In this document: piece after piece, positions 1 to 40,553 of the stretch | Layout: the number at the start of each line of letters is the position of its first letter | Numbering within the stretch: position 1 is the stretch's first letter | IMG/VR virus record: IMGVR_UViG_3300032236_000604 | Span: 1 to 40,553 of that record | Origin: a virus | DNA: 40,553 bases | Strand: one strand, 5' to 3' | The notes under the pieces: model-generated | Database searches by the model: none | What the model saw: only the letters and a program-made list of their open reading frames with translations | Told to the model about the DNA's origin: nothing | Translations under genes and position numbers: made by a program

Positions 1-111
1 ATAGAGCGCAAGAGGGCATGTTCAGCTTGTGACTATCGGGTTATGACAATTGAAATGCCTAAATCTGTTTGGACTAAATACTCGGAGCAAAGAAATGATA
101 CCGATGAATGA
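1..111 (+). CDS. C-terminal fragment of a small zinc-ribbon protein (NrdR N-domain-like)
   Basis: The frame is open from the first base to the TGA at 109-111, so the gene starts outside the window. The visible 36 residues begin IERKRACSACDYRVMTIEMP. A basic run followed by C-x2-C and a T-I-E stretch is the pattern of the second half of the zinc ribbon in NrdR-type repressors and in stand-alone phage zinc-ribbon proteins. The ATP-cone domain of true NrdR is absent because the protein stops soon after, so a short phage zinc-ribbon protein is more likely than NrdR. The next gene overlaps its end by 17 bases, as in the other coupled genes here. The missing N-terminal cysteines cannot be checked. 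Confidence 0.5.
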   Translation: MERKRACSACDYRVMTIEMPKSVWTKYSEQRNDTDE

Positions 112-292
112 GCAATGGCGTAAGTGGTGGGCGCTATCGCACGGTAAAGATACCCCGCCCGGAAGTTATAACCCTTTAGAGGATCACATGTATGAGGCGT
201 GGGTGGCGGGGTGGGAAGCAGCGTCGGCAAGAACTTGCCCGCCTTGCAATGGCAATTGCAACCAAGGAAGAGAATGTCCAGCGAGGGATTGA
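95..292 (+). CDS. Small early protein of unknown function, Cys-rich C terminus
   Basis: A 65-residue protein whose function I do not recognise. ATG at 95 is chosen because GGAG at 84-87 lies seven bases upstream; a TTG at 50 in the same frame and an ATG at 104 are alternatives. The N-terminal half is rich in tryptophan (WRKWWALS, EAWVAGWEAA). The C-terminal half has four cysteines in the pattern CPPCNGNCNQGREC, which could bind one metal ion. Similar short proteins with a W-x-A-G-W stretch and a CxxC tail occur in accessory regions of proteobacterial phages (recalled, not searched). It overlaps the genes on both sides. Confidence 0.6.
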   Translation: MIPMNEQWRKWWALSHGKDTPPGSYNPLEDHMYEAWVAGWEAASARTCPPCNGNCNQGRECPARD

Positions 293-426
293 AGAATTGC
301 CAGCAGTGCCGAGTGAAACCAGCGGCGTACAAAGTACCCATAGCAACGGGGAAAGGATTCCGTTGGAAATGCGAGAGTTGTTACAAACGATTGGCCCCAA
401 GCGGATTTAAGGATAAGAACTCATGA
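274..426 (+). CDS. Small zinc-ribbon-like protein
   Basis: A 50-residue protein. ATG at 274 is preferred over earlier in-frame starts because AAGGAAG at 264-270 gives a Shine-Dalgarno site, and because conserved-looking sequence begins there. Two cysteine pairs, C-Q-Q-C near residue 9 and C-E-S-C near residue 36, are separated by a basic aromatic stretch, the layout of a minimal four-cysteine zinc ribbon. Such proteins bind nucleic acid or protein partners, but no specific role can be given. The stop codon overlaps the next start (ATGA at 423-426), implying translational coupling. Confidence 0.6.
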   Translation: MSSEGLKNCQQCRVKPAAYKVPIATGKGFRWKCESCYKRLAPSGFKDKNS

Positions 427-578
427 CCGAAGCAACAGCAGAAGCAATCGTCAACCTGTATAACGCTGCGCGTGAACTCCAAGCATTAGCAGCGGACGGA
501 AAGGAAGAGGATGTAATCAAAAAACTAATGGAGATCCGCTGGTTTGCCATGGAAGGAATGCTCGGAGCTATGAAATGA
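423..578 (+). CDS. Small helical protein, unknown function
   Basis: A 51-residue protein with no recognised family. Its start overlaps the previous stop at 423-426, and its own stop overlaps the next start at 575-578, so it sits in a chain of coupled genes. The composition (many Ala, Glu, Lys, Leu; no Pro) predicts two amphipathic helices, the first around AIVNLYNAARELQALA and the second around EEDVIKKLMEIRW. The coupling on both sides is the main evidence that it is translated. Confidence 0.62.
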   Translation: MTEATAEAIVNLYNAARELQALAADGKEEDVIKKLMEIRWFAMEGMLGAMK

Positions 579-826
579 CACGCGATGACATTATCCGCAT
601 GGCCCTGGAAGCGGGGTTTGACATCTCCAAACTGGCGCGGGAGGCAGGGTTTCTATGCGAGGAAGATTGGGCAAAACATGGATTGCAGAAGTTTGAACGC
701 TTCGCCACCTTTGTTGCCGCGTATGAGCGGGAGCAATCAGCCAAGGTAGTAGAAAACTATTGCGGAGCATGGGATGACCAAGGATACGCGCTTGCCAACG
801 CTATCAGAGCAAGGGAAATCAAATGA
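575..826 (+). CDS. Small early protein, tandem paralogue of the next gene
   Basis: An 83-residue protein that starts MTRDDIIRMALEAGF and continues with AGFLCEEDW and KFERFATFVAA. The following gene has the same order of motifs (MTKEDLIRMARDAGF, GFLCDEDW, QFEHFAALVAA), so the two are paralogues from a tandem duplication. This copy carries an extra stretch of about 11 residues in which the R-x-A-x-x-A-G-F unit occurs twice, and a different C-terminal tail. The family is common in phages of Burkholderiales (recalled); no function is known to me. ATGA overlaps join it to both neighbours. Confidence 0.75.
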   Translation: MTRDDIIRMALEAGFDISKLAREAGFLCEEDWAKHGLQKFERFATFVAAYEREQSAKVVENYCGAWDDQGYALANAIRAREIK

Positions 827-1044
827 CTAAAGAAGACCTCATTCGCATGGCGCGGGATGCTGGGTTTCTGTGCGACGAAGACTGGATAACGTATGGGTTG
901 TCGCAATTTGAACACTTCGCCGCCCTTGTCGCTGCTGCAAAACAGGAAGAAATTGAGTCAACACTGATGCGACTGCATGAACAGGCAGCAGACAGGCACA
1001 ATTATTTTCAACACGCAATAAAAGTGTTAAGGGGCGAAGCATGA
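823..1044 (+). CDS. Small early protein, tandem paralogue of the preceding gene
   Basis: A 73-residue protein. Its N-terminal 35 to 40 residues match the previous protein closely once that protein's short internal duplication is removed. Its C-terminal half, from the K-Q-E-E-I-E segment on, is unrelated to the neighbour's and is probably helical (STLMRLHEQAADRHNYF). A conserved head with a variable tail suggests the head is the shared functional or interaction part. The start overlaps the previous stop, and the stop overlaps the next ATG at 1041. Function unknown. Confidence 0.75.
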   Translation: MTKEDLIRMARDAGFLCDEDWITYGLSQFEHFAALVAAAKQEEIESTLMRLHEQAADRHNYFQHAIKVLRGEA

Positions 1045-1241
1045 ACGAACGAATTAAAGAACTTGCTGCGCAATGTTGGGATAGAAGATTAGACGGAGTT
1101 CATTTTAATCAGGAAAAGTTTGCCAAGTTGATTGTGCAGAAATGTCTTTACATTTTAGAAGGTGAAGATGATTGCGGTGCTGACGCCAAAAGCGTTAGAT
1201 TGGCAATGCTAAGAATTAAACAATATTTTGGGGTTGAATGA
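1041..1241 (+). CDS. Small early protein, unknown function
   Basis: A 66-residue protein beginning MNERIKELAAQC. It resembles in outline a group of short phage proteins with an N-x-R-I-K-E-L-A start and an F-A-x-L-I-V-x-x-C segment (recalled). It appears helical, has three cysteines with no clear metal-site spacing, and has no membrane segment. Its stop at 1239-1241 overlaps the ATG at 1238, continuing the coupled chain. Confidence 0.7.
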   Translation: MNERIKELAAQCWDRRLDGVHFNQEKFAKLIVQKCLYILEGEDDCGADAKSVRLAMLRIKQYFGVE

Positions 1242-1873
1242 TGACCGACCGCGAACTCATGCAACAGGCGCTGGAAAATATTTGTGGTGCGAAACTGTGC
1301 GAAATCAACAGCATGAGCAGCCGTCAAGAAATGATTCGCTTGTTAGATGAAGCAATCACTGTAATTAAAACCGCGCTGGAAACAAAAAACGAGACAATGG
1401 TTGACCGCCGCGTGAAAGTGAAAATGGGACATTGGTATGGATACGACTTGGAGGGGCACTGGTTTTATTTGCAACCATCCGATGAGCATGCAGAATTGGC
1501 TTTGGCAAAACACACTGGCATTAGTCGCCATCATCCGAACGCACTAGAAGCGAAGGATGAGCCACACATGAAAGTTGAAGGTCCGCTGCACGTTGTTTGT
1601 CAATGCGACAAGTGCAAAACAGACGAAACGAAAGGCGCAGAACCGGTGGCGTGGGCTCATCGAGGCGACTTGCAAAACTTTGACATGAGAGTGCGAACAA
1701 ACGGCGACCCAATGCACACAGTCCCTCTTTACACCCACCCACCACAACGCCAATGGGTCGGGCTGACGGAGGAAGATAAGGCAGGTTTTTGGATAGCAGA
1801 CCAGATGAATATAGAAGAATGGGACACGCTATTCAACGAAATAGAAGCCGCGCTTGAGGAGAAGAACACATGA
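1238..1873 (+). CDS. Modular early protein with PVAW and WVGLT segments
   Basis: A 211-residue protein and the largest of the accessory genes. ATG codons at 1238 and 1241 are equally possible starts. Three parts can be seen: a helical N-terminal region to about residue 50; a middle with W-Y-G-Y-D, a C-Q-C-D-K-C cluster and the run AEPVAWAHRG; and a C-terminal part with VPLYTHPPQRQWVGLTEE followed by a helix ending in EALEEKNT-like sequence. PVAW and PLYTHPP segments followed by a W-x-G-L-T-x-E-E tail are frequent in phage accessory proteins (recalled), where their role is unknown. The WVGLT tail returns in the next two genes. Coupled by overlap on both sides. Confidence 0.72.
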   Translation: MMTDRELMQQALENICGAKLCEINSMSSRQEMIRLLDEAITVIKTALETKNETMVDRRVKVKMGHWYGYDLEGHWFYLQPSDEHAELALAKHTGISRHHPNALEAKDEPHMKVEGPLHVVCQCDKCKTDETKGAEPVAWAHRGDLQNFDMRVRTNGDPMHTVPLYTHPPQRQWVGLTEEDKAGFWIADQMNIEEWDTLFNEIEAALEEKNT

Positions 1874-2353
1874 CTGATTACGAACGCGGGTACGAGCAGG
1901 GCAAAGCAGACGCAACAAAGAAGATGCACCCAGAAATTCGTAAGTGTCTTGAGGATTACTTTGACAAGTGCTTTCAAGAATATGACAAACACTTGCGCCC
2001 GTGGGTCGGGCTGACGGATGAGGAGATTGAAACTTTTGTAGCGCACTTGTACCCCCTGCCGGAGAAACCAGTGAAAGAGCGCCTACGAGCCATTGAAACT
2101 AAGTTGCGGGAGCGTAATACATGACAATAAAAATGCATAAGGTCTGGTTTGATGGGGACAACTTGGTTACTCAGGAAATACCAGAGGAACAAATCTACGA
2201 AAAAGGAAATGACATGAAAGCGAAGGCTTTGAAATTAGCTGATGAAGTTTTGGCAAAAGAATATGCACCGCGACTTGAAATTGCAAAAGAACTTCGCCGT
2301 CTTCACTCAGAAAACGAACAACTCAAATCCCGCCAGTGGGTCGGGCTGACGGA
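1754..2353 (+). repeat. Three exact copies of a 17-base coding repeat (WVGLT module)
   Basis: The 17-mer tgggtcgggctgacgga occurs at 1754-1770, 2002-2018 and 2337-2353, once in each of three consecutive genes. Every copy is read in the same frame as W-V-G-L-T and is followed about 30 to 35 residues later by the C terminus, which ends in an acidic-basic sequence such as EEKNT, RERNT or REKNSG. Exact identity at the DNA level, including wobble positions, suggests recent duplication or ongoing recombination, not just protein-level constraint. Confidence 0.85.
1870..2124 (+). CDS. Small early protein with WVGLT C-terminal module
   Basis: An 84-residue protein. The first half (YERGYEQGKADATKK, then EDYFDKCFQEYDK) is helical and unlike the neighbours. 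The second half starts at RPWVGLTDEEI and ends IETKLRERNT, matching the tails of the genes before and after. It appears to be a gene-specific head joined to the shared tail. ATGA overlaps at 1870-1873 and 2121-2124 tie it into the operon. No function recognised. Confidence 0.72.
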   Translation: MTDYERGYEQGKADATKKMHPEIRKCLEDYFDKCFQEYDKHLRPWVGLTDEEIETFVAHLYPLPEKPVKERLRAIETKLRERNT

Positions 2354-2462
2354 AATTGAAATTGTAGACATTGAAGCTGAAGAGTTGACATCCGCGAATA
2401 GTGAAACTTTTTCGTTCGCCAGAGCCGTGGAAAACAAGTTACGGGAGAAGAACAGTGGATGA
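2121..2462 (+). CDS. Small early protein with WVGLT C-terminal module
   Basis: A 113-residue protein. The head (MTIKMHKVWFDGDNLVTQE and onward) is distinctive, and the middle is a probable coiled coil (AKELRRLHSENEQLKS). Then comes the shared tail RQWVGLTEIEI, closing with VENKLREKNSG. An internal ATG after residue 30 is possible, but the overlap with the preceding stop supports ATG at 2121. Function unknown. Its last eight bases overlap the GTG start of the next gene. Confidence 0.7.
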   Translation: MTIKMHKVWFDGDNLVTQEIPEEQIYEKGNDMKAKALKLADEVLAKEYAPRLEIAKELRRLHSENEQLKSRQWVGLTEIEIVDIEAEELTSANSETFSFARAVENKLREKNSG

Positions 2463-2628
2463 CCGATACACATACGAAACATGCGACATGGCGCGGTTCA
2501 GTATTCGTGAAGGATTGTACTCAATCGCAGAAGTCGAAAGTATGCTTGCCATCATGAAAGAGTCAAAGAAGCGTCATGACCGGATGCTTGAAGCTGCGAT
2601 AAAAAACCATAAAGGAACAAACAAATGA
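2455..2628 (+). CDS. Small early protein, GTG start
   Basis: A 57-residue protein beginning (GTG)DDRYTYETCDMARF. The frame is open from 2401, but GTG at 2455 is preferred because GGGAG at 2443-2447 stands seven bases upstream and the start then overlaps the previous stop. A helical stretch (IAEVESMLAIMKESKKRHDRMLEAAI) fills the C-terminal half. The stop overlaps the next ATG at 2625-2628. No family recognised. Confidence 0.6.
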   Translation: MDDRYTYETCDMARFSIREGLYSIAEVESMLAIMKESKKRHDRMLEAAIKNHKGTNK

Positions 2629-2807
2629 AAACCAAAGAAGAAATCAAAAACGAAATCCTAGAACTGTACGGGGCAAACGAAGCATTGCGTGCAATACAAA
2701 ACATGATCCATGCACATAGCCTGGAAAAAATGAAGCAAATGTTTGCGTTGAATCAAATGCTCAAAGAAATGGATGACGGAGGCAACGATGAAATACGGAA
2801 TCCTTGA
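2625..2807 (+). CDS. Small helical protein, unknown function
   Basis: A 60-residue, highly charged protein made almost wholly of predicted helix (KTKEEIKNEILELYGANEAL, then LEKMKQMFALNQMLKEM). It may form a coiled-coil dimer. It starts within the stop of the preceding gene, and its last 20 bases overlap the next gene, which begins at 2788 in another frame. No family assignment. Confidence 0.65.
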   Translation: MKTKEEIKNEILELYGANEALRAIQNMIHAHSLEKMKQMFALNQMLKEMDDGGNDEIRNP

Positions 2808-2931
2808 CGATGAAGGCAAGGTGATCCGGTGGGTGTGGTCCGTACCGCCATATCCGCACATCGTGCAGAAAATCAAACGCCAGCGCAAACCAAAGCTGGA
2901 TCTATCAAACGTACCGGAGGCATTGTTTTGA
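2788..2931 (+). CDS. Conserved tiny phage protein (MKYGILDDEG type)
   Basis: A 47-residue protein starting MKYGILDDEGKVIRWVW. A GGAGG-like sequence at 2778-2783 precedes the ATG. I recall very short phage proteins opening with M-K-Y-G-I-L-D and an R-W-V-W segment as widespread in proteobacterial phages, always unannotated. The predicted fold is a small beta hairpin followed by a basic tail (KIKRQRKPKLDL). The stop TGA at 2929-2931 overlaps the TTG start of the next gene. Confidence 0.7.
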   Translation: MKYGILDDEGKVIRWVWSVPPYPHIVQKIKRQRKPKLDLSNVPEALF

Positions 2932-3206
2932 AAGAGCCATTCCCACGTTGTTTTGACACTGCTAAACAATACGCTGCATGGAGGCAAGCAGCACGAGGGT
3001 GTTACCCATCGCCCGGACACAGTTACTGCGAAGACTGTATGCCGGAGTTTCAGTCCCGAATGATCTTAGAGAACCGATGCGCTTTTCCCGGCACTACGTT
3101 TTCCATTGCTTCTGATGGAGGGCTACACGGTAGACGTTCATTGAACGAAGTCAGGCTAATAAAATCTGGGGCTACGCCCGCCATACCCACCATCCAGTAT
3201 CGCTAA
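2928..3206 (+). CDS. Small Cys-rich early protein, TTG start
   Basis: A 92-residue protein. TTG at 2928 is chosen because GGAGG at 2916-2920 is ideally placed and because it forms a TTGA overlap with the stop of the preceding gene. Cysteines in RCF, GCYPSPGHSYCEDC and NRC could make a zinc site (C-x8-C-x2-C, plus another about 16 residues on). A C-E-D-C-x-P-E-x-Q-x-x-M segment is shared, as I recall, with unnamed phage proteins. This is the last gene of the fully coupled chain; a 24-base gap follows. Confidence 0.65.
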   Translation: MKEPFPRCFDTAKQYAAWRQAARGCYPSPGHSYCEDCMPEFQSRMILENRCAFPGTTFSIASDGGLHGRRSLNEVRLIKSGATPAIPTIQYR

Positions 3207-3230
3207 ATTTTGTAACCAACGAGGAATATA

Positions 3231-3407
3231 ATGGTTGACTACACCTACCCACTTCTGATGGCGCAGCAAGAACTGAAATCGTTACATGACGCTATGCAAG
3301 CGCATGACTATGAAGCAGCACTTAAGCACGCATACGCAGCATTGGCGGAAACTAAGCTGGCCTGTTCAGTCGTAAAAGAAATGGCAGACCAGCGCAAACG
3401 CTATTAA
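3231..3407 (+). CDS. Small helical early protein
   Basis: A 58-residue protein beginning MVDYTYPLLMAQQELK, with GAGGAA at 3221-3226 as the ribosome binding site. It reads as two helices, a helical hairpin rich in alanine (HDYEAALKHAYAALAETKLA). It is short and cytoplasmic, with no family I can name. It lies just upstream of the recombination nuclease with a 17-base gap and is probably on the same transcript. Confidence 0.65.
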   Translation: MVDYTYPLLMAQQELKSLHDAMQAHDYEAALKHAYAALAETKLACSVVKEMADQRKRY

Positions 3408-3424
3408 CTGACCTAGGAATTAGC

Positions 3425-4087
3425 ATGGATTTTGTTTGGTCACACAGCAGCCTGAAGACGTTCCAACAGTGTCCAAGAAAGTACTTTCACTTGAAAGTGG
3501 CTAAGGATACTGTGGATAGGCCCCACGAAGCAGCACTGTATGGTTCTGCCGTACATCTAGCAGCAGAAGAGCACGTTCGGGATGGCAAGCCTGTGCCAAA
3601 CAAGTACAGCTACATGAACCCCATTCTCGATTCACTCCTCAAGATTGAAGGTGAGAAGTACTGCGAGATAAAGCTGGGGTTAACCCGAGATCTGGAGTCT
3701 TGCGACTTTCACGCTAAGAATGTTTGGTGGCATGGGATCGTTGATTTGTTGATCGTCGATCCCGCTACGGGCTTAGCCCACATGGTCGATTACAAGACCA
3801 GCAAGAATGCTAGGTACGCCGATACCCAACAGCTAGACTTGATGGCTGTTGCTGTTTTTGCGCGGTTCCCAGAAGTACAGAAGATTAAGTCGGCTCTGCT
3901 GTTTGTAGTTAGCAACGAGTTCGTAAGTAAGGAGCATTACGTTGAAGAGCGTAATCGCTATATGGATGGGGCTATGCCCGACCTTCGCCGACTGAGTTCC
4001 GCGTTTGAGAGTGGTGTGTGGAACCCAATTAGTGGTCCCCTGTGCCGATTCTGTCCTGTCAAAACCTGTGAACACAATAGGAGTTAG
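3425..4087 (+). CDS. PD-(D/E)XK nuclease, RecB/Cas4-like, with likely 4Fe-4S cluster
   Basis: A 220-residue protein typical of the single-domain PD-(D/E)XK exonucleases (PDDEXK_1, the Cas4/AddB-C-terminal type) used in phage replication or recombination. Visible motifs in order: QCPRKYF at 15-21; G-S-A-V-H-x-A with H44; D107 in the G-I-V-D strand; D122-Y-K124 (the D-x-K core) in a V-D-Y-K-T-S-K run; and Q135/Q136, matching the QxxxY region. C16 at the N terminus plus C207, C210 and C215 match the one-plus-three cysteine layout of the iron-sulphur cluster in Cas4 and AddB. The SNF2-type helicase two genes on suggests a nuclease-helicase pair acting on DNA ends. No cas1 or cas2 is nearby, so a CRISPR role is unlikely. 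Confidence 0.88.
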   Translation: MDFVWSHSSLKTFQQCPRKYFHLKVAKDTVDRPHEAALYGSAVHLAAEEHVRDGKPVPNKYSYMNPILDSLLKIEGEKYCEIKLGLTRDLESCDFHAKNVWWHGIVDLLIVDPATGLAHMVDYKTSKNARYADTQQLDLMAVAVFARFPEVQKIKSALLFVVSNEFVSKEHYVEERNRYMDGAMPDLRRLSSAFESGVWNPISGPLCRFCPVKTCEHNRS

Positions 4088-4089
4088 TC

Positions 4090-4344
4090 ATGCCCTATAC
4101 CAAGAAACCCCGACCATATAAGCACGAGTACCAGATGGAACTCAAGCGCGGAGAACATGAAGACCGTATGGAGCGCCAACGCGCTCGGAACAAGCTAGAC
4201 CAGAAAGGTGTAGACCGTACGGGCAAAGATGTGTCCCACGTAAAAGCACTGGCTAAAGGCGGCACTAACGCTGATGGGTATAAGTTGGAAAGCCCAAGCA
4301 AAAACCGCAGTCGCAACCTGCACCACAAAGGCGAGAAGAAGTAA
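4090..4344 (+). CDS. Small HNH-like phage protein
   Basis: An 84-residue, very basic protein. The middle reads GKDVSHVKALAKGGTNADGYKLESPSKNRSRN. A D-V-x-H segment, then K-G-G and N, and finally N-R-S, is the arrangement in small phage proteins usually annotated as HNH endonuclease-like. H50 would be the first His of the beta-beta-alpha metal fold. The usual zinc-binding cysteine pairs are missing, and catalytic activity cannot be inferred. It lies between the nuclease and the helicase, 2 bases after one and directly against the other, supporting a shared role in DNA metabolism. Confidence 0.62.
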   Translation: MPYTKKPRPYKHEYQMELKRGEHEDRMERQRARNKLDQKGVDRTGKDVSHVKALAKGGTNADGYKLESPSKNRSRNLHHKGEKK

Positions 4345-4350
4345 TTGGAA

Positions 4351-5745
4351 ATGCAAGATTACTTGTCGGGCTACAACTGGCCCTGCCCACCCGGACTTGT
4401 ACCGTTCAACCACCAGAAGGAAACCGCAGCATTCCTGACGAGCCACAAGAAAGCCTTTTGCTTTAACGAGCAGGGTACTGGGAAGACCGCTTCGGTCATC
4501 TGGGCTTCCGACTACTTAATGAAGAAGCAATTGGTCAAGCGCGTGCTGGTGATCTGCCCCCTTTCAATCATGCACTCGGCTTGGCAGCAGGACTTGTTCA
4601 AGTTTGCTGTGCATCGCAAAGTAGATGTAGCTCACGGTAGCCCAACCAAGCGCAAACAGATAATCCAAGGGCTAGCCGAGTACGTCATTATCAACTTCGA
4701 TGGAGTTGAGATCGTCAAGAACGAGATCATCAACGGTGGGTTTGACTTGGTTGTAGTGGACGAAGCGTCAGCCTATAAGACAGCGACCACTACACGGTGG
4801 AAAGTGCTGCGCGACATCATGAAGACGGTTAAAGGACTGTGGATGTTGACGGGTACACCTGCGGCCCAGTCACCTGTGGATGCTTACGGATTGGCTAAGT
4901 TGGTAAACCCTAGTGGGTTGCCGATGTTCTTCTCCGAGTTCAAGAACCAAGTGATGTTCCCGGTGAGTGAGTACCGTTGGCTACCCAAGCCCGAGGCTAA
5001 AACCATAGTCCATAAAGTGTTGCAGCCAGCGATTAGATTTGAAAAGAATCAGTGCTTGGACCTACCAGAGGTGATGTACGTAGACCGAGACGCACCGATG
5101 ACTCCGCAGCAGGCTAAATACTACAAAGACCTCAAGCAGGAGATGCTGATCGAAGCAGCGGGTGAAGAGATTACAGCAGTTAACGCAGCAGTTAAGCTCA
5201 ATAAACTACTTCAGATTGCTTGCGGTGCGGTGTACACGGACAACCGTGAAGTGGTGGACTTTGATGCCAAGAGCCGACTGCAAGCAGTCAAGGAAGTAAT
5301 TGAAGAAGCATCACACAAGGTGCTGGTGTTCGTTCCGTTTACGCACACCATCCACATCATCAATCAGTACTTGACCAAGCAAGGGATTGAGTGCGCGATC
5401 ATTAACGGCGAAGTGCCGGTGTCCAAGCGCAGCCAGATCATCAAAGACTTCCAAGAGAAGACCAACCCGCATGTGCTGATCATCCAACCACAAGCCGCAT
5501 CTCATGGGCTAACCCTTACCGCAGCAGACACAATAGTTTGGTACGCGCCCGTGACCAGTGTGGAGACCTACCTTCAGGCGAACGCCCGGATCAACCGCCC
5601 CGGTCAGAAGAACAACATGACCATCGTGCATATCAAAGGGTCGCCCATCGAAGGTGGCCTGTACAGCATGTTGCGCAACAACATAGGTAACCATGAAAAA
5701 ATTGTGGAGTTGTATCGTAGAGAGCTTGACAATGTTCAGAGTTAG
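4351..5745 (+). CDS. SNF2-family DNA helicase/translocase
   Basis: A 464-residue superfamily 2 ATPase of the SNF2 type. Motif I is G42-T-G-K-T46, motif II is D137-E-A-S (the usual DExx box as DEAS), and motif III is LTGTPAAQSP. The second RecA-like lobe shows LVFVPFTHTI (motif IV region), a Q-P-Q-A-A-S-H-G-L-T-L segment (motif V) and N411-A-R-I-N-R-P-G-Q (motif VI, arginine finger region). Length and motifs match the small SNF2-like helicases of many phages. ATG at 4351 is preferred for spacing to the GAGAAGAAG run at 4332-4340; an in-frame TTG at 4345 directly after the previous stop is possible. It probably remodels or unwinds DNA in replication or recombination with the upstream nuclease. 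Its 3' end contains the -35 box of a promoter. Confidence 0.9.
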   Translation: MQDYLSGYNWPCPPGLVPFNHQKETAAFLTSHKKAFCFNEQGTGKTASVIWASDYLMKKQLVKRVLVICPLSIMHSAWQQDLFKFAVHRKVDVAHGSPTKRKQIIQGLAEYVIINFDGVEIVKNEIINGGFDLVVVDEASAYKTATTTRWKVLRDIMKTVKGLWMLTGTPAAQSPVDAYGLAKLVNPSGLPMFFSEFKNQVMFPVSEYRWLPKPEAKTIVHKVLQPAIRFEKNQCLDLPEVMYVDRDAPMTPQQAKYYKDLKQEMLIEAAGEEITAVNAAVKLNKLLQIACGAVYTDNREVVDFDAKSRLQAVKEVIEEASHKVLVFVPFTHTIHIINQYLTKQGIECAIINGEVPVSKRSQIIKDFQEKTNPHVLIIQPQAASHGLTLTAADTIVWYAPVTSVETYLQANARINRPGQKNNMTIVHIKGSPIEGGLYSMLRNNIGNHEKIVELYRRELDNVQS

Positions 5746-5753
5746 TGTATATT
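5726..5753 (+). promoter_or_regulatory. Near-consensus sigma-70 promoter
   Basis: TTGACA at 5726-5731 matches the -35 consensus exactly. After a 16-base spacer, TATATT at 5748-5753 matches the -10 box at five of six positions. The -35 lies inside the last codons of the helicase gene and the -10 just after its stop codon. A transcript would start near 5760 and cover the coiled-coil gene at 5791 and the genes after it, up to the terminator at 7401. Confidence 0.75.
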
Positions 5754-5760
5754 AGAGGCC

Positions 5761-5786
5761 GTGGGGGTTACCCACTTAACGGAGGG
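5761..5786 (+). promoter_or_regulatory. Leader hairpin and Shine-Dalgarno site
   Basis: The first bases after the promoter form a short hairpin, GTGGG (5761-5765) and CCCAC (5771-5775) around GGTTA. CGGAGGG follows at 5780-5786 as a strong ribosome binding site for the ATG at 5791. A hairpin at the very 5' end of a transcript often protects it from decay; that role here is inferred. Confidence 0.5.
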
Positions 5787-5790
5787 TTAG

Positions 5791-6219
5791 ATGGAAATTG
5801 AGGCTAGTGAAGTTGCCACCGAAGAAGGTGCGCCAACCTTGGAGCAGTTGACCAAGGTGTATATCAAGATCCGCGACAGTCGTAGAACACTTGAGCAGGC
5901 GTTCAAGCTAGAAGACGAGCAGTTGCAGGAGCAAATACGAGCGATTGAAGAACAGATGCTCGACATCTGCAAAAAGTTCAACGCAAGTAGCATCAAGACA
6001 GAAGCAGGTACAGTCATTCGGTCAGTCAAATCGCGGTACTGGACGAACGACTGGGATTCAATGTACCAATTCATTCGTGAAAACAGTGCATTTGGCTTGC
6101 TAGAGAGGCGGCTGCATCAGACACACATGAAGCAGTTCCTTGAAGAGAATCCAAACCTTAGCCCCATTGGACTCAATGTGGATAAGGAATATACCGTGGT
6201 TGTGAGGAGGTCAAAATGA
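5791..6219 (+). CDS. Conserved coiled-coil phage protein of the replication region
   Basis: A 142-residue protein. Residues 15-65 form a long charged helix suited to a coiled coil (SRRTLEQAFKLEDEQLQEQI and following). The second half has T-E-A-G-T-V-I-R-S-V-K-S-R-Y-W-T-N-D-W, R-R-L-H-Q-T-H-M-K and a C-terminal beta strand with basic residues. I recall the same T-x-x-G-T-x-x-R-x-x-x-x-R-Y-W-T-x-D-W pattern in unannotated proteins near phage replication genes. A coiled coil next to helicase and recombination genes is reminiscent of Gam-type nuclease inhibitors, but I see no specific Gam motif and do not assign that. It is the first gene after the strong promoter. Confidence 0.7.
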   Translation: MEIEASEVATEEGAPTLEQLTKVYIKIRDSRRTLEQAFKLEDEQLQEQIRAIEEQMLDICKKFNASSIKTEAGTVIRSVKSRYWTNDWDSMYQFIRENSAFGLLERRLHQTHMKQFLEENPNLSPIGLNVDKEYTVVVRRSK

Positions 6220-6272
6220 ACGTGGTTTCATTAGATTGGACTCATGCCGGTTTTATTTGGAAGTTTGTTTAG
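6216..6272 (+). CDS. Possible 18-residue leader peptide
   Basis: An 18-codon frame (MNVVSLDWTHAGFIWKFV, TAG at 6270-6272) starts inside the stop codon of the previous gene and has an excellent AGGAGG at 6205-6210. It is too short for codon statistics. It may be a coupling peptide that keeps ribosomes on the message before the next gene at 6296, or a chance frame. Confidence 0.3.
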   Translation: MNVVSLDWTHAGFIWKFV

Positions 6273-6295
6273 TATTTTTGAAGAAGGTTAGAAAA

Positions 6296-7153
6296 ATGTC
6301 TAGTTTGCAATTGATGGATCAAGCCCTGCCCGACTTCCTCCAGAATTCGGGGGTCAGCGAACTCACCAAGACCCTTGCCGGTCGTTCGGGTGTTAAGCGT
6401 ATCGTGCCCAAGAACGGGATCTTCCGCTTGGTAGTCGGCGGTGAGGAGATGGGTAAGGTAAAGGGTGACCTTAACGTGGTCATCGTGAACGCCGCACCGA
6501 AGGTAGGGCGCATCTTCTACGCCAAGTCATGGAGCCCCGATGCCGAGCCAACCGCGCCCGACTGCTTCTCGAACGACGGTAAAACACCTGATGCTAAGGC
6601 GGCTAATCCACAAGCATCAAGCTGTGACGATTGCCCCAACAACATCAAAGGTTCGGGTCAGGGTAACTCCAAGGCTTGCCGATACTCACGTAGGTTGGCG
6701 GTGTTGCTGGAACAGGATTTTGGAACTAATCTTGAGGGTGAGGTGTACCAACTGAACCTAGCTTCCAAGTCGTTGTTTGGTGATGGTGGTGATGGAACGT
6801 ACACCTTTGAGAACTACACCAAGTACCTTAGCAGCAACGGTAAGAGCATTGATTTTGTTGTGAGCCAAGTGTCTTTCAACGAGAACAATGACAACCAGTC
6901 GGTGCTGTTTAGTCCCGCTCGGTATATCAACCGCCCTGAATACGACGTTGTTCAGAAGGTTGCCGGTACTGACAAGACGAAGGCGCTTGTTGTGATGACC
7001 CCCTCCCAAGCCGACGGCGTTACTAAGCAACCCGTCACACTAGCTGCACCTGTCGATGAGCCGGTCAAGCGAGCTTCTAAGAAGACTGAGGAACCCCCAG
7101 TTGAGAAAAAGAAGTTAGCCGACGTCATCAGCGCGTGGAGCGATGAGGACTGA
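6296..7153 (+). CDS. Conserved replication-region protein with a Cys4 site, possible ssDNA-binding protein
   Basis: A 285-residue protein. ATG at 6296 follows GAAGAAGG at about 6280-6287; an earlier in-frame ATG at 6236 overlaps the small frame and lacks support. Four cysteines, C90, C110, C113 and C128, suggest one zinc site inside a beta-rich core (FRLVVGGEEMG, LNVVIVNAAP, GRIFYAKSW). The C terminus is charged and low in complexity with a final acidic tail, ISAWSDED. An acidic C-terminal tail after a flexible linker is a hallmark of single-stranded DNA-binding proteins, and the gene sits between helicase and primase genes. I therefore propose an SSB-like role, though I see no classical OB-fold signature. 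Confidence 0.65.
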   Translation: MSSLQLMDQALPDFLQNSGVSELTKTLAGRSGVKRIVPKNGIFRLVVGGEEMGKVKGDLNVVIVNAAPKVGRIFYAKSWSPDAEPTAPDCFSNDGKTPDAKAANPQASSCDDCPNNIKGSGQGNSKACRYSRRLAVLLEQDFGTNLEGEVYQLNLASKSLFGDGGDGTYTFENYTKYLSSNGKSIDFVVSQVSFNENNDNQSVLFSPARYINRPEYDVVQKVAGTDKTKALVVMTPSQADGVTKQPVTLAAPVDEPVKRASKKTEEPPVEKKKLADVISAWSDED

Positions 7154-7155
7154 GT

Positions 7156-7392
7156 ATGAGTTACGGATACAGCCAACGATTAGCCGATGCTTGTAGCAAG
7201 GCGCAGTCCGATTCGGTTGGCATGATGCTTGGGCGGTTGTGCATCGAGCGTAGTATTCCTGTTAATGACGTAGCTGAAAGGTTTGGTGTATCCCGCACCA
7301 CAGTTTACAACTGGTTCTGGGGTGTGCATCAGCCTAAGTCTTCGTTAAAGCAGCGAATACTTCCGTTCATCGAGCAGCTAACTAAGCAGTAA
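7156..7392 (+). CDS. Small helix-turn-helix protein
   Basis: A 78-residue protein with one clear helix-turn-helix around residues 34-60: V-N-D-V-A-E-R-F-G-V-S-R-T-T-V-Y-N-W-F. The pattern (V-A-x-x-F-G-V-S, then T-V-Y-N-W) fits a homeodomain-like or Cro/C1-like DNA-binding domain. It could regulate the early operon or help load replication proteins at an origin. It starts two bases after the preceding stop and is followed directly by a terminator-like hairpin, making it the last gene of the transcript from the promoter at 5726. Confidence 0.75.
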   Translation: MSYGYSQRLADACSKAQSDSVGMMLGRLCIERSIPVNDVAERFGVSRTTVYNWFWGVHQPKSSLKQRILPFIEQLTKQ

Positions 7393-7400
7393 TCCGGGCG

Positions 7401-7434
7401 GCGGGGCTTCGGCCCCGCTTCTGTTCTCTTTTTC
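7401..7434 (+). terminator. Rho-independent terminator
   Basis: Stem GCGGGGC (7401-7407) and GCCCCGC (7412-7418) closes a TTCG tetraloop, an exceptionally stable hairpin. It is followed by a pyrimidine run rich in T ending CTTTTT. It stands between the helix-turn-helix gene and the primase gene, only about 10 bases before the primase ATG. Confidence 0.8.
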
Positions 7435-7444
7435 CCCTAGAGAT

Positions 7445-10282
7445 ATGACGAGTTTTGACTTACTCGATGCCGTACTGCCCCCTGAAGGTAGGTACTGCGC
7501 TTGGGGAAACGGACGCTACATCAGTCAGAAGTTCTTTACGTCTCGCACAGAGTTTGACGAGAACATCAAGTGGCTAGTTGACAACAACTTTGATGCCTAT
7601 TTTGGCTGCGCCAAGTATGGCGAGGCCGAGAACCGCAAGCAGTCCAACGCGCTGTTTTTTAAAGCGTTGTGGATGGACATTGATTGTGGAGAAGAAAAGG
7701 CCAAGCCAGACAAGGATGGCAAGATCAAGGGATACGTTGACCAGCCGACTGGGTTCAAAGCAGTCAAGGCATTTATTAAGAAGCACTCCTTGCCCCGACC
7801 AATCGTGGTCAATTCTGGGTATGGACTGCATTTTTACTGGCCCTTGGATAAAGTTGTGCGGCGTAACGAGTGGGAGGCTGTAGCCCATAGGCTACGTGAC
7901 CTTGCGCTGGAAGACAGTCTGATTGTAGATACTTCAGTATTTGAAGCATCACGTGTGCTCCGCATCCCCGGAACGTATAACTTTAAAAACAGCCAACGAG
8001 CGCCCGTCGAGGTGCTAATCGAGGAGCATGATGTAACACCATACGATACATGGAAAACCCTAATCAATGCACCGGAACCCGCTGAGGAACGTGCATACAT
8101 ACCCCGCAGACTCAGCCCCCTGATGGAGTCAATGATGGAGAACCGTGTTAAGCGGTTCAAGACCATCATGATCAAGTCGGCGAGCGGAGAGGGCTGTAAC
8201 CAGCTCATTTACTGCTACGAGAACCAAGACAGTATCGGCTACAACTTGTGGCGCTCGGCTCTGTCGGTTGCTACGCACTGTGTGGATCGGGAATCAGCCA
8301 TCCACAAGATGTCTTCTAATCACCCTAGTTACAATCCGGGGGAGACAGAGGAGAAAGCATCAGACATAGGTGGGCCGCACCACTGCACTACGTTTGAGAA
8401 TGAGAACCCCGGTGGTTGTGACGGTTGCCAGCATAGGGGCAAGTTCAAATCTCCCATCATGCTTGGAGCTGAAGTAGCCAAAGCCGAGGACTTTGACGAT
8501 GGGGATGGCTCGAAAGAGGCTGAAGAGATTGTCGGTATCTACCCGCAAAATCTGCCAGAACCGTACTTCCGAGCCAAGACCGGTGCGCTCTACTACAACG
8601 TCCCCTCTGACGATGAGGAAGGACCGAGGTTGGTTTACGAGAACTTCCTCTACGTAGTAAAGCGCATGGTTGATCCCAATTTGGGAGAAGTAGCACTAAT
8701 CCGATTGCACCTACCACGTGATGGAGTTAAGGAGTTTCCCATTCCTTTAGCAGCCATAGTAGTAAAGGAACGACTGCGGGAAGAGCTAGCCAAACAAGGG
8801 GTAGCGGCGGGTGATGCACAGATGAAAGCACTGATGGCGTACTTGATTACGTACGTCAAAAACCTACAAGTAACTGATAAGGCTGAAACAATGAGAACAC
8901 AGTTTGGTTGGACCGAAAACGACTCCAAGATCATTATTGGTGACCGTGAAATCACCGTGGAAGGTACGTTCTACAGCCCCCCTTCAACCATCACTAAAGA
9001 TGTTTGCGACATGATGGTGCCGACTGGGTCGTTGGAGAAGTGGAAAGAAGCCTTCAACATGTACAGCAGACCGGGGCTTGAGGCACAAGCGTTCGGTGCG
9101 TTGACTGCGTTTGGGTCACCACTGCTCAAGTTCACGGGGATGAGTGGGGCGATCATTAACTTGATCCACCCTGTGTCCGGTACGGGGAAGACCACCGTAC
9201 TCTACGTATGCAACAGCGTAATCGGGCACCCCAAGAACCTGACTAGTATCTTCAAGGATACGTTTAACGCCAAGATCCACCGGCTCGGCGTGCTCAATAA
9301 CTTCGCCAACACCCTTGACGAGATTACAAATACGTCGCCGATGGAGTTCTCCGATCTGGCTTACAGCATCAGCCAAGGTCGCGGCAAGAACAAAATGAAG
9401 TCCCAAGTCAACGAGCAGCGAGTCAACTTGACCAGTTGGCAGGGCATCACTCTGTGTTCGTCAAACGCTAGCTTCTACGAGAAGTTGGGGATTGCTAAGG
9501 ATTCTCCCGACGGCGAGTCGATGCGCTTACTTGAGTACCACATTAAACCCAGTAGCATCATCAGTACCAGTGAAGGTAAGGAGATGTTCGATCACCAACT
9601 GTTCGAGAACTACGGGCACGCTGGTGATGTTTACGCTACTTGGTTGGTCAAGAACCGAGACGAAGCCATCCGTACCCTACGTGAAATCCAAGCTCGGATC
9701 GATAAGGACGTGCAGTTCACCAGCCGTGAACGCTTCTGGTCAGCTACAGCAGCGGCTAACATCACCGGCGGTCTGATCTCCAAGGCGCTCGGCTTGCACG
9801 ACTACGATATGAAGGCCGTGTACAAGTGGATGATTGAGATGCTCAAGGTCATGCGGGAGAACGTTGCGATTCCAGCACCAGACATGTCCAACGTACTCGG
9901 CGAGTTTATTAACGCTCACATCAACAACGTGGTTGTGGTCAACGGGAACATTGATTCACGTACCAGTATGGAAGCAGCGCCAATCCTTGAACCTAAGGGG
10001 GAGCTACATATCCGCTACGAGCCAGACACGAAGATGATGTATGTAAGCGTGCAGTCGTTCCGTAAGTATTGCGCCGAGCGGCAGGTCAACTACCGCAATT
10101 TTGTAGAGCAACTTACGGGCAAAGGCATCCTGACGGTTATCGCCAACAAGCGTCTATCAAAGGGGATGCGAGTCGTAGCCCCAGCGGTTCGGGCGATTGA
10201 GCTGGACACGACTAAGGATGAATTCCTCCACATGGATGAGTTTGTGAAGGCTGGCGATGGAGATAGAAACCGTTCAGTATAG
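7445..10282 (+). CDS. Primase-helicase fusion (AEP primase plus AAA+/SF3-type ATPase)
   Basis: A 945-residue replication protein. The N-terminal 200 residues carry archaeo-eukaryotic primase motifs: D78-x-D80 in LWMDIDCG (metal ligands), S124-G-Y-G-L-H129 (the S-x-H motif) and a third acidic site near D162, followed by R170-V-L-R-I-P-G-T, typical of phage and plasmid PrimPol-type enzymes. A zinc-binding segment follows, with C314, C325, C328 and flanking His (NPGGCDGCQHRG). The C-terminal half is an ATPase with Walker A VSGTGKTT near residue 576 and Walker B T-L-D-E at about 622-625, in the manner of DUF927/SF3-like helicases. It should make primers and unwind the fork, the core of phage replication. 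No family-A or B polymerase is visible, so the polymerase may come from the host or lie elsewhere. The start has only a weak Shine-Dalgarno and directly follows a terminator. Confidence 0.9.
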   Translation: MTSFDLLDAVLPPEGRYCAWGNGRYISQKFFTSRTEFDENIKWLVDNNFDAYFGCAKYGEAENRKQSNALFFKALWMDIDCGEEKAKPDKDGKIKGYVDQPTGFKAVKAFIKKHSLPRPIVVNSGYGLHFYWPLDKVVRRNEWEAVAHRLRDLALEDSLIVDTSVFEASRVLRIPGTYNFKNSQRAPVEVLIEEHDVTPYDTWKTLINAPEPAEERAYIPRRLSPLMESMMENRVKRFKTIMIKSASGEGCNQLIYCYENQDSIGYNLWRSALSVATHCVDRESAIHKMSSNHPSYNPGETEEKASDIGGPHHCTTFENENPGGCDGCQHRGKFKSPIMLGAEVAKAEDFDDGDGSKEAEEIVGIYPQNLPEPYFRAKTGALYYNVPSDDEEGPRLVYENFLYVVKRMVDPNLGEVALIRLHLPRDGVKEFPIPLAAIVVKERLREELAKQGVAAGDAQMKALMAYLITYVKNLQVTDKAETMRTQFGWTENDSKIIIGDREITVEGTFYSPPSTITKDVCDMMVPTGSLEKWKEAFNMYSRPGLEAQAFGALTAFGSPLLKFTGMSGAIINLIHPVSGTGKTTVLYVCNSVIGHPKNLTSIFKDTFNAKIHRLGVLNNFANTLDEITNTSPMEFSDLAYSISQGRGKNKMKSQVNEQRVNLTSWQGITLCSSNASFYEKLGIAKDSPDGESMRLLEYHIKPSSIISTSEGKEMFDHQLFENYGHAGDVYATWLVKNRDEAIRTLREIQARIDKDVQFTSRERFWSATAAANITGGLISKALGLHDYDMKAVYKWMIEMLKVMRENVAIPAPDMSNVLGEFINAHINNVVVVNGNIDSRTSMEAAPILEPKGELHIRYEPDTKMMYVSVQSFRKYCAERQVNYRNFVEQLTGKGILTVIANKRLSKGMRVVAPAVRAIELDTTKDEFLHMDEFVKAGDGDRNRSV

Positions 10283-10451
10283 GATCGACTGGACCAAGTT
10301 TCGGTTTGGAACATCCTTCTTCGTACCCTGCATCAACCATTACGCTGCCCGTAATACCATCGAAGCGTTTTTTAGGCGCTACAAAATAAAGGTGGTGACC
10401 AAGTTGGTCATCAACGAAGGTGTAAAAGGTCTGCGAGTCTGGCGCGTGTAG
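10257..10451 (+). CDS. Small basic protein after the primase
   Basis: A 64-residue protein that overlaps the end of the primase gene by 26 bases. AAGG at about 10246-10249 precedes the ATG. It has W-T-K-F-R-F-G-T-S-F-F-V-P near the start, a helix, and an ending GVKGLRVWRV. The layout G-x-S-F-F-V-P, helix, then G-x-R-V-W-R is one I recall in short unnamed proteins of proteobacterial phages, with a probable small alpha/beta fold. Strongly basic, so nucleic acid contact is plausible. Last gene of the rightward arm. Confidence 0.65.
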   Translation: MEIETVQYRIDWTKFRFGTSFFVPCINHYAARNTIEAFFRRYKIKVVTKLVINEGVKGLRVWRV

Positions 10452-10460
10452 TGCTAGAAT
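10452..10460 (+). promoter_or_regulatory. Possible extended -10 promoter
   Basis: TGCTAGAAT at 10452-10460 fits the extended -10 pattern TGnTATAAT with one mismatch. No good -35 box is seen upstream. If active it would give an RNA of about 70 bases ending at the terminator at 10511-10536. Confidence 0.35.
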
Positions 10461-10510
10461 AGGTTTTTCGGTGCTTGTTCGCTCTCCTCGGTGGGGTGTG
10501 CCACCTTCAA

Positions 10511-10536
10511 CTCCCGGCTAGACCGGGAGTTTTTTT
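10511..10536 (+). terminator. Rho-independent terminator ending the rightward arm
   Basis: CTCCCGG (10511-10517) pairs with CCGGGAG (10523-10529) around CTAGA, followed by seven T (10530-10536). The T run serves the rightward transcript. On the other strand the hairpin is preceded by A and not followed by T, so it stops leftward transcripts less well. It overlaps the stop codon of the convergent leftward gene by two bases. Confidence 0.88.
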
Positions 10537-13500
10537 ATTCCCCACGCTTAAGCGTCTTCTCTAAGCTATCAACCGAGTCACGCATAACCCTAGCGTTCTT
10601 CTCAGTAAGCGCAACACCGGCACGCTCAGACCCCCGCAGCTCAGCCCGTTTAAGGATTGAGTTGTAAATGTCCTCTGAATCAATAGCGTTCTCGGGATTC
10701 TTGCTGTTGAACTTGGGAAGTTCGTTGGCGATTATTGCGTCAAACCGGTCGTAGTTGTCGGTCTTTTCCGCGTTTCTGTGCTCAATGTTCAAGCGCTTGA
10801 GCAAGGTAGCACGCTCATTCATGACTCGCTGCTCTACACCACTTAACTTAAATGCACTTGCTTGTGCAGCAGCAACACGGTCGGGACGGAATCCAATCGC
10901 CTGACCAAACAGCTCGCCCTTAGTCAACGCTTCTTTGGGGATAAGTTCAGACCCACGCGAGCTTTCTACGCCTTCAGTAGCATATTTATGGGCAATTACA
11001 ATATTGCGTATAACTGATGGGCTAGCTTTTTCGATTGCTTTTTGATAGTCACCCAAGGCGTACGCCTCATACGCATCAATCATTGAAAGCCCTAAGCTAG
11101 CCGTTGGGCCACCGAAGTTATCAATCACAAAAGCAGTGAAGCTCTCCCTAGGTGTTTTCATGTCTTTGGATTCACGACCCCACAAATCATGTAAGCCAAC
11201 ACGCGAAGCGACATCCCAACCAGTAGCGGCATTAATCGGCCCTCGGGCAATAATGTCGGCTAAGGTGACGTTACCAAAAGATATATGCCCAAAGTTTTCT
11301 GGTAAGAACACAGTGTGAAACCATGTTCCGGGTTCTTTTTTCTTTAGATCGTCAGGTAGGTCATCATCGTCACCAAACTGCTTCCACGCCCAACCGAGCA
11401 GCCCCATGATGGGGCTAAAGAAGAGCATGTTGGACGTACCTGCCAGCATCAACGATGAAAACATAAGTCCAAAGAACTTGGTCGCGGCTTCCTTTTTACC
11501 TTCCGCATTTAAGAAAGGCATCATTTGCTTTAGGCTAGTAAGCGCGAGCAGGGTCATTTGCAGTGGGTACATCTTGAACTGGAAGGCAATTTTCCCCAGC
11601 CCTTTCTGCATCCAACGCGGTCGGTTCTCAATGTTGTAGTCACCAAGCGATTCATTTACGTCCGAGACTGCTTGATCAATTGCTTCATCGTTAGTAAGCC
11701 CACGCTGTTTACCCAGTCGGTAAGAGGCAAGATACAGAGCCTCCCGCGTCAACCGTTCCGTGTGGTGCATCAACCCGCCGACTAGCAAGTTAGCAGCCGC
11801 TTTACCTTTACCGACTACGCCTTCCAAGTTGGCATTAGGTGTACGGGCATAGCCCCAGACTAAAGAGGAGTACGTGGAATCCTGCACCCCACGTTCAGTC
11901 ATCTGACGAACTGCTTCCCTTTCGTCGGTTGGGAGTTTTTCGTTATTTGCTAGGCTTGGTGCAGCGTAGGAAAGAGTACCGTCAAGATTGCGTCGGGTAA
12001 TCCCGTACTGGTTGATGAACGTCATCATACGACCAATTTCTACAGCCGCCCCAGTAACGTTCCCGTGGTTGGCACCGAGTACAGGAATGCCAGAAATCAA
12101 AGGGCTGAACGGTTGTATCAATGCCGACGATGCACTAGACAGATACCAGAGGTACGAGAGTTTGTTAGCTGCACCAGCTATGGCATCAGCAATTCCAGCT
12201 TCACGTCCGGACAACGCTGACTCAACCCTACGCTGGGCTTCACGCACAATAGGAGTTAGCTCTGGGCGGTCTGACAGTAACGACCTAGCCGCAGTCAGAT
12301 TGTTGCGTAGGATCGGAGCGTATTTAAGGCGAGACAGTTGAGTCGCCATCTTCGATGCAGTGGTAGCCGTGTTCCTGACTAAGTCGGTACTGAAACCAGC
12401 AATCCCTTTACGATGCACAAACATCTTGCGGAATGTTTGCTCGGGCATCGTCTGCAAATAGATCTGATATACAGCGTCCTTCAGCCCTTCTTTAACGTCG
12501 GGCTCGGTCAAATCCTGCTTGTCGATGGCTTCAAAAAGTTCTTTGAGCAAGTTACTAGCGTCACGCGAAGCAGTACGTAACGAATTTATGTCATCCCCAA
12601 CACTGACTTCACGGTTTGCGTTTACTGCGCGTAACTGCTTGGCAAACTTATTGCGGTCCCGGCGGGACTCAAACATGAAGAACTGCCGACTGGGTCCAGA
12701 ACCAGTACCTACCCAGAAGTTTCCGCGACGAACCAACGGGAAAAAGGGTCTAATCGATTCTTGGCCTTCGTAAGCGAGCCGAATCATAGCCATCAATTTA
12801 GCTTTCGCTTCGTCGCTTATACCTTCTAAGTTACTGACTTGATCATCAAGCAGCAGACGGTACAGGTCATGCACCCGTTCGTAATACTCCCGCGTCAGTT
12901 TATATATTTCTTTGCCAGCAGGAGTCAGCGCTTTATAGGCGGCATCAAGTGTAGGCGAGCGCTCTTTCGCTGCAACAAGCGACGGATCAATACGAGCAAG
13001 TGTGGTCTCTAAAACTAAGTTCTCAATTTTACTTCTTTGGTCTGGCTCAGCGTTAAAAGTTCTTTGTTGCGCACTAATTATCTGCTCAGCACCCTCCAAG
13101 AACTCAGTAGCCATCCCCGTCATGTTCTGGAGATTCTTGTGCATATCGTTGAGCATGGGTACTTCTTTACCCATCCACTTAGCCAAGAAGTCAAACGTAG
13201 GCAGGCGAACCATCACCTCGCGCTGAGCGTTCTTTGCTCCCTCCCACATAGCTGGGAAGATCTCAAGTATCTGCTTGGGATCACGAGCAAGCTGCATCAG
13301 CTTTACCCCACGAGCTTCTTCTCCAGCACGCGATTGGGCTACTGTAATTTGCGCTTTCTTAACCGCGTCATCGATCTCTTCAGCACTTCGTTTGGCTTGG
13401 GCGGATACTTGCGTACTTGTATCTTCCAGCGGGGTAGCTTCCTCTGGTGCTTCCATGAGGTTATGGACTGCGAGGATGAGGTCGGACAGAGCGTTTACTT

Positions 13501-16500
13501 CGCTCTCTTTGATCCCAAAGAAGCTGCGGATATTCTGCACAAACGTAGGGAATAGGTACGTATCTTCATCGAACCCTTCGGTTCCCTTTAGGAACTCCTG
13601 CATCCGGTCGTCGGTCATGCCGTAAGCAACGAACTCCCGAGGATCGTCAAAAATTTCCCCGTAATTGGCAAGGGCAGATATCTCTCTGGGTAGCTCGCCG
13701 ACTTCCTCTAGTTCGTTGAACTTGTACCCAGCGAAGTTCATGATCTCAATCAAGCGCTCAAACGACTTGACTAGCTTAGATTCAAGATGGATACCCTTAT
13801 CAATATATTCCTTAGCTAGAGCAATCTTGTAGTTGGTAGCTCCGTGCAGTAGTTCATGCAGCACCGTGGTGTTGTTGGCGCCTTGAGATTCCCCAAACGA
13901 GGCACCGCGAACGTAAATAGAACGAACTTTTGTTTTGTAGTTCTCAATGTACAGCGCACGGGAACGCGCCCACTGCTCTGCGTTCTTGGGGCTTCTTAAT
14001 TGGTCAGGGATTGTGTCCCCTTCCTCAACCACAGTAAACCTTATGTTGCCAATCGAATTACGCAGTCGGTTAGCAATAGCTTTTTGAGCCGCAGTGCCGG
14101 TCCTAATAATATGGAAGAGCGCTTTCAACCCACTGGTAATACTGCGATAGGCTGGATCTACTGGCTCGGATATGGCTTTACCTGCTGCTGGCAGCGTTTC
14201 TTCCCGCAGGTTTACTCTGCTGACAAGCTCCATCCCCTTCTTAATGTCAGCCTTCTCCTGCTCAGTAATGCCGGGGCTATTGAGCAGGTCTTTAATCCGT
14301 TTATGAAGCGGTCGGCCACGAACGATTGGGTTGGCGTCGAGCTTGAGCAGTTCACGGATAGCGTCCTTTCTTTCTACCCGTTTATCTTCTTCAGCCTGAG
14401 CTACTTCTTCGTCAGTCTCAAACGCATCTTCATTTACAGGAGTAAGTGCGTTCTTTACCCGCTCAGTCAGCTTCTCAACCGAACGAACTATTTGAGCAAG
14501 CGTAGCCCGTTCAGGGGCGTTTTGTTTTTTCTTTTCCGCCTTCTCTTCTTCAGTCAGCGGCTTGCGCCCACGTTTGCCCTTAGGTTGTTGAGCCGCAGCT
14601 TTAGCCGCTTTCTGTTCTTCAGTCAGTGCTGGCCGACCCCGTTTCTTGGGAGCTTCGGCTGCGGCTGGAGCGGGAGGAATAGCTGTTTGGGTTTCGTTGT
14701 CCCAAGTGTATACACCGTCAGCAACGTGTTCGCCCGCAAATCTTTTATCGGCAATGTCACGAGCTTCTTCTTCCGTTTCAAAAACCCGTTCAACAGCGGG
14801 AATCCCACGGTCTAACCAATCAAGCCCAAAGCCACCATCCTTGTACTTAGTTATCCGCAGTGTTGGAGGGGTGGTCTTGGATTGTTTTTTAACTGCTTCG
14901 TCAAACGCTTTTAAAGCTACGTCGGTGTAATCTCTTTTGCCTTGCTCAGCAAGAGTATCTGCAAGGTTTTGACGGTATTCATCAATAGCTTCTTGTAACG
15001 ATTCATGAGCATTTCGTTGGTCAAAAGCCGTACTTACGTAATGGCTTGCCATATCGCGTGCGTCGGCTACACGTGCTTCTTCAGCGGCTTGCGCTGCTGC
15101 TTGTAATTTATCCGCGCCTTTTTGGAATAAAGCTTCAGCTCTTAAAATTAGATTTGGGTTTGTGATGCCCCTCTCCCGCATCGTGTCCCGAAGGTTTTCA
15201 AAATGCGTGTCGATTGAGTTTTGCAGCCCACCCCAAAACTCTTGCTGGTCTTCAGCGTCAACGAGCAAATCCTTTGCGAACTTGATGGGGTCAAACTTTT
15301 CTTTTACTGGAGCGGGCTTTGTTGCTTTTCCAGCAGGAGGCTGTCCAGCATCTTCTGAAGTAGGAACCACTCCGCTTGGCTCAGTTTCACTAGGTCCTCC
15401 GGGGGGGACTCCTGTATCGGAGACGCCAGCCACGCCAGCGCCTTCTCCACTTGGGGTAACGACAGTTCCTGTATCACGTTGTTCTCCTGCTCCAACTAAA
15501 GAATGCCCTTTATACCCAAGCGGCTCAAAAGAATATGCCAACAACTCTGCGTCAGATTTGTCTTTTGCAAACGCAGGTTTGAATTCTCTAGGGGCTTCAT
15601 CGGGGGCAATAATAAGTGCACCTCCGTCAGGAAGCCGTGCAATTCTTACCGGGAAAGTTCCGTTGTCTTCTGTATCAACTTGGTAATCTTCTGATGATTT
15701 AAATGGGCTACGTCTTTTTGGGGGTTTAGTTGCTGGTGTTTCAACTTTGGCAGCTTCTGCTTCAGCAAGCGCGTCGGCTTCGTCTTGCTCCTTTATCTGC
15801 GCTTCTGCCCGTTGGCGAGCTTCTAGTGGTGGCACACCAGCAGCAATGAATTCATCAGCAACATCAGCAACCCGCTTCTGAGCTTCAGAGACTGGACCCC
15901 GCTTGGCGACTTCTGCCTCCAGTAGGTTAACCAGCTCTTCGTTTCGCTCTTCTTCCGGTTTGTTTAGTTGGAACTCCAACGTAGCACGCACCGCAGCGTC
16001 GGGCCATGTGTCTACAGGAGGCAGTGCATTCTCAGGAGTTCTATCAACCGACTCGGCAATGCGACGAGCTTCCGACATTGGAATGCCCATCTTATTTATC
16101 CGCTTGGCCTCAGCTTCAATATCCCTTAGTGGCGGTGGCTCTGGTGCTTCTGGCGCACCCTCTTCCTTGAACACAGGCTCTTTACGTTCACCGAACAACT
16201 CTGCGCTTAGATCCCTTCCAATTGTAGGTTCGGTAGGGGCAGGAGGTGTGGGTGGTGCAATACCCGGTACTTGTCCAGCTTGGAGTTCTTTAGCTTCGCG
16301 CAGTGCAGACCTAACTTCTAGTGGCGCACTTCCTACTTCAGCAAGCCCTTCCAATAGAACATCTGCTGGGCTTGTAATTTTCCCTTTTGTGGCTACTTGA
16401 CCCGCAGCTTCACCACCAGCACCGCCAGCTATTTGTACGCCCAGCTCTTTAGCCCAAGCCGACACCGTCGCATTACGAGCAGCAGGGCCAGTAAGTTGCC

Positions 16501-17470
16501 CAGCCTTAATTAGTTCCTGCGCGGGGCGCATAAAACGCCCAGCCAGTCCAGCCGTAAGTGCATCAAACCCGCCAACAATCAACCCACGTTTGACCCCTAC
16601 TTCCTTTATCTCGGCCATTATTTTGGGGTTGCGCAGTGCTCTCTCTATAGCGACGGGGTCTAGTAAGTTCACCCCCTTATCTTGGAGCACGTCGGCCATA
16701 GCCGAACCATACTCAAGACCCCCAGAACTTATACCTGCGGTAGCACCTCTAGCTACAGCACCAGCAGGGCCGAGCGCCATAGCAGGAGCCATCATTGGTA
16801 ATGAGACTGCCAACGAGTCCACAAGCATCGTAAAAGTAGCTCGGGGGTTTGCCGCTAATTGATATGTGGCATCGCCAAAAGTTTTGGCGTTACCAATCTT
16901 CATCATGCCTTCTTGGATATCTTCCGAAGGCGCAGCAGCAGCACGATCCCGTGCTGTTTGGGCTAATACTCTGGCGGTTTGATCAGGTTTGAGTGCTCCA
17001 GCTTGGAACAAAGAAGCAGCAGTGGCTTCCTTCAAACCAGCTTTGGCGCGTTTGCCTACGTTAACTACACCTTCAGTGTACGTCTTTTCAGCCGGGGTAA
17101 TTTCACCAGTTATGGGCTGAGCCGGGGGTTTGATTCCCGTAGGGACAGCTTGCTGTTTGAAGTACTCACTACCACGGGACTGACCGTGCTTAATGATATC
17201 GGGCCACGATATGCCTATTTTGGCAAACGCATCTCGAACTCCCTGCTGAGGAGCATTCTCCTCCAGCATGTTTACTGCATCGTCTAACGCCTCAAGTCTG
17301 TTTTTATATGGAATTTGTTCCGTTGCTTGAGGAGCAGGGGCAGCTACGGGTTTAGGCGCAGGAGTAGGAGCGGCACCGAACAGTTCCGCACTTAGATCTC
17401 TACCTTGTTCGGGGGCAGCAGGGGTAGGAGCGGGACCGAACAGTTCCGCGCTTAAATCACGACCGGCCAT
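10535..17470 (-). CDS. Giant polyvalent ejection protein with metalloprotease motif and AT-hooks
   Basis: A 2311-residue protein, last in the late operon. The N terminus holds GRDLSAELFG at residues 3-12 and 23-32 and again at 418-427, embedded in Pro/Ala-rich sequence. A hydrophobic helix-rich stretch lies near 210-260. Two AT-hook-like runs, KKRGRPALTEEQ near 942 and KRGRKPLTEEEK near 965, suggest minor-groove DNA binding. H1205-E-L-L-H1209 is the HExxH zinc-protease motif, with E1279 in PREFVAYG as a possible third ligand. The remaining 1000 residues are helical, with hydrophobic segments (MLFFSPIMGLLGWAW) and a charged C terminus. This matches the large 'polyvalent' proteins that phages inject with their DNA (described by Iyer, Aravind and colleagues). 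It probably enters the host at infection, protects or processes targets, and helps cross the envelope. Domain limits are approximate. Confidence 0.85.
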   Translation of the reverse strand: MAGRDLSAELFGPAPTPAAPEQGRDLSAELFGAAPTPAPKPVAAPAPQATEQIPYKNRLEALDDAVNMLEENAPQQGVRDAFAKIGISWPDIIKHGQSRGSEYFKQQAVPTGIKPPAQPITGEITPAEKTYTEGVVNVGKRAKAGLKEATAASLFQAGALKPDQTARVLAQTARDRAAAAPSEDIQEGMMKIGNAKTFGDATYQLAANPRATFTMLVDSLAVSLPMMAPAMALGPAGAVARGATAGISSGGLEYGSAMADVLQDKGVNLLDPVAIERALRNPKIMAEIKEVGVKRGLIVGGFDALTAGLAGRFMRPAQELIKAGQLTGPAARNATVSAWAKELGVQIAGGAGGEAAGQVATKGKITSPADVLLEGLAEVGSAPLEVRSALREAKELQAGQVPGIAPPTPPAPTEPTIGRDLSAELFGERKEPVFKEEGAPEAPEPPPLRDIEAEAKRINKMGIPMSEARRIAESVDRTPENALPPVDTWPDAAVRATLEFQLNKPEEERNEELVNLLEAEVAKRGPVSEAQKRVADVADEFIAAGVPPLEARQRAEAQIKEQDEADALAEAEAAKVETPATKPPKRRSPFKSSEDYQVDTEDNGTFPVRIARLPDGGALIIAPDEAPREFKPAFAKDKSDAELLAYSFEPLGYKGHSLVGAGEQRDTGTVVTPSGEGAGVAGVSDTGVPPGGPSETEPSGVVPTSEDAGQPPAGKATKPAPVKEKFDPIKFAKDLLVDAEDQQEFWGGLQNSIDTHFENLRDTMRERGITNPNLILRAEALFQKGADKLQAAAQAAEEARVADARDMASHYVSTAFDQRNAHESLQEAIDEYRQNLADTLAEQGKRDYTDVALKAFDEAVKKQSKTTPPTLRITKYKDGGFGLDWLDRGIPAVERVFETEEEARDIADKRFAGEHVADGVYTWDNETQTAIPPAPAAAEAPKKRGRPALTEEQKAAKAAAQQPKGKRGRKPLTEEEKAEKKKQNAPERATLAQIVRSVEKLTERVKNALTPVNEDAFETDEEVAQAEEDKRVERKDAIRELLKLDANPIVRGRPLHKRIKDLLNSPGITEQEKADIKKGMELVSRVNLREETLPAAGKAISEPVDPAYRSITSGLKALFHIIRTGTAAQKAIANRLRNSIGNIRFTVVEEGDTIPDQLRSPKNAEQWARSRALYIENYKTKVRSIYVRGASFGESQGANNTTVLHELLHGATNYKIALAKEYIDKGIHLESKLVKSFERLIEIMNFAGYKFNELEEVGELPREISALANYGEIFDDPREFVAYGMTDDRMQEFLKGTEGFDEDTYLFPTFVQNIRSFFGIKESEVNALSDLILAVHNLMEAPEEATPLEDTSTQVSAQAKRSAEEIDDAVKKAQITVAQSRAGEEARGVKLMQLARDPKQILEIFPAMWEGAKNAQREVMVRLPTFDFLAKWMGKEVPMLNDMHKNLQNMTGMATEFLEGAEQIISAQQRTFNAEPDQRSKIENLVLETTLARIDPSLVAAKERSPTLDAAYKALTPAGKEIYKLTREYYERVHDLYRLLLDDQVSNLEGISDEAKAKLMAMIRLAYEGQESIRPFFPLVRRGNFWVGTGSGPSRQFFMFESRRDRNKFAKQLRAVNANREVSVGDDINSLRTASRDASNLLKELFEAIDKQDLTEPDVKEGLKDAVYQIYLQTMPEQTFRKMFVHRKGIAGFSTDLVRNTATTASKMATQLSRLKYAPILRNNLTAARSLLSDRPELTPIVREAQRRVESALSGREAGIADAIAGAANKLSYLWYLSSASSALIQPFSPLISGIPVLGANHGNVTGAAVEIGRMMTFINQYGITRRNLDGTLSYAAPSLANNEKLPTDEREAVRQMTERGVQDSTYSSLVWGYARTPNANLEGVVGKGKAAANLLVGGLMHHTERLTREALYLASYRLGKQRGLTNDEAIDQAVSDVNESLGDYNIENRPRWMQKGLGKIAFQFKMYPLQMTLLALTSLKQMMPFLNAEGKKEAATKFFGLMFSSLMLAGTSNMLFFSPIMGLLGWAWKQFGDDDDLPDDLKKKEPGTWFHTVFLPENFGHISFGNVTLADIIARGPINAATGWDVASRVGLHDLWGRESKDMKTPRESFTAFVIDNFGGPTASLGLSMIDAYEAYALGDYQKAIEKASPSVIRNIVIAHKYATEGVESSRGSELIPKEALTKGELFGQAIGFRPDRVAAAQASAFKLSGVEQRVMNERATLLKRLNIEHRNAEKTDNYDRFDAIIANELPKFNSKNPENAIDSEDIYNSILKRAELRGSERAGVALTEKNARVMRDSVDSLEKTLKRGE

Positions 17471-17478
17471 ATAGCCCC

Positions 17479-19035
17479 TTACTGAATTGTGTAGCCCTTA
17501 GCCTTGGCTGCTGCAATTACTTCGGCTTCAGTCTTCCCTGTACTCTTGGCCGTAGCAGCTATGTCAGCTTGAGATACTACTTTACCACCAGTGGCGGGGG
17601 CAGTGGGAGCGGCGGCAGGAGTAGTGGATCTACTGGGGAATGTAGAAGGAAGTAGTTCTGGAGGTAACGCATCGCGTTTGTAGTCGGCAATGTAAGCTTT
17701 TTTGGCTTCATCTTCGTTAGCAAACTTAGCCGAGTACTCTTTCCATTTCTTCTGGTTAAGAAGGGCAAACTCACCAAGAGCTTTAACCGCATCGCTAGTC
17801 GCTTTAACCCCAGCACCAACGCTGGAAGGGGCCATACCAATACGGTAGTCCCTAAGAGCTTGGGCTTGGATTCTTTCATCAGTCCAATCTGGATGTTCAG
17901 CTTTAAGCTGCCTTGCAAGTGTGGCAACACCTGATGCTTGATCCGTAGGTGTTTTTGCTGCTCTGTTTGCAGCAGCTTCAGCAGCCTTAACTTTAGCTCG
18001 GGCGGCAATATTTGCCGCACTTTCTTTACCTGCAACACTGGCGGCAGCAGTAAGCGATTTGCCAAGTAGGTTAGCAACGGTCGTGTTGTGAGTGTTAGCA
18101 ATCTTGGCAGCGTCAACGTGGTACTTCTGCTCATCGTCAAAGCGACCTTCAGCGTGAGCGCGTCGGGCTTCGTCGAGTTTGTTGAGCACTTCCATCTTAG
18201 CTTGCTGTAATCCAAGCTCCTTCATACGCAAGCCTTGCTCTTGCTCAAGTGCCTGCTGCTCTTGCTTGTTAGCTAAACTAGAGTAGCCCCCAAGGATACT
18301 GGCTAGCGCACTACGCCCATACTGCCCACGGCTACCAATCGCAGCCTCACCCAACTGTTGGAACAGACTCGGCTTTGCCTTCTGAGCTTCTTCGCGTTGT
18401 TTACCGTATTCGGCTGCTTGGGCTTTCTGTAGGTCCGCCAACCTAGCTTCAACATCTCCACCGATTGGCTTAACCAGCGACCCAAACAAAGCAGGGTTTT
18501 CTTTAGCCAAGCGAGCACGAGCCTTTTCTGGGCTTTCACCCGGACTAGGTGCTGTTTGCCTTCTAAGGTTCTCCGCCTGCGCTTCTAGTTTTGCAAGAAC
18601 ATCTTTTGATGAGCCTGAGTAATCTTCGGCAGTTGCGTCTTCATCACCATCATCTTCGTCATCAACCGCATCACCTTTAGCAAAGGCAATAATCCCACCC
18701 GAGCCAAACTTAGCCACGTTGTCTTGGACAGGGAGGCCAGCTATACCAGCTTGTTGGGGCTGGGGCTGAGCTTGTGGTTGTTGAGCTTGTTGGGGTGCAG
18801 CCATAGCCATTGCTTGCTGCTGAACCTGTTGGCTAACTGTGCCTTGGGGTTGTTGACCAGCTTGCTGCTCTTGCGCTAGCTGTTGCATCCGCTTGTTGCG
18901 GGATTGCAGTTCTCCCAATGCCACATAAGGAGGCACAGTTGGGTTCATACCGTTGGCATACTGCGCCAACAGTTGAAGGGTTTGGGGTGTGTTAGGAAGT
19001 TGACGAAGATCGTCTTGGATTTGAATTAGGTTCAT
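17479..19035 (-). CDS. Internal virion/ejection-type protein, Gln/Ala-rich
   Basis: A 518-residue protein. The head (LIQIQDDLRQLPNTPQTLQLLAQ) is followed by a Gln/Ala/Pro-rich linker (residues 55-100), then KFGSGGIIAFAKGD and a very acidic patch (DDEDDGDEDATAED). The centre is a long predicted helix or coiled coil with many Lys, Glu and Ala (about 200-360). The C terminus is Pro/Ala/Thr-rich with a final small helical piece, SQADIAATAKSTGKTEAEVI. Low-complexity helical proteins next to the giant polyvalent protein fit injected internal virion proteins of podoviruses. No catalytic motif is seen. Start and upstream stop overlap as TAATG. Confidence 0.65.
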   Translation of the reverse strand: MNLIQIQDDLRQLPNTPQTLQLLAQYANGMNPTVPPYVALGELQSRNKRMQQLAQEQQAGQQPQGTVSQQVQQQAMAMAAPQQAQQPQAQPQPQQAGIAGLPVQDNVAKFGSGGIIAFAKGDAVDDEDDGDEDATAEDYSGSSKDVLAKLEAQAENLRRQTAPSPGESPEKARARLAKENPALFGSLVKPIGGDVEARLADLQKAQAAEYGKQREEAQKAKPSLFQQLGEAAIGSRGQYGRSALASILGGYSSLANKQEQQALEQEQGLRMKELGLQQAKMEVLNKLDEARRAHAEGRFDDEQKYHVDAAKIANTHNTTVANLLGKSLTAAASVAGKESAANIAARAKVKAAEAAANRAAKTPTDQASGVATLARQLKAEHPDWTDERIQAQALRDYRIGMAPSSVGAGVKATSDAVKALGEFALLNQKKWKEYSAKFANEDEAKKAYIADYKRDALPPELLPSTFPSRSTTPAAAPTAPATGGKVVSQADIAATAKSTGKTEAEVIAAAKAKGYTIQ

Positions 19036-20084
19036 TAGCTACCACCGGTTCCAGTACCAGCCCCAGTGCCCGTTGGGGGAGTAGTTTTAGTGCCAAACAA
19101 ATTTCCAAGACCCGACGAACTAAAAAGATCCGCCAGACTACCCTGCCCAGTTACACCCAGCAGCTTATCAACACCACCCAAGGAAGACAGCAGTTGGGCA
19201 ATCCCACTTAGTTGAGCAGGTTGATTACTAACCGCACTGACCGGCAACCCAGACAACATATCACGCTGGTACTGAAGTTGCTTCAATGGATATTCACGCT
19301 GCTTCTCAAACTCGGCTTTGTCCGCAGCAATCCCTTCAGAGGTAATCCCACGCTGAGCTTCACCCAGACCAGCCATCTGCTGCAAAAGCCCTTGTTGTGC
19401 CTGCAACCCTTTCAACCCAAAGTCAGCTCCATATTGAGCTTCTTGAATTTTGCGCTGCTGCTCAGTATTGAACTGCTGCTGTGCTTGGTTAAATGCGCTT
19501 GCGTACCCCTGACCAACTGTCTGGTTTAAATTACGCATCAAGTCAGCGTTTGCTTGGGCCTGACCAATTGCTTGCCGACCGCCACCAAAAGCACCTGAGC
19601 CAGCGTACTGAGCACCGAGCGCATTCTGAGTGATTTGATTCTGTCGGCGAAGCGCATCCAGTTGGGGGTTAAGGACAGACTGCAAATACGGATTCATGTA
19701 CTGCTGAACAGGACTCTGCCCAGCATCTGTAGCTACAGGAGTGTTTGCATCCGTAGGCCCAGCACCACCAATCAACCCACTAACACCGGGGGGCTGATAC
19801 GCTCCAGCCGAAGAAAACGTACCACCAACAGGAGTGTACATTCCCTGATTGGGAACACTTAGGTTACCAATACCTTGGAACGCTTTAGTCTGTAGGTCGG
19901 ACGCGCCCGCAGTTAGCGGGCCTTGGTACGTTTGATATGGTGTGTTGGCTAGAGCTTGCGCTTTACCGAGGTAGTCGGTGATATACCCAGCAGCCCAAGG
20001 AGCTAGCCCTTGAGTCGAAGTCCCACCCACCGCCGGGAGTGATGAACCCGCCGTACCACCAGTAGCTGCAACATCTGTACCCAT
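19035..20084 (-). CDS. Internal virion/ejection-type protein
   Basis: A 349-residue protein. Its core, YMNPYLQSVLNPQLDALRRQ followed by a helix-rich Gln stretch (NQAQQQFNTEQQRKIQEAQ), is a pattern I recall in internal proteins of freshwater and marine podovirus-like phages. The ends are Gly/Thr/Ser/Pro-rich and probably disordered (TTPPTGTGAGTGTGGS). There is no membrane helix or enzyme motif. The Shine-Dalgarno AAGGA lies before ATG at 20084. Placed between two other low-complexity proteins, it is likely part of the ejectosome or inner core. Confidence 0.65.
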   Translation of the reverse strand: MGTDVAATGGTAGSSLPAVGGTSTQGLAPWAAGYITDYLGKAQALANTPYQTYQGPLTAGASDLQTKAFQGIGNLSVPNQGMYTPVGGTFSSAGAYQPPGVSGLIGGAGPTDANTPVATDAGQSPVQQYMNPYLQSVLNPQLDALRRQNQITQNALGAQYAGSGAFGGGRQAIGQAQANADLMRNLNQTVGQGYASAFNQAQQQFNTEQQRKIQEAQYGADFGLKGLQAQQGLLQQMAGLGEAQRGITSEGIAADKAEFEKQREYPLKQLQYQRDMLSGLPVSAVSNQPAQLSGIAQLLSSLGGVDKLLGVTGQGSLADLFSSSGLGNLFGTKTTPPTGTGAGTGTGGS

Positions 20085-20093
20085 GATTAATCC

Positions 20094-22601
20094 TTACGCT
20101 GGCAGGTAGCGGTCGGCGTGGGAGTCTTCACCTCGACCTACTTTTTTACGGGCTTTATGTACACGCTGCATCATATTGAGCAGTTTATCCGCACCAGCAT
20201 TGGTAGACCCATTACCCAACTCCGCTACAGTCCTAGCGTCTACAACGAATTCCCCACGAGCTAATCTAGCTGGCTGTTTAGACCCAATCGTAGCTGGGAT
20301 GGAGTCCGACACACCGTCCCCAGAACCATCTAAAAGACGCCCTTTAGCTGCACCAAGCCCAGCAATACCACCAGCGGCCATCTTAGGTGTGTACTGTACA
20401 GGATTAAAGTAATTAATTCCACCCTGACCCGGACGGTATGTTGGCGCTTGGGTTTGCGAGGTATAAGGCGTTTGTGTTTGAGTTGCCGTCAAAGCTGGAA
20501 TAGTGGCCGAGGAAGCGGGGGAGCTACTGCCTTTACTTTGACTTGCCGCATACATCATCAACAACAGCGGAAGAAGCGACCCTAAACCAGTTCCTTGATT
20601 TGCTGCGGTGCCTGCGCCAGCAGCAGTTTTAGTTGGGGTGGTGGCTGCGGCTGCGGCTTTGGCTGGTGTAGTAGACGCAATTCCAGTTAGTTTCTGTGGT
20701 GTACCTGTAATGGCTTTACCGGTTTGATCATACCCCGACCCAGAACCACCAAGTAAGTTACCACTTCGGTCATACGTTAGAGTGTTTCCAGTATCGTCTT
20801 TCTCTTCCCATTTTTCAGTCGTAGGACTCCAAACAGCAAGTGGCCCGACTCCAGTAGGTCTATCAGGTGTATCACCCCAAGAAGAATCTAAACCGGGAGA
20901 AACCTCAGAAGTAGTTTGCGTTGTGTACCCCGGTGGCGGGGCAATATCCTCAAACGGGTCAACCGGATAGCTAATAGTTTGAGCAGGTAACGAAACTACG
21001 GGCGCTGTTGATACCTCTGCTGGCGGCGTCTCTCCACCCAAGGGGCCACTAGTAAGATCTAAACCATTGATATACTGACTTAGATCGTAGCTAGGAATGT
21101 CCTCATCAAGATTCCAATCGTCACCCATAGCAGTCGTCCCTGAAACGTTTGTTGCGGTTAAGCCCGGACTAGCCGGTTGTTGCAAAGTTGAATCTGTAAA
21201 AGCACTAGTGTCGAACTGAGTCGGCTCGGGAGCAGCATTAGTATCACCAAGCCCAGCGCCCGAATAACTAGTCGGTATTGTTTGCAAAGAGGCAGTTGGG
21301 TCTATCCCTTCTGTACTAGCTAAATTACTCAAATCAAAATTATCGTAGCCACCCAGTCCAACATCAGAATAGCCGCTTGGTATGTTCTGTAAATAAGCAG
21401 TTGGGTCTACCGTCCCCATATTAGCTTGGATTGAACGGTCATCAATTGGGGCAGGAGCAGCACTAGCCCCTGCGTTAGCCAAACCACCCAAACCGACCAA
21501 CGAGCTAAGCGCACTTAGTGGCTTACCCGACATAACCCCTTGGGCTAAAGAGACGCCCTTACCGATAGTGCTTAGATCTTGATTGCCTGTAAGTGAACCT
21601 ACGGAGCCAAGAGCAGTACCAATGTTGGGGTTACCAGAAGCCAAGTTTGCTGCTAATCCCGCAGCATTACCAACATCCCCAAGACTAAACCCAGTGCCAC
21701 CAATTGGAGTGCTGCCAAGACCGCCAGCAAGATTGGGATTGGAAGTGAGAGCATTTACCGCCCCGCCTAAATTACCTTGTTGAAGGGAATTAATTACTTT
21801 CGTGCCAGTGGTAGCGGTTTTTAACCCACCAGTAACGTCTTTTAACGCGGATAAATACGAACCAGCCGTAACGTCTATTGGGAGTGTAGTGTTTCCAAGT
21901 CCCGTAGTTGGGGCGCCCGCAGCCCAGTCAGAGCCAACAATATCTGGCCCACCAATTAACCCAGCACCAGTAAGCCCAGCGCCAGCTAGACTAGCCAAAC
22001 CACTTAAATAGCCTAGTGGAGTAGTAGCATGAGCTAAAGTATCAGCTCCTTTAGCAGCCATAACAAACGGCTGGATTGGGGACGGGATGATCGACCCAAT
22101 AGCCATAATAGCTTGGCCGACTGGACTGTCACGAAGGAACCCATGAGCGCGGGGGCTCCACTGCGGAGTAAAACTAATGTTGCCGTTATCGTCAGCGTTT
22201 AGATGGAAGAATATATCCCCACCAGAAACCCCACTCGTGCCGTTTTGAATGATTCCAAGACGGGTTGGGTTGATTTCACTGCCGGTGGCTTTGTTGAAAT
22301 ACTGCTTTACAGGTACGTCTTCTGTACCACCGGGGCTAACGTCTTCAATTGGCGGTGTATACCGCGTCTCCATAACTGTACGAACACCAATATCCTTGGT
22401 GCTACCAACACCTTGCTTCTGAAGACCTTCGGCAATAGCCCGGTTCTGGGGGTTATCCCCACCAAGTTCAGCAAGCAGAGCGGAAAGGTCTGGACTAGAA
22501 GTAGGTGCAGCCGCAGGAGCGGCTTGGGGGGCTAGCCCAGCAATACCAGATGGCGCAGCGGAGACCTCTGGGTCTTGTAAATCCGTTTGTTGAATCGCCA
22601 T
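20094..22601 (-). CDS. Large internal virion protein, ejection type
   Basis: An 835-residue protein. The N-terminal third includes the hydrophobic stretch SPVGQAIMAIGSIIPSPIQPF and a Gly/Ala/Leu-rich segment (LASLAGAGLTGAGLIGG) that may insert in membranes. The middle is Ser/Thr/Pro/Gly-rich and low in complexity. The last 110 residues look conserved: MAAGGIAGLG, then GRLLDGSGDGVSDSIPATIG, then R-G-E-F-V-V-D-A and a basic end RVHKARKK. I recall this C-terminal block from many environmental phage proteins, unnamed. A membrane-active, disordered protein beside other ejection candidates is consistent with a pilot or ejection role. Its start has a poor ribosome site. Confidence 0.65.
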   Translation of the reverse strand: MAIQQTDLQDPEVSAAPSGIAGLAPQAAPAAAPTSSPDLSALLAELGGDNPQNRAIAEGLQKQGVGSTKDIGVRTVMETRYTPPIEDVSPGGTEDVPVKQYFNKATGSEINPTRLGIIQNGTSGVSGGDIFFHLNADDNGNISFTPQWSPRAHGFLRDSPVGQAIMAIGSIIPSPIQPFVMAAKGADTLAHATTPLGYLSGLASLAGAGLTGAGLIGGPDIVGSDWAAGAPTTGLGNTTLPIDVTAGSYLSALKDVTGGLKTATTGTKVINSLQQGNLGGAVNALTSNPNLAGGLGSTPIGGTGFSLGDVGNAAGLAANLASGNPNIGTALGSVGSLTGNQDLSTIGKGVSLAQGVMSGKPLSALSSLVGLGGLANAGASAAPAPIDDRSIQANMGTVDPTAYLQNIPSGYSDVGLGGYDNFDLSNLASTEGIDPTASLQTIPTSYSGAGLGDTNAAPEPTQFDTSAFTDSTLQQPASPGLTATNVSGTTAMGDDWNLDEDIPSYDLSQYINGLDLTSGPLGGETPPAEVSTAPVVSLPAQTISYPVDPFEDIAPPPGYTTQTTSEVSPGLDSSWGDTPDRPTGVGPLAVWSPTTEKWEEKDDTGNTLTYDRSGNLLGGSGSGYDQTGKAITGTPQKLTGIASTTPAKAAAAATTPTKTAAGAGTAANQGTGLGSLLPLLLMMYAASQSKGSSSPASSATIPALTATQTQTPYTSQTQAPTYRPGQGGINYFNPVQYTPKMAAGGIAGLGAAKGRLLDGSGDGVSDSIPATIGSKQPARLARGEFVVDARTVAELGNGSTNAGADKLLNMMQRVHKARKKVGRGEDSHADRYLPA

Positions 22602-22604
22602 GAT

Positions 22605-24011
22605 TTATATCGTTAAGTCGTAGAAGCCAAATGCACCACATGCGGCATTGGCCGCGCCAGTAGCGCCGATTGTCCTAATAGCAAGAGTTATGACATCACT
22701 AACGCCCGTCAACGAAACACCAAGCTGCAAATCCCACTGATATCCTACCGAAGTTAAAATATTTGATTTGCCTTGCGAAGTTGATGCGCCGTAATCAATT
22801 TGGCAAATCTGCGTTCCAGTCGGTTGAGATGTAAACGCCGTGGCAGAAATGTCATAATCAACATCTTGGAATGTAGTCGTATTCCAAGATGCGCCAGTTA
22901 AACCTACGTTTTTAACAACAGCTATTTCATAGTTAGCGGCACCAATTGGCAAAAAGTTAAATTGTGATGGCAACACAATTGCGCCAAGGTGGCTTGAATT
23001 TAATCGAATTGAACAGGCTGGCACAAAAAGATTTGTGCTAGGACATGATACGCTGCTATTTCGCACCCAATACTGCTGGCTGGTTTCTTCGTAACCACCT
23101 TCAGATACAACCGAACAGCAAATCTGTGTCAGCGTAGAAGAACTTGCCGTTGTTCCGGTATTCAGGATTTCATACCGCACCGGCAGCGTGGCGGTGGTCA
23201 TGTAGACCGTGGTGTTTGTAGTATTGGCGTTGTAGAACGTGTGGCAGTTGATGTACTTACCGCCAATCACAAACCCCACACGGACGATACCTACGCCCAA
23301 CCATTCCATGTCGGTGTAGAAAATCTGGGTAACTAACGGGTTAAACGTTAAGCCGGACGGTCCTGTACCGTCCATCTTGTCGCCGTTCCACTGAGACTGT
23401 GGAATCGTGGTGTTGACCGGAGTGCCCGTTGTGTTTGAGCGAATCGTGAAGTTTAGCGTTGTCCCGTCTTGGCTAAAGTAGATTCCGTTATTGGCATCAA
23501 AGTACCCAACACGCTGACTAAGGTTGGTCTTACCAGCGCCCATGCAGAACGTAGCCAGCACAAGAAGACTTTTGCCGGGTTGATATGGGAAGTAACGTAA
23601 CGTTTGGCGTACAACCTGTGAACCACTTGTCGTGGTCACCGACAAAGAAGTCGAAGACTGATTGGCGTTAAATGTCGCAGTGCCGCCCGAAGCCGTGCTG
23701 GTATCAAAAGAACCATCACTTGCATATCTAGACTGGCTGTCAAACAGCGTGTATGGGTTAGATACACGCAATCTACCAAAGGCATCGACCTCCCCGTCAC
23801 TGAAAGCAGTGTAGATTGGGTTAGTCGGCGTACCGGATGCGGTAGTTGATGCCATAAGTTGACTTAAAAATTTATCAATTCGGTTGAAGTACAGGCGTAG
23901 GACGTTACTGTACTGGTCTTGATACTGCCGATTCCATTCCGGGGGCGCAAGTGGGAGGTTAGGCGCGGCGATTTTATCAAGCGCGTACTCCGTGGTGACT
24001 GTATAAGTCAT
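22605..24011 (-). CDS. Virion structural protein, tail-associated
   Basis: A 468-residue, beta-rich protein with many Thr, Ser, Gly and Asn. Near residue 70 it has FSDGEVDAFGRLRVSNPYTLFDSQSRY, a segment I recall as conserved in unnamed structural proteins of aquatic phages. The first 60 residues are helical and could attach it to the particle; the rest looks like stacked beta sandwiches. It overlaps the next gene upstream by 4 bases. A tail or fibre role is probable from composition and neighbours; no enzymatic motif is visible. Confidence 0.6.
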   Translation of the reverse strand: MTYTVTTEYALDKIAAPNLPLAPPEWNRQYQDQYSNVLRLYFNRIDKFLSQLMASTTASGTPTNPIYTAFSDGEVDAFGRLRVSNPYTLFDSQSRYASDGSFDTSTASGGTATFNANQSSTSLSVTTTSGSQVVRQTLRYFPYQPGKSLLVLATFCMGAGKTNLSQRVGYFDANNGIYFSQDGTTLNFTIRSNTTGTPVNTTIPQSQWNGDKMDGTGPSGLTFNPLVTQIFYTDMEWLGVGIVRVGFVIGGKYINCHTFYNANTTNTTVYMTTATLPVRYEILNTGTTASSSTLTQICCSVVSEGGYEETSQQYWVRNSSVSCPSTNLFVPACSIRLNSSHLGAIVLPSQFNFLPIGAANYEIAVVKNVGLTGASWNTTTFQDVDYDISATAFTSQPTGTQICQIDYGASTSQGKSNILTSVGYQWDLQLGVSLTGVSDVITLAIRTIGATGAANAACGAFGFYDLTI

Positions 24012-26074
24012 CGCCGACCATCCGGGCGAATGTCAATTCGCGGTGCGCCTAACTGCCAAGCAGTATTAACTTGGTTCGACCCCACTTTAAATATTAACTG
24101 CCGACCCCGTACGCGGGTGTATACGATCCCAGTGAACTCTTCAGTAATGTTGTAGGCGGCTACTTTATTAACATAGTCAACACCCGGATCTCCAGCACCT
24201 GAGCCTGAGTTAGCCATAGGGTACAGGGACATAGTTACTTGTGGGACCGCCCCTGTGTCCGAGTTAGTTGAGTTATCAAACGTCAAGTCAGGCAGCACGC
24301 GCCAAACGTAACCAAAATTGTGCCCGTCACCAATGTCAAACTCAGACGATGAGATGTAAGCGTCTATGGCGGCAGGTGTTCCCGTCGTGTTGTCGTTTAG
24401 ACCGTACTCGTGGTTGACGATGTTTTGGGAATAAGTAGCTGCTTGGGGGTAAGGCCGTAATCCAGAATCGTTCCAAGCAGTACGCGCCATAGTGCCGTAA
24501 TACCAAACCTTCTCAAGATAGTTATATATGATATACCTATCAATCGTCGTGCTATTAGCCGAACAATAGAACCACCAAACCTCATTAAACCCTTCGCTAG
24601 TACCGGCAAATACTTGTTGACTTTGGTCCAAATTGAGGTTGCTAAATACATACCGGCGCAAGTCACAGCTAAGGGTCTGCACCCGGCCATCGTACATGTA
24701 GAACTTATCTACACCCATCCAGTAAACGACCCCAGAAGCAATGATCGCTGAGTTTTGGCTGAGGATAGATATGTTGTCGCCTAGTAGCTGACTACCCCAA
24801 ACTACCGGAGTTCCAAGGTATTGGAAGGAATACACCGTGGAATCAGTAAACACCACGATCTCTTGGCGGGTCTGTACAGCGGTAATGATTTGAGACCCAT
24901 GAGATAACTGCACACTTCCCGCTTGGTTTGTGGCGTCAGGCGTCCATTCCAGTACGTTATTTTGGTCTGACCATCGCACCAGCATTGGGTTCTGCACAGC
25001 CGACCCGTAATCGTTACAACCGAACGCGAACACAAATCGACTTGTGTCAGATACAAACAAATAGTTTTGAACGGTTGGGACGTCCACCAACAGCGAAATA
25101 TATACGCCCGAGCCTGTAGTTGTAGTGGTTACTGTTGCCCCGCCAGTAGTAAGCAAGTTGGCAGTAAGCCCGTTAACGTTAAACAAATAATAGGTAGTCG
25201 CCGCAGTTATCCCAGTCGGCAAAGAACCAGTCGCAGCAAATTGGACAGCAGTGCCTTCTGAGAGAACACTACTCAACGTAACTACCGTAGGGGAAGCGGC
25301 TGTAAAAGTGACCGTTCCGCCTAGTGTGTTTAATTGCGCACCGCGCGTGGTAATGCCGTTATTTGCTTGCCAGTAATAGATAGCCCCACCGCGTGGGCCG
25401 TACACCAAATCTTGGCCAAAATTATTTTGGCTCCAAATCCGAAGAGACGAAGTACTGCTACTGCCGTTACCCCAACTACCAGAAGACCAAGGCCCTGCGC
25501 CCCATCCGTTTAGTGGTTGTTGATATGCAGACCCAACTGCAAGTTGATATGCAGCCGAAACAGCGGAACCCCCAGTCGCGCCAGCAGCAACAACAGAAGA
25601 AGTTGTGATGGTGTAAGAGTTTGAATCTACTACCGTTATTTTGTACTCAGCGTTTAGGACTGAAGCATATGTGCCTGTGGTCCCGCTAAATGTAACGTAA
25701 TCACCTGTGGAAGCACCATGAGACGCGGCTGTAACCGTGACCGTTGTAGTGCCGTTCCCTGTAAATGGGTTAGTGCCAAGGGTAACAGTGGCCCTAATAG
25801 GAGTGATGTCGTAGTACGCCCCGCCGTTCTCAATGTAAAACTTTGTATTTGTACCCAACGCTAGTAAGTTAAGGTTACTAAGCGTCGTCCAGTTCCACAT
25901 TGATCGGCAGACACCAATATACGTATTATTAGAAATACGCTGCCAACCACCTATAACTTCAGGGTTGCCCTGACGGAACCTAATTTTGTCGCACTCGTAC
26001 CAACCCCCTTCAGTTGTGTACCGCGTATTTTCCCGGTTGACTCCGGGCTTGAACAAAATTTTGGTTAACGGCAT
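24008..26074 (-). CDS. Tail hub/DNA stabilisation protein, P22 gp10-like
   Basis: A 688-residue protein. The start, PLTKILFKPGVNRENTRYTTEGGWYECDKIRFRQ, and repeated beta-propeller-like strands (VFAFGCNDYG, VVWGSQLLG, GVVYWMGVDKFYMYDGR) resemble the tail nozzle or packaged-DNA stabilisation proteins of podoviruses (P22 gp10, T7 gp12 functional class). An inserted module at about 105-165, with A-S-H-G-A-S-T-G-D-Y-V-T-F-S-G and later Y-K-I-T-V-V-D, looks like the FCCH-type beta domain also seen in the gene at 35736. It would form part of the tail tube or nozzle. A family match is inferred from pattern and context. Confidence 0.65.
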   Translation of the reverse strand: MPLTKILFKPGVNRENTRYTTEGGWYECDKIRFRQGNPEVIGGWQRISNNTYIGVCRSMWNWTTLSNLNLLALGTNTKFYIENGGAYYDITPIRATVTLGTNPFTGNGTTTVTVTAASHGASTGDYVTFSGTTGTYASVLNAEYKITVVDSNSYTITTSSVVAAGATGGSAVSAAYQLAVGSAYQQPLNGWGAGPWSSGSWGNGSSSTSSLRIWSQNNFGQDLVYGPRGGAIYYWQANNGITTRGAQLNTLGGTVTFTAASPTVVTLSSVLSEGTAVQFAATGSLPTGITAATTYYLFNVNGLTANLLTTGGATVTTTTTGSGVYISLLVDVPTVQNYLFVSDTSRFVFAFGCNDYGSAVQNPMLVRWSDQNNVLEWTPDATNQAGSVQLSHGSQIITAVQTRQEIVVFTDSTVYSFQYLGTPVVWGSQLLGDNISILSQNSAIIASGVVYWMGVDKFYMYDGRVQTLSCDLRRYVFSNLNLDQSQQVFAGTSEGFNEVWWFYCSANSTTIDRYIIYNYLEKVWYYGTMARTAWNDSGLRPYPQAATYSQNIVNHEYGLNDNTTGTPAAIDAYISSSEFDIGDGHNFGYVWRVLPDLTFDNSTNSDTGAVPQVTMSLYPMANSGSGAGDPGVDYVNKVAAYNITEEFTGIVYTRVRGRQLIFKVGSNQVNTAWQLGAPRIDIRPDGRR

Positions 26075-26511
26075 TATTTGCTCGCCACACCTTTGGACTT
26101 TTCAAAGCTGCGCATACCACCAAAACCCAAAAGCCCAGACAAAAGCACCATGAGTTGGTCGGTTTGCAGGTCAGGTGGAGGGGTCAGACCTTTTGGGATT
26201 ATATCCACTCCTTGACCAAAAGCCCAACACCATTGCATCAAGGGGTAGCCAAGAAATTGGTAAGCCAAACCCAGAACCCCAACCCAACCCACAGCAGGAC
26301 GCCAACCAGCGACAAATAAGCTAGTGCTCGCCGCTTCGATCTTATTGACCTCAACCTGAGCCAAGTCGGTAGTCTGATCAATGCGCTTTTCTTCAAGGTC
26401 AAGTTTGCGGTCTTCCAACGCCATTTGAAGGCGTTCCCGATCCGTCGTGACGAGCGAACTCGCAACTTTCCCAACCCCTTCAATAATTGATCCGATACCG
26501 ATAAGATCCAT
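26074..26511 (-). CDS. Holin of the 3TM type
   Basis: A 145-residue membrane protein. ATG at 26511 is chosen because it overlaps the endolysin stop (TAATG); a start further upstream at 26544 is less likely. A short N-terminal hydrophobic region and a charged helix (ERLQMALEDRKLDLEEKRI) are followed by two strong membrane segments, GWRPAVGWVGVLGLAYQFLGYPLM and VLLSGLLGFGGMRSF. The W-R-P-x-x-G-W-V stretch is characteristic of the 3TM phage holin family (PF11351). It would form holes in the inner membrane for release of the adjacent endolysin. Confidence 0.85.
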   Translation of the reverse strand: MDLIGIGSIIEGVGKVASSLVTTDRERLQMALEDRKLDLEEKRIDQTTDLAQVEVNKIEAASTSLFVAGWRPAVGWVGVLGLAYQFLGYPLMQWCWAFGQGVDIIPKGLTPPPDLQTDQLMVLLSGLLGFGGMRSFEKSKGVASK

Positions 26512-27020
26512 TACTTTAACCCCGCCAGAGTGCGATTGATCCAACCTAATAAGAACTTGGACTGAGATCTGTCCTTGTTGCAGATCTGCGCGTACCGACT
26601 AATCTTGGCTAACGCATAGGCGGGTAAGAACTTATCTGCCGTGCAAATGTTTAACCGTTCGATGGTTTTTGGTCCGACTGCGCCGTCTGGGGCTGTACCG
26701 ACGATGAGCTGGGCGAGTTTGACCGCGACGCTAACTCCCGTGTTAACGCCGAAATTGAATATGGTTTCTGCAATAGTCTGGACTGTAAGATCGTCACCTC
26801 TGATGCGGTCCCAGAAGTTAACTTTATAAAACTCACGAACCAATGGCGTAGCCGACCCAAAGTCTTTGCGATCAATGAACTGCCATCCTGCCCAGTCGGG
26901 GTTTGCGTTTCTTGCGATTCCGGCATACGTTTGCCCTCCCCGGTCGCCCGGTATGTTGGTCAGTTGGAATCCACCTTCATCGTGGATCATCTTTTCAAAA
27001 GCGGGTTCAAAGTTAGCCAC
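26511..27020 (-). CDS. Endolysin, glycoside hydrolase 108 (N-acetylmuramidase)
   Basis: A 169-residue protein with the GH108 N-terminal motif: E15 within H-D-E-G-G-F is the likely catalytic glutamate, followed by PGDRGGQTYAGI, which is diagnostic for the family. Residues 80-169 resemble the linked peptidoglycan-binding type 3 region, with PDGAVGPKTIE. There is no signal peptide, so export needs the holin. The start codon is GTG at 27020, overlapping the end of the small membrane protein gene. It lies directly between that gene and the holin gene, a compact lysis cassette. Confidence 0.9.
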   Translation of the reverse strand: MANFEPAFEKMIHDEGGFQLTNIPGDRGGQTYAGIARNANPDWAGWQFIDRKDFGSATPLVREFYKVNFWDRIRGDDLTVQTIAETIFNFGVNTGVSVAVKLAQLIVGTAPDGAVGPKTIERLNICTADKFLPAYALAKISRYAQICNKDRSQSKFLLGWINRTLAGLK

Positions 27021-27171
27021 GGTCTTTCATCTTGTTGATGAGTTCAAACGCCGACTTTACTTTTTCTTCAAGTACGGCTACGCGCAGGTCGAGTTTGGAC
27101 AGCACAACGATCAAAGTCACAATACCTAGCAACACCGGCCAAGCTTTCAGAAACAGTTCAACTATCTCCAT
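27013..27171 (-). CDS. Small membrane protein of the lysis cassette
   Basis: A 52-residue protein. ATG at 27171 is preferred over an in-frame start at 27201 because it puts the membrane helix at the N terminus. Residues 6-25 (LFLKAWPVLLGIVTLIVVLS) form one membrane segment; the rest is a charged helix (RVAVLEEKVKSAFELINK) suited to a coiled coil. This layout fits a Rz/i-spanin-like protein or a one-helix holin partner. No lipobox o-spanin frame was recognised inside it, so the exact role is open. Overlaps both neighbours. Confidence 0.65.
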   Translation of the reverse strand: MEIVELFLKAWPVLLGIVTLIVVLSKLDLRVAVLEEKVKSAFELINKMKDRG

Positions 27172-27604
27172 CACTGCTCCCGTGCATCTTTGTGTATTCA
27201 TCCCGAAGGAACGTCACTTTCTTTCGCCCGTTGTGTTTCTTGACCCGACCCAAGGCTGGCGGATTGTTTAGGTACTCGGCAGCACGGACTAGAAAATCCG
27301 GGTTGTCCTCAAAGATACCTAACGCTGAGTTACATCGTTTGCACAGCACCCCACGAACATCATCCGAGTCATGGCAGTGATCGACCGCAAACTTGTACTG
27401 CTTGAGTTCGAGGGGCTTATCACAGATTGCGCAATTATACCCCTGAAGTTTCAACAGGAAGTCATAATCTGATGGGGACAACCCAAACCGGTCAAGACGG
27501 TTTACGTCTGACTTGCATTTGCTGCAAAGAAAGTAGTTCTTACGCCCGTGGGCAATAAGGTCTTCCCGGAGGAACTCCCCACGACAAACAGCGCAGAACA
27601 GCAT
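27158..27604 (-). CDS. Recombination endonuclease VII-like protein
   Basis: A 148-residue nuclease. Residues 55-112 match the endonuclease VII family (PF02945): C58-x2-C61, then D75-H76-C-H78, then C88-x2-C91-N-S-A-L-G. Four cysteines bind zinc and the D-H-x-H segment provides the catalytic residues of the HNH-like fold. Residues 4-30 add a second Cys4 zinc ribbon (C4, C7, C27, C30). Such enzymes resolve branched DNA during packaging or act as mobile nucleases. Its position between a terminator and the lysis genes is unusual. The ATG follows the terminator's T run without a Shine-Dalgarno. Confidence 0.88.
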   Translation of the reverse strand: MLFCAVCRGEFLREDLIAHGRKNYFLCSKCKSDVNRLDRFGLSPSDYDFLLKLQGYNCAICDKPLELKQYKFAVDHCHDSDDVRGVLCKRCNSALGIFEDNPDFLVRAAEYLNNPPALGRVKKHNGRKKVTFLRDEYTKMHGSSDGDS

Positions 27605-27605
27605 A

Positions 27606-27632
27606 TAAAAACCCCGGTGGGTTGCACCGGGG
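27606..27632 (-). terminator. Leftward Rho-independent terminator
   Basis: Read leftward, CCCCGGTG (27632-27625) pairs with CACCGGGG (27619-27612) around a 5-base loop, followed by TTTTT (27611-27607). It lies between the acidic-protein gene and endonuclease VII, inside what is otherwise one long late operon. A clean terminator here means that either transcription restarts downstream, or the hairpin attenuates, or antitermination operates. Confidence 0.85.
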
Positions 27633-27639
27633 CCAAACC

Positions 27640-27858
27640 TTAGTCGTCGGTTTGTTCGTCTTCTTCAGCCTCGTCTTCCTCTGCAATCGCGGCGGCGGCA
27701 AGCTCAAACTGAGCTTCCAAGTGCGAAGAGAAGAAAGAGCTGAGCGTGAACTCGCTGATACCGTTCTCAACAGCAACGGCAAACACCACCGAGAACAGGG
27801 CGTTCAGTGCATCAATCGGCTCGGAGCCGTCGATCACTTCGATGATTTGGTCTTTCAT
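27640..27858 (-). CDS. Small acidic protein with possible own promoter and terminator
   Basis: A 72-residue protein. The N-terminal 45 residues are mixed helix and strand (IIEVIDGSEPIDALNALFSVVFAVAVENG). The C-terminal 22 residues are extremely acidic (AAAIAEEDEAEEDEQTDD). It is preceded by a leader hairpin and CGGAG ribosome site and followed by a terminator. Small acidic phage proteins often mimic DNA or inhibit host enzymes, but nothing specific links this one to such a role. It may also be a late protein of unknown use. Confidence 0.65.
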   Translation of the reverse strand: MKDQIIEVIDGSEPIDALNALFSVVFAVAVENGISEFTLSSFFSSHLEAQFELAAAAIAEEDEAEEDEQTDD

Positions 27859-27877
27859 AGCAAACTCCGGGGGTTAA

Positions 27878-27924
27878 CGGGCGGATGCCCGCAAGTATTT
27901 TATGGTTCGTGCAAGACAGGCAAA
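27878..27924 (-). promoter_or_regulatory. Possible leftward promoter and leader hairpin
   Basis: On the leftward strand TAAAAT (27902-27897) could be a -10 box, with TTGCCT or TTTGCC (27923-27918 or 27924-27919) as a weak -35 at 15 or 16 bases. Downstream, CGGGC and GCCCG (27891-27878) form a hairpin, then CGGAG precedes the ATG at 27858. The -10 matches five of six positions; the -35 matches three or four. Confidence 0.4.
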
Positions 27925-28107
27925 TTACTTCTTCAGCCCTTTGAGCGTTTCGGCTAGCCGAGCGCGTTGGCCGAGTTTCCCCGGTTTCTTCGCGGCGGCG
28001 GCTAGCTTCTTCTCTGGGATGGGCTTACCCGGCTTGGCACCGAGTTCAGCGCGAAGAGCGCCTTTGGTCTTGGGATTGAGAGCCTTTTGAATCCACTTCT
28101 CAGCCAT
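27925..28107 (-). CDS. Small basic late protein
   Basis: A 60-residue protein. ATG at 28107 gives MAEKWIQKALNPKTKGALRA, and overlaps the end of the tail fibre gene by 8 bases. It is strongly basic, with a K-P-G-K-P-I-P-x-K-K-L-A-A-A segment. I recall near-identical small proteins in very many phage and prophage genomes, always unnamed. Cytoplasmic or minor virion protein; no catalytic motif. Confidence 0.75.
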   Translation of the reverse strand: MAEKWIQKALNPKTKGALRAELGAKPGKPIPEKKLAAAAKKPGKLGQRARLAETLKGLKK

Positions 28108-30007
28108 TTTTGGCCTCCAGTTGTTGAACACGGGCGGTCAGTTCTTGAATTGCTTTGATAAGGGGGGCGATCAGTTCGTCGTAACCAATCGACAAAACAT
28201 CTTCACCGCCTTTAACTTTGTGATCTTGGAACCCACCAAAGTCGATGCCCTGTGCGTCAAGAACAGCTTTAACTTCTTGAGCAATCAGACCGTGATGGAA
28301 TCGGCTACGCTTTTTACTTCCGTCGTGGGTAAGGTTTTCAACCTTAGAAGATTCCCGCCATGCAGCCATTGCCACTGCGTCTTCAGGGTTGGGCATAGGG
28401 GGCTTATAAGACTCACGCATGTCCCATTTATAATCAACGGGGCGTAGAGCATTGATAAACCCAAGACCAAGCTGCGTGTCACGAACGTCTGCTTTATCTC
28501 GTAAGTCCGAACGGTTTTGCACCGTGCCATAAACATACGTTGTGGTAGTGCTATCACCAATCTGAACTTGATTGTTTCCTGTTACATCAGTATTTGCACC
28601 TACACCGGTTGCGTTGGAATAAGTTGAAAGACCAGAAAGAGCCGCATAACCAAGACCGGTATTTGACCCATAAGCACCAGCAGATATTCCGGATAGCGCA
28701 ATAGAACCAAGTGCTGTATTCGCTACAGCAGTGGTTGCTGTTAGTAATGCTTGGTTGCCGACTGCAACATTGTTACCGCCCGTAGTTACCGCAGCGCCAG
28801 CAGATCTACCTATAAACGTGTTTTGTGCGCCAGTAGTAGCCCCACTAAACGCATTGAGTCCAAAAACAGCATTAGTAGTTCCGCCACTGCCGGGGCCGGT
28901 ACCAAGTGTCAAACCATTAACAGTAGTGTTCCCACTAATAACTGGAGTGGTAATCGTAGGACTTGTCGCAAGAACTACGTTCCCAGAACCCGTACCAGTA
29001 ATTGCACCGCCAAGAGTAAGGCTTCCTGAGGTTGTTACCGTTCCGGTAAGGGTTAACCCGCTGACTGATCCAGTGCCGCTTACCGAAGTGACAGTCCCCG
29101 AACCACCACCAGTAGCAGTCAGCGTACCGCTGGAAAAGTTAAGGCCTGAACCAACAACTACGTTACTGAACCCGCCGGACGAATTACCGTACAGAATGGA
29201 AGAGCCAGATGTGGCGGGGGCATAGTCTGTCCCCGAGACTGCGCTGAGAAGCGTACCGCCGCTTCCTTTAACAAGTCCAGTTACCGTCGTCTGAAGCGTG
29301 AGGATCGGTGTCGCACCGCCTGACGATGACCCAGAGAAGCCGTTCGATGAAGCAATCGAGATCGTAGAAACACCACTACTCCCGGCAGAGTAGTTAGGAA
29401 TGTTCAGGGTCGTACCCACAAGAGTCGCAGCCCCACCCGTCCCCGTAGTAGTTAGAGTGATGGTTCCCTGTTTGCCGTTGAACGTGTTCCAGTCGGTCGA
29501 AGTGAGATACCCGTTAGCTGACGTGGTTGCCGCAGGCATACTAATAACCGGGGTCGTTCCTCCGGTTGACGATACAGGAGCGGTAGCAGTTACCGACGTT
29601 ACCCCAGAGGATGCGGTAGTCGAGACCTTAACAAAGTCAGATCCGTTCCATGCAGCTACACATTTTTCCCCAGCAACAATAGTAATGCCAGATGTAGGGC
29701 CGACTCCGCGCAGCACGATAGACTGTGTACTGCTTGCGTTGATGACAACGTATGCCTTGCTTTGAGCCGGAGCCGTGATGTACCTAGTTACCGTTCCTGT
29801 CGCGTTCCAAAGAAGAATGGCTTCACGCGCTTGGTTGGCAGCTTCTTGTGTACTTGTTAGGGTTACGTCAGCGTCGGTTGAAAGCGTTGTAGTCCCCGCT
29901 ATCGCCGAATCAAGTAACGATGTTATCGAGTTGTTAACCGTATCACCCCACGTTCCGGTCAAAGATCCAGTTGTGGGGAGCGCTAAACCAAGAAGTGGAG
30001 TTGACAT
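28100..30007 (-). CDS. Tail fibre with C-terminal S74 intramolecular chaperone
   Basis: A 635-residue tail fibre or spike protein. The N-terminal 130 residues (MSTPLLGLALPTTGSLTGTWGDTVN) look like a virion-attachment domain. The central 200-480 is Gly/Ser/Thr-rich repeats, including YadA-like head motifs (TFIGRSAGAAVTTGGNNVAVGNQ and similar), a sign of a trimeric beta-helix. Residues 500-635 are a peptidase S74 chaperone: S500-D-L-R-D-K505 shows the Ser-Lys spacing of the catalytic dyad, then G-L-I-A-Q-E-V and S-I-G-Y-D-E-L-I-A-P-L, ending in a coiled coil. The chaperone trimerises the fibre and then cuts itself off. Probable host-recognition protein. Confidence 0.9.
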   Translation of the reverse strand: MSTPLLGLALPTTGSLTGTWGDTVNNSITSLLDSAIAGTTTLSTDADVTLTSTQEAANQAREAILLWNATGTVTRYITAPAQSKAYVVINASSTQSIVLRGVGPTSGITIVAGEKCVAAWNGSDFVKVSTTASSGVTSVTATAPVSSTGGTTPVISMPAATTSANGYLTSTDWNTFNGKQGTITLTTTGTGGAATLVGTTLNIPNYSAGSSGVSTISIASSNGFSGSSSGGATPILTLQTTVTGLVKGSGGTLLSAVSGTDYAPATSGSSILYGNSSGGFSNVVVGSGLNFSSGTLTATGGGSGTVTSVSGTGSVSGLTLTGTVTTSGSLTLGGAITGTGSGNVVLATSPTITTPVISGNTTVNGLTLGTGPGSGGTTNAVFGLNAFSGATTGAQNTFIGRSAGAAVTTGGNNVAVGNQALLTATTAVANTALGSIALSGISAGAYGSNTGLGYAALSGLSTYSNATGVGANTDVTGNNQVQIGDSTTTTYVYGTVQNRSDLRDKADVRDTQLGLGFINALRPVDYKWDMRESYKPPMPNPEDAVAMAAWRESSKVENLTHDGSKKRSRFHHGLIAQEVKAVLDAQGIDFGGFQDHKVKGGEDVLSIGYDELIAPLIKAIQELTARVQQLEAKNG

Positions 30008-30016
30008 GAATATTCC

Positions 30017-31678
30017 TTACGCGGCGATTTGTGTCCAATACGGATTCTGGCTATCGTCAACCTGAACCCATCCGGGTGTTTGTGGATTTGAAATCTGTGT
30101 CCAACCCGAAGATTGACTATTGTCGATTGCAGTCCATGTTGGTGTTTGGGGGTTGCTAATTACTACCCAATTTGGATCCTGCGGGGTTGGAACCGGAACC
30201 CAATTGTTATACGGAAGGGTGACTTGGCCGACAGACCCAACGCCTTGGACACCGTTGACTAATAATACAACAGGTTGCGGTACAACAACATTACCAATTT
30301 GTCCGGTGCCTTGCACACCGGTAACGGCAACACCAAGCTGAGTTGTTACTGATCCAATCGACCCAGTAGCAGATACTCCATCGACATATACAACAATAGA
30401 CCGGAATACGTCGCCAATCTGACCGACGCCTTGAACACCGGTAACTGCAACTGTAATCGGTGCAACGACTTGACCAATAGCACCGGTACCCTGTACCCCA
30501 GTAACAGAAGCGATAACTCCAGAAACCGCTGTTACAGTACCTACTTGTCCAGTACCGGAAACCCCAGTAACTGTGTACGAAGACGGAATCGCTGCCGTTA
30601 CTTGACCGACCGCGCCCGTACCGAAAACACCACTAACAGCAAATGGTGTTACTACACTAACCTGACCAACAGCGCCGTTACCCTGAACGCCAGTAGCAGT
30701 TAGCCCAGAAACATAAAATGCAGTGTTCTGGAATGCGCCAGCGTCAAACGCTCCGTCCGTACCTACTAGTGCAGCAAACCCAACTTGGCCTGTAGCTGAT
30801 ACGCCCGTGAGCGTGACCGAGACTGATACACCAGCACTAGCAGACCCAACTTGGCCCGTGCCTTCAACACCGGTAATAACAAACGATGTTGCTACAACCG
30901 CCTGACCGACCGTACCAGTACCAGCAACTCCGGTAACTGTGTAAGATGAGGGGATGACTGCGGCTATCTGGCCGACTTGACCAGTACCTTGGACTCCAGC
31001 AAGAGTTAGACCCGCGACATAAAACGCGGTGTTTTGGAATGCGCCAGAATCAAACGCACCATCGGTACCGATTAAAGCAACGGTTCCAACTTGGCCTGTA
31101 CCTGATACCCCAGTTACAGAAACACCAACTGAAGCGCTAGCTTGTACTGATCCAACAGCACCGGCACCTTCAACCCCAGTAACAGTAACGCTACTCGGAG
31201 AAGCAAAGGTTATTTGACCTATTGCCCCAGTACCGGCAACGCCAGTAACTGTGTAAGACAGCGGAATTACTGTGGTTGTCTGGCCGACTGAGCCAGTACC
31301 GGCGACGCCCGTGACTACAAACGCGGTCGAGACAACGGTCTGACCTATAGAGCCAGTACCTTGGACCCCGGTAACTTGAACACCAAGCTGGGTTGTTGGT
31401 GTTCCTATCGCTCCTGTACCGGCAACGCCGGTAACTGAGAATACCTGATTAAAGGTAACTGTTACAGTGCCGACAGCACCAGTACCTTGGACCCCGGTAG
31501 CGGTTAAACCCGCAACATAGAACGCGGTTGGGTCGAAACCAATACCATCAAACGCGCCGTTTGTATCGACCGCTTGAACTGTTCCTACAGCACCGGTGCC
31601 CTGAACCCCGGTAACTACTGCGCCAGCTTGTACCTCAAAAGCGTTGGGGTCAAACGCTAGGCTGAACGCAGCCGCCAT
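30017..31678 (-). CDS. Repeat-built tail protein, twenty VTGVxGTG units
   Basis: A 553-residue protein. From residue 22 to about 490 it holds twenty copies of a unit of about 20 to 22 residues with consensus VTGVQGTGAVGQ plus a variable beta strand. Three inserts of the form G-T-D-G-A-F-D-x-x-x-F-Q-N-T-A-F-Y-V-A-G-L extend some units. Residues 493-553 switch to five 11-residue units W-x-x-I-x-N-x-Q-x-P-x. The composition suggests a beta-solenoid or fibrous appendage. I know of no named family. It lies between the tail fibre and the assembly chaperone genes, so an adhesin or fibre part is likely. Confidence 0.75.
   Translation of the reverse strand: MAAAFSLAFDPNAFEVQAGAVVTGVQGTGAVGTVQAVDTNGAFDGIGFDPTAFYVAGLTATGVQGTGAVGTVTVTFNQVFSVTGVAGTGAIGTPTTQLGVQVTGVQGTGSIGQTVVSTAFVVTGVAGTGSVGQTTTVIPLSYTVTGVAGTGAIGQITFASPSSVTVTGVEGAGAVGSVQASASVGVSVTGVSGTGQVGTVALIGTDGAFDSGAFQNTAFYVAGLTLAGVQGTGQVGQIAAVIPSSYTVTGVAGTGTVGQAVVATSFVITGVEGTGQVGSASAGVSVSVTLTGVSATGQVGFAALVGTDGAFDAGAFQNTAFYVSGLTATGVQGNGAVGQVSVVTPFAVSGVFGTGAVGQVTAAIPSSYTVTGVSGTGQVGTVTAVSGVIASVTGVQGTGAIGQVVAPITVAVTGVQGVGQIGDVFRSIVVYVDGVSATGSIGSVTTQLGVAVTGVQGTGQIGNVVVPQPVVLLVNGVQGVGSVGQVTLPYNNWVPVPTPQDPNWVVISNPQTPTWTAIDNSQSSGWTQISNPQTPGWVQVDDSQNPYWTQIAA
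30216..31615 (-). repeat. Array of twenty degenerate coding repeats
   Basis: About 20 tandem units of 60 to 66 bases, each encoding V-T-G-V-x-G-T-G-x-V-G, lie inside the gene at 30017-31678. Units vary at the DNA level but keep Gly and Thr positions. The 11-residue tryptophan repeats at 30017-30202 are a second, unrelated array in the same gene. Confidence 0.85.
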
Positions 31679-31681
31679 GAC

Positions 31682-31822
31682 TTACCCCAGCGTGAACAGT
31701 TTCGCGCCTACACCGCTTACTTCAATGACACAAGGAATTACAGGTACCCATTTCTGGGCTTCGTCATCCCAGACGTACTCATACTTGTCGTCAGGCTTTT
31801 CGGGTTTTTGATTTTCCATCAT
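31682..31822 (-). CDS. Tiny late protein next to the chaperone gene
   Basis: A 46-residue protein (or 45 from the second ATG at 31819) beginning MMENQKPEKPDDKYEYVWDDEAQKW. It overlaps the stop of the tail-assembly chaperone gene and ends 3 bases before the repeat protein. The W-D-D-E-A-Q-K-W-V-P-V segment resembles short phage tail-associated proteins (recalled). The tight packing supports it as a real gene. Function unknown. Confidence 0.55.
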   Translation of the reverse strand: MMENQKPEKPDDKYEYVWDDEAQKWVPVIPCVIEVSGVGAKLFTLG

Positions 31823-32241
31823 GGTGCCTTCGGCCAAACAATGTTAAACGGATCAGCCTGTTTGGTGATGTCGCGCAACTCTTGACGGTACGTCGCCCAC
31901 GCTGTTTTGTCAACCGGAACGTCAGCCACCTGAGTCCAGTCTGAGTCTTTGAGAAGCTGGTTGCGACCGTTACGAATTGAAACCCACTGATTTGCTTGCC
32001 GCACCTTCAGATCTTCTTCGGTCAACGGCACAACATCAACGATACAGCACAGACCATCATACAGATAAGGCGCTACCGTTATGAGTTTTTCGGTAGCAGG
32101 GTCATGCGGCTTCCACCCAGAAACCATATAGTACCCCGCTTCCGTAAGCCACTCCAGAGTTGGCCCGCTTTGACCAAAAGAAGTATCTGGGAACCACTCC
32201 GTGTGGTCTTTCATAGCAAGATCTTGATTAGCTATTTGCAT
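31819..32241 (-). CDS. Phage tail assembly chaperone-like protein
   Basis: A 140-residue protein. The last 55 residues, from RNQLLKDSDWTQVADVP through KTAWATYRQELRDI to NIVWPKAP, fit the C-terminal pattern of the Phage_tail_APC family (PF16778): R-x-x-L-L-x-x-S-D-W-T followed by W-x-x-Y-R-Q-x-L-R-D. Such proteins help assemble tail fibres. The N-terminal 80 residues are gene-specific. It lies between the LamG protein and the repeat fibre genes, both plausible clients. Confidence 0.85.
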   Translation of the reverse strand: MQIANQDLAMKDHTEWFPDTSFGQSGPTLEWLTEAGYYMVSGWKPHDPATEKLITVAPYLYDGLCCIVDVVPLTEEDLKVRQANQWVSIRNGRNQLLKDSDWTQVADVPVDKTAWATYRQELRDITKQADPFNIVWPKAP

Positions 32242-32244
32242 GAT

Positions 32245-35200
32245 TTACTTTGTTGGGAAAGCGGAGGTTGGTGTTGTGATGGTACGAACTACACCTTTAG
32301 TGATTCTAAAATCTTGGATAGCGCCGGTTAATATGTTGCCAATACCGTAAGTAATAGTAGAGTGAGCGCCAAGACTAAATTGATAGTTGTTAATATTGTA
32401 TATGTTAATTCCTGAGCCGCTTGACCCTTGAGAAACACCGTTAATATAAGTAGTAATTACACCGGCAGTGGTTCTGGTAGCCGCCCAATACACCCAAGTG
32501 CCAGTTGGAATTGACCCTGCTGAATAAGTAATCGAATATCCAGTACCCAATCCAATTCCAGTTGAATTGGATACGTAAAAAGTACCGGTTCCACCACTAA
32601 CCGTAAGACTGTAAGAACTAGAAGTAACTCCCGGGTTGCCGCCTTTATTAAAAATAGCTCCACCAGCCGTATAATAAATCCAGCACTCAATCGTCCATGC
32701 TTGAGTTGAAGTCGCAGTGTTTAGATCAGTCGGTCCGTTGAGCGCATCATAAACTGTTATGGCAGTGCTGGCCGTCCCGTCAAACTTCATGCTTAGTGGA
32801 GGCCACTTTGGCGTCGGGGACGTAGCATTAGTAACTGCATTACCAGATGTAACATATGGGATCTGTAAAGCAGCGTCGTAAATCCCTGCGTTGGTGTAAT
32901 TAAGTAGCAGACTTGTGTTGGTGATTGCTGTTACCGGCGCGGTGGGTGGCGTAAACCCGGTTGTTGTGTATACCGCTGTGCCGTTGACTATTCGCAGGTT
33001 ACTTAAATAGCCAATATTGCCATAACCTGAATTACTGCTATCTTTCGTGTTGTTAAAAGTAACAGTGCTTATGCTTCCGCCTGTTAATGTTCCACTAAGT
33101 GTAAGTACAGTAGCATCTACCACACCGTTAACAAAACATCTAAGACTTGTTGCGTTTCTTTGTAAGACAATATGCGACCAAGCATTTGCTGGTACTTTTG
33201 TAGTATTAAAATTGTTTACGCCAGCATTGTAAAACTGTACGTTCCAACCAACACCGGCAGAGTAACCGTTTAATAGCCATATCCAAGAAGTAGCGGAAGA
33301 ATTTTCTCGGGCATCCATAATACCCCAAGTGGTCGAAAGACTTGTATCTGTCGGATACACCCAGCACTCAAGCGTAAAATCTCCGGGGAAACTAATTATT
33401 GCTGGATTAGATACTGCCGTTATTACATCTGTCTTAGTCAGATTGTAATTGCTGCCACCATACAATGCAGTGGTGTATGAGGCTGGTGGGTTGAACGGCT
33501 GGAAGGCAACGGCTTTCGGAGTGCTGACAACTGAAATCGCAATTGGCGAAGGAGAATTGTCTTTAAACCTATTACTTTGACAAGTCAACAGTGACACCGT
33601 ACCTGTTATTGAACTTGCTACGGATGATCCAGCTATACTTGCCCAACCAACTGCACTAGTTGTAAGTGGGCCTGTTGGGGGTGTAAAACTTCCAGAACCT
33701 GTAATTAATGCTTGGTTTTTAATAACACGAAGATTACTAACATACCCATACCCATAAGATGAACCAGTGTTATTGGCTATTTGGTTTGTAGTTTGAGTAA
33801 ACGCTGTGCTACTGCTTACAGAGATGACTGAAACACCATTAATATAGCATCTCATTGCAGTTCCACTTCTGGCTATTGCAATGTGATACCAAGTGTTTAG
33901 TGCTATTGTGCCGCCGCTTGTTTGCGTTCCGTTGTCGTATATGTAAAGTAAATTATTAGCGACAAAAAATTGAAAAGTCGCATTAAGAGTTAGTAAATTA
34001 AATTGAGCAGTAGATAGTGCATGTATCCAACCTTCGACAGTAAAGTCACCCGTACCAAATGCCAAGTTGGCGTTAGCAGCAATTGAAAGATAATCAGAAG
34101 TGCCGTTAAAACTAACGCCCCAATAACCCTCGGGCCAATACGGAGTAAACGAAGTTTGCGTTGGTCCCCCGCTGCGGGTAAGCGTATACCCGTTGATGCT
34201 GGAATCTACGTATACGTTATTGTTACCGCCAGACGCTACAGCGGTGGTGTTGCCCTCTGACAGATTAAGAAGTAGCGTCGTGTTGGCTGACGGGATACTT
34301 GTATTGACGTTAGTGGTGCTTGGGTAAGTGCCACCAGTCTGAGTCAAAAAACCACTTGGTGGGGTAAAGTTGCCCGTATAAACCGCAGTTCCCTTAACAA
34401 CCCGAACATTGCTAATGTAAGCGCCAACTTGAGAAGCACCGCCGCCGCCAATTCGAGCGTAAGATGGACTTGAAAAACCTAATGTAGAGGTGTTAGTGCC
34501 AGTCGTTCCTAATGCGGTGCCATTTAAATATAACTTAATATTTCCAGCCGCAGAGCCAGAACGAACCAACGCAATATGATTCCACGCGGATAACGGAATA
34601 GTTGCTGTTGGAGAAAATGTTGGCGAAGCACTATTTAAATAAATAGCAAACGCATTGCCGCTAGGATTAATATTTATTGCAAAGTAGTTAGGGCTAGTAA
34701 ATTCTATAAAAATAGAAACTTCTGCGCCACTTGTTACATAATACCACATTTCAACCGTAAAATCACCGGTAAACTGAAGGTTTGTTCCCGGCGAAGAAAC
34801 AGTCAAATAGTTTGATATTAGATCATTAAAATATCCAGCCCCCGGACTTGCTGCTGGCGCGGTAAACGCACTTGGGTAGTTATTAAAGGGCACCCGTGGA
34901 GTGCCGTTAACTGTAAGTGTCCACCCAACTCCGGCATTGGCTGTACTATTGTCAATGAACCTATTTGATTGGCAGGTTAAAAGTTGGGTGTTAGTAACCG
35001 CTGTTAATGGCGACGTGGGGCCACCAGCCGGAGGAACGATTGCCGTTCCTTTAACATAGCGAAAATTAGATATGTACCCGTTAAAGTTTGTTGTATCTGC
35101 CGCATTATTAGCGGTTCCAATCCGAAACCCGTTAGTTGCCTGATATATCGAAGCGGGACTTGTTATTGTGTATGTTTGAGTTCCATTAACATACGCTGTA

Positions 35201-35736
35201 AATACGCTTCCACTACGAACAAATGCGAAATGAGTCCATTTGTTTTTTACACTAGCGAATGTACATATCACACCGCCGTTGATGATATCCCAAGAACCTC
35301 CGGCAGATGACGCATACCAAACAAGATTGGTACCATCATTAAGACCTAATATCATTCCATTGAATGATGTTCCCCCCGTATCAGTCCTACAAAAAGACGT
35401 ATTTGTTACAGAAGGATCAAGCGGTAACGCCCAAAATTCAATGGTAAAGTTTGAAGTAGTTAGTTGAAATGCCGTATTAGTCGGGGTTGTAAGATATGCC
35501 CCTGACGATGAACCGAGAAAATAATTACTCCAGTATCCATCCGTTTGATAAGGCGAAGTAATCCCGGTCGATACAGTACCGTTGCGCGTAACAGTATTTG
35601 GAGTTGCTGCTGAATCTGTAATGGACGTATTGGCTACCGAATTTGCTGTCGGTTCTGGCAATGCCGTAACGTAAGGGAAGTACGGGTCTGTGGTGGAGAC
35701 CGCAACCGCTCGACCTGATTTAGATGCAGCAAACAT
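32245..35736 (-). CDS. Tail appendage protein with five LamG-like domains
   Basis: An 1163-residue protein built from five concanavalin A-like (LamG/Laminin_G_3) modules of about 220-235 residues. The marker strand recurs at about residues 97 (FTIEFWALP), 324 (FTVEMWYYV), 562 (FTVEGWIHA), 784 (FTLECWVYP) and 1012 (WTIECWIYY). It is accompanied by H-I-A-L-x-R-S-G-x, N-G-x and Y-I-S-N-x-R-V-V-K-G-T-A-V segments. These beta-sandwich domains bind carbohydrates in many systems. This is probably the phage's glycan-binding adhesin or receptor-binding protein, set among tail fibre genes. No catalytic residues are evident. Confidence 0.88.
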   Translation of the reverse strand: MFAASKSGRAVAVSTTDPYFPYVTALPEPTANSVANTSITDSAATPNTVTRNGTVSTGITSPYQTDGYWSNYFLGSSSGAYLTTPTNTAFQLTTSNFTIEFWALPLDPSVTNTSFCRTDTGGTSFNGMILGLNDGTNLVWYASSAGGSWDIINGGVICTFASVKNKWTHFAFVRSGSVFTAYVNGTQTYTITSPASIYQATNGFRIGTANNAADTTNFNGYISNFRYVKGTAIVPPAGGPTSPLTAVTNTQLLTCQSNRFIDNSTANAGVGWTLTVNGTPRVPFNNYPSAFTAPAASPGAGYFNDLISNYLTVSSPGTNLQFTGDFTVEMWYYVTSGAEVSIFIEFTSPNYFAININPSGNAFAIYLNSASPTFSPTATIPLSAWNHIALVRSGSAAGNIKLYLNGTALGTTGTNTSTLGFSSPSYARIGGGGASQVGAYISNVRVVKGTAVYTGNFTPPSGFLTQTGGTYPSTTNVNTSIPSANTTLLLNLSEGNTTAVASGGNNNVYVDSSINGYTLTRSGGPTQTSFTPYWPEGYWGVSFNGTSDYLSIAANANLAFGTGDFTVEGWIHALSTAQFNLLTLNATFQFFVANNLLYIYDNGTQTSGGTIALNTWYHIAIARSGTAMRCYINGVSVISVSSSTAFTQTTNQIANNTGSSYGYGYVSNLRVIKNQALITGSGSFTPPTGPLTTSAVGWASIAGSSVASSITGTVSLLTCQSNRFKDNSPSPIAISVVSTPKAVAFQPFNPPASYTTALYGGSNYNLTKTDVITAVSNPAIISFPGDFTLECWVYPTDTSLSTTWGIMDARENSSATSWIWLLNGYSAGVGWNVQFYNAGVNNFNTTKVPANAWSHIVLQRNATSLRCFVNGVVDATVLTLSGTLTGGSISTVTFNNTKDSSNSGYGNIGYLSNLRIVNGTAVYTTTGFTPPTAPVTAITNTSLLLNYTNAGIYDAALQIPYVTSGNAVTNATSPTPKWPPLSMKFDGTASTAITVYDALNGPTDLNTATSTQAWTIECWIYYTAGGAIFNKGGNPGVTSSSYSLTVSGGTGTFYVSNSTGIGLGTGYSITYSAGSIPTGTWVYWAATRTTAGVITTYINGVSQGSSGSGINIYNINNYQFSLGAHSTITYGIGNILTGAIQDFRITKGVVRTITTPTSAFPTK

Positions 35737-36548
35737 TATGTGTAGTTCTGCCCAATAGTGGTGCCAAACCAGCTAGTGCCGTTGGAGAAAAACGAAAAGA
35801 TATCTTTCTTACTGGCGGTGCTGGTAACTGTTGGCGCGGTTGCTGAAGGCCAAGATACGGTAGACCAAGTGACCGTCCGACCACCAGTAGCGTCTTGAGC
35901 CAATATAATGATGAACGACTTACCCGCTACTGCCGTTGGCATCGTGATCGTAGCGTTACCCGTCAACGTCAAAATCTGAACCGTACCGTTTGCCAAGTCT
36001 ACCGTGATTGCTGTGCTGGTGTTGGCTGTATACGGCGTCTCAACGTAGTTCGTAACCGTTGGGTTTGTGACAGATGGAGTCGTGGCTAGTACCGCACTTC
36101 CCGTTCCTGTAACCGCGATCTCTTCTGCTAGCCCCGTGCCAGTGGGGGTGACCGTTCCGCCTGACGAGTACGCCGTAAACGAGGTGGTATTGAGCGCGAC
36201 TAGTCCGCTTGTACCTTCACTTGATAACGTAAACGTCGTGGTCAGCGGCGTCGTATTAACAACGTAAGTATTGCTGTTTAGCTGGGTCATCCCCACCACG
36301 CCCGTGATGGTAACTAGCTGCCCGACAATCAGGTTGTGCGCGGCGGAGGTTGTAAACACCCCCGGATTAGCTTGCGTTACCCCAGTCAAACTCGATGTCG
36401 TTGCACCAACAGCCGACGTTCTCCCAAACAACTTAGGAGAGCCGATAGACAGCAAATGCTCCGAGTTCCAATTCGACGGCTGGACTAACGTCGTATCCGA
36501 ACCGTCCAGCTTACCGCTGTTAAATTGGTGTTTGAGAGAGATAGCCAT
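35736..36548 (-). CDS. Tail protein with FCCH-like domain
   Basis: A 270-residue, beta-rich protein. Residues 1-45 (MAISLKHQFNSGKLDGSDTTLVQPSNWNSEH) resemble the start of phage tail fibre proteins that attach to the virion. Residues 60-120 (VFTTSAAHNLIVGQLVTITGVVG and onward) fit the small beta domain seen in ubiquitin-activating-enzyme FCCH-like modules of tail proteins. The rest is a Thr-rich C-terminal beta domain ending in F-F-S-N-G-T-S-W-F. It starts 1 base into the stop of its upstream gene. Likely a short fibre or adaptor in the appendage complex. Confidence 0.7.
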   Translation of the reverse strand: MAISLKHQFNSGKLDGSDTTLVQPSNWNSEHLLSIGSPKLFGRTSAVGATTSSLTGVTQANPGVFTTSAAHNLIVGQLVTITGVVGMTQLNSNTYVVNTTPLTTTFTLSSEGTSGLVALNTTSFTAYSSGGTVTPTGTGLAEEIAVTGTGSAVLATTPSVTNPTVTNYVETPYTANTSTAITVDLANGTVQILTLTGNATITMPTAVAGKSFIIILAQDATGGRTVTWSTVSWPSATAPTVTSTASKKDIFSFFSNGTSWFGTTIGQNYT

Positions 36549-37039
36549 TATGCAATCCGAATAATCGCCGTCGAACCTGCTGGGCTAGAACCGACTGCCG
36601 GGAACTGAACAGTAAAGTTAGCTGCGCTTGATGTCTTATCTGAGCCAAAGTCCAGAACTGCAATCACAGGCTTAACAATCGAGCTTCCGCCAATCGTCAA
36701 CGTACTGTTCTTGTAAATAAGGGCACCGCGAGCCGTAATCGTCGCAGTCGTCCACGTTGTATCAGAAAAGTTGATATACGCAGTCGTGTTACCCGAAGTC
36801 CACGTTGGCCCCAATGGAGACGGAGCAGTCGAAACCGTCAACAGGTTTCCGCCAGCCGTATAACCCGTACCAGTAACTTCGTTAGTCGCAGTGTATGCAC
36901 TGGTCGTTGAGTCAAAAGTCGCTGAGTTGGTGTACAGAGCAATGTAATACGCATCACCCGTACCCGCAGAGAATGAAAATACTCCGTTCATCAATCCAAC
37001 TTTGAACGAAGTAGGCATGTAGTTGCCAGTAAAAGCCAT
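36548..37039 (-). CDS. Virion structural protein, tail-associated
   Basis: A 163-residue, Thr/Ser-rich beta protein. It has AYYIALYTNSATFDSTTSAYTA, T-G-x-G-Y-T-A-G-G and F-x-D-T-T-W-T-T-A-T-I-T-A-R-G-A-L-I-Y. I recall the A-L-Y-x-x-x-A and G-Y-x-x-G-G-x-x-L segments in small phage structural proteins near tail genes. TAGGAG precedes its ATG. The function within the particle is not clear. Confidence 0.65.
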   Translation of the reverse strand: MAFTGNYMPTSFKVGLMNGVFSFSAGTGDAYYIALYTNSATFDSTTSAYTATNEVTGTGYTAGGNLLTVSTAPSPLGPTWTSGNTTAYINFSDTTWTTATITARGALIYKNSTLTIGGSSIVKPVIAVLDFGSDKTSSAANFTVQFPAVGSSPAGSTAIIRIA

Positions 37040-37054
37040 GAAAAACTCCTAAAA

Positions 37055-37711
37055 TTAAGTCACTGCTTGCCGATATTGGCCTGAACGGAACGCATCCTGT
37101 CTCTCAAGCCCATCACCCAGACGCTTAGCTTGAGCCAGCGCTTCTTGATACCGAGTCGTATATAGCGCAACCATGTCGGCTTCTCCCTTCATGTACGTGT
37201 ACGCTTCAATAAGACACCCATACAATAGCGCCGTATCAAAATTATCACCAAGCCAAGTTGTACCGGCAGTAACTATTGACTCAGGGTAAAAATAGTAATG
37301 CAGCTCTGCGTTATAGGCTGCATCTGGAGTTGGACCAAGAATAAACGTTAACTCAGAAGGCACGGTGGATTGTGGCCCAAAGAGCGCGTAGTACCTTGGA
37401 GTTCCCGTGTCCGTCGGCGATGGGTACGCCTCCCTAATAAAGTTAACGTCTTTATTAAGTAAGTACGTGTAGTCCCCTCCAGTGGGGAATATCGCCATCG
37501 AGTACACAGACAGGAAATCAGTAGGGCAAGACAAGTACTTATTGCCTGCCGAAAGTGCCCCAGTTACATTTTTGCGTAACGCGGGGAACTGGACCGTGTT
37601 GTAGATACGCTGCTCTGCTTGCTCAACAAACGTAGGAATATTAGCTACAAACGAAGTCTCAAAGTTCTCCGTGTAGTCCTTGATTGCCTGAGAAAGAGCA
37701 GCGTAGTTCAC
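37055..37711 (-). CDS. Tail/head adaptor protein (P22 gp4-like or tail tubular A-like)
   Basis: A 218-residue, mostly helical protein. The start, YAALSQAIKDYTENFETSFVANIPTFVEQAEQRI, and the later helix FDTALLYGCLIEAYTYMKGE with R-Y-Q-E-A-L are typical of podovirus adaptor proteins joining portal to tail (T7 gp11 or P22 gp4 class). The middle has P-x-D-F-L-S-V-Y-S-M-A and P-R-Y-Y-A-L-F-G, common in the family (recalled). It would form a ring below the portal. Upstream gene overlaps by 4 bases. Confidence 0.8.
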   Translation of the reverse strand: MNYAALSQAIKDYTENFETSFVANIPTFVEQAEQRIYNTVQFPALRKNVTGALSAGNKYLSCPTDFLSVYSMAIFPTGGDYTYLLNKDVNFIREAYPSPTDTGTPRYYALFGPQSTVPSELTFILGPTPDAAYNAELHYYFYPESIVTAGTTWLGDNFDTALLYGCLIEAYTYMKGEADMVALYTTRYQEALAQAKRLGDGLERQDAFRSGQYRQAVT

Positions 37712-37977
37712 GCCATTGGCCCCCGAGCCATCAGACCTTTAGTCGCTGCACCAGTACCACGGGCTTTGATACCTGAGGTTTTGACTTCCGCATACGGCTT
37801 ACTGCGTGCAGCAGCAACACTGACCGGCATGTCTTCAAGAAGCTCACGCTTTGGGCTACGTCCGTAACCATTGTTGCTCAGATCTACCCCAGCTTTACCC
37901 GACATATCGTGTGGCTGTGCGTAAACTTCAGCGGAGCCGACTTCTTTGCCGCCGAGTTTTTTGCTGAACTTGGCCAT
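37708..37977 (-). CDS. Small late protein, unknown function
   Basis: An 89-residue protein with an ordered N-terminal stretch and a disordered basic tail ending KTSGIKARGTGAATKGLMARGPMA. I recall an I-K-x-R-G-x-G-A-A-T-K-G-x-x-A-R-G-P motif from many small proteins next to phage adaptor genes; none has a known function. It overlaps both neighbours by 1 to 4 bases, in line with a tightly packed late operon. Confidence 0.72.
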   Translation of the reverse strand: MAKFSKKLGGKEVGSAEVYAQPHDMSGKAGVDLSNNGYGRSPKRELLEDMPVSVAAARSKPYAEVKTSGIKARGTGAATKGLMARGPMA

Positions 37978-38162
37978 TATTTCGTACCTTGGTTCATGGC
38001 ACGGGACAAATTCTTCCCGTACTTCATGCGGTCATCCGTGGTTGGGCCACCTTTTTTGAGCTTCAGGGTCGTACCTTTGCCACCCTTGTGCTCTTGTTTG
38101 TCATGCTGCTTGAAGGCTTTTTTGATCAATGCCTTGTCTTGCGCCAAATCTGACTTGTCCAT
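37977..38162 (-). CDS. Small basic late protein
   Basis: A 61-residue protein, highly charged, with a D-K-Q-E-H-K-G-G-K-G-T-T-L-K-L-K-K-G-G-P-T-T-D-D-R-M-K segment. This small K-K-G-G-P-T-T-D-D-R-M core is one I recall in unnamed phage late proteins. AGGAG lies before the ATG. Probably a minor virion or assembly protein. Confidence 0.65.
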   Translation of the reverse strand: MDKSDLAQDKALIKKAFKQHDKQEHKGGKGTTLKLKKGGPTTDDRMKYGKNLSRAMNQGTK

Positions 38163-38171
38163 CGTGGACTC

Positions 38172-38555
38172 CTATGTCGTCTTAACCGTTACTGTACCAA
38201 TTTGCCCCTGCAAAACCAAGTTATTTGGGGTTAACCCACCATCTCTTGCGCCACCAACAGGGTTCCAACCCCACTGAAACACTCGGCTACCACCACCCAA
38301 ATATCCATCAGCTAAAAGACCCGAAACTTGATAGCTATTATCTCTGCGAGGATCTCGAAGCCCTTGGGGGTCATCAACTGGGTACATACCTAGTTGTAAC
38401 TGGGGCTGGTCTGGGTCCCAACATTGAGGGCAAACCAAGAGATTATACGTCTTTGTCTTGATAATCTCTTTACGAAGACGAGTTAGCTTGAACCGAAATG
38501 AGCACCGGTCGCATTCAGCAATCGCATTCTTGCCAGAGGCGAACCTATTACCCAT
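38172..38555 (-). CDS. Zinc-ribbon late protein
   Basis: A 127-residue protein. C15-x2-C18 and C42-x2-C45 (CDRCSFRF and CPQCWDPD) form a zinc ribbon, followed by D-P-Q-G-L-R-D-P-R-R-D-N-S and a Gly-rich C terminus. The C-P-x-C-W-D segment with later D-P-Q-x-L-R is a pattern I recall in phage structural clusters, function unknown. It may stabilise a ring in the neck. Start overlaps the preceding stop by one base. Confidence 0.72.
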   Translation of the reverse strand: MGNRFASGKNAIAECDRCSFRFKLTRLRKEIIKTKTYNLLVCPQCWDPDQPQLQLGMYPVDDPQGLRDPRRDNSYQVSGLLADGYLGGGSRVFQWGWNPVGGARDGGLTPNNLVLQGQIGTVTVKTT

Positions 38556-39502
38556 TAAATCCTACTGCCGATAAACATCTGCCTAGGTACAAACCGAACC
38601 GCTGCCTTCTCATGATCTTCCTGCGCGGCAAGCTCCCAAGCTTCATCATACTGCTGTTTAAGGGTGTCCAAACGCTGGACGCCCTCGGGTACTTTCAAAG
38701 CCAAGTAGTACGCCAACCCCGCAGCAAGGCACGGGAGGAACCGAAAGGGAACGTCAAAAGTCTTAACACCACCAGCGGCATCTTGGACCCTGCGCATACG
38801 CCAGTACACAAACTGATAGGACGTCGCTGCATCAGGTGTAGGCCACACCGTGACGCTTTGCTTTTGAGACAGTGAAATCGCTGCGCCAGATGTTTGGGCC
38901 GCTGCTGTAGTGCCAGCTTGCCCACGGCAACAGTTCAATAAGTACGCTGGAGTGGAACCCGAGGCCACACTGAATTCGTTGTAAGCAATCAGCTCTGTCC
39001 CGATTTTGACAAACCCAGCATTGGGCACACCGACCAAAGACGTGATGGGAATAGACGTTGCCGTTGCACTGATATTAGCCGCCAAAGTCCCCGCAAGTAC
39101 CGAGTCGGACGCCGTTAAACGCTGGATCCAAACTTGAATTGGTCGGCCCTGAGCTAGCTTGTTTGGCAGCGTAGCGTATGTAGAAACGCTAATCCGAGTG
39201 ATAGTCAGGTCAGACTGGTTAGCTGCGCTATTAGCGTTAGTCCGAATAACGTGCTCAAGCAAATCCACCGTATCGTCTGGTAGCGCATAAGTAGGTTGCC
39301 CCTGAACAAGAGGAATCACCCCCTGCTCAAACGTCCACATGTTGACGCCACGATTGGCCCAATCAGCAAACAAAAGGTTAAGACTACGCCGAGCGGTACG
39401 AAGATCGTAGCCGGTACGAAGCTCTGAGCCAGCACGCTCAAATGCTTCCTCAACAATTTCGTTGAGGTCGAGGTTAAATGCGGCGACCCCAGAAGTAGTC
39501 AT
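38555..39502 (-). CDS. Adaptor/neck protein with an inserted beta module
   Basis: A 315-residue protein. N- and C-terminal parts are helical (DLNEIVEEAFERAGSELRTGYDLRTARRSLNLLFADWANRG; LDTLKQQYDEAWELAAQEDHEKA), in the style of phage head-tail connectors. Residues about 140-210 are an inserted beta module, A-T-S-I-P-I-T-S-L-V-G-V-P-N-A-G-F-V-K-I-G-T-E-L-I-A-Y, ending in C-C-R-G-Q-A-G-T-T-A-A-A, a decorative insert found in several phage structural proteins (recalled). It probably forms part of the neck with the protein encoded at 37055. Confidence 0.72.
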   Translation of the reverse strand: MTTSGVAAFNLDLNEIVEEAFERAGSELRTGYDLRTARRSLNLLFADWANRGVNMWTFEQGVIPLVQGQPTYALPDDTVDLLEHVIRTNANSAANQSDLTITRISVSTYATLPNKLAQGRPIQVWIQRLTASDSVLAGTLAANISATATSIPITSLVGVPNAGFVKIGTELIAYNEFSVASGSTPAYLLNCCRGQAGTTAAAQTSGAAISLSQKQSVTVWPTPDAATSYQFVYWRMRRVQDAAGGVKTFDVPFRFLPCLAAGLAYYLALKVPEGVQRLDTLKQQYDEAWELAAQEDHEKAAVRFVPRQMFIGSRI

Positions 39503-39732
39503 CTAAATTTTGCCGTTTTCTTTGCGATTGTTTTGGGTTGGGCTACAAACTGCTTACCAGCTTTCTTGCCTTCCCGCTTTGCCTTCGTCGTTGCAGCGTA
39601 CTCAGACGGACTCAAACTCTTAATTGCAGCCTCTGGCAAGTACCGCTCCCCAGTTTTGCTGGAGGGTTTACCGCTCTTGGTGCGCCACTTCTGGTCGCCC
39701 CAGTCTTTAAGAGACTGCTGTGGAGTTTTCAA
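39499..39732 (-). CDS. Small basic protein (DUF5872-like), TTG start
   Basis: A 77-residue, very basic protein. The core, G-E-R-Y-L-P-E-A-A-I-K-S-L-S-P-S-E-Y-A-A-T-T-K-A-K-R-E-G with K-Q-F-V-A-Q-P-K, matches the pattern I recall for the DUF5872-type small proteins of aquatic phages. TTG at 39732 follows GGGAG and overlaps the previous stop as TTGA. It may bind nucleic acid; no function is established to my knowledge. Confidence 0.75.
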   Translation of the reverse strand: MKTPQQSLKDWGDQKWRTKSGKPSSKTGERYLPEAAIKSLSPSEYAATTKAKREGKKAGKQFVAQPKTIAKKTAKFR

Positions 39733-40001
39733 TCTCGGTAACTCCCGCCTGCTGCCTTATATTTCTTAGCAACAAGCTGTGCTTTTCTCGCGGACCAGCG
39801 CCCTGCGCCCGTACCTTGAGTATCCGCAGCTTTCACTTGAGCCACAATCCGCTTACGAAGGCTAGGCTTAGTGTAGTTACCAGCCGCGTTTACATGCCCA
39901 CCTTTAGCGAACTGAGCGAACTCAGTATCGTCCCGACGCGCTTTAAGCTTCGGTTTGGGCATTTTGGATGGGTTGATGTCACCCATCCCACGGCTAGCCA
40001 T
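39729..40001 (-). CDS. Small basic protein (DUF6321-like)
   Basis: A 90-residue protein. ATG at 40001 overlaps the previous stop; an in-frame GTG at 40004 is possible. The C-terminal half, K-P-S-L-R-K-R-I-V-A-Q-V-K-A and W-S-A-R-K-A-Q-L-V-A-K-K-Y-K-A-A-G-G, fits the DUF6321-type family as I recall it: basic helices with an invariant W-S-A-R-K-A-Q. The N-terminal part contains FAQFAKGGHVNAAG. Likely a minor virion or assembly factor. Confidence 0.75.
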   Translation of the reverse strand: MASRGMGDINPSKMPKPKLKARRDDTEFAQFAKGGHVNAAGNYTKPSLRKRIVAQVKAADTQGTGAGRWSARKAQLVAKKYKAAGGSYRD

Positions 40002-40165
40002 CACTTTGCTTTACCGCCCATACAGAGCTTCTGCACTTTCTCTTGCTCGTACATGTGCCCAGCGCCATGCTTTTTAAACATTTCGCTGTGGTGAGCGTGA
40101 CCGCCAGAGTGCTGCTTCACATGCTCATGGTGCATTTTGTGAACTGGAGCTTGGTCCTTCTTCAT
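40001..40165 (-). CDS. Small His-rich protein
   Basis: A 54-residue protein with ten histidines, including HKMHHEH, H-S-G-G-H-A-H-H-S and H-G-A-G-H, ending VQKLCMGGKAK. The histidine density suggests metal binding. Both ends overlap neighbouring genes (GTATGA at the start, TGATG at the end), which supports translation. No family known to me. Confidence 0.65.
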   Translation of the reverse strand: MKKDQAPVHKMHHEHVKQHSGGHAHHSEMFKKHGAGHMYEQEKVQKLCMGGKAK

Positions 40166-40350
40166 ACAAACCGTCCTTTGGTTTTACCACGTTGGGCGCA
40201 GCCGTCTGCGCGGGAGGATACTGAACCGCCAGCAGCCATCTTCTTTGGCTTCTTGACTGGCTTGGTTGGGCCTTCGTAATCCATCGGGGGGTTGCCCATG
40301 TCAGCCGTATAGATCTCTGCTTCACCGGGTTTCTTTGGGGTCATAGCCAT
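40162..40350 (-). CDS. Small late protein with KMAAGGSVSS segment
   Basis: A 62-residue protein. The C-terminal half, KKPKKMAAGGSVSSRADGCAQRGKTKGRFV, is a basic, Gly-containing tail of a type I recall in many small phage late proteins (G-G-S-V-S-x-R-A-D-G-C-A-x-x-G-K-T-x-G). The N-terminal half is Pro-rich. Function unknown. The stop overlaps the next gene's start. Confidence 0.65.
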   Translation of the reverse strand: MAMTPKKPGEAEIYTADMGNPPMDYEGPTKPVKKPKKMAAGGSVSSRADGCAQRGKTKGRFV

Positions 40351-40352
40351 GA

Positions 40353-40553
40353 TTAAACCGTCCGTCCTTTCATTTTAGGCATCATAGCCTTGGTGTGGCC
40401 TTTCTTTTGAATGGCGTGTTCACCGTGCTTAGTCGCTTTGTTGGAACCTTTTTCCACGTCAGACTTCATGGTGCGTGGGCCCATAGTCTCTTTGACCTTG
40501 CCGCCTTTCTTCATAACCATTTGATCACCTTTGGAAAATTTACGACCCTTGTC
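40353..40553 (-). CDS. Partial small basic late protein
   Basis: The frame is open at the right edge and ends at the TAA at 40353-40355, giving the last 66 residues of a gene. It is rich in Lys, Met and Gly (SKGDQMVMKKGGKVKETMG, KATKHGEHAIQKKGH, KMKGRTV). The final KGRTV resembles the KGRFV end of the next gene. Its real start lies outside the window. Basic late protein, role unknown. Confidence 0.5.
   Translation of the reverse strand, partial: DKGRKFSKGDQMVMKKGGKVKETMGPRTMKSDVEKGSNKATKHGEHAIQKKGHTKAMMPKMKGRTV

Follow-up and report, generated by a model that had tools for sequence, protein, structure and literature searches.

The window (the whole stretch of DNA analysed, a 40.5-kb virus record) carries on its minus strand the open reading frame of a giant protein, P0001. 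This gene is the last of a run of consecutive ejection genes, in which it follows the genes for a phrog_4287 DNA ejection protein and for a protein that ends in a short domain, here called the dock. P0001 itself carries copies of a short peptide, here called the tag. The coordinates of these features are given in Table 1. Elsewhere in the window, a 553-aa protein (30017-31678, minus strand) consists largely of VTGVQGTGAVGxV-type repeats, about two dozen in number, and a 945-aa primase/helicase (7445-10282, plus strand) weakly resembled Cch1, the replicative helicase of staphylococcal cassettes (NF047345; 40 bits, well short of the cut-off).

Table 1. Features of the ejection gene region in the window
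Feature	Position	Strand	Basis
P0001, giant tagged ejection/polyvalent protein, 2311 aa, gp16/TEP position	10535..17470	-	ORF, LUZ19 TEP homology, LPD39, PLxRFG tail-700
Tag copy 1, GRDLSAELFG, residues 3-12	17435..17464	-	exact match
Tag copy 2, GRDLSAELFG, residues 23-32	17375..17404	-	exact match
Tag copy 3 (internal), GRDLSAELFG, residues 418-427	16190..16219	-	GWETIVP at homologous site of L002/L003
AT-hook-like Lys/Arg runs KKRGRP and GKRGRK, residues 941-975	14546..14650	-	sequence
Zincin-like domain, residues 1085-1345	13436..14218	-	homology, conserved pattern
HELLH, residues 1205-1209	13844..13858	-	sequence motif
E1279, likely third zinc ligand (REFVAYG)	13634..13636	-	invariant in alignment; pattern 49/49
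LPD39 domain, residues 1416-1561	12788..13225	-	E 6.5e-8, above Pfam cut-off
PLxRFG tail-700 domain, residues 1575-2293	10592..12748	-	NF032893 E 3.5e-109
Cognate dock, last 34 residues of upstream protein (KVVSQADIAATAKSTGKTEAEVIAAAKAKGYTIQ)	17482..17583	-	predicted beta-helix-helix-beta
Dock-bearing upstream virion protein, 518 aa, gp15/OEP position	17479..19035	-	position deduced from gene order and C-terminal type
DNA ejection protein, 349 aa, gp14-like position	19035..20084	-	phrog_4287 E 9e-11

Residues 1125-1346 of P0001 matched residues 351-563 of the LUZ19 internal virion protein, for which a structure has been solved (PDB 9sfn_G, E 7e-8), and a zincin profile that includes LUZ19 matched the PhiM1 TEP weakly (8vb2, E 0.02). 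H1205, E1206, H1209 and E1279 were invariant in an alignment of P0001, CP2 and LUZ19; E1279 lies 74 residues past the first His of HELLH, and the HExxH motif with a downstream Glu was kept in 49 of 49 relatives. Because of this invariance and this pattern, a zincin site in P0001 is likely. The HELLH that the earlier note had read from the sequence is present, and E1279 is the likely third zinc ligand for which it had proposed a test. Both AT-hook-like runs it had described were also found: one is canonical (KKRGRP, with RGRP at 944-947) and one a variant (KRGRK, with RGRK at 967-970), and both are retained in two relatives. A further RGRP, at residue 1051, has non-basic surroundings.

P0001 was placed at the gp16/TEP position, with a polyvalent character, because of its LUZ19 homology, its LPD39 and tail-700 domains and the DNA ejection gene two genes upstream. 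On this homology and gene context, it is a gp16/TEP-type ejection protein of a podovirus-like phage with a polyvalent (LPD39, PLxRFG) C-terminus, and its earlier description as an "ejection-type protein" is supported by its homology with an ejectosome protein whose structure is known. Like the tetrameric LUZ19 ejection protein (9sfn) and, weakly, PhiM1 gp48 (8vb2), P0001 comes last in its series of ejection proteins and has a homologous HExxH...E domain; unlike LUZ19 gp37, which has no N-terminal tag, it adds N-terminal tags, LPD39 and PLxRFG. Its large size, LPD39, tail-700 and zincin domains and virion gene context are those of a polyvalent protein. According to the accessible text of Iyer et al. 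2017 (PMC5512222), such proteins are giant and multidomain, with a zincin HEXXH plus Glu, an LPD domain and a virion gene context; P0001 differs from their description in that text by its N-terminal tag and matched upstream dock. As a separate observation, residues 379-511 of 8vb2 chain A (PhiM1 TEP) contain HEAAH and a downstream HEF, a zincin-like signature comparable with 9sfn_G 333-562. The PhiM1 paper calls this domain endolysin/exotransglycosidase-like (PMC11440229), an annotation that may need revision in view of these motifs.

The three exact copies of GRDLSAELFG listed by the earlier note were confirmed. Across all six frames of the window, no further 10-mer scored 24 or more of 50 against GRDLSAELFG, and since nothing else in the six frames comes near, the repeats are not due to chance. 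The DNA of the three copies differed by 4, 6 and 7 bases between pairs, and all of these differences were synonymous, indicating that the peptide is conserved and not the DNA. In residues 1-60 of P0001, the fraction of Pro, Ala, Glu, Lys, Gly, Ser and Thr was 0.67.

We compared the window with L002 and L003, which are about 90% identical to it over the best segment. The results showed WETIVP at all three tag sites of L003, and WSVVSETP, WEVVSETP and WETIVP at the tag sites of L002. The identity of the flanking DNA was mostly 80-98%; it dropped to 22-45% across the dock, the gene junction and tags 1-2. In the 60-base block around the third tag it was 53%, and a segment of about 30 bp with clear edges had been exchanged. 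The dock, the two N-terminal tags and the third-tag segment have therefore all been replaced between the window and these relatives.

A degenerate tag scan over 2.9 million viral contigs returned 30 stretches. In 29 of them the match was a tagged phage protein, in most cases one that carries two copies at its N-terminus. The other, L027, was rejected as a chance match. At all 29 phage loci selected by the tag, the upstream gene ended in the dock, with the consensus KTxTLADIAATAxxSGKTTAEVTAAxxAxGYTIG (about 34 residues) for the GRDLSAELFG class, referred to as class 1. A search with the dock gave 34 loci, 33 of them with a readable next gene, and this gene started with a class-1 tag in 33 of 33 cases, although many of the dock-selected contigs also belong to the tag-selected set. 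Diverged tags at these loci included GTDLSADLF and ADFSQLLYG. The dock was present once per phage record in 10 of 10 records. The 41 non-redundant tag-dock pairs drew on 7 families of upstream bodies and 9 of downstream bodies, unrelated to one another, and the third bases of invariant dock codons were near-random, indicating selection on the protein. The absence of the tag from related phage proteins, which the earlier note had named as a refutation, was not observed: the tag is conserved on many phage proteins that are otherwise unrelated. One tagged giant (L034, 4115-8101, plus strand) has ddrB-ParB and ART-PolyVal domains, placing the class-1 tag on a different polyvalent payload.

Searches outside these contigs gave little. 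In 257 Gb of bacterial genomes, used as a background control, the class-1 tag pattern had 13 matches, and the seven that were resolved were single, non-tandem chance matches; the dock profile, run without a positive control, found none in 398 genomes of one bacterial phylum. Among isolate phages, a near-identity search with the window found none, searches with the class-1 dock, tag and upstream protein gave none or chance matches, and searches with the docks of four other classes gave none. Seven isolate giants with homologous parts were without clear N-terminal tag repeats, the sole case among them being a weak WRPxDPxG pair in the giant of Microcystis phage Mwe-JY07. The IMG-numbered contig names of two class-1 phages, L043 and L047, suggest isolate genomes; these may be prophages of cultured bacteria and thus tractable.

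We then considered giants chosen by the zincin domain only. This search found 80 loci, and 49 non-redundant giants were kept, with tags ignored in the choice. At most of the loci found, the giant opens with two or three copies of a short motif, and each type of motif pairs with one type of upstream C-terminus. The tag types included GRDLSAEL, WETIVP, WEVVSETP, FVPL/FTPL, WTPPSDAV, FSLEEAL, LSPEEWLA, NFFDTFD, IVDPFA, FDPSTA and others, and tag type matched the upstream C-terminus across at least 15 unrelated classes (n = 49). The similarity of tags was correlated with that of upstream C-termini (Mantel r = 0.871), and remained so once zincin similarity was removed (partial Mantel r = 0.847; n = 49, 0 of 5000 permutations). 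On the zincin tree, the minimum number of changes was 31 for tags, 30 for docks and 31 for both jointly, with dock class regexes written after seeing the data. Blind clustering, which agreed less well than the regex classes, gave an adjusted Rand index of 0.66 between tag and dock against 0.31 between tag and zincin. In three domain-type classes the polarity looks reversed in the sequences, the giant having a small domain at its N-terminus and the upstream protein ending in a short motif (NPIKI, NPRIxW or PPGF; L154, L157, L162, L190, L194, L170, L179). Four further domain-type giants (L178, L192, L193 and L195) were without a recognised partner motif.

The same survey bears on two other readings of the tags. 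Wherever zincins were 0.97-0.99 similar and the tags unlike, the upstream C-termini were always unlike as well (for example L126/L129, L142/L151 and L153/L157). Such near-identical zincins carry wholly different tags, and the zincin motif is kept in every giant regardless of tag, which makes self-cleavage at the tags by the HELLH zincin, a possibility raised in the earlier note, or cleavage there by a prohead protease very improbable, even though P1 DdrB, which is polyvalent and contains an MPTase domain, is reported to undergo processing before packaging (PMC5512222). A host protein as docking partner after injection is just as improbable. An ejected protein would present its disordered N-terminal tags to the host, but tag identity tracks the upstream phage protein and not the body of the giant (partial Mantel 0.85). 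Of the earlier suggestion that the tags are docking sites for a host protein or virion-packing signals, the kind of answer therefore stands and the host partner does not, as what covaries with the tag is the C-terminal end of the neighbouring phage virion protein.

Our preferred reading, to which we assign a probability of roughly 0.77, is that the tags dock onto the C-terminal domain of the protein encoded just upstream, and that each tag-dock pair is an exchangeable specificity cassette. The main alternative mechanism is pure linkage, in which a short DNA block across the gene junction recombines, so that a C-terminus and the next N-terminus change together without contact. The dock, stop, start and first tags all lie within about 250 bp, and the junction gaps are often a few bases, so one pair of crossovers could swap both, and linkage contributes to the co-swaps. 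As the whole explanation, however, it is improbable. Of 39 giants, 13 had internal tag copies, mostly 300-500 residues (0.9-1.5 kb) away, that matched their own class; for foreign classes there were 5 matches in 661 comparisons. This difference speaks against linkage alone. Close relatives that have a different dock showed a degenerate motif, or none, at the homologous internal site (GDWEVEAETPTAE versus GDLDAKPPAPTTE; in a further example, PTLDPWTVEEETPIAP versus PTLDA-----EQPAPP). In L010 (reverse complement, 8688-10722), the ejection protein begins with an SLT transglycosylase domain of about 125 residues (Pfam SLT, 7e-13), followed by two GRDLSAELF tags about 400 bp from the gene junction, and the dock is still upstream. 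Linkage also leaves unexplained the repetition of the tag and its protein-level conservation on unrelated bodies.

Another possibility is that the tags bind a different virion component (portal, scaffold or a gp14-like protein), and that the upstream C-terminus merely shares that partner. An 835-aa protein (20094-22601, minus strand) offers some support, since its N-terminus also varies among the window, L002 and L003; its C-terminus is conserved, and it is possibly another swap site. We regard a shared partner as unlikely, about as much as pure linkage, because tags and upstream C-termini correspond almost completely, and because the dock is predicted to fold in two classes.

These predictions came from AlphaFold, for which the input was a stop-read-through: the upstream product was continued across its stop into the in-frame downstream gene, so that a single linked chain stood in for the complex. 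In the FVPL class, the first tag (KFVP) was predicted as a strand beside a three-stranded dock, with a pLDDT of 84 for the tag block and about 90 for the dock, and a pTM of 0.48; this read-through has a 5-residue linker and a shallow alignment, and was judged by secondary structure and pLDDT. In the GRDLSAELFG class, the dock was predicted as beta-helix-helix-beta with a pLDDT of 93-94, and the tags reached about 55-61 (pTM 0.39). The models thus support tag-dock contact in the FVPL class and are inconclusive for the GRDLSAELFG class. An IF2_N or HTH-like fold had been suspected for the dock. When it was searched against Pfam at E up to 10, no family scored above its cut-off, and Foldseek and VIA-align gave no significant match (best Z 2.9), so that no fold was assigned.

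Docking between consecutive gene products has precedents. In T7 gp16, residues 1-156 form a transglycosylase, and residues 157-228 form a "molecular tape" that cements gp15 and stabilises its C-terminal part (PMC8954989). As in T7 gp15-gp16, the genes here are consecutive ejection genes, and an N-terminal stretch of the last large protein would face the preceding tunnel protein. The resemblance extends to L010, in which a transglycosylase domain precedes the tags just as one precedes the tape of T7 gp16; from this repetition of the gp16 layout, with tags in the tape's place, we infer that the tags are modular docking motifs. Unlike in T7, recognition in our system appears to use short repeated motifs and a separate C-terminal mini-domain of about 34 aa, in many sequence-unrelated, interchangeable classes. 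The docking domains of PKS/NRPS megasynthases, which include SLiM-beta-hairpin docking and fall into several classes (PMC9113145), likewise form complementary matched pairs between the C-terminus of one product and the N-terminus of the next, and some of these pairs also combine a SLiM with a small domain. They differ in that no sequence relation was found, that the present pairs belong to phage virion proteins, and that the tag is repeated 2-3 times with internal copies, the short motif being mostly N-terminal and the domain C-terminal. Internal copies of the giant's own class would also be unusual for a T4-type capsid-targeting sequence, an N-terminal signal removed by the prohead protease. 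The logic of PKS docking domains and that of the T7 tape are thus already known. Searches of the open-access literature gave no description of an exchangeable code linking phage virion proteins, and none of the open-access papers searched prints DLSAELFG.

In the mechanism we propose, the GRDLSAELFG repeats would be recognised by the dock of the protein at the gp15/OEP position, and several tag copies would provide avidity toward an oligomeric ring of docks. Docking would thereby bring the giant into the virion core, tie it to the periplasmic tunnel during ejection, or both, which is the role that the gp16 tape plays on gp15 in T7. Related phages carry at least 15 different cassettes and swap them as matched sets, with the internal tag copies. 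The tags and docks, their near one-to-one pairing, their concerted replacement and the homology to a TEP protein with a solved structure were observed here, whereas we infer that tag and dock bind physically, where and when they do so, and why the cassettes diversified. More tentatively, and with somewhat less than even confidence, the cassettes could form an orthogonal identity code of virion assembly, by which a phage would load and eject only giants bearing its own tag, cross-loading in mixed infections would be prevented, and payloads could be swapped via a matching tag. If this is true, dozens more natural orthogonal peptide-domain pairs would be expected.

Little is known about how phages load giant effector and tunnel proteins into their heads and keep them in order during ejection. 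The tag-dock code is a rule that can be read from sequence, in which the C-terminus of one gene product predicts the tags of the next, and its classes supply many natural orthogonal peptide-domain pairs. Such a code would explain how non-homologous giants plug into one ejection machine, and it offers a route to annotating cargo in uncultured phages.
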